Shown here: in pieces, positions 1-27,628 of the stretch | Layout of the letters: each line of letters opens with the position of its first letter | Position numbering within the stretch: the stretch's first letter is position 1 | Origin: a virus | Reading direction: 5' to 3' (one strand) | Length of the DNA stretch: 27,628 nucleotides | IMG/VR virus record: IMGVR_UViG_3300020185_000205 | Span: 1-27,628 of that record | Notes under the pieces: generated by a model | The model's database searches: none | What the model was told of the DNA's origin: nothing | The model's input: the letters and a program-made list of their open reading frames with translations, nothing else | Position numbers and translations under genes: made by a program

Positions 1-331
1 TGTCTATATGGTCACGCTGCTTTGCCCATTCAACTTCATCAATACCGCTTTCTTGTATTTCTTTAAGTTCGTTTATATCTTCTAAATAAACTTTCTTTTG
101 TCTTAAACTAGCTTTGTATAAATTCGTATAAATTCCCCTTAAAACTTTGTAACAATAATAATGATTTATTTCATCATTATAGTATAGGTCTAAACCTTTT
201 TTCACATCAGCATCAAGTTGTATGTACATTTCCATTACAACGTCCTCACTCATTGAGGGGTTGCAGCCAAAACTTTTCACGATATTATTCCAATCGTTAT
301 GTTTTTTATATGCGAGTTCAAGAATTTTCAT
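1..331 (-). CDS. Sigma-70-like (ECF-type) sigma factor, partial at window edge
   Basis: The reading frame opens with ATG at 329-331 and stays open to the left edge, giving about 110 residues of an incomplete protein. Residues 28-38 (SEDVVMEMYIQ) resemble sigma-70 region 2.1/2.2, where an acidic D-V-x-E-M-x-x-L helix contacts RNA polymerase. The aromatic and basic stretch around residues 55-80 fits region 2.3/2.4, which binds the -10/-7 element. Region 4 would lie outside the window. It follows the RecA-like ATPase gene by 13 bp, so the two are probably co-transcribed. A phage sigma-like factor could direct late transcription, but this is inference. It could also be a sigma-fold regulator without initiation activity. 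Confidence 0.6.
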   Translation of the reverse strand, partial: MKILELAYKKHNDWNNIVKSFGCNPSMSEDVVMEMYIQLDADVKKGLDLYYNDEINHYYCYKVLRGIYTNLYKASLRQKKVYLEDINELKEIQESGIDEVEWAKQRDHID

Positions 332-344
332 TTATTTTTTTTAA

Positions 345-1259
345 TTAAAAAGGTGCTTTTATTTGTTCGTTTGATTCTTGTTTTGGTTTGTTTGGTGTTA
401 ATTTTCTAGGTACAAAATATTCCAATGGGTCGTATATCTCACCAACTACAAAAGGTAATCCAAACTCGTTGATGCTAAAGCTAAACGTTTCAAAAGCGTA
501 ACCCCTAGAACGTTTGCAGCTTACTGTAATCCATTCTTTATTGACTGTGTTTATTTCCAGTTGTATTTGGTTTTCTGTCTTTTTTTCTAAGAAGCTACCT
601 AAATGTCCTGTCGGCTTGTCGCTTCCATAATTACTATGTATTACTGTTATTATGTGGCAATCATATTTTGAGGATAATTGCATTATTTTTTGAACACATA
701 GGTTTGATTCTTCTAAATTATTAACGTCCGATACTAAATCAGCAACGCCATCAATAATAACTAAACCGTTTTTACCTTTGTTTTGTTCTAAACAGTGTTC
801 TATAAATTGTAAACGTTCCTTGTATCCTATTGTTCTAAGTGCGTATGTATGATAGCAACCCACCTCCTTTGTATTACTCATATCTTGAACACGCTTAAAA
901 ACTCGTTGAGCGTGCCAATGTCCTTGTTCTGTATCAAAGTGCATTAAACAACGTCCTTCACGATGTCCTTTTAATTTACCGCCAAAGTTATTGCCACCGC
1001 TTAAATAAACCGAAGCTAATAAACTGACAAAGAAAGTCTTTTTTGATTTTGGAGGGGCTTGTACAAAACTGAAATTTCCATAAGTTCCGATTGGTATCGG
1101 CATTGTAATATCACCGCCTTTCGCTTGTATTGTTTTCTCTCCTAAACTTATAGCCGTTGGAGGGTAATCTAAAACCACCGATGTATCAATAGCACATTCT
1201 TCTGCTATCAACTCCATCAACATATTATGCGTAGTTTGTTCTTCTGTTATTTTCTCCAT
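345..1259 (-). CDS. RecA-like P-loop ATPase (RepA / AAA_25-like)
   Basis: This 304-residue protein has the layout of RecA-like, RepA-type hexameric ATPases that act as helicases or recombination/replication ATPases on DNA. The P-loop is atypical: residues 68-75 read APPKSKKT, keeping the Lys-Thr but lacking both glycines of GxxxxGK[ST]. A second motif, MHFDTEQG (106-113), matches the catalytic Glu region. Walker B is GLVIIDG (165-171), and HIITVIHSN (202-210) resembles the sensor strand. It follows the SSB-like gene after a terminator and precedes the sigma-like gene, in a nucleic-acid-processing group. The exact role (replicative helicase versus recombination ATPase) cannot be settled from sequence. 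Confidence 0.7.
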   Translation of the reverse strand: MEKITEEQTTHNMLMELIAEECAIDTSVVLDYPPTAISLGEKTIQAKGGDITMPIPIGTYGNFSFVQAPPKSKKTFFVSLLASVYLSGGNNFGGKLKGHREGRCLMHFDTEQGHWHAQRVFKRVQDMSNTKEVGCYHTYALRTIGYKERLQFIEHCLEQNKGKNGLVIIDGVADLVSDVNNLEESNLCVQKIMQLSSKYDCHIITVIHSNYGSDKPTGHLGSFLEKKTENQIQLEINTVNKEWITVSCKRSRGYAFETFSFSINEFGLPFVVGEIYDPLEYFVPRKLTPNKPKQESNEQIKAPF

Positions 1260-1286
1260 TATTTTTGTATTGTTAATGTAAAGGTA

Positions 1287-1312
1287 ATAAAAAAGGCGGT
1301 TATTACACCGCC
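1287..1312 (-). terminator. Rho-independent terminator after SSB-like gene
   Basis: On the minus strand a GGCGGT / ACCGCC stem with a six-base loop (1295-1312) is followed directly by six T (1289-1294) and an AT-rich tail. It lies 8 bp beyond the stop of the SSB-like gene and would end transcription before the ATPase gene. A TACCTTTA box (1279-1286, one mismatch to TANNTTTG) just downstream could restart transcription, but no -33 element is visible. Confidence 0.75.
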
Positions 1313-1320
1313 CTAGTTAG

Positions 1321-1620
1321 TTAAAATGGTAAGTCGCTTGTTTCAGCTTCTTGCACTACTTCTTTGGTTTCTTCTCGTTCAGCCTTTACGATGTTTCCAT
1401 CAGTCCAAACTACTTGACCATTTCCAATGTAGGTTCTTGGTTTCTTAGCTTCACGTTCTTCTTGTGTTTGGCTAATCATAATTGATGCGTTATTTCCGAA
1501 TCGTGTTTCGTCATTTACTGACATTGTAAGGTTTACATAAACCGCACCATCTTTTCCTGCGATAAATTTCTCCTTTGGTAATTTGTCCACTCTTAATGAA
1601 TAATTGATAATTGCTCCCAT
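1321..1620 (-). CDS. Single-stranded DNA-binding-like protein
   Basis: A 99-residue protein with the features of a small phage SSB. It has a beta-rich N-terminal half (roughly residues 1-70, including VYVNLTMSV) and a charged, Glu-rich C-terminal tail ending in SDLPF. An acidic tail ending in (D)xxPF is the classical SSB tip that recruits replication and repair partners. It probably coats ssDNA during phage replication and recombination. It lies just downstream of several small genes and an annealing-protein candidate, which supports a DNA-metabolism role. The canonical OB fold is not obvious by eye, so family assignment rests mainly on size, tail and context. Confidence 0.6.
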   Translation of the reverse strand: MGAIINYSLRVDKLPKEKFIAGKDGAVYVNLTMSVNDETRFGNNASIMISQTQEEREAKKPRTYIGNGQVVWTDGNIVKAEREETKEVVQEAETSDLPF

Positions 1621-1639
1621 AATTTTACTTGTTTTAAAT

Positions 1640-1792
1640 TTATATTAATTCTCTTTTTTGTTTTTTGTTTAGTTTAGTTCTGTCAGCTAAGTCGAAAAGA
1701 AATTCTGTTTCATAATCTCTAAATTCTGTATTGAATTGTGTCTTTAATGCAATAGAACACAATAGTTCAAATTCGTGTGTTTTTAATCTCAT
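1640..1792 (-). CDS. Small hypothetical protein (50 aa)
   Basis: A 50-codon frame from ATG at 1790-1792 to TAA at 1640-1642. The product is helical and charged (N-terminus MRLKTHEFELL, C-terminus rich in Lys), with no membrane segment or recognisable motif. It fills an otherwise empty gap between the SSB-like gene, which starts 20 bp downstream, and the 97-residue gene. Its leader (AAAACAAAAATT-ATG) is A-rich as for other genes here. No function can be assigned. Confidence 0.45.
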   Translation of the reverse strand: MRLKTHEFELLCSIALKTQFNTEFRDYETEFLFDLADRTKLNKKQKRELI

Positions 1793-1810
1793 AATTTTTG
1801 TTTTTAATTG

Positions 1811-1831
1811 TTATTATTTTTAAAACTTTCG
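1811..1831. repeat. 21-bp direct repeat, copy 1 (with 2116-2136)
   Basis: An exact 21-bp sequence, AT-rich and ending in AAAACTTTCG on the plus strand, occurs here and again at 2116-2136. This copy is in the gap between the 50-residue and 97-residue genes. The other overlaps the end of the 130-residue gene and the start of the 97-residue gene. The two copies bracket the 97-residue gene, suggesting insertion or duplication at this junction. Confidence 0.6.
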
Positions 1832-1855
1832 TATTAATTTACCGTTGGGCGTAAT

Positions 1856-2149
1856 TTAAACAACATTTACCTTATCAAAGTAAAGTTTGCCTTCTTCAAT
1901 TTCATTATCCCAATCTTTGTAAGTGTAGTTTATTTCGCATTTATCAAAATCTACATTTACATCAATTATACCCTTGCCAGATATAACAAATTCATCATCT
2001 TTTACAAGTTGTTTAATTGCCTTTTCACTTGATGCAAACTTTTCAATATATCCGCTATTAAGGTAATTTCCGTATCGTATCAAATAAACTACGCCCAACA
2101 CAGAGTTATTATTTATTATTATTTTTAAAACTTTCGCTTTCATCTTCAC
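1856..2149 (-). CDS. Hypothetical protein (97 aa)
   Basis: Not recognised. The product is small, alternates hydrophobic and charged stretches consistent with an alpha/beta fold, and has no membrane segment or Cys/His cluster. From its first ATG it overlaps the end of the upstream 130-residue gene by 41 bp; the second Met (codon 3) changes this little. Its first codons lie partly inside one copy of a 21-bp repeat whose other copy is just past its stop codon. GTTGGGC / GCCCAAC sequences also occur near both ends. The gene looks like a late arrival in this small-gene cluster. Confidence 0.55.
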   Translation of the reverse strand: MKMKAKVLKIIINNNSVLGVVYLIRYGNYLNSGYIEKFASSEKAIKQLVKDDEFVISGKGIIDVNVDFDKCEINYTYKDWDNEIEEGKLYFDKVNVV

Positions 2150-2501
2150 CGAATACTCCCAATTCGTAAAAGCCTGTTAATTTTAAAACCGCTCGGCTCA
2201 TTGCTCGTTTCTCTGCCATTTCTGGAACATACCAACTATTTGTTGAACCATCTTTATAGTTAGCACCTTTTAAGGCACTACCAAAGGTTTCAATCGTTGC
2301 CGAACCTTTATGGGCTATGGCTTTAAATACTGCAAAATTTGGCTCACATCTTACCACTTCGTAAGTTATTTGAATCTTTGCGACCGCTTGTATTTTTTCA
2401 ATTCCGCTTCTAGTGATGATTAAATAGTGTTGATGTTTAAATACATCTTCTTTTTCTAGTTTATATTCTTTGTATAATTCTGTCAATTTTTCTTTGTTCA
2501 T
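2109..2501 (-). CDS. Single-strand annealing protein candidate (Erf/Rad52-like)
   Basis: A 130-residue protein. Its most telling segment is PEMAEKRAMSRAVLKLTGFY near residues 92-111. This resembles the A-x-x-R-A-x-x-R-A-L helix conserved in phage single-strand annealing proteins of the Erf/Sak (Rad52-like) type. The N-terminal half contains beta strands (HYLIITRSG, KIQITYEVV). It sits two genes upstream of an SSB-like protein and near a RecA-like ATPase, the usual neighbourhood of phage recombinases. The C-terminus is acidic and ends in an Asn/Lys run overlapping the next gene. It is shorter than classical Erf, and the assignment is by motif and context only. Confidence 0.4.
   Translation of the reverse strand: MNKEKLTELYKEYKLEKEDVFKHQHYLIITRSGIEKIQAVAKIQITYEVVRCEPNFAVFKAIAHKGSATIETFGSALKGANYKDGSTNSWYVPEMAEKRAMSRAVLKLTGFYELGVFGEDESESFKNNNK
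2116..2136. repeat. 21-bp direct repeat, copy 2 (with 1811-1831)
   Basis: Exact copy of the 21-bp element at 1811-1831. Here it is coding in two frames: the last codons of the 130-residue gene and the first codons of the 97-residue gene. Confidence 0.6.
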
Positions 2502-2502
2502 A

Positions 2503-2637
2503 TTATTTGTTTTTGTTATTAATTTCGTTTACTGCTTCTAAAAATTCAACTCTTTTTTCTAATGCTTCAATACGTGCGTTTAAAAAATCTATTGTATCGG
2601 TTGAGGCTGCTCTGTTTACATCTTCTGAATAAGTCAT
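2503..2637 (-). CDS. Small coiled-coil protein (44 aa)
   Basis: A 44-codon frame from ATG at 2635-2637 to TAA at 2503-2505. Residues about 15-40 (IDFLNARIEALEKRVEFLEA) show regular heptads with Leu/Ile/Val at a/d positions, so a short coiled coil that oligomerises is likely. The stop lies 1 bp before the ATG of the annealing-protein candidate and the start is 1 bp after the stop of the 67-residue gene, a tight operon fit that supports it being real. The partner and function are unknown. Confidence 0.5.
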   Translation of the reverse strand: MTYSEDVNRAASTDTIDFLNARIEALEKRVEFLEAVNEINNKNK

Positions 2638-2638
2638 A

Positions 2639-2842
2639 TTATAGTTCGTTAAATAATTCGTAAGGACTTTCTGTTGTTTCTAGTAAGAATTTTAAATCAC
2701 TTACAATTCCATAAGGTAAATCCCTAACGTAACTGTAACTTTCTAAATTATCAGTTATAAACCCAACTAATGAAGGGAATTTAAAATTTACTAAGTCTAA
2801 TTTTGTTTTGTACTCTGGTTTTAATCTTTCTAATAAATTCAT
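2639..2842 (-). CDS. Hypothetical protein (67 aa), first gene after promoter
   Basis: Not recognised. It is a 67-residue helical, acidic protein without Cys, signal peptide or membrane segment. It is the first gene downstream of a TATATTTG -7 box at 2870-2877 and would head the transcript that includes the coiled-coil, annealing and SSB-like genes. The start is chosen because the ATG follows a short A-rich leader about 20 bp from the predicted transcription start and nothing else is open upstream. Confidence 0.55.
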   Translation of the reverse strand: MNLLERLKPEYKTKLDLVNFKFPSLVGFITDNLESYSYVRDLPYGIVSDLKFLLETTESPYELFNEL

Positions 2843-2869
2843 AATGTATTGTTTTAATTAATATTAAGG

Positions 2870-2877
2870 CAAATATA
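2870..2877 (-). promoter_or_regulatory. Bacteroidota-type promoter, -7 box TATATTTG
   Basis: The minus strand reads TATATTTG, a full match to the Bacteroidota -7 consensus TANNTTTG, 27 bp before the ATG of the 67-residue gene and directly downstream of a terminator. The -33 region is T-rich but has no clean TTTG at normal spacing. The position between terminator and operon supports a promoter for the genes from 2842 downwards. Confidence 0.45.
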
Positions 2878-2929
2878 AAACAAATAATTCAATAAAAAAA
2901 ACTATTAACAAAAAACTTTAGTTTTAAAC

Positions 2930-2955
2930 AAAAAAAACCACCCTTTTGAGGTGGC
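2930..2955 (-). terminator. Rho-independent terminator after HNH gene
   Basis: On the minus strand a CCACC / GGTGG stem (2938-2942 with 2950-2954, extendable by a G-U pair) is followed by seven to eight T. It lies about 105 bp past the stop of the NinG-like gene and would end the long late transcript, or a short transcript starting at the -7 box at 3002-3009. Confidence 0.7.
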
Positions 2956-2995
2956 TTAATTTGGTCATTACAACCTAGATTAAAACAAAAACAAT
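2930..2995 (-). ncRNA. Candidate short RNA / attenuated leader
   Basis: A perfect TATATTTG -7 box at 3002-3009 predicts a transcript starting near 2995 that meets a terminator hairpin about 40 bases later. This gives an RNA of roughly 65 bases with no ordinary gene in it. A 14-codon ORF (ATG at 2966-2968, TAA at 2924-2926) runs through the hairpin, so a leader-peptide attenuator is an alternative. Evidence is only promoter box plus terminator; the -33 element is not convincing. Confidence 0.28.
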
Positions 2996-3001
2996 ACTCT
3001 A

Positions 3002-3009
3002 CAAATATA
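3002..3009 (-). promoter_or_regulatory. Second TATATTTG -7 box between HNH gene and terminator
   Basis: The same octamer TATATTTG as at 2870-2877, here 52 bp past the HNH stop and about 45 bp before a terminator. No TTTG is present at -33. If active it would make the short RNA described at 2930-2995. Confidence 0.35.
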
Positions 3010-3060
3010 CGTTAAGTATCTAGTTCTTTAATTAACATTTTGTACTTTTATATTAACATT

Positions 3061-3459
3061 TTAAAAGTTTTGTTGGTTTTTTAATTGATCTAGTTTAGCT
3101 TTGTAATTATTAAATATATCTAACCACTCATCGTCTGATAGTTTATGTATCTCACGTGATTTTATTAATAGTTCTTCTGATAGTTGTTCTCCTAACGCTA
3201 AAGAATATTCATATTGACGCCCAAATTCAAAACGGTTACATTTTCGGCATTGACTAAAAACGTTCCTATCGTCGTAGCGAGTAGATAATTTACCCCTTGA
3301 TATAAAGTGACCTGCATCGCTTTCTGTAAAATGTATAGGTTTTTTACAGGTTATACAATTACAATAGCCAGTATTATTATCAGCATCTCTACGCCTTATA
3401 TATTCGTGAAATACTTTGTCAATTTTATTTTTCCAGTATTTTAATGTTTTTTTTGCCAT
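3061..3459 (-). CDS. NinG/Rap-like HNH nuclease
   Basis: This 132-residue protein matches the lambda NinG (Rap) type of recombination endonuclease, which acts on branched DNA intermediates. It has a Cys cluster (C33, C35, C38), then the AGHFISRG core (49-56) with His51. These are followed by RYDDRNVFSQC and C-x-x-C-N (C71, C74, N75), the zinc-binding and HNH-like catalytic part. The C-terminus is a charged helical tail. It is the last gene of the late series, beyond the lysis genes. Its 118-bp leader contains a palindrome. A free-standing homing HNH is possible, but the AGH...QC..CN pattern favours NinG. Confidence 0.75.
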   Translation of the reverse strand: MAKKTLKYWKNKIDKVFHEYIRRRDADNNTGYCNCITCKKPIHFTESDAGHFISRGKLSTRYDDRNVFSQCRKCNRFEFGRQYEYSLALGEQLSEELLIKSREIHKLSDDEWLDIFNNYKAKLDQLKNQQNF

Positions 3460-3548
3460 TTGATTAGTTCCCCTAAGTCTTATATTTTATTTTACTTTTT
3501 ATATCTATTTATTTTGTATTTGTTTTTTTTGCCTTTAAGGGCAACAAA

Positions 3549-3564
3549 ACATTTAACTAAATGT
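3549..3564. promoter_or_regulatory. 16-bp palindrome, operator candidate
   Basis: ACATTTA-AC-TAAATGT is an inverted repeat with 7-bp arms and a 2-bp spacer. It sits 20-35 bp downstream of a possible -7 box (3584-3591) in the leader of the NinG-like gene. The position fits a repressor operator; it could instead form an RNA hairpin. Confidence 0.3.
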
Positions 3565-3583
3565 CTAGTTTTAATAAAAAATT

Positions 3584-3591
3584 CAAAGTTA
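3584..3591 (-). promoter_or_regulatory. Candidate -7 box TAACTTTG upstream of HNH gene
   Basis: The minus strand reads TAACTTTG, a full match to TANNTTTG, in the 163-bp gap between the 3TM-holin-like gene and the NinG-like gene. Only a T-rich tract is present at -33. The implied leader would be about 118 bases. Confidence 0.35.
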
Positions 3592-3622
3592 TATATTTTA
3601 TTTTAAAAAAAAAAGTAAAAAA

Positions 3623-4102
3623 CTATTTATTTTTCCAATGCTTAGTTATCTTCTCTGCAGAACGCATCCCGAAATAACCGCCATAAACCAAAAGTAATAA
3701 AGAACTTAGTAAGTCAATCCAATCAGAAGATATTTTAAAGCCCTCTAATGAACTATCAAGAATAATATAAACAAATAGCGTAACCGTTAAAAAAGCAAGC
3801 GTTAAAGGTCTTATATTGCGTGTTAAATAACTGTCTGTATTATTATCTGAAATCCACCTTTTTGTGGTTTCTTGCATTTCTATTTTATCGAAGTTTAATT
3901 CTTCTAATAAAAGTTGTTTATCCGCTTCACTTAAAGCGGTATCTGTACTTATTTTATTTGCCAATAATTCTAAAGCCTCAATTCCTGTAACGTTTGACGC
4001 TATTTTTAAAAGTTCTGGCGCAACTTCTTTGCCTTGCTTTAATAACCAACGTAAAGCATCACCTACTCTTGTAGTTCCGTTTTTGTCTTTATAGTCTGGC
4101 AT
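3623..4102 (-). CDS. Holin-like protein of the 3TM / GTA-holin type
   Basis: A 159-residue membrane protein. A soluble, helical N-terminal part of about 90 residues is followed by RNIRPLTLAFLTVTLFVYII (about 95-114), then a second hydrophobic segment (about 126-145). The protein ends in YFGMRSAEKI and a basic tail. The G-x-x-x-G-R/M-x-A-E-K-I ending is typical of the holin family named for gene-transfer-agent release. Its stop-start junction with the amidase gene upstream (shared base at 4102) places it in the lysis cassette. It probably helps the amidase reach the cell wall. Confidence 0.6.
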   Translation of the reverse strand: MPDYKDKNGTTRVGDALRWLLKQGKEVAPELLKIASNVTGIEALELLANKISTDTALSEADKQLLLEELNFDKIEMQETTKRWISDNNTDSYLTRNIRPLTLAFLTVTLFVYIILDSSLEGFKISSDWIDLLSSLLLLVYGGYFGMRSAEKITKHWKNK

Positions 4103-4524
4103 TAATATCTATTACTTATGTTTTCGTATTCTTTTTTAGCATCAAAACTAGGGCATTCTTTAGAACTAAAATCTCTATGCCCATAAATAACTGCATTATA
4201 AAGATCTTTTAATTCGCATAATAAATCCACTAAAGATTCTTTTTGCTCTTCGGTTCTAGTGTCTTTTGCAAATTTCATTTCTGCATCCATACCGCCAACA
4301 TAACAAACGCCAATACTGTCCGAGTTATGACCTTTAACGTGCGCACCAGCTCTTTCTATCTCTCTGCCCATATGCACAACTCCGTCTAATGTTATAATAA
4401 AATGATATCCAACGTCAGACCAACCATTACCTTCAACGTGCCACCTTGTGATTTCTTCTGGTGATACGTCTCTACCTTCAGGCGTAGCGGTACAGTGTAT
4501 TATTATTTTATTTATTTTTCTCAT
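4102..4524 (-). CDS. N-acetylmuramoyl-L-alanine amidase (endolysin)
   Basis: A T7-lysozyme-type zinc amidase (Amidase_2) that cleaves the bond between N-acetylmuramate and L-alanine in peptidoglycan. Counting from the chosen start, zinc ligands are His10 (IIHCTAT), His116 (YGHRDF) and Cys124 (KECPSFD), with GYHF at 39-42 and the Lys before ECP conserved. The family core covers nearly all of the 140 residues, so there is no separate binding domain. The ATG at 4522-4524 is chosen because homologues begin close to R-K-I-N-K-I-I-I-H. An ATG seven codons earlier (4545) would overlap the holin-like gene further. No signal peptide is seen, so export depends on a holin. Confidence 0.9.
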   Translation of the reverse strand: MRKINKIIIHCTATPEGRDVSPEEITRWHVEGNGWSDVGYHFIITLDGVVHMGREIERAGAHVKGHNSDSIGVCYVGGMDAEMKFAKDTRTEEQKESLVDLLCELKDLYNAVIYGHRDFSSKECPSFDAKKEYENISNRY

Positions 4525-4675
4525 TTTTATTAATATGAGTTTCATATATCTTTTGAGCCGTATATCCTATGGATAGCAATAAAAGTATAATTTTTAAACT
4601 GTTTTCTATATGCGTAAAGCTGACCCCAAAAGTGATGGCGTTTAAAATTCCTATTCTCAAATCTTGTACTGTCAT
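4508..4675 (-). CDS. Small holin-like membrane protein (55 aa)
   Basis: A 55-codon frame with ATG at 4673-4675 overlapping the TAA of the preceding gene (TAATG), and a TAA at 4508-4510 inside the start of the amidase gene. A hydrophobic helix at about residues 28-40 (KIILLLLSIGYTA) is followed by a short, Lys/Asn-rich tail. Size, single membrane helix, charged C-terminus and position directly before the endolysin fit a small holin or spanin-like accessory. It resembles no family I can name with certainty. Confidence 0.55.
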   Translation of the reverse strand: MTVQDLRIGILNAITFGVSFTHIENSLKIILLLLSIGYTAQKIYETHINKNEKNK

Positions 4676-4995
4676 TATATTTTATTTTCTAAATACGAAA
4701 GACCAAAAGTATGTAATCCTTCATTGTCTAAATCAATCTCATAGGTTTTCCAACCGTAGGGATTCTCCTCAATATCAATCCAAAGAACGTCTAAACGATA
4801 AACACCATAAACAGGGTCTTTTATCATTACACCGTTTTCAAATTCAGCATCTTCTATAATGACACTCCCCAAGTGAGTGATAATGTGTTTATAAGTTGGG
4901 TGTTTAATTCCATCAACATCAGCTTTATGAGGCAATCCTTCAATTTTTGATAGAGCCTGTTCTTTACTTTTGAATTCGTATTTTCCTATTTTCAT
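4675..4995 (-). CDS. Conserved phage protein after fibre gene (106 aa)
   Basis: A soluble acidic protein of 106 residues, rich in aromatic residues and Asp/Glu, with no membrane segment. It starts on the base where the fibre gene ends (4995) and its stop overlaps the start of the holin-like gene, so translation is probably coupled. Proteins of this general look occur beside fibre genes in Bacteroidota phages, where a fibre chaperone or minor virion role is plausible. That is inference from position. Confidence 0.5.
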   Translation of the reverse strand: MKIGKYEFKSKEQALSKIEGLPHKADVDGIKHPTYKHIITHLGSVIIEDAEFENGVMIKDPVYGVYRLDVLWIDIEENPYGWKTYEIDLDNEGLHTFGLSYLENKI

Positions 4996-6317
4996 TATAT
5001 TGTTGTTTTTTGTATCGCTTGTGATTCAGAAATAACCTCATCAAAATATTGAATATTATTTACTTTCCCTAAAAAATTACTATACTGCTGCCCATTTGCA
5101 AAACTTATTCTATCCTGTTGAACAGGGACTGAACCAAGATTTGTTCTAGTACCTACCAAAGCGCCATTTATAAATAATTTAAAATAGTTTACGTCCCAAG
5201 TAGCTGCAATTTTAATACGATTTAACCTATCAAAACCGCCTATTAATATATCTGCAACGTTATTTCCGCTTGCTATAACTCTAGCTCTTAATGAATAAGT
5301 TTGACTTAATGAAGATTCTGGTGCAAATAAAAATTGAACCGCATCATCATCATCATCGGTTGAAATTGATATCATTGATTCTGTAACGGTTTCTGTAAAT
5401 TCAACTTCCTCGAGTTCAACGAAAAAAGACCCAGATAAATTGTTACTAAAAATATCACTTATTGCATTATAACAAAATTCATTCCCCTGTGTTACTAAAG
5501 AACCCTCTGTTTTCATAAAACTATGAGACAAACCTTGTGGACTTAAATTCCCATTATAAGGCAGTATTTCAGCCATTGGAAGTGCTATTTGAAGCCTAGC
5601 CCCACTTCTTTCTTCTGGTTGTATTTCAAAAGTGCAATCATTATATCCAGTTGTTAAAACGGATAATTCTAATCTATACCAACCATTACTTGCTTTTATA
5701 ACACGTGTTTTTTCGGGTGTCCAAGTACTAGAATCTTCAAGTGAAAGTTGTTCGTTATTAAAATCAAATTTCATAGTCACTCTATTGCCTAGAGAGTCTT
5801 TTAGCCGTATATAACAAAGGTTATCGTAAGACACTATCCTTTTCACATAAACAGAAACAGTTGCATATCCCCTAACATAACCATAATTTCCCCAAAATTG
5901 CTGTTTAATACCAAAATCCCCACTTGTAACTGTTCCATTATTTGTAAGAATAAAACCTTTGTTTTGATTTGTTGGATCTTGTGCTACTTGTAGAGCAGAA
6001 ATTCCACTTGTTTGCCATATCCCTAAATTTATACCGCTAATTAAGTTTTCATTCCATAAAAGTCGGCTCGTTGCAGAACGCTCTAGCCACAAAGTAGGAC
6101 AAGTTTTCCTATCCTGCCAATCTAACCTAACATCGTAAGTACTCTCTAAAACCGTATCTTCTGGTGTTACATAGGCAGGTGATAATGAATTTCTCCCTGC
6201 TAAAAAATCAGCGTTTGGCGAAGCCGTTGGAAGTATTGAATAAACTTTTTGATTACTTGGATATATTCCTATATATTTATAGGCTGCTGGAATCATTACA
6301 AATTTTGGGTCTATCAT
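4995..6317 (-). CDS. Tail fibre / receptor-binding protein with LamG-like domain
   Basis: A 440-residue, beta-rich protein. Residues about 70-250 look like a carbohydrate-binding jelly roll (WLERSATSRLLW, later GWYRLELSV). Residues about 290-435 fit a concanavalin A/LamG-like domain (GSFFVELEEVEF, then FKLFINGALVG and a closing NNIQYFDEVIS). LamG-type modules on phage fibres bind surface glycans. It lies between a small virion protein and the lysis cassette, the usual place for adsorption genes. A run of five Asp codons (near 5342-5356) is encoded by an in-frame trinucleotide repeat. Trimeric fibre versus baseplate attachment cannot be decided. Confidence 0.6.
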   Translation of the reverse strand: MIDPKFVMIPAAYKYIGIYPSNQKVYSILPTASPNADFLAGRNSLSPAYVTPEDTVLESTYDVRLDWQDRKTCPTLWLERSATSRLLWNENLISGINLGIWQTSGISALQVAQDPTNQNKGFILTNNGTVTSGDFGIKQQFWGNYGYVRGYATVSVYVKRIVSYDNLCYIRLKDSLGNRVTMKFDFNNEQLSLEDSSTWTPEKTRVIKASNGWYRLELSVLTTGYNDCTFEIQPEERSGARLQIALPMAEILPYNGNLSPQGLSHSFMKTEGSLVTQGNEFCYNAISDIFSNNLSGSFFVELEEVEFTETVTESMISISTDDDDDAVQFLFAPESSLSQTYSLRARVIASGNNVADILIGGFDRLNRIKIAATWDVNYFKLFINGALVGTRTNLGSVPVQQDRISFANGQQYSNFLGKVNNIQYFDEVISESQAIQKTTI

Positions 6318-6321
6318 AGTT

Positions 6322-6768
6322 TTATCTTTCTGTTATTATTGATGTACTTACACAATACCACCACTGACCATTTCCTTGAAATCTTAATGTTACTGTTTCA
6401 CCTATATTGATAGGTACTTCTTGACCAAAATTAAATATTACCGATTCTCTTACATTTGTAGAATAAGGTTCAAATTTAGTCGATTTTAAAACTCCATTTA
6501 CATAAACTTGTAATTGCGCTAAGTTTCCACTTGGATTTTGTCTAGTTGAATAAGGCATTGAAGCCATCATAAATTTACTAAAATAACCATTGTAAGGAAC
6601 TGCAATACCGCCATAAGCGTAAGGGAATGTTGTGGTTGCCCCTGTACTATAAAGAGTATAAAAACCAGTTCCACTAATATAGTGCCTCCAGTGAACGCTA
6701 AGTTTCTGGCTTGTATGTCCTCTTTTAACGGCTTCTGAACTTGCCGACGCTATTACATTTGAAATCAT
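6322..6768 (-). CDS. Small virion-associated protein, fibre or decoration (148 aa)
   Basis: A 148-residue protein of short beta strands rich in Gly, Ser, Tyr and Phe, without Cys clusters or membrane segments. The composition (YAYGGIAVPYNGYF, NGQWWYC near the end) suggests a compact beta-sandwich of the kind found in phage fibre tips. Its ATG overlaps the stop of the preceding 39-residue gene (TAATG) and its stop is 4 bp before the fibre gene. A fibre-linked structural role is likely but unproven. Confidence 0.5.
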   Translation of the reverse strand: MISNVIASASSEAVKRGHTSQKLSVHWRHYISGTGFYTLYSTGATTTFPYAYGGIAVPYNGYFSKFMMASMPYSTRQNPSGNLAQLQVYVNGVLKSTKFEPYSTNVRESVIFNFGQEVPINIGETVTLRFQGNGQWWYCVSTSIITER

Positions 6769-6887
6769 TACTTTCTGTATTTAAGTTTCATTTCATTATA
6801 AAATCTTTTAGCATCTTCTTCATTTGCCTTTAATCCTATATATTTTTTTAAACGTTTAACGTTTATTTCTTTTACTTTGTACCTCAT
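6768..6887 (-). CDS. Small basic protein (39 aa)
   Basis: A 39-codon frame, ATG at 6885-6887 overlapping the TGA of the connector gene (ATGA) and TAA at 6768-6770 overlapping the next ATG (TAATG). Interlocking stop-start junctions on both sides argue that it is translated. The product is strongly basic and helical (MRYKVKEINVKRLKKY at the N-terminus). Function unknown; a minor head or neck role would fit the location. Confidence 0.55.
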   Translation of the reverse strand: MRYKVKEINVKRLKKYIGLKANEEDAKRFYNEMKLKYRK

Positions 6888-7384
6888 AAAACCCAACCAT
6901 TGAAAACGGTGTCCGTATCTGGACTTATATCGTTGTCGCTATTGCTTGTATATTCAGGGAATTTAGATTGGTTGAAACATAAATAATCCACTAACCTTGT
7001 ACTGTAATAGTTTGCGTATTCTCTAGCTTTACCGACTAAATAATCAACTTCGTTTTTATTAACGTTTTCAGCGGTTTCGCTTGAATGCTTAAATACGCCA
7101 CCGTTCTTTATTTGATAGGCTGCAAATGGAATATAATTAACTTGTGCAAACCATATAAGTGTCGGTTGTACATAATCGTTTACAAGCGCTAAATAATCCC
7201 CAGATAAAGTACTGTTTTTAATATCTGTACTTATTCGGTTATATAAATCCGTACCTAGTAAGTTTTGTATATCAATTTCTTGACCTAGTTTTATGAATTG
7301 TATAAATTTATCAGTATCTACATTCCCATCTAAAATAGAATTGCGAACTAAGTCCGTTCTTGATATAAATAATGCTGTTGCCAT
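6884..7384 (-). CDS. Head-tail connector / adaptor protein (DUF6712-like)
   Basis: A 166-residue mostly helical protein. The N-terminal DLVRNSILDGNVDTDKFIQF and IQNLLGTDLYNRI helices, with a long central helix ending in AREYANYYSTRLVDYL, resemble head-completion adaptors that bind beneath the portal. This family is common next to portals in Bacteroidota phages (DUF6712-like in my recollection). It starts 1 bp after the portal stop and overlaps the 39-residue gene by 4 bp. The portal neighbour is the strongest support. Confidence 0.6.
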   Translation of the reverse strand: MATALFISRTDLVRNSILDGNVDTDKFIQFIKLGQEIDIQNLLGTDLYNRISTDIKNSTLSGDYLALVNDYVQPTLIWFAQVNYIPFAAYQIKNGGVFKHSSETAENVNKNEVDYLVGKAREYANYYSTRLVDYLCFNQSKFPEYTSNSDNDISPDTDTVFNGWVL

Positions 7385-9202
7385 TTAGTTTTTGAATTTC
7401 ATTTTGTTCCAATATTCAGCGGTATAACCTTTATACTTCATATCCTTTGGTGCTACGGGTACTTTTTGAGCATTTTTAGGCATTTTAAAACCTTTGCTTT
7501 TAGCTTGACCGCTTGTTATTTGGCTTTTTTTTCCTTCTTTAATTTGATAAGTTTTTCTAAACCATTTATGATTACATCTTGCGCCGCCTTTATACAACCA
7601 TATTGAATAAATATCAGAACCGCCTTTACCAAAACCGCTATTTACCGCCTTGTTTCCCATTGCAACGATGTCCTCTTTACGGTATACTTTTTTTGCATCC
7701 ACCATTTTCTTACAGAAATTTCTTGAATTACCACTATAAGTTTCTGGTGCATAAGAATAACGTACTAAAAATTCAACACCTTTTTGGCTATCTTGTTTTG
7801 ATTTACCATCTTGTGTGCTTTTTTCGTTTGGTTTTGCCGTTCCTGTGCTTATAAAATTCCATATCTTAGATAATGTAGTTTCTTCTTGTTCTGGCTCGGT
7901 GTTTAAGTCTGTTATAACCTCGTCAAGTTCATCGTTTAGTTCATAATCAACTTCGCTTTCATCGACTAAATCATATTCAGATAATAGTTCATCTTCTGTT
8001 TGTCCTAAGTCGATTAATTCATCCGCAATATTACTGCCTACGTCATCTGGCAAATCTTCGCTTAATTTAACTCCTGTTTCTTCTTCTCTTGTTTCAGAAT
8101 CCTCAACGTTTTCTAAGTCTGTAAATTCTAACGGCTGAAGCGTTTTAAAGTACAATTTAAGGCTCATTTGATTAAATGCTAATATACTATCAAAAGCATC
8201 TATTAAAAGCATCTGAAACGGTCTTATAACGGTGTTATCCATTAATGTACTTGCAGTTTTTAATTCTTCTGCATTATTACCCAAACCACTTGAATCCTTA
8301 ATTCCTAAAAGCATAGGACTAACAACCCTATGAGATACCATAACTTTTTTAGAACTTTCATCAGAAAGGAATTGATACTGTTGGTGTGCTTCGCTTAATT
8401 GTATGGGTTCAATAGTTGCTGCGCTTTCTGGATTGTCGTTAAAAGCTAAAATAAATTTTCCTGCATTACTTGAACCGCTAAACTTTTGATATATTCGATT
8501 TTCTAAGGCTTGGCGTTCTTCTGCATTTGGTGTACCATTGTTAAAATTAATCAACATCGAAGGCGCTAAACCGTTCAGGATATTGTTTAAATGATAGTTG
8601 CTTATTTCTTGCTCTAGTTCGGCATATTGCAAACCCCCTGCATAATCTGGACTTGAATAATATTTATATCCTGCTCTGTAAGGTTTTACATAAATAATTT
8701 CTATATTTTCTTTGCTACTTCCAAAAGAAGGTATTCTAGTTGTTTGATTTACGTTTTTAACCTTTGACCAATCATCTGAATAATAATATCCTTGAATTTC
8801 ACCTTTTTCGTTGCATTTTTCAGCTCTTAAATTTTCAATTGGAATGTGTTCAACTTGTGCGATTGTTTTTCTATCCTTAGAGTAAATGACTTGCATAGAA
8901 CATTGCCCCATTAATTTAAGGTCATAGCATAATTTACGAACCATATCTTTATGGAACAAAGAAATCATTTTAGCGTATTGCTCTGGCTTTTTATTTGAAT
9001 TTAAAGCATCCAATCCACGACCGTAAATCATTTCGCTAATGCCGTTTATAATAGCGTTGTTTGTTGGACTGCCATTGTAACGGTCAATTAAATACTTAAA
9101 ATAATTATTATCAGAACCATACGACACCCAGTCTTTATTGGACTTCTCAACAATATCAGGCGTTGTGTAGGTACTTAAATTTACTATTCTTAAATCGTTC
9201 AT
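7385..9202 (-). CDS. Portal protein with C-terminal extension
   Basis: A 605-residue portal, the dodecameric ring through which DNA enters the head. Residues 1-360 carry the family hallmarks: a helical wing, then a stem region with VSHRVVSPMLLGIKDSSGLG near residues 290-310. Residues about 365-465 are an acidic linker. The last 130 residues form an extra module beginning FLVRYSYAPETYSG, with conserved-looking NFCKKM, YRKED, GFGKGG and ARCNHKW segments. Typical HK97-like portals have 400-450 residues, so this is a real addition, of a kind I associate with Bacteroidota phages. The module may bind metal through Cys/His or act as a minor head protein domain. Confidence 0.8.
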   Translation of the reverse strand: MNDLRIVNLSTYTTPDIVEKSNKDWVSYGSDNNYFKYLIDRYNGSPTNNAIINGISEMIYGRGLDALNSNKKPEQYAKMISLFHKDMVRKLCYDLKLMGQCSMQVIYSKDRKTIAQVEHIPIENLRAEKCNEKGEIQGYYYSDDWSKVKNVNQTTRIPSFGSSKENIEIIYVKPYRAGYKYYSSPDYAGGLQYAELEQEISNYHLNNILNGLAPSMLINFNNGTPNAEERQALENRIYQKFSGSSNAGKFILAFNDNPESAATIEPIQLSEAHQQYQFLSDESSKKVMVSHRVVSPMLLGIKDSSGLGNNAEELKTASTLMDNTVIRPFQMLLIDAFDSILAFNQMSLKLYFKTLQPLEFTDLENVEDSETREEETGVKLSEDLPDDVGSNIADELIDLGQTEDELLSEYDLVDESEVDYELNDELDEVITDLNTEPEQEETTLSKIWNFISTGTAKPNEKSTQDGKSKQDSQKGVEFLVRYSYAPETYSGNSRNFCKKMVDAKKVYRKEDIVAMGNKAVNSGFGKGGSDIYSIWLYKGGARCNHKWFRKTYQIKEGKKSQITSGQAKSKGFKMPKNAQKVPVAPKDMKYKGYTAEYWNKMKFKN

Positions 9203-9204
9203 AT

Positions 9205-9555
9205 TTATATTATTATAAATTCGTTATCCGAACTCTCTTCACTTATATATTGGTTTTTATTAACGCTGTAATATTCATCATTACTTTGGTTAATAGCTTG
9301 GTCGGTGCAAAAAATCTTATCTTTATAAATTATATTGTTTAAATAACTAACTTCTAATATATAAAAATCGCTTTCAGTTAAAGCGCCAAAAACCGCATCA
9401 AATGAAATATAATTACCATCAATAACCGATGTAGCATCAACTGTGATAGTTTTGTTTGTGCTTTCGCTCGTTAATTTTAGGTTCAATGTACCTACCGTAA
9501 ATTCTCTTGGAATTATTTTAAAGGTTTTGTTTCCGCTTGTGTTAATTAACTTCAT
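9205..9555 (-). CDS. Structural protein upstream of portal (116 aa)
   Basis: A 116-residue beta-rich protein. The C-terminal part (IYKDKIFCTDQ, then YYSVNKNQYISEE) matches a pattern I associate with a small conserved protein in Bacteroidota phage structural clusters. Its ATG sits exactly 2 bp after TTATATATTA (9558-9567), a start-proximal motif shared with three other genes here. It follows a terminator (9601-9629), so it needs readthrough or its own promoter. A head or neck role is inferred from the portal neighbour. Confidence 0.5.
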   Translation of the reverse strand: MKLINTSGNKTFKIIPREFTVGTLNLKLTSESTNKTITVDATSVIDGNYISFDAVFGALTESDFYILEVSYLNNIIYKDKIFCTDQAINQSNDEYYSVNKNQYISEESSDNEFIII

Positions 9556-9600
9556 ATTAATATATAAATAAAAAACAAATATTTTGTATTGTGTAGGTAT

Positions 9601-9629
9601 AAAAAAAGGGCTATCCGTTAAGATAACCC
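9601..9629 (-). terminator. Rho-independent terminator after major tail protein candidate
   Basis: The minus-strand stem GGGTTATC / GATAGCCC (9608-9615 with 9622-9629, one G-U pair) is followed by seven T (9601-9607). It lies 24 bp past the stop of the tail protein gene and would lower expression of the portal genes downstream. Confidence 0.7.
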
Positions 9630-9652
9630 CATTTTACAAGTAAAAGTACTAT

Positions 9653-10180
9653 TTAAACCGTTGGGTCAATTTGAACCGCTGAAGCATCAGCAGTAATAAC
9701 CGCAGGCGTCACAAAGTAAGGCGGTGCTGTTTCCTGTGCGTTAACCGTTAAGGTATAACCTGTGAGGTCAGCCATCCCAGATCCCGTTACAATTGTACCA
9801 CCGTTTACATCGCCACCATTTTCAAGTCCTACTAAAAAGAAATTACCGTTGTAATCCTCAATCGCCAAGTGAGGACGTGCGTGAGCGATTAGTTTAAGTT
9901 CTTCTTGTGTAGCTTTGTCTTGAAATGTCAAAGTCATATTAAGTGTAGTATCATAGAAAGTAGTTCCGTTTTCTCGGCTTGAAGTAATAGCAGTTTCCAT
10001 TGAACTGTTGCCTTTTACATCAAACTGATACCAAGTTGGAGTTCCTGATAAACTCGTAATTTCTCCTGCTACGATTGTTGCATCCCCTAAAGTTCCGTAA
10101 TCTGCAAAGTAGATAGTTTTAATTCCACCTACTGCCGATTTACAAGGTACTTTACGACCGCTTGTTATTAAGCATCCCAT
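9653..10180 (-). CDS. Major tail (tube) protein candidate
   Basis: A 175-residue protein with a beta-rich body and a Thr/Ala/Pro-rich C-terminal tail. The opening MGCLITSGRKVPCKSAVGGIK and the segment around SSMETAITSSRENGTTFYDTTL resemble tail-tube subunits of Bacteroidota siphophages. These stack as hexameric rings around the tape measure. Terminators on both sides isolate it as a short, probably highly expressed unit next to the capsid gene. A head decoration protein is the main alternative. Confidence 0.55.
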   Translation of the reverse strand: MGCLITSGRKVPCKSAVGGIKTIYFADYGTLGDATIVAGEITSLSGTPTWYQFDVKGNSSMETAITSSRENGTTFYDTTLNMTLTFQDKATQEELKLIAHARPHLAIEDYNGNFFLVGLENGGDVNGGTIVTGSGMADLTGYTLTVNAQETAPPYFVTPAVITADASAVQIDPTV

Positions 10181-10201
10181 ATTTTTAAAGTTTTTTTAAA
10201 T

Positions 10202-10226
10202 AAAAAAGGGTAGGCAGAACCCACCC
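10202..10226 (-). terminator. Rho-independent terminator after major capsid protein
   Basis: The minus-strand stem GGGTGGG / CCTACCC (10220-10226 with 10208-10214, one G-U pair, five-base loop) runs into TTTTTTATTT. It lies 24 bp past the capsid stop. A strong terminator directly after the capsid gene is a common way to raise its output relative to later genes. Confidence 0.75.
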
Positions 10227-10250
10227 CTTTAAATTTGATTAGTTAATTGA

Positions 10251-11186
10251 TTATACTGTCGTTCTTAAAACGATGTCAGTTACTTGTGCATACTGAACTC
10301 CTGCTGTAAATCTCATTACGACACGAACGTTCTGTGAACCGTCATTTTCAGCCATATCAATCACTCGTACTTCGTTTAGGTCGCTTGTAAGACCAGTTCC
10401 GAAAAATAAGTTAGATTTTTCTGCTGCAATAATCGTTCCTGCATTTGCTCCTCTCGCTGCTACAACTGGGATACCATCAAAGTATAAAGAACCTAACGAT
10501 TGGTTATTTCCTTTGTTTTCGTATCCGTTTGCACCTTGACCACCAGATTGGAATCCTCCTAAAGCACGAGTGTAAGCACGTACTACATCAGACGCTGCAT
10601 AGATAATTAAATCTTCTGAACCATAAACTGCAGTTGGAATTGCATCTGTAACCTCACCTAAGAATCCAATTACATTGTCAGCGGTAACGGCTGCCCCTGT
10701 TAATTCTTGTGCTGCAGGAAGGTTAGCATCGGCAGCTAATAAAGTTTCAAATCCATCAAATTGTCCGCTTGTTGCAGTTGTTCCAGACCAGATATTTTTT
10801 TCAGTTCTATCGGCTACCTTAGAAGCGACGTGAGCTAAAACGAAATCAGCAAAGTTTGGTGCTAAACTATCAAAAGCGCTAAAACCCATTTGTTCAGCTT
10901 CCCAAGAATCGTGAAGTGTCTTTTTACAAATATCAAGATTTACCTGAAATTCTTTTGGCTCAAGAATTGCTTCTGTTAAAGTTAAAGTTCCTGCATTTGT
11001 TTGAAAGTCGCAAGTTGCATCTTTTACGATGTCGTCAGTTGCTGCTTTTTGAATTACAGATTTGTACTTTACATTTGGCATTACGGTAATTAAACCTTTA
11101 TCCAATGTGTCAGCAGATAGTAAAGCAGCTGCAATATATTTGCCACTAAATTCACCTGCATAAGTTGTTGTTAATGATACACTCAT
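10251..11186 (-). CDS. Major capsid protein (HK97 fold)
   Basis: A 311-residue protein with the general pattern of HK97-fold capsid subunits. It has an N-terminal arm, a long helix with FADFVLAHVASKVADRTEKNIW (about 112-133) corresponding to the spine helix, and an A-domain. The strand LYFDGIPVVAARGANAGTII (about 233-252) and a C-terminal beta strand ending in DIVLRTTV complete it. It assembles into the icosahedral shell. The acidic, coiled-coil-containing gene directly upstream fits a scaffold, and the N-terminus does not show a long delta domain, so scaffolding is probably separate. A terminator follows. Confidence 0.8.
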   Translation of the reverse strand: MSVSLTTTYAGEFSGKYIAAALLSADTLDKGLITVMPNVKYKSVIQKAATDDIVKDATCDFQTNAGTLTLTEAILEPKEFQVNLDICKKTLHDSWEAEQMGFSAFDSLAPNFADFVLAHVASKVADRTEKNIWSGTTATSGQFDGFETLLAADANLPAAQELTGAAVTADNVIGFLGEVTDAIPTAVYGSEDLIIYAASDVVRAYTRALGGFQSGGQGANGYENKGNNQSLGSLYFDGIPVVAARGANAGTIIAAEKSNLFFGTGLTSDLNEVRVIDMAENDGSQNVRVVMRFTAGVQYAQVTDIVLRTTV

Positions 11187-11208
11187 TTTATTTAATTTTT
11201 AGTTGTTA

Positions 11209-11802
11209 TTAATTATTTAATCTTGCCATTACTCGGTCAATTGTTGTGCTTTTTCTGTTTGGAGAAACACTAAATTTCGAGATGTTTTTATTACCTTCTG
11301 GGTTTGAAACGATAGGCTCTGCGCTTGGCTTTGCTAATTCTTTTTCAATGCTTAATTCGTGCTTAGAAAGTTCTTCGGTTAAAAGGTTTCCTAAGTCCTC
11401 GCTTAAATCCTCTTTTGGTTCTAGCATTGCTTTGATTTCTTCAATCATAGACTTAACCTCTGCTAGTTCTTCTTTAGTAGCGTAAGTCACTTCTTCTTCT
11501 GCCGCCTCAACCTCAACTTCTTCTTCTTCGGTTTCTTCAACTTCTTCTTCAGCTTCTTCTTCTTTGATTTCAGATATAACCCCTTCTTCAACCACTACTA
11601 ATAATTTACCGTCCTCTAATGAATACTCACCTATTGGTAAAGCTACTTTTTCATCTTCTGTAACGATAAACACTTCAACACCTGACTCAAAAGAATCGGC
11701 TTCAATTACCGTCCCATTGTCAAGTTTAGCTTGTTCTAGCTTAACCTCTTCGTTAAGATTTAAAACATTTTTGATTTGTTCAATCACTTTGTTTGATTTC
11801 AT
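11209..11802 (-). CDS. Scaffold-like acidic coiled-coil protein (197 aa)
   Basis: A 197-residue protein in three parts. A small beta domain (about 20-75, ending DGKLLVVVEEGVISEI) is followed by a Glu-rich block (about 76-105) and a helix with YATKEELAEVKSMIEEIKAM. A basic, Ser-rich C-terminus (NRKSTTIDRVMARL) ends the protein. Acidic coiled coils with a basic C-terminal anchor immediately upstream of the capsid gene are typical of scaffolding proteins. The ATG is 2 bp after TTATATATAA (11805-11814), close to the motif of other structural genes. No sequence similarity to a named scaffold is evident. Confidence 0.5.
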   Translation of the reverse strand: MKSNKVIEQIKNVLNLNEEVKLEQAKLDNGTVIEADSFESGVEVFIVTEDEKVALPIGEYSLEDGKLLVVVEEGVISEIKEEEAEEEVEETEEEEVEVEAAEEEVTYATKEELAEVKSMIEEIKAMLEPKEDLSEDLGNLLTEELSKHELSIEKELAKPSAEPIVSNPEGNKNISKFSVSPNRKSTTIDRVMARLNN

Positions 11803-11846
11803 ACTTATATATAATTTAGATTAATTTAATTTGTATTTTCGTTTAA

Positions 11847-12296
11847 CTATCCTTTTTTCTGAATTATAAACCACTCGATTCCATCGCTCCAAACTTGGAT
11901 TCCTTCATAAGGTTTATTAATCACATAAGCTGCATTGACGCCATCAAGTAATTCTGTTCCCGTTGGTGTTAAATTCACTCTTGTTGCAGTCGCAAACCCC
12001 CCATTTGAAATGAACCGCATCACCCTGTTTGGATGTTGTGCTGCCGTTGGTAGGTTTAAAGTCATCGTACCATTTGCACCATCCCAAGTCATTCGTATTA
12101 ATTCTGCTTTCTCATATGTTTCATCCTGTAAGCTTATTGTTTGACCATCTGAAACGACTAAACTAACTGGAACTATGTAATTAACTATATTTTCAATCGT
12201 GCTCTGTTTGGTTGATCCATCTTGAACAACCGCTATAAGTTCCCCACCCTGTAAAGGTGTTGCTGTTGGTAAAGCACTAATCTTTGAATTTGCCAT
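11847..12296 (-). CDS. Head fibre / decoration-like protein (149 aa)
   Basis: A 149-residue protein. The N-terminus SKISALPTATPLQGGELIAV plus the following V-Q-D-G-S-T-K segment is a common attachment module of phage fibres and decoration proteins. The rest is beta-rich (MTLNLPTAAQHPNRVMRFIS) and ends with VWSDGIEWFIIQKKG, as in small trimeric fibres. Its ATG overlaps the stop of the 72-residue gene (TAATG). Position between protease and scaffold suggests a head surface fibre rather than a tail fibre. Confidence 0.5.
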   Translation of the reverse strand: MANSKISALPTATPLQGGELIAVVQDGSTKQSTIENIVNYIVPVSLVVSDGQTISLQDETYEKAELIRMTWDGANGTMTLNLPTAAQHPNRVMRFISNGGFATATRVNLTPTGTELLDGVNAAYVINKPYEGIQVWSDGIEWFIIQKKG

Positions 12297-12514
12297 TATT
12301 TCTCTATTTTATAATTATCTTCTTGTAATAAAAAACCTCCGTTTTCTAAAAGTATAAAGTTTTCGTTTTTAGAAGTTTCGCCAATTCCTTGTGCTATAAT
12401 GTCACCATTGCAACACTCAATTGAATAAGCGTCTCTATCCCTGCATAAGCAACCCCTACGACCCCCATTCGGGCTTGTTCTACTTGGCGTAAATAGTTTT
12501 GACCACCTATTCAT
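12296..12514 (-). CDS. Small Cys-rich structural-operon protein (72 aa)
   Basis: A 72-residue protein with the pattern RRGCLCRDRDAYSIECC followed by GDIIAQGIG. I recognise this R-G-C-x-C ... Y-S-x-x-C-C-x-G pattern from small proteins beside protease and capsid genes of Bacteroidota phages, but know no function. The four Cys could hold a zinc ion. It overlaps the protease gene by 8 bp and the next gene by one base at its stop, so translation is coupled. Confidence 0.5.
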   Translation of the reverse strand: MNRWSKLFTPSRTSPNGGRRGCLCRDRDAYSIECCNGDIIAQGIGETSKNENFILLENGGFLLQEDNYKIEK

Positions 12515-13457
12515 TTTCTAATTGTTTAATTTTAGCTTCAGCCCAAGTCTTAGCTGATTTGCCACCCCATAATAAAAAAGAGATAGTCCCACAGGCTTCT
12601 GTATCTTTAGGATCATAATATGCTTCTGCTCTTGACAAATAGCTAAACATTCTTTTTATAGTTTCTTTGCTTATTGGTTTTCCTTGTGCTAATTGTTGAG
12701 CCCTCACTTTACCGACTTGTGTAGCGCATTTATTATTTACAGCCTCATTAAGTTTCAACCCTCTTTTAGCGTTGTTACTTACTGAACTCGGATAATCAGA
12801 GTAGCTTTCTAACTCCATTTTCTTGCCACCTTTTAAACGTTTGTCGTTTTTAATGATGGCTTTAACTTGACTAAGTAAATATTCGGCTTCGGCTTCTTCA
12901 ATAGCTGCAAGTTCGTCTTTTATTGCTGCATCGTTTGGGCGTTCCATTTCCATCTTATCCGCAAAATATCCTTCAATACTAAAACCTTTTACTTTACCAG
13001 TTTTCACAAACTCATTCCAGATTTTATCGTTGTTCACTTTAACACTACCAACCCAAGTTCCTAAAGGTAAATCCATCCCAAACTTTACGCTCTTATCGTG
13101 TACCTTATCTTCAACTATCCAACTTTCAACTAAACTTAAACCTTCCAATTCGTATTGGTGTTCTAGTGTTGAATTGTTTTGTTTGCTATTCATTAAGTAC
13201 ATTTGGGACGCTTTTAAGACAGTATCTTTCGAAAAATATATGTAGTATTCGTCCTCGCCGTTTCGTCTATAAATTGGCTTGTTTGGTATCAATAAAGCAC
13301 CCATCAATATCCTACGTTCGCCATCAACTTCTGCAAGTTTAAATTCTTGGCTTTTTAACGCCACAAAATCTTCTTCAATAGCAGGCGATTCTACAACGCT
13401 TATTGCCTCAATCCCCAACTCGCTTTCTTCGTCTAATATCAATTCAACTATTCTCAT
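12507..13457 (-). CDS. XkdF-like prohead serine protease with C-terminal domain
   Basis: Residues 1-170 match XkdF-type prohead proteases, which trim capsid or scaffold proteins during maturation. The opening VELILDEESELGIEAISVV, His100 (TLEHQ) and Ser160 in KGFSIEG are the visible candidates for the catalytic His and Ser. After a helical linker, residues about 215-316 form a second domain. Its pattern includes KRGLKLNEA, CATQVGKVRA, RMFSYLSRAEAYY and CGTISFLLWGG, which I associate with Bacteroidota phage proteins. The ATG is 2 bp after TTATATATTA (13460-13469). A TAACTTTG box at 13471-13478 is a possible -7 element. Confidence 0.75.
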   Translation of the reverse strand: MRIVELILDEESELGIEAISVVESPAIEEDFVALKSQEFKLAEVDGERRILMGALLIPNKPIYRRNGEDEYYIYFSKDTVLKASQMYLMNSKQNNSTLEHQYELEGLSLVESWIVEDKVHDKSVKFGMDLPLGTWVGSVKVNNDKIWNEFVKTGKVKGFSIEGYFADKMEMERPNDAAIKDELAAIEEAEAEYLLSQVKAIIKNDKRLKGGKKMELESYSDYPSSVSNNAKRGLKLNEAVNNKCATQVGKVRAQQLAQGKPISKETIKRMFSYLSRAEAYYDPKDTEACGTISFLLWGGKSAKTWAEAKIKQLENE

Positions 13458-13492
13458 AATAATATATAATCAAAGTTATTTATTTTTGTTTT

Positions 13493-15280
13493 TTAATCTA
13501 TTGTTGAACCTTCCACAATATTGTTCTGTAAACTTTGAGCCGATGTAACGTCATTCGCTACAACGTAAGCCTGAACTGGTTGGTTTTCTTGACCTGCAAC
13601 CGCATCAGCTAATTGATTAGTGTCACTTGCTCCAACTATATTAAAACTTGGTGGTTTAGGTGCTGCCGATGCTGCTGCTCCTGCCCCTCCACTAGCTCCA
13701 CCGCCACCACCACCCTTTGGTACTTTGACGCTTTTTATTGCTTGTATTTGTTTAAAACCACCAACGACCGCTGCTCCTGCTGCTGCAAAACCTAATGCCG
13801 GGCCAACATAAGGGATAGAAGCTAACGATGCGTAAGAACTTTGTGCGCCTTGATAAGTGCTAATTAAAGCCTGCGATATTGCTAAGGCTTTTCCTGCTGC
13901 GGTTTCTTTTCCTGCAAGTTCAGCAAATGACCCCAAAGCATCGCCCACTTTTGCTAAATTATCTTCTTTTGTTTTGGCTTCTAAATTTGATACTTGTGTA
14001 TTAGCATCCGATATAACTTTTTCTTGTTCAGCAATCGCTTTGTTATTCTCAATATTTGTTTGCCTAGATTGTTCCATAAAATCATCCAGAGCAATTTGAG
14101 CATCTATTTTAGCTTGTGTTTCCGCATTTGCACTTTCAACAATTAATTGAAGTCTTGCAGTTTCTTTTTCTGCATACAGTAAATCTATTTGCTTTAAAGC
14201 CTCCAGTTTAGCTAATTCATCATCTATTTGTTCCGCATTAAACCTTTGGCGTTCTATTGATAAATTGCTCTCGCTTTCTAATTTTGAATTTGTAAGTTCT
14301 ATTAATTCCCTATCTAAAGCCAAGTCGTTTGCTTTCTGCTCAGAACGTAATCCCTCAACTTGTGCTAAAACACCTAAGCGATTTGCTAAGGCTTCCGTAA
14401 CAGCTACTTGATTTTCAATAGAGTTATTTTTAGCGGCATCTGCTTGAGCTGAGGCTAATTGTGCATCAGCCGTCAAAAGCATTGCTTTCTCTTGACTTTC
14501 TAAAACCTCTAATAAATCGTCATTTGCTTTTTTACGATCTGTAATTGAGTTTCTTTCTTCGTCTCTAATTTGCCTAAGTTGTTCCGCCTGTCTATCGTAT
14601 TTCTCAACTAATAAGCTTTGTCGTGCTGCTGCTAATTGTGCGTTATTGGCTAACTCAACGTTGTTCTTAGCTGCTTCTAAAGTTTCTTTTGCATAATTGC
14701 TAACTGTTTCAGCTACGCTTTCAAAACTATCATCAACCCCTGTGAACACATCAACGGTTTGTTTGCCTGCTTCTTTTATAGTATCAAATGCATCGCTAAA
14801 TTCTCCCTTTACAAGTTGCCCAATTGCTTTGCCCGCCAATCCTAAAACCTCAACTAGCTGCTCAAACCTTACTACAACACCATTATAAATACTTTCTCCT
14901 AATCCTTTAATCGCTTCGGCAGGGTTTTCAAATATAGACTTAAAAGAATCAACAACTCCGCTTGTATTATCAGCTACAAAACTCACAAAGTCATTAAAGA
15001 CAATACTAATCGCTTCAAATGTAGTGTTAAAGAAATCTGCAAACTTCTGATTTTGACTAAAAACTTCACCTAGTTTTGAAATTCCTGCTATTACCAAGCC
15101 AATCCCTGCTGCTTTCATTGCAGTACCAAGTCCCTTAAAACCTTTTGATGCTGATTCAGTTCCTTTTTCAACGTCAACCGTTGCAGAACCTAAATCAACT
15201 AAACCAGAATTAACCGCTTCAATTCCTTTGACTGCACCTTTAGTGTCGGCTTTTAAAGTAATTGTTTTTTCTATGACCAT
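13493..15280 (-). CDS. Tape measure protein
   Basis: A 595-residue protein with the layout of a short tape measure, which sets tail length and occupies the tube lumen. The N-terminal part is amphipathic with an Ala/Gly membrane-like segment (AMKAAGIGLVIAGIS, about 52-66). Residues about 200-440 form long Ala/Glu/Gln-rich coiled coils. Near the end come hydrophobic segments (IPYVGPALGFAAAGAAVVGG) and a Gly-rich GGGGGGASGGAGAAA linker. At about 1.5 angstrom per residue the tail would be near 90 nm, an estimate from the known relationship. The start overlaps the 46-residue gene by 10 bp. Confidence 0.8.
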   Translation of the reverse strand: MVIEKTITLKADTKGAVKGIEAVNSGLVDLGSATVDVEKGTESASKGFKGLGTAMKAAGIGLVIAGISKLGEVFSQNQKFADFFNTTFEAISIVFNDFVSFVADNTSGVVDSFKSIFENPAEAIKGLGESIYNGVVVRFEQLVEVLGLAGKAIGQLVKGEFSDAFDTIKEAGKQTVDVFTGVDDSFESVAETVSNYAKETLEAAKNNVELANNAQLAAARQSLLVEKYDRQAEQLRQIRDEERNSITDRKKANDDLLEVLESQEKAMLLTADAQLASAQADAAKNNSIENQVAVTEALANRLGVLAQVEGLRSEQKANDLALDRELIELTNSKLESESNLSIERQRFNAEQIDDELAKLEALKQIDLLYAEKETARLQLIVESANAETQAKIDAQIALDDFMEQSRQTNIENNKAIAEQEKVISDANTQVSNLEAKTKEDNLAKVGDALGSFAELAGKETAAGKALAISQALISTYQGAQSSYASLASIPYVGPALGFAAAGAAVVGGFKQIQAIKSVKVPKGGGGGGASGGAGAAASAAPKPPSFNIVGASDTNQLADAVAGQENQPVQAYVVANDVTSAQSLQNNIVEGSTID

Positions 15281-15411
15281 TTTATTTCTTGTTTAAGTGC
15301 TTTGTATCCTTCCTTAAAAGTGGTAGGTAATTTGTATTTGCCTTTTGCGATTCTAAGGTTTTCAGTCTCACCATTTGCATACTTTAAATTCTCAATTATT
15401 AATTTTATCAT
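15271..15411 (-). CDS. Small protein before tape measure (46 aa)
   Basis: A 46-codon frame from ATG at 15409-15411 to TAG at 15271-15273. It overlaps the tape measure start by 10 bp and begins 8 bp after the 872-residue gene. The product is basic (MIKLIIENLKYANG at the N-terminus, KEGYKALKQEIKW near the end). The tight packing and lack of other coding in the gap argue that it is real. Function unknown. Confidence 0.5.
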   Translation of the reverse strand: MIKLIIENLKYANGETENLRIAKGKYKLPTTFKEGYKALKQEIKWS

Positions 15412-15419
15412 AACTTTTT

Positions 15420-18038
15420 TTAAATTAATGTTTGCGCTGCCACCATTGAAGGTGTTGACTCGTAAACCGTTCCCCCATCGTCATACACCTTTGATACTCG
15501 TATTTGATAAAAAGTATTTGCATTAAATGTTTTGCCAACTAAATTTCCTAAAACCGGCGACACCGCTTGACCAGTTGAAACGTTACCGATTGTCAGATAA
15601 TCCGAATCGTCAACTCTCACATAATATTCTCCTGTTTCTTCAACACCACCATCAACCCCTGTGAAATCAATTGTTATTGATCCGTTTGTTATATTAGACA
15701 CCCTAAGATCTTCAACTTGTGCAACGGTTGGATTTACATTCCTTTGACTGTCTTGTGAATTAATAGGTCTTTCTGTATAAAGTTCTAACTCTGATTTGTT
15801 AGTAAGTAAGTTGGTTTTTATTTTATTTAAAATATATGGTTTGTTGTTTATTACAAAAGTATCATTCATTTTATAAGTGTTTACAATTCCCAAAGGTAAA
15901 TGTGCGGTCACTTTTAAGAGCCTACTTTGTTTATCAAATGCGGTTTGAACATAATTCAAATATCCTTCTGAAAATAAATTCTTTCCAGTACCTTGAACCG
16001 CTTGCAAATATTCATCGGCTTCAACACCAAAATTTAAAGATGTTCTATTAGAGAAATCCTGAAATGTGAATGGGGCTAATTGTGTTGGTCTATTGTATTG
16101 GTTTACAGATATTGCATTTGAACCGCTTTCATCAGTTATTTCTAATGGGTTATCAGCATCTTGAACCTGAACATAAAACAATAAAGGCTTTCCTATTGTT
16201 GGTTTAAAATCTTTATCTAACATTGCACCCTGACCAAACGAAGATAAAACTCCTGTATCTTCATTGTTTAATCTTTCGTACATCATTTTCTCAAAATCAA
16301 CCTCAACTATGTAATCTCCGCCATCCCATTCAGCATTTCCATAACTTTCTTGTGAGAATTTATTCCCTTGTATATCATCAGAGTATTGAACTAAAAAGCT
16401 TTTTTTACTTTTATAATCAAATACCATATTCTTATATTGAAACAACCGCTCAACCGTTGCTGAACTCATATCAACATATTTTGTAATATCAAATAAATTA
16501 TTCCCTGATTGCTGCCAATAAATAGGTGTTGATACTACAATATTATTTCCCTCTTTATAAACTACAAGATTAAATAGTTTAAATAAATTACTCAAGAAAT
16601 CTATAATTTTCATTTTAGGCATCTGAGATGGTACTACGATACTATTATCAAGTGCTTTAACATCTGTTTCATATTCGCAAGAATCCCTAAAAACGAATTT
16701 CCAATAATAAAGTTCATTTCTATTAACTAATAAATTTTGCTGTATATTTAAAGTATTTTCAGACTCATATATAAACATTATATCCAACTCCTGAACCCCT
16801 AAAGCATCAAAATCAACTTCATATTTTAAGTTTGTTTTATCCCCTTGTTGACCATCAAACCGTATGAGTTCCGCATTGGTTTTATTGTTAAGTAATATTA
16901 TATTGTAAGAAACATTCGGGTCTGAGACAGTAACATCTAAATAAAGGTCATACCTCTGTTTCCACCCATTTGCGCTTGTTGATTTTAATTTTCTTTGTTC
17001 TGTTCCTGAGATTTTATCCCAGTCTCTATCCTTGTTAAGCATCCCCGGACTTCGATAAAACCTATTGTATATTCTTTTAATTCCACCACCTTCTTCAGCA
17101 TTACTCATATACCCTTTTTCCCTGTGAAGCCACAAATAAAGGCTTGAAAAGTTTTGACTATTAAAGAATCCGTTTTCAAACTTAAGTCTTGGATATTCTT
17201 CTGATATCGCTTCAATTATTCTCTGTACTTTTATAGCAGGCTTTAAATCTGTGAATTTAAGTCTATCCCCCGTGATGTTGTCTCTATAACCGTTATTAGT
17301 AAAACGCATATTTGCGCTATGATGAATATTTGGAAATATAACATCACTTCCACCACCGCCTCCTGTCTCATTATCAAATTTCCCCGCAACAGTATTTAAG
17401 TCATAATCAAAATCAAATTGTGTAAGGGTTTCTAAACTTGATAATTCATCCTCTCCTAATATTTCTTTTAACTCAACTGTTTCCCCATAAAATACAACCT
17501 TGTATGCGTGTGGTGAATTGTCTTTTAATGATACACTTTTAAATAGTATTTTTCCTTTTTTATAATCAACACCATTTAATTTAATTATCGCATCGGTTCT
17601 ATATCTTGCATCAAAACTATTTTCAATATCTGAATTTTCGTAATGTCTAAATATTTTATTATTGTTTTTAGAAGCAGGCAAATTAAACTGCTGAGAAAAT
17701 GGACTGAATATTTTCTTTATATCTCTAATGTTTAAAATACTATCAGTTATAGAGACGCTTTCATCTTCAAATAAATCAACCCGAATATAATCACTTGATA
17801 TTGTGTAATCGTCAACACCATTTATAACATCAGCGTCTAGTTGTAAAGTAGTGTCATTTATTACTGAGGTGACCTTAGCCGATTGATTAACCGTTGTAGA
17901 AGTGAATATATCCCCTATCTTTACAGAAGCGTTAAACAACGCACTTGAATCAGTTATAGTCAATGCGCCTGTATTTGTACTTGTAGTAATACCGCTTATT
18001 CTGGTACTACCTTTCATATATAATTCAATTATTTGCAT
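15420..18038 (-). CDS. Large tail tip / baseplate protein (872 aa)
   Basis: The largest protein in the window. Residues about 85-205 contain VDLFEDESVSITDSILNIRD and NGVDYKKGKILFKSVSLKD. This segment looks like the conserved N-terminal part of tail proteins I associate with Bacteroidota siphophages. The middle (about 250-750) is beta-rich with many aromatic residues. The last 90 or so residues (RVSNITNGSITIDFTGVDGG to the end) fit a fibronectin type III-like domain, often used for host contact. It follows the 374-residue protein directly and precedes the tape measure. A tail-tip hub (Tal-like) role is likely; enzymatic motifs were not seen. Confidence 0.6.
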   Translation of the reverse strand: MQIIELYMKGSTRISGITTSTNTGALTITDSSALFNASVKIGDIFTSTTVNQSAKVTSVINDTTLQLDADVINGVDDYTISSDYIRVDLFEDESVSITDSILNIRDIKKIFSPFSQQFNLPASKNNNKIFRHYENSDIENSFDARYRTDAIIKLNGVDYKKGKILFKSVSLKDNSPHAYKVVFYGETVELKEILGEDELSSLETLTQFDFDYDLNTVAGKFDNETGGGGGSDVIFPNIHHSANMRFTNNGYRDNITGDRLKFTDLKPAIKVQRIIEAISEEYPRLKFENGFFNSQNFSSLYLWLHREKGYMSNAEEGGGIKRIYNRFYRSPGMLNKDRDWDKISGTEQRKLKSTSANGWKQRYDLYLDVTVSDPNVSYNIILLNNKTNAELIRFDGQQGDKTNLKYEVDFDALGVQELDIMFIYESENTLNIQQNLLVNRNELYYWKFVFRDSCEYETDVKALDNSIVVPSQMPKMKIIDFLSNLFKLFNLVVYKEGNNIVVSTPIYWQQSGNNLFDITKYVDMSSATVERLFQYKNMVFDYKSKKSFLVQYSDDIQGNKFSQESYGNAEWDGGDYIVEVDFEKMMYERLNNEDTGVLSSFGQGAMLDKDFKPTIGKPLLFYVQVQDADNPLEITDESGSNAISVNQYNRPTQLAPFTFQDFSNRTSLNFGVEADEYLQAVQGTGKNLFSEGYLNYVQTAFDKQSRLLKVTAHLPLGIVNTYKMNDTFVINNKPYILNKIKTNLLTNKSELELYTERPINSQDSQRNVNPTVAQVEDLRVSNITNGSITIDFTGVDGGVEETGEYYVRVDDSDYLTIGNVSTGQAVSPVLGNLVGKTFNANTFYQIRVSKVYDDGGTVYESTPSMVAAQTLI

Positions 18039-19163
18039 CTATCGGATATTATTAATTGTATCAAAAGCGAAACTTACATCAACTGTATAATTTATTAATT
18101 TGTCATTTAATTGTGTTTTATATTCGACACCGCTTGACTCAACATTAATTGGTAAAACTTGATTGTTTATAGTGATCCAAACATCTTCACTTAGTTGAAC
18201 TTCTTTGAAAATATCGTTGTATATTTCTGGATAAAAACCTGTGTTTAAAGATAATTTTTCAGAACCGTTTTTAGTTAATACCTTTGCCTGATGGTTACTT
18301 ACATTATAAGCCCCGTTTACAATTATATTCCTTTTAAATACTTCTTTTTTAGTTGACAATTTTTTGTTTGTTCTTTTAAAGAACCATAAATCTTGCAACG
18401 CCCCAAACCTATTCTCAAAGGTTAATTTCATTGGTTCATATTTACATTCCTCAATGTTTTTAATTTTAACAACTGTAACATCTCCTGATATAGAATTTAT
18501 ATAAACCGTATCTGCATCAAAATTGCTCCCATTTTCAAAAGAACTAATACAATAGCTACTTTGATATACACCTCCATCAGCTACAACACGGCTTTCAAGG
18601 TCTATAAAAGAAGCTCCATCACTTTGAATGTATTCAATTTGTTGATCTGATTCCACACTTGATGTAACATCGTGAGAATAAACAAGTTCGTTATCTTCGT
18701 AAAAAGAAACATTTTCAACAAGCTCTGTGTCAACTGGTATTTTAAGCGGTTCAGTTGGAGACTTTAAAATAGTTAAGTTTGATTGAAGCCACCCCAACTC
18801 TAAAGAAGGGTTTGCCCCATCTTGAAAATATCCATAACCATAAAACCCCCTATAACTTGACCAACTTGTGAAAGACTGAGCAACACCCCCAATATAGTTT
18901 CTAGTTCTATAATCAATCCAAACATTATTATTGTAATAATCGCCTGTAAAGTTTTGTTGAATAAAATCCTTTGCTATTTCTGAAATCTCAAAAGTACAGT
19001 TATCAGAAACGGCAGTTGAGGTTAATTGAAAAAATGATCCATTACTAGAAGTTCTATCAGTTGTCTGTGTACCCGTGTAAATCCATAACTCCATATCAAC
19101 CGAGGTTAATCTAGTAGCGGTCAAGTTTACATAAAAAGGACTTCTTACATTAATTTTTGCCAT
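18039..19163 (-). CDS. Distal tail-like structural protein (374 aa)
   Basis: A 374-residue beta-rich protein. The segment ECKYEPMKLTFENRFGALQD at about 240-259, followed by LWFFKR, is a conserved block I recall from Bacteroidota phage tail clusters. The N-terminal half has repeated aromatic Gly-Tyr patches (YRGFYGYGYFQDG). It ends one base before the 872-residue tail protein starts. A distal tail or baseplate role is suggested by this pairing, with no motif that proves it. Confidence 0.5.
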   Translation of the reverse strand: MAKINVRSPFYVNLTATRLTSVDMELWIYTGTQTTDRTSSNGSFFQLTSTAVSDNCTFEISEIAKDFIQQNFTGDYYNNNVWIDYRTRNYIGGVAQSFTSWSSYRGFYGYGYFQDGANPSLELGWLQSNLTILKSPTEPLKIPVDTELVENVSFYEDNELVYSHDVTSSVESDQQIEYIQSDGASFIDLESRVVADGGVYQSSYCISSFENGSNFDADTVYINSISGDVTVVKIKNIEECKYEPMKLTFENRFGALQDLWFFKRTNKKLSTKKEVFKRNIIVNGAYNVSNHQAKVLTKNGSEKLSLNTGFYPEIYNDIFKEVQLSEDVWITINNQVLPINVESSGVEYKTQLNDKLINYTVDVSFAFDTINNIR

Positions 19164-19177
19164 AATTTATTTTTTTA

Positions 19178-19660
19178 TCAAGTACAACGTATTTTAAATT
19201 CCCAACCAGAAAACCCTTGTTTTTCTAAAGGTGCATATACGTAAACTAAAATATCTCTATTTACGTGAAAGTCTATAATATTGCTTGATGGTTGTGTAAT
19301 TGTTTCTAATGGTAATCCCCTTTCACTTAAATATGAATCTAGTTGTGACTGCCAAGTAGAAGGAGAACTTGATCTATATCCTGTATCTACCAAGGTAACC
19401 CCGCTTTGAACAACAACAAATTTAGTAGGTCTGTTATAAGCCTCAAAGTCTATGTATGATTCCCCTGCTTGATTTATTGAAATATTAAATACTTTTGGAA
19501 ATGAAGGGTTTAAATCATCCCATTGATATACAACACCACAAACGCCATCTTCTACAACGGGGTTGCAAGTTGCAGGAAATTCTGGAACTGATTTTTTATT
19601 TGCTTCATCCCCCCAATTTGAATAACAATATATTTCGCCCCAGTTTATTTGATTTGCCAT
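19178..19660 (-). CDS. Structural protein of tail block (160 aa)
   Basis: Not recognised. A 160-residue protein of short beta strands with scattered Cys (C12, C32, C41, C159) and many Trp/Tyr residues. Its ATG is 1 bp past the stop of the HK97 gp10-like gene and its stop is 14 bp before the 374-residue gene, so it belongs to the tail operon. A tail-tube or baseplate component would fit; it could even be the true tube protein if the 175-residue gene is not. Confidence 0.4.
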   Translation of the reverse strand: MANQINWGEIYCYSNWGDEANKKSVPEFPATCNPVVEDGVCGVVYQWDDLNPSFPKVFNISINQAGESYIDFEAYNRPTKFVVVQSGVTLVDTGYRSSSPSTWQSQLDSYLSERGLPLETITQPSSNIIDFHVNRDILVYVYAPLEKQGFSGWEFKIRCT

Positions 19661-19661
19661 T

Positions 19662-20207
19662 TTATTTTTGTGTTAATTTTATTAAATCTTTTTCTAGTCC
19701 TATTGAATATGCTTGTAATAATTCATCTGGTAATCTTTTAAATGCTGCTTCAAATGGTTTGGTAAAAAACAAACTTGCCTTTGTCCCCTTTTGATATATG
19801 CTCCTAGCAATTAAAAATGCAGTACTTTTATAAGTTAAAAACTTGCCTGTCTTTTTATCTCTGAATTGTATTTTACGTCTTTTAACATAACCTTCCATTG
19901 CCTCGGTCAAACCACCTTTCCTTCCAGTTCCACTACCAAACCTAAAAGGACTATTAGGAGCTTTTGAACTTGACGATTTACCACGAACACCTTTATCTTT
20001 AAACTTACCGTAATCAGCCATTTCAAAGCTTAGGTTAGCTCCTTTTTTATTTACCGATACATTACCCTTTAAACTATTATAAAGCCCCTTAGTATCGTTA
20101 TATGTACCATAATCAGGACTCCCTTTTGTTAAGTTGCTTCTTGATTGTTGAATAACGTATTTAGCGAACTTATTAAGTTCTTCTTGTAAGGCTTTATCTG
20201 CTAGCAT
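19662..20207 (-). CDS. HK97 gp10-like tail completion protein
   Basis: A 181-residue basic protein. The opening helix (KALQEELNKFAKYVIQQSRSN), the NSLKGNVSV strand, and the YGKFKDKGVRG turn are typical of HK97 gp10-like neck/tail completion proteins. The late FFTKPFEAAFKRLPDEL helix fits too. These proteins join tail to connector. It overlaps the upstream 156-residue gene by 7 bp, the usual pairing of a gp10-like protein with a tail terminator. Confidence 0.6.
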   Translation of the reverse strand: MLADKALQEELNKFAKYVIQQSRSNLTKGSPDYGTYNDTKGLYNSLKGNVSVNKKGANLSFEMADYGKFKDKGVRGKSSSSKAPNSPFRFGSGTGRKGGLTEAMEGYVKRRKIQFRDKKTGKFLTYKSTAFLIARSIYQKGTKASLFFTKPFEAAFKRLPDELLQAYSIGLEKDLIKLTQK

Positions 20208-20671
20208 ATTTCAATGTCGTTGTTTACAAACACATCAAAAGTTGCCGTCCATCCTGCTACCTTATTTTCAAACCTATCAACAAACGGCTCTAAATTTGCA
20301 TCACCAGTTAATTGGTATTTATCATTATATAAATCGCCACGCCTTAAAACTTGTACTAACTTATTTAAGACCGCTAGTTGTGTATTTAAAACGTCCTGCT
20401 CATTATTGTTTCCTATAAATATATCTGTGGTTGGTTCTTTACTTTCATCTACTATATCCATTGATAAAACAGAAATGTTAAACCTCAATACACTTTCTTG
20501 AGCCGCTACGGTGTTCACTATTAAATGCGACAAAGGAAATATTGATTGCTTCGATAAATCAACGTCGAACAAATCACCTTCTGTAACGGTGTTAACATTT
20601 ACGTCCGCTAGTAATTGATCTTTGATTGCTTGGGTTAATAAATAAAAACCTCTTACTCCTGTTTTTGCCAT
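20201..20671 (-). CDS. Tail terminator-like protein (156 aa)
   Basis: A 156-residue protein with a conserved-looking core LRFNISVLSMDIVDESKEP and FVDRFENKVAGWTATFDV near the C-terminus, ending NDIEIC. This pattern is familiar from small tail proteins of Bacteroidota siphophages next to gp10-like proteins. Tail terminators cap the tube after elongation. It starts one base after the stop of the frameshifted chaperone frame. The assignment is from position and general fold pattern. Confidence 0.5.
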   Translation of the reverse strand: MAKTGVRGFYLLTQAIKDQLLADVNVNTVTEGDLFDVDLSKQSIFPLSHLIVNTVAAQESVLRFNISVLSMDIVDESKEPTTDIFIGNNNEQDVLNTQLAVLNKLVQVLRRGDLYNDKYQLTGDANLEPFVDRFENKVAGWTATFDVFVNNDIEIC

Positions 20672-21402
20672 TTAATTAAATTTACTTTTTATATTTCTTG
20701 ACTCAATTTCGTTTTTCTCTTTTGTGTAGGTTAAGTATGTCAAACATTCGTGAACGTTTAATTTAGTGATATCTTCAAATCTTGTAATATCTCCGTCAGC
20801 GATTGCATAGATTGAATTGTACCATCCCCATTTGGAAGTGAACCCAGATATTGCGCTAAATTGTCCTCGTTCTGTTTGCTCGAAGAGTTCAGCATAGCTA
20901 TCGACAAGTCCTTCCCTAAAGCGTAAAAAAAAACCATCGCACCAAAACAAGCGTCCAAGGGATAATCCTTAGCAGCTTCGTTTGAATCTGGATCGTAATC
21001 TTTTAGTGTATAACGTGCGCCTTGTTTTAAATCAATCGGTCTAAATAAAACATTCATCGCTCTGTGAAGGTTATCCGTGTCACCTATAAAGGTATCTAAA
21101 TCCACATATTCACCAAAGCTTATATTTTCTAAGTCTGGTATAAAACCAAAGTCTTGACCACCTAACTGAAACCTATTTATCAACTGGTGTTCTACGTCAA
21201 ACATTGTATTAATGACTTCGCAAATATCTTTGATGTCATTTGCTTTCATTGACCGAACAACCTCAATAGGCACTTTGCAGAATATCTCAACCATTTTCAA
21301 AAGAACATCGGATTCCTTTTTAGAATCTAATTTTGAAAACTCTTGGTACTGTCCTAATGTGATTTCGTTTAGGGTTGTTGGTATCTGTATTTTTACTTCC
21401 AT
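20672..21402 (-). CDS. Frameshifted tail assembly chaperone (gpGT-like fusion, 243 aa)
   Basis: The 214-residue frame and a second open frame (20672 to about 20950) overlap. The second is in the -1 frame and has no ATG; its only possible starter is TTG at 20948-20950. At 20925-20933 the message has nine T in the zero-frame setting GTT-TTT-TTT-TAC. A one-base backward slip after Phe159 gives TTA and continues for 84 more residues, a 243-residue fusion. Tail assembly chaperones of siphophages (lambda gpG/gpGT) are made this way, at just this position upstream of tail genes. No strong downstream stimulatory structure was seen by eye. Confidence 0.6.
20758..21402 (-). CDS. Tail assembly chaperone, unshifted form (gpG-like, 214 aa)
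   Basis: The zero-frame product is a mostly helical, acidic 214-residue protein (LNEITLGQYQEFSKLDSK, then FGEYVDLDTFIGDTDNLHRA). It resembles chaperone-type proteins that coat the tape measure before tube assembly. After the slippery site it continues for 55 residues (YALGKDLSIAML onward), which also look protein-like. The overlap is therefore used in two frames. The ATG follows TTATATATTA (21405-21414) by 2 bp. Confidence 0.6.
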   Translation of the reverse strand: MEVKIQIPTTLNEITLGQYQEFSKLDSKKESDVLLKMVEIFCKVPIEVVRSMKANDIKDICEVINTMFDVEHQLINRFQLGGQDFGFIPDLENISFGEYVDLDTFIGDTDNLHRAMNVLFRPIDLKQGARYTLKDYDPDSNEAAKDYPLDACFGAMVFFYALGKDLSIAMLNSSSKQNEDNLAQYLGSLPNGDGTIQSMQSLTEILQDLKISLN

Positions 21403-21404
21403 AC

Positions 21405-21414
21405 TAATATATAA
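21405..21414 (-). promoter_or_regulatory. Start-proximal motif TTATATATTA
   Basis: TTATATATTA ends 2 bp before the chaperone ATG. The identical decamer has the identical 2-bp spacing at 9558-9567 (116-residue gene) and 13460-13469 (protease gene), and TTATATATAA does so at 11805-11814 (scaffold-like gene). A further copy at 23509-23518 is not next to an ATG. It may help translation initiation in a host that rarely uses Shine-Dalgarno pairing. Confidence 0.45.
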
Positions 21415-21448
21415 ACAAACCCTTAATATTTTAGAAAGTATTAAAACA

Positions 21449-21485
21449 AATAATCGGCAACAAAATTAATTTACTGCCAATTATT
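21449..21485 (-). terminator. Stem-loop between Cys-rich gene and chaperone gene
   Basis: An inverted repeat (21449-21459 with 21475-21485) forms on the minus strand an 11-bp stem with one G-U pair and a 15-base loop, followed by TTGTTTTAATAC. It starts 14 bp past the stop of the 68-residue gene. A weak terminator or an RNA processing site are both possible. Confidence 0.35.
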
Positions 21486-21498
21486 AGTTTGTTCTTAG

Positions 21499-21705
21499 TT
21501 ATAACGACTGGCAAAAGCCAAATTTGTCAATTTCTTTTTCTGGTAATTTTTTTGATTCAAAGTTCCAATAGTATTCACAACCCGAATCCTTAATCGGGGA
21601 TTCTATAAAATACGCTTGTCGAAAAGTATTTGGTTCAGCTTTGTACCTGTAACAAGTGTTTTTGCTTTTGCACCCCTTACCTTCACACATTGTAATATCT
21701 GCCAT
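21499..21705 (-). CDS. Small Cys-rich phage protein (68 aa)
   Basis: A 68-residue protein with six Cys. The N-terminus is MADITMCEGKGCKSKNTCYR, followed by a C-x-Y-Y segment and a final C near the end. The spacing C-x4-C-x5-C suggests metal binding. Similar small proteins occur in Bacteroidota phages and prophages, with no function known to me. It is the first gene behind the best promoter of the window and behind the phased repeats, so it is expressed with the tail block. Confidence 0.55.
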   Translation of the reverse strand: MADITMCEGKGCKSKNTCYRYKAEPNTFRQAYFIESPIKDSGCEYYWNFESKKLPEKEIDKFGFCQSL

Positions 21706-21789
21706 CTTGTTTGTTTTTATAGGCGTTAACCTATGTTATTGTTATTAATGAGTGTTTTTATTATTAATTAGTGTTGTTTTTGTCCCCTA

Positions 21790-21819
21790 TAAAGGTATAG
21801 CTTTTTTTGGATTAACAAA
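21790..21819 (-). promoter_or_regulatory. Late promoter candidate (TTTG-N18-TACCTTTA)
   Basis: On the minus strand TTTG (21816-21819) is followed after 18 bp by TACCTTTA (21790-21797). This matches the Bacteroidota -33 TTTG and -7 TANNTTTG consensus with one mismatch and normal spacing. It is placed between the terminase stop and the 68-residue gene, with a leader of about 75 bases, and would drive the tail and head genes. Confidence 0.55.
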
Positions 21820-21844
21820 CATTTTAATTAACTTTTTTTCAATA

Positions 21845-21877
21845 TCGTATAAATGTCGGTTATATATCGGTTGTATA
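21845..21877. repeat. Phased 11-bp repeats upstream of late promoter
   Basis: Three consecutive 11-bp units begin with TCG at 21845, 21856 and 21867. The last two, TCGGTTATATA and TCGGTTGTATA, differ by one base; the first is more diverged. Unit length is about one helical turn, so bound proteins would line one face of the DNA. They lie 26-58 bp upstream of the -33 element of the promoter. Confidence 0.55.
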
Positions 21878-21962
21878 TGTAGTACAGTTTTGCGGTTGGA
21901 TTGCATAATTGTATAGTTTTAACCTTACTTTGATACAAACAAATTATATATTTGCCTTTACT

Positions 21963-23117
21963 TTATGACACCGCATATTTGCCGAAGTTTGGTCTGCTCA
22001 TTATTGAGTAAGTAGCATATCGCACCGCATCAATCAAGTGATTATTTTTATCAACGGGAGTGTTCGTTAGTTTTCCCGTTTTATCTGTAACCCATTTGTA
22101 ATTCCTAAACTCCATTATCAAATTATCGTTAGAGCTTACTAAGTGTATTTTAAAACGTTTTAGTAAGTCAATCCCTGCATTAACCGAATCCCTTCCTTTT
22201 AAACTTGGTTGTATATTGTGACCCATCCTTCTGAGTTCATCTATTAAACGGGGTTCTGCTGCATCAAAATAAATCGGGTTACGTCCTACACCTTCCTGCT
22301 TAAAATGTGTACTTAAATCACTTGTGGTCATCATAGTCCTGTATAGGTGTTCTTTGATATATAAGTTGTGGTCTTTTTTATAAACGCTTACTAACGTGCT
22401 TGGGTCATTTGTATATCCTGCATCTGCACCAAACGAAACAAGTTCAGCATCAATTGGAATGTGTGGTACTTCAAAATAATTAAATATCGTTGCCTTACTT
22501 ATTCCTTTTTCACCTAATCCATATATCTGCCAATACTGTTCGTCTGTTTCTTTTAGCCTTTCAATCTCTTTGATAATGCTAGGGTCAAGGAATGTATTGT
22601 CTAGGTATGTGGTTTTGTAAAATTCTACATCGTCCCTGTTTAATACCTTGTCATATATCCAATGGTATTCGTCCGATGGGTTATAGTCAATTACTATTTT
22701 TTCTGTGGTTCTGAACACTAGCTGTTGCCAATCTTCAAAGTCTAGCTCGTTACCTTCATTGATAAAAAGAAAATCCCTTTTACGCCCTCTAATCTTTTGT
22801 GGTTGGTCAACACTTATAAACTCAACTATGTTCCCATCTAGTGTATATTCGCTGTTTGACTTATTGTGGTGGGCTTCGTCATATTTGTTATGGGTCTTTA
22901 GTATATCAAAGAAATCACGCATTACAGACGACCGCACGGCAGGAAATGTTTTACGACAAATGGTTATCGTTTTACCTTTGTTCTTTTGACAGTAGTGGAA
23001 TATAATATACATCAATATATTGAAAGTCTTACCAGACCTCGTACCACCTTGCTCAACAACTATCTTAGTCTTGCTGTCTAGTAGGTGTTCAAATACTACG
23101 TTTACATCTATATCCAA
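21963..23117 (-). CDS. terL: Terminase large subunit
   Basis: A 384-residue packaging motor protein. The ATPase domain shows Walker A GGTRSGKT (24-31), Walker B FLFINEG (116-122) and a following DFEDWQQLVFR segment. The C-terminal nuclease domain has SFGADAGYTNDPS, with the first catalytic Asp, then IYFDAAEPRLIDEL and a late NNHLIDAVRYA with an Asp suitable for metal binding. This is the Terminase_3-type arrangement. It pumps DNA into the prohead and cuts it. It starts one base after the small subunit stop. The portal, its docking partner, is about 13 kb further along the transcript rather than adjacent. Confidence 0.92.
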   Translation of the reverse strand: MDIDVNVVFEHLLDSKTKIVVEQGGTRSGKTFNILMYIIFHYCQKNKGKTITICRKTFPAVRSSVMRDFFDILKTHNKYDEAHHNKSNSEYTLDGNIVEFISVDQPQKIRGRKRDFLFINEGNELDFEDWQQLVFRTTEKIVIDYNPSDEYHWIYDKVLNRDDVEFYKTTYLDNTFLDPSIIKEIERLKETDEQYWQIYGLGEKGISKATIFNYFEVPHIPIDAELVSFGADAGYTNDPSTLVSVYKKDHNLYIKEHLYRTMMTTSDLSTHFKQEGVGRNPIYFDAAEPRLIDELRRMGHNIQPSLKGRDSVNAGIDLLKRFKIHLVSSNDNLIMEFRNYKWVTDKTGKLTNTPVDKNNHLIDAVRYATYSIMSRPNFGKYAVS

Positions 23118-23465
23118 TTATCTTCGAATGTTTATGTTAATCTCCTTATCGACTGTTGTGTCTTTAATCTCACGCTTAGTACCGTTTAGTCTGTGGGCTT
23201 CGTCTTCGTCTGCTATCAGTTTCATAAGGCAAACCTGCAAAGTTGCGTTCTCACTTTTATACCATTTATCCCTCATTGATATTTTCATATTAATTCGGTT
23301 ATTTGATAGTTCGTCTTTTATAGTGTTACTTTCGTGTAATTTGTGGTCGTAAAATGTTTTCCTTACAAAAGGGGTATATGCAAATATATCATTTATAAAT
23401 ATAAGGTTGTGCGTTTTTATAGCTGCTAGGCTTTGGTCAATTAAATCTTGTGTTTCGTATGCCAT
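23118..23465 (-). CDS. terS: Terminase small subunit
   Basis: A 115-residue mostly helical protein with a helix-turn-helix-like N-terminal half (ETQDLIDQSLAAIKTHNLIF, then FVRKTFYDHKL). A second helical region, MRDKWYKSENATLQVCLMKL, is typical of small terminases in Bacteroidota phages. It recognises the packaging site and activates the large subunit. Direct adjacency to terL supports the call. A terminator just upstream separates it from the methyltransferase gene. Confidence 0.75.
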   Translation of the reverse strand: MAYETQDLIDQSLAAIKTHNLIFINDIFAYTPFVRKTFYDHKLHESNTIKDELSNNRINMKISMRDKWYKSENATLQVCLMKLIADEDEAHRLNGTKREIKDTTVDKEININIRR

Positions 23466-23477
23466 AATTATAATATT

Positions 23478-23506
23478 AAAAAAGGATAGCTAGATAGTTA
23501 TCCCTT
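23478..23506 (-). terminator. Terminator between methyltransferase and terminase genes
   Basis: The minus-strand hairpin (GGATA / TATCC core, extended outward by G-U and A-T pairs and inward across one mismatch) is followed by six T (23478-23483) and AATATT. It lies 30-60 bp past the methyltransferase stop and would separate early from packaging genes. The stem is weaker than the other terminators. Confidence 0.5.
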
Positions 23507-23538
23507 AATAATATATAAACAAATGCGTTTTATTTTGC

Positions 23539-24141
23539 TTAGAACATTCTCAATTGCTGTTTGTGTTCTGTTAACCTACGCATTGCTGCATCGTAATACT
23601 CTTTATCAAGTTCACAAGCGGTTAAATCAAATCCTAAGTTATGACACGCTAATGCTATTGAGCCACTACCTAAATGTGTATCTAATATTTTATCTCCCTC
23701 TTTTGCGTAATTCATAAGACAAAACTCATATAAAGATACGTGTTTTTGTGTAGGGTGTATTCTATTTAATTGGTTTGGATTTTTTTTGTAAATCCTTGTA
23801 CCACCTTTACGAACCCAAGCAAATTCAGCTTCTGCAAAATCTCTACCATACATTGTTTCTCCTTTATCCCAAATACAAAAGTATTGACTGCAAGGCAATT
23901 CAAAATAATTACCTCCCCAAATTATTTGATTTTTAGAAACTCTAAAAAGTTCTTCAAAATATTCTTTAGTTGGTACTGCATTATCCCAATTCTTTTCTTT
24001 ATCTTTTTTATTTCTTTTTCTACCGCCCATTTCCATCTTTGTAATATCAATCCCATAAGGTGGGTCAACTATTGCAAGGTCAAAGTGGTTATCTTCATAC
24101 CTTTTCATCAGTTCCATATTGTCTTCGTTTGTTATTAGCAT
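23539..24141 (-). CDS. DNA methyltransferase (N6-adenine / N4-cytosine, beta class)
   Basis: A 200-residue methyltransferase. The catalytic DPPYG is at 26-30 and the S-adenosylmethionine site DTHLGSGS at 154-161. Catalytic motif before SAM motif gives the beta-class order. WDKGETMYGRDFAEAEFAW and HPTQKHVSLYE are further family segments. The protein is short, with little room for a target recognition domain. No restriction nuclease gene is next to it, so it is an orphan enzyme. It may protect phage DNA from host restriction or mark it for packaging. It overlaps the DnaA-like gene by 7 bp. Confidence 0.85.
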   Translation of the reverse strand: MLITNEDNMELMKRYEDNHFDLAIVDPPYGIDITKMEMGGRKRNKKDKEKNWDNAVPTKEYFEELFRVSKNQIIWGGNYFELPCSQYFCIWDKGETMYGRDFAEAEFAWVRKGGTRIYKKNPNQLNRIHPTQKHVSLYEFCLMNYAKEGDKILDTHLGSGSIALACHNLGFDLTACELDKEYYDAAMRRLTEHKQQLRMF

Positions 24142-24656
24142 AGTACAGGGTTTTTATATTTACTGTTTACTAGTGCGCCCTTAACTTCCTTTATTACTTT
24201 AGGCTTTACCCTATGCTTTAATGATGCGTTAAACGGGTCTAGGCGTGTTTGTTTAAACTCTTGTAGTGTTTCTATGTCCCATTCGCTTATAATGTCTGTA
24301 ACGCTCTTAATACGGTTTAGTGTTTCGCTGTCTGTTGTACGGGTTATTTCTTTTTTAATTTTGGCTTTCTCTATGTCAAAAAATGGTTGTGATAAACCTA
24401 AGCCCAATTCATCTATGAGTTCATCGTGTTTGTCTTTATCCTCATACCCTATTGTGTCTATTGTATTAACGTGGAATAATACGTTGCAATGTTTTGTATT
24501 TATTTCATCGCCTATGGCTTTAAACGTTGCCCCTGTATCTCTAGCGAGTTTACAAAAGACTTTCTTTGCAAATACATATTTTCTTTTTCTTGAGCTGTTG
24601 TCTAAGTCTATTTTAAATTTTTCGCTTACTGCTTTTTTTAATATATTTAATCTCAT
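24135..24656 (-). CDS. DnaA domain IV-like DNA-binding protein
   Basis: A 173-residue protein. Residues about 20-67 (SSRKRKYVFAKKVFCKLARD, then FKAIGDEINTKHCNVLFHV) match the DnaA domain IV pattern. In it a basic helix with R-x-x-x-x-A-R/K is followed by I-G and the N-x-x-H-x-x-V-L-x-H signature that binds DnaA boxes. There is no AAA+ ATPase domain. The C-terminal 100 residues are helical and basic at the end. It could bind a phage origin or regulate transcription. It overlaps the methyltransferase gene and follows the 62-residue gene. Confidence 0.55.
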   Translation of the reverse strand: MRLNILKKAVSEKFKIDLDNSSRKRKYVFAKKVFCKLARDTGATFKAIGDEINTKHCNVLFHVNTIDTIGYEDKDKHDELIDELGLGLSQPFFDIEKAKIKKEITRTTDSETLNRIKSVTDIISEWDIETLQEFKQTRLDPFNASLKHRVKPKVIKEVKGALVNSKYKNPVLC

Positions 24657-24672
24657 TTTATTTTATTTTGTT

Positions 24673-24861
24673 TTAATATTTTTTTGGTTTTTTGTCCCAA
24701 ATATTGGTTATAATTGGGTCATATTTACTTAGTAAGTCCCACGTTTCTGTCATTGTTTTATTGTATTCTTTTTCGTATGTAGGAAGTGGCGAACCGTTTT
24801 GGAGTTCAGCTAAATCTCGTAACAACCTAATCGCTTCTAAGGAATCCTCTTTTAAAATCAT
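24673..24861 (-). CDS. Hypothetical protein (62 aa)
   Basis: A 62-residue, soluble, helical protein without recognisable motif (EAIRLLRDLAELQNGSPLPT near the N-terminus). Its ATG overlaps the TGA of the preceding small gene (ATGA at 24858-24861), which indicates coupled translation. The stop is 16 bp before the DnaA-like gene. Small proteins of this look occur in early regions of Bacteroidota phages; no function known to me. Confidence 0.5.
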   Translation of the reverse strand: MILKEDSLEAIRLLRDLAELQNGSPLPTYEKEYNKTMTETWDLLSKYDPIITNIWDKKPKKY

Positions 24862-24986
24862 ATTTTGTTATCTATGGTTTCTATTAAGTGCCTAAGCTCT
24901 GAGCGTTCGTAAGTGCCTACCTCAAGCCCATCAATCCATAAATTATAATAATCTTTTTTAACTGTGTCTTTTATTTTTATATCCAT
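24858..24986 (-). CDS. Small hypothetical protein (42 aa)
   Basis: A 42-codon frame, ATG at 24984-24986, TGA overlapping the next ATG. The product (MDIKIKDTVKKDYYNLWIDG at the N-terminus) looks like a small alpha/beta protein with mixed charges. It fills the space between the 150- and 62-residue genes exactly, 2 bp after the former, supporting a real gene. Function unknown. Confidence 0.5.
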   Translation of the reverse strand: MDIKIKDTVKKDYYNLWIDGLEVGTYERSELRHLIETIDNKI

Positions 24987-24988
24987 AA

Positions 24989-25441
24989 TTAATCTAATTT
25001 TGTAAACTCTGCGGTTTGGTTTTTATTGTGTTCATCTTTGTTTGTAAAGTAACTATCTACTAATGCGTCAATCATTACCAGTTCATCAATAGAAGCCGTT
25101 TTAATCTTGTGTGTTAAGCTATCTATTTTATTTAATACATTGGTGCATATTTCAGGGTTATTACCGTAAACGGTATTAAACCCTTCTTGATATATTCCCT
25201 CCAATAATTTTGATGTTTTATTCACTTGCAGCTTTACGTTTTGTTTGAATCCTACGCTGCCTTTTAATTCATCGTTTGCTTCCAATAGTAATTGACTAAT
25301 CAATACGCATTTTAAATAGTTTAAATGCCTTGGTGTGATTTGATCTTCCGGTTCATCGTGTATCCCCCTTACTTGTTCTTGGTGTTCTAGTTCTTTTTGT
25401 TCCATTTCTTTATAATATTCTATTTGTTTTTTTCTATCCAT
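24989..25441 (-). CDS. Hypothetical protein (150 aa)
   Basis: Not recognised. A 150-residue hydrophilic, helical protein with a highly charged N-terminus (MDRKKQIEYYKEMEQKELEH) likely to form a coiled coil. A central helical region (LNYLKCVLISQLLLEANDEL) follows. It overlaps the DUF3310-like gene by 22 bp, and a start at Met13 would avoid that overlap. The location in the early block suggests a DNA-metabolism or takeover role, without direct evidence. Confidence 0.5.
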   Translation of the reverse strand: MDRKKQIEYYKEMEQKELEHQEQVRGIHDEPEDQITPRHLNYLKCVLISQLLLEANDELKGSVGFKQNVKLQVNKTSKLLEGIYQEGFNTVYGNNPEICTNVLNKIDSLTHKIKTASIDELVMIDALVDSYFTNKDEHNKNQTAEFTKLD

Positions 25442-25647
25442 TGTTGTTGTTGTTCTCTCATATATTCTATTTCACGCCTCAGGTAGTCAGCAGCTTTTTC
25501 TAAGTCTTGCAGTTCCGTTCCTTTGTTTGGGGCTCTGGTTATGTATTTGATTATGTTACCTCTATTAAAGTTAAGATTGTAATCTTTAATAAAATCTATT
25601 ACGTCATAACCTTTGCCGTTTTCGTAATGTAAATAAGTTGCTCTCAT
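25420..25647 (-). CDS. DUF3310-like protein (75 aa)
   Basis: A 75-residue protein with YDVIDFIKDYNLNFNRGNII followed by K-Y-I-T-R-A and LEKAADYLRREIEY. This is the signature of the small DUF3310 phage family (D-F-I ... G-N-x-I-K-Y-I-x-R-A ... L-x-K-A-x-x-Y-L). Its members are sometimes annotated as nucleotide kinase-like or MazG-related, with no proven reaction that I know. It sits among small early genes and overlaps the next gene by 22 bp. Confidence 0.7.
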   Translation of the reverse strand: MRATYLHYENGKGYDVIDFIKDYNLNFNRGNIIKYITRAPNKGTELQDLEKAADYLRREIEYMREQQQQWIEKNK

Positions 25648-25658
25648 AGTTTTTCTTT

Positions 25659-25709
25659 TTATTTTAATTTATTTAATTCGTTTTGATATGCTTGTTTGTA
25701 ATTTTTCAT
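25659..25709 (-). CDS. Possible 16-aa peptide behind repeat junction
   Basis: ATG at 25707-25709 lies five bases after GGAG, one of the few Shine-Dalgarno-like sequences in the window, within or next to the 23-bp repeat. The 16-codon frame (MKNYKQAYQNELNKLK) ends 11 bp before the DUF3310-like start. It may be a short leader peptide or chance. Confidence 0.25.
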   Translation of the reverse strand: MKNYKQAYQNELNKLK

Positions 25710-25732
25710 TTGTTCTCCATATAACTAGTTGT
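25710..25732. repeat. 23-bp direct repeat, copy 1 (with 26051-26073)
   Basis: An exact 23-bp sequence, with minus-strand core ACTAGTTATATGGAGAAC, occurs here and at 26051-26073. This copy lies about 13 bp past the stop of the 77-residue gene; similarity continues weakly toward that stop. Each copy follows a small Cys-containing gene and precedes a short ORF. Confidence 0.7.
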
Positions 25733-25744
25733 AGTGCACTATGC

Positions 25745-25978
25745 TTACCTATGTTTCTCGCAATTATATCTGTGTTCAGTATAGGCAATATGTGTAGCTT
25801 TATTTTCGCAACACATTTCATCGCATAACGTACCCTTCGGCACGACAACACTATGTATAGTTAATGCTTTAGTAAGTGCTTTATCTGCAAGTTTGTAAAC
25901 TTCTGTGCTTCTTGCTAACTGTACTGTTTGCATTTGATGTTCTTTAATTTCTTCAAGGTATTTTATAATTTCTTCCAT
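25745..25978 (-). CDS. Small putative zinc-binding protein (77 aa)
   Basis: A 77-residue protein. Residues 1-50 are helical (MEEIIKYLEEIKEHQMQTVQ). The C-terminal third has C-x3-CC, then H, H and C-x-x-H (CDEMCCENKATHIAYTEHRY, then NCEKH), a plausible zinc-binding knuckle. A competing 60-residue frame at 25669-25851 in another phase lacks such features and is not accepted. A copy of the 23-bp repeat follows the stop. Function unknown; small zinc proteins in phage early regions are often host-takeover factors. Confidence 0.5.
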   Translation of the reverse strand: MEEIIKYLEEIKEHQMQTVQLARSTEVYKLADKALTKALTIHSVVVPKGTLCDEMCCENKATHIAYTEHRYNCEKHR

Positions 25979-26001
25979 ATCTATTAATTTATTTTATTAA
26001 T

Positions 26002-26061
26002 TCACGCACTAACCATACACAATTCAGATATACTCCTATAAACAGGGTGTTTGTTCTCCAT
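26002..26061 (-). CDS. Possible 19-aa peptide starting in the repeat
   Basis: The ATG (26059-26061) lies inside the 23-bp repeat and opens a 19-codon frame (MENKHPVYRSISELCMVSA) ending at TGA 26002-26004. In the other repeat copy the same ATG gives only four codons. This may be a remnant or leader, so confidence is low. The remaining bases before the 77-residue gene show nothing else. Confidence 0.2.
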   Translation of the reverse strand: MENKHPVYRSISELCMVSA

Positions 26062-26073
26062 ATAACTAGTTGT
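26051..26073. repeat. 23-bp direct repeat, copy 2 (with 25710-25732)
   Basis: Exact copy of the element at 25710-25732, 341 bp away. It begins 7 bp after the stop of the 51-residue Cys-rich gene. Confidence 0.7.
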
Positions 26074-26079
26074 GTGTAA

Positions 26080-26235
26080 TTATGCGCCTTCAAACATTTC
26101 ACACCAACAAGTTAAGCTACAACAAGGGTCGTATGCACTTTCTACTGGCTTTCCGCAGTCGCATAACTGTTCGCTTTGCCCTACAACATCACCTAACCGT
26201 AATTGCTCTAATCCGTTCAAAGCATTGTCCTTCAT
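26080..26235 (-). CDS. Small Cys-rich zinc-ribbon-like protein (51 aa)
   Basis: A 51-codon frame whose ATG overlaps the TGA of the preceding 41-residue gene (ATGA at 26232-26235). The C-terminal half has seven Cys in the pattern C-x-C-G, then CC, then C-x-C (QLCDCGKPVES, then DPCCSLTCWCEMF), a likely zinc ribbon. The N-terminus is a short amphipathic helix. Plus-strand frames over the same bases have no such organisation. Function unknown. Confidence 0.5.
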   Translation of the reverse strand: MKDNALNGLEQLRLGDVVGQSEQLCDCGKPVESAYDPCCSLTCWCEMFEGA

Positions 26236-26357
26236 TTCACGGCTTCTTGATGATCGTAGTTTTCTTTTAAATGATCTTCTAAGTCTTTGTGATTGTTTGC
26301 TATAAGCACTATATCACTTCCAAAATCGTTTTTTAATGTGAATACTAATTTGTTCAT
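26232..26357 (-). CDS. Small hypothetical protein (41 aa)
   Basis: A 41-codon frame from ATG at 26355-26357 to TGA at 26232-26234. The N-terminal MNKLVFTLKNDFGSDIVLIA looks like two beta strands, followed by an acidic helix. Coupled by ATGA overlap to the zinc-ribbon-like gene. An 80-bp AT-rich gap separates it from the exonuclease gene upstream. Function unknown. Confidence 0.45.
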   Translation of the reverse strand: MNKLVFTLKNDFGSDIVLIANNHKDLEDHLKENYDHQEAVK

Positions 26358-26437
26358 AATTTCATTATTTTTTTGTTTTTTAAGATACTGCAATATAAAA
26401 CCTTTTTTATTTATAAACTAATTAATTAACGTTTTTT

Positions 26438-27151
26438 TTAATCTGTCCTTAATTTTAATAAATTCCAACATTCTATATATTTCTGTTTGGCTTTCCCCCT
26501 GTATTCTTCCCTGAATAATTCGTACATTCTTTTTGTGTACTTATATTTAGAATCGCACCCTGCAAACCATTTTCCTGCAAATACTCTTCCTTTGCCTTTA
26601 AAGTATTGTACATTATCAGCTCCATCCCCTATTATCATTTGCTCATAAAAATTAAACAACGCTTCTTGTTCTGAAATATCTAAAACAACTTTATGTTTAT
26701 AGTGGTAATTATACATCAAACAAGGAAACTGTTTGTAATCTTTATCAATGCTCACTATCATTACGTTGTCCCTCCCTATCTCATTTGATAACTCAAACCA
26801 ATATCTTGCAACCATATCATCTGTCTCAACACCATAACCCCAAACGCTTTCGTATTGGTCTTTTACATAATCGTGCATTTCGTTTAATAATGGCGGTAAG
26901 TCCGTTGCTTTCCTATTTGCTTTATATGTATTTGTAATGAGCTTTCTAAAGTTTCCCTTGCTACCGCTAAACGTTATTACTTTGTCGACTGAATACATAT
27001 CTTCTAACTTATTTACGATACTCATAAACTGTTGGTCGAACTTTGCCTTGCAATCATTTATATTCGTGTAATACCTTTCGTCTGTGGCGTATTCCCTTTT
27101 TTTGTAACACGCTGCAAATATTAAACTATCTGCGTCTATTAATAAAATCAT
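26438..27151 (-). CDS. FEN-like 5'-3' exonuclease
   Basis: A 237-residue nuclease of the 5'-3' exonuclease/flap endonuclease type (T5 D15, T4 RNase H). Metal-binding acidic motifs are in order: LLIDADSLIF (3-12), GVETDDMVAR (107-116), SIDKDYKQF (134-142) and IIGDGADN (173-180). A basic stretch FSGSKGNFRK (61-70) fits the DNA-contacting arch entry. It would remove RNA primers or flaps during replication or degrade host DNA. The usual H3TH motif downstream of GDGADN is recognisable only loosely. The ATG overlaps the TGA of the Cys-rich gene upstream. Confidence 0.8.
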   Translation of the reverse strand: MILLIDADSLIFAACYKKREYATDERYYTNINDCKAKFDQQFMSIVNKLEDMYSVDKVITFSGSKGNFRKLITNTYKANRKATDLPPLLNEMHDYVKDQYESVWGYGVETDDMVARYWFELSNEIGRDNVMIVSIDKDYKQFPCLMYNYHYKHKVVLDISEQEALFNFYEQMIIGDGADNVQYFKGKGRVFAGKWFAGCDSKYKYTKRMYELFREEYRGKAKQKYIECWNLLKLRTD

Positions 27152-27270
27152 TCTATATCTGCGTTAAAACATTCAGTTGAACAATAATAGTTGCCTTGTG
27201 TTTCTGTTGAACAACAGGCGCAAAATGTTTGTTCGTCTGGTTCATCTATATAACTATCTAACCAATTCAT
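27148..27270 (-). CDS. Tiny Cys-rich protein (40 aa)
   Basis: A 40-codon frame with ATGA overlaps at both ends (27267-27270 and 27148-27151), so translation is coupled with the coiled-coil gene before and the exonuclease gene after. The Cys pattern C-x-CC ... C-x3-C (FCACCSTETQG, then YYCSTECF) suggests one zinc site. The acidic N-terminus has no signal. It may assist the neighbouring nuclease, but only context says so. Confidence 0.5.
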   Translation of the reverse strand: MNWLDSYIDEPDEQTFCACCSTETQGNYYCSTECFNADIE

Positions 27271-27542
27271 AATTCTTGTGTATTAATTTGTTCTTTTAAT
27301 GTTTCTATTTCTTTTTGAAGCGATTGGATTGCTTCGTTCTTACCTTGTCTAATTAAACCGATGCGTTTTGTTAGTACGCTATTTTCTATATTTAATTGAT
27401 TAACGTATTGACCAATCTCATTAAGACCTTTTATGTAATTCTTTAAATCTTTATTTGCAGGCTTGGACTTTGCCCATTCCATTGTTTTGTCGGCTATCCA
27501 GTTAAACCAAAGATTATAAGATTGTTTTTGAAGTAACGTCAT
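27267..27542 (-). CDS. Coiled-coil protein (91 aa)
   Basis: A 91-residue protein with a Trp-rich N-terminus (NLWFNWIADKTMEW) and a long coiled coil from about residue 45 to the end (VNQLNIENSVLTKRIGLIRQ, then IQSLQKEIETLKEQI). The start overlaps the stop of the upstream membrane protein (TAATG). No known family. A structural or adaptor role in the early operon is possible. Confidence 0.55.
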   Translation of the reverse strand: MTLLQKQSYNLWFNWIADKTMEWAKSKPANKDLKNYIKGLNEIGQYVNQLNIENSVLTKRIGLIRQGKNEAIQSLQKEIETLKEQINTQEL

Positions 27543-27628
27543 TATCTTGCTCCGTATATGTAACCCGATACAAAAGCTACAAAAATTAAAAATCCAATTA
27601 AAATATTAAAATTTCGTTTTTTGTTTTC
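27542..27628 (-). CDS. Small membrane protein, C-terminal part at window edge
   Basis: The frame is open from the right edge to TAA at 27542-27544, giving 28 residues. After a basic start it forms one hydrophobic helix (FNILIGFLIFVAFVSGYIYG) and ends in A-R. The TAATG overlap with the next gene supports real translation. The beginning lies outside the window. Confidence 0.45.
   Translation of the reverse strand, partial: ENKKRNFNILIGFLIFVAFVSGYIYGAR

Follow-up and report, generated by a model that had tools for sequence, protein, structure and literature searches.

Two described systems stand closest to the locus reported here, namely, on the one hand, the tail assembly chaperone pairs of siphophages, with lambda gpG/gpGT and its ratio as the reference case (PMC5009743), and, on the other hand, the Shigella mxiE gene, where a zero-frame ORF and a downstream ORF are joined by an extra nucleotide in a U run (PMC1088944). 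In lambda gpG/gpGT and other siphophage tail chaperone pairs, two ORFs overlap, the second lies in the -1 frame without a start of its own, a slippery heptamer connects the frames, the two products share their N terminus and the gene belongs to the tail cluster. In known phage sets, 26 and 36 nt separate the slip site from the stop (PMC10885494). For transcriptional slippage in bacteria, a selection threshold of nine nucleotides has been described (PMC1088944). As regards the Bacteroidia, ribosomes with an occluded anti-Shine-Dalgarno (SD) sequence still use +1 frameshifting in prfB (PMC8710568), which makes ribosomal recoding possible in the hosts of the phages considered here.

The gene described below would likewise give two products via a selected slippage site, i.e., (i) straight reading would yield a protein of 214 aa with its final 55 residues coded over a second frame, and (ii) a slip on nine or more consecutive T into the -1 frame would yield a 243-aa fusion with a conserved helical C-terminal domain.

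Organisation of the locus

In the window, i.e., the whole stretch of 27,628 nucleotides that was analysed, the gene and all features of the locus lie on the minus strand. ORF-A (214 aa, phrog_32199) occupies 20758..21402 in the zero frame, from an ATG start at 21402, and its N-terminal 159 codons are common to both products. The slippery run of nine T (20925..20933) is read in the zero frame as GTT TTT TTT TAC, with an in-frame T_TTT_TTT inside, and the -1 frame continues past the run with TTA CGC. The -1 part of the fusion (20672..20926; 84 codons, without an ATG) encodes a T-like domain with an FxxKWGWY motif, and joining past Phe159 gives 159+84 = 243 aa. On the minus strand the -1 frame is open from 20968 to 20672, its first common alternative start being a TTG at 20950. 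The 55 codons of the zero-frame tail (20758..20924) run over the -1 frame and form the dual-coding stretch. The gene of the terminase large subunit (21963..23117) lies upstream, a 156-aa gene (phrog_30964; 20201..20671) starts at the base after the -1 stop, and the gene of a 595-aa tape-measure-like protein (13493..15280) lies 5.4 kb downstream. When the coordinates were re-derived, the nine T, the -1 phase, the absence of an ATG, the join at Phe159 and the 243-residue fusion all proved to be as a preliminary description had given them; the overlap of the two frames, put there at nearly 200 bp, is real and measures about 210 bp between the open frames and about 166 bp when counted between the run and the stop of the zero frame.

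Two minor features may be recorded. The 20 bases ahead of the ORF-A ATG (window 21403-21422) are A/T-rich and kept in many loci, the commonest form being AAAAAAGTTTATATATTAATATG; they are possibly an A-rich start context or a promoter element. An intergenic T10 run on the minus strand (window 3605-3614) bears no relation to the slippage site.

Conservation of the run and of the second frame

Homologous loci were gathered by tblastn and profile scans of IMG/VR, a phage collection and GTDB genomes. This gave 389 distinct loci with both parts, at identities from 100% down to about 28%, including the isolated Nonlabens phages P12024S and P12024L and one contig of a Winogradskyella MAG; in ten further loci, mostly contigs ending at the join, one or neither part was detected. 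By raw count a single T9 in the window is unremarkable (3 matches vs 11 expected); the evidence is its conservation. The second frame is in the -1 phase in 389 of 389 loci and the run reaches at least nine T in every one of them (T9 in 307, T10 in 78, T11 in 1 and T12 in 3). Runs of 7 or 8 T do not occur among them, a result that covers additional collection scans started from distant queries. Among 148 loci checked, the -1 frame is devoid of any ATG in 118 and no locus has an ATG ahead of the run. The run and the -1 frame are thus conserved together, a comparison that the preliminary description had proposed; the second frame without the run, which it held would speak against the site, occurs in none of the 389 loci and is found in distant relatives, namely the Duneviridae and a Bacteroides phage.

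TTT encodes the invariant slip Phe in 381 of 381 aligned loci and TTC in none, the share of TTC being 16%, 16% and 35% in three other conserved Phe columns; likewise, the codon preceding the pair of slip Phe codons has T as its final base without exception, against a share of 6-54% among 23 further Val/Ile/Leu columns. A T-to-C change in the third position of the final slip Phe codon would alter the protein of neither frame in 325 of the 389 loci, and the resulting T_TTT_TTC would remain an acceptable heptamer, yet no interrupted run was seen. At least nine T are present in three registers, i.e., (i) the typical NTT TTT TTT T, (ii) TTT TTT TTT followed by CTG or CAA, and (iii) GAT or AGT followed by TTT TTT TTG. 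In all loci missing one flanking T, downstream (CTG/CAA) or upstream (GAT/AGT), the run still totals nine, and an in-frame T_TTT_TTT is present in every locus, whatever the register. On the tree the flanks of the run changed about 26 times, the CTG/CAA register having two to three origins; only about 3-4 independent origins account for the compensated cases, and in most loci the flanking T is dictated anyway by Val/Leu/Ile before and Tyr/Phe/Trp/Leu after. Runs longer than nine arise via substitution or whole codons, not via single-base indels. As such, these comparisons support a programmed switch into the -1 frame at the T run, kept with that frame.

The occurrence of homopolymers elsewhere was assessed in 831 other nonredundant genes on the contigs that carry these loci, with expectations from synonymous shuffles. 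Runs of at least nine T number 0 vs 14.0 expected, and runs of at least nine A 11 vs 58.7 expected (0.19), A8 standing at 0.67; T7 and T8 also fall below their expected numbers (ratios of 0.49 and 0.32), so that nine does not form a sharp boundary for T. This phage group strongly avoids sense-strand A runs and T runs of at least nine in its coding sequence; for A the drop falls between lengths eight and nine. This avoidance resembles the nine-nucleotide threshold described for bacteria (PMC1088944).

Selection on the overlapping frames

That the 55-residue zero-frame tail might be a genuine dual-coding stretch, to be recognised by synonymous-site suppression across the overlap, had been put forward in the preliminary description. 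Diversity was computed per zero-frame codon position in 47 representatives. At positions 1/2/3 it amounts to 0.139/0.089/0.372 ahead of the run, 0.043/0.146/0.151 in the overlap and 0.049/0.278/0.052 past the zero-frame stop, -1 third positions corresponding past the run to zero-frame second positions. Diversity at -1 third positions, as compared between regions, is 0.149 in the overlap vs 0.278 outside (p 0.003, with sites that are not independent of phylogeny), and at zero-frame third positions 0.154 in the overlap vs 0.372 (p 3e-10, with the same dependence of sites on phylogeny). When synonymous -1 codons were redrawn, 3.9 stops were expected per sequence in the zero-frame tail and none is seen; for the sequences listed, the zero frame stays open in fewer than 0.5% of the redraws. 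Both suggestions were thus borne out, as third positions are constrained and diversity lowered in both frames and stops are avoided. Stop avoidance together with third-position constraint means that, on these diversity data, selection acts on the zero-frame tail, at a minimum to keep it open; taken with the conservation of the run, the alignments show selection on the slippage site, on each of the two frames and on the dual coding.

The length of the zero-frame tail varies among outgroups, from about 17 codons in locus L235 and about 25 in the Nonlabens phages up to about 84 in a few loci, so the family does not depend on one exact length. In L235, L317 and the loci with the zero-frame stop 190-260 nt past the run, the tail is either much shorter or spans nearly the whole second frame. 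In AlphaFold2 models, where the two parts were folded apart, the zero-frame tail is predicted with low confidence, residues 179-214 scoring under 50.

The predicted fusion protein and its single-ORF relatives

The profile of the fused family aligns end to end with the single-ORF proteins of phrog_25418 (hhalign 96.3%, E 2e-9, 232 columns), the matches belonging to the Flavobacterium phages 2A, FPSV and laban6-1, the Cellulophaga phage Ingeline_1, the Polaribacter phage Leef_1 and the Bacteroides phage BT-TP2. This end-to-end alignment supports the view that the 243-aa fusion would be a complete protein. Like the present locus, these Duneviridae and Bacteroides BT-TP2 genes match over their full length and are followed by a gene of about 150 aa, and most retain Phe-Phe near the join; in contrast, they are single ORFs without T9 (T6 or less at the join), from which a second product is not expected. 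Since such relatives exist, the wider family is, on this comparison, able to manage without the slip, and the two-product system is not essential throughout. Comparing single-ORF with two-frame relatives would offer a direct way to ask what purpose the short product and the dual-coded tail serve.

Slip by RNA polymerase or by the ribosome

One inserted U and a -1 ribosomal slip on U_UUU_UUU would give an identical fusion protein, with the same peptide (Val-Phe-Phe-Leu) across the join. A slip of RNA polymerase adding one U, i.e., transcriptional slippage of the Shigella mxiE type, is inferred because a homopolymer of at least nine is kept, and not only the in-frame heptamer. As in mxiE, one extra nucleotide in a U run would lead to the longer product, except that here the gene belongs to a phage structural cluster and slippage is a prediction from sequence comparison. 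The features looked for in transcriptional slippage, namely a selected A/T homopolymer of at least about nine at the join and avoidance of such runs elsewhere, are both present. Transcriptional slippage is slightly favoured over ribosomal -1 frameshifting, at what we judge to be about an even chance, because the run counts at least nine T in three registers, T>=9 is avoided in other genes, and conserved structure or SD-like elements are lacking; counted against it are the scarcity of T7 and T8 elsewhere as well, the setting of most flanking T by the amino acids encoded, the small number of compensated cases, the in-frame T_TTT_TTT within every run and the ribosomal nature of the phage tail frameshifts described to date.

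Ribosomal -1 frameshifting on U_UUU_UUU, where the tRNA-Phe of the P site and that of the A site would slip in tandem and produce a minority gpGT-like fusion, comes near to an even prospect without reaching it. The T_TTT_TTT of every locus follows the X_XXY_YYZ pattern of programmed -1 ribosomal frameshift sites, in frame and conserved, the direction is always -1, and known tail chaperone pairs of phages work in this way (PMC5009743); on the other hand, the heptamer needs 7 T, yet runs of 7 or 8 T are absent from the 389 loci. As for stimulators, RNAalifold on 44 loci gave a consensus energy of -0.55 kcal/mol without covariation and thus no conserved downstream RNA structure, single-sequence folds downstream of the run had z-scores of -1.6 to 1.7 with nothing conserved, and no SD-like element was seen by eye in the conserved upstream sequence of the alignment, which together speak against the ribosome. 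A downstream stimulatory structure is, however, not obligatory for -1 ribosomal frameshifting. The two kinds of slippage may both contribute. Of the programmed frameshift announced in the preliminary description, the -1 join at the T run stands; the ribosome is no more than a candidate agent, a stretch of nine or more T exceeding what a heptamer needs.

What is new here is a run that never falls below nine T in three registers, the absence of T>=9 from 831 other genes, and the lack of a conserved stimulatory structure. To our knowledge, the phage tail frameshifts studied so far are ribosomal, and if RNA polymerase slips, transcriptional slippage would extend to phage tail genes as a new setting, in hosts with ribosomes that pay little heed to SD signals; a search of the open literature, outside which most subscription papers lie, returned no description of this site or of transcriptional slippage in a tail chaperone gene. 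That a large group of marine flavobacterial phages makes a tail-assembly factor in two lengths through transcriptional, not ribosomal, slippage, with 55 codons functional in both frames, is accordingly put forward as a tentative reading, its chances lying a little below even.

A possible role in tail assembly

The gene order is the terminase, the slippage gene, five ORFs (156, 181, 160, 374 and 872 aa) and the 595-aa tape-measure-like protein, beyond which come a protease, a capsid-like protein and the portal. Since the gene heads the tail gene cluster, a tail-assembly role is indicated, and the tail cluster, the shared N terminus of the two products and a similarity to phrog_166 "tail protein", which is weak (19 of 44 members, best E 7e-5), suggest a chaperone-like one; the analysis thus suggests a pair working in tail assembly in the manner of gpG/gpGT. 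The identity with the lambda tail chaperone claimed in the preliminary description holds for the architecture, i.e., a second ORF in -1 without its own start and fused through a slippery site, but fails for adjacency to the tape-measure gene, from which five ORFs separate this one, and similarity to a characterised chaperone is weak at best. Pfam and NCBIfam chaperone families gave no match, the PDB gave no convincing match by sequence or by fold, and BFVD gave one weak match named tail assembly chaperone (E 0.02). Unlike lambda gpG/gpGT-type genes, this one also has a run of at least nine T and a selected 55-codon zero-frame tail, and its slip-to-stop distance is about 165 nt vs the usual 26-36 nt (PMC10885494). 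T4 gp26 was considered as a relative through phrog_166 and rejected, as it belongs to phrog_150 (hhalign 0.1%).

A two-product gene that is real but encodes another tail-cluster factor, not a tail assembly chaperone, is a substantial possibility, if one that we hold somewhat less than evenly probable. The five intervening genes, the silence of the chaperone families and the single-product homologues in Duneviridae would all fit such a factor; its place in the tail gene cluster, the match to phrog_166 and a short/long pair with a shared N terminus, like gpG/gpGT, argue instead for the chaperone-like pair.

The second frame as a separate gene, and current annotation

A second frame translated as a separate gene, from its own non-ATG start or by translational coupling and without any fusion, is very improbable. 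The TTG at 20950 in the window could serve it, and in the P12024S/L annotation a separate ORF starts with an ATG located at the overlap; however, the -1 frame lacks an ATG in most loci checked, the conserved domain begins at the run, ahead of the P12024S/L ATG, relatives encode both parts as one protein, and a separate gene gives no role to the invariant T at silent sites of the run. Still more remote, and effectively refuted by the conservation observed, is a decayed or mis-sequenced single gene with an indel within the T run, the true gene being one ORF as in Duneviridae: single-ORF homologues do exist, homopolymers are error-prone and phages 6H and 2A differ by indels at the join, but the 389 distinct loci, drawn from many metagenomes and two isolates, share one frame relation, contigs from so many assemblies excluding sequencing error, longer runs did not arise by single-base indels, and the zero-frame tail is open and constrained.

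With the two-product gene as the retained reading, the second half of the protein would be missing or split in the current annotation of a widespread phage group, P12024S/L carrying it as separate hypothetical proteins. In these Nonlabens phages (genes 38-39 and 40-41; about 30% identity), the T9, the -1 frame and the position directly after the terminase are as in the present locus, whereas the zero-frame tail is shorter and the parts are annotated as two hypothetical proteins. P12024L gene 41 (L082, 6528-6695) and P12024S gene 39 (L083, 3528-3695) have been annotated with an internal ATG as their start; the T9 run, about 80 nt ahead of it, is where the conserved -1 frame begins, and both annotations are therefore probably truncated. 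The homologue in Flavobacterium phage 6H (L387, 10044-10927), split into two frames, was considered as a second frameshifted case and set aside, as the near-identical 2A and FPSV-F7 have one 293-aa ORF and differ from it by small indels at the join; by this comparison, the 6H gene is a frameshifted indel variant or a sequencing error.
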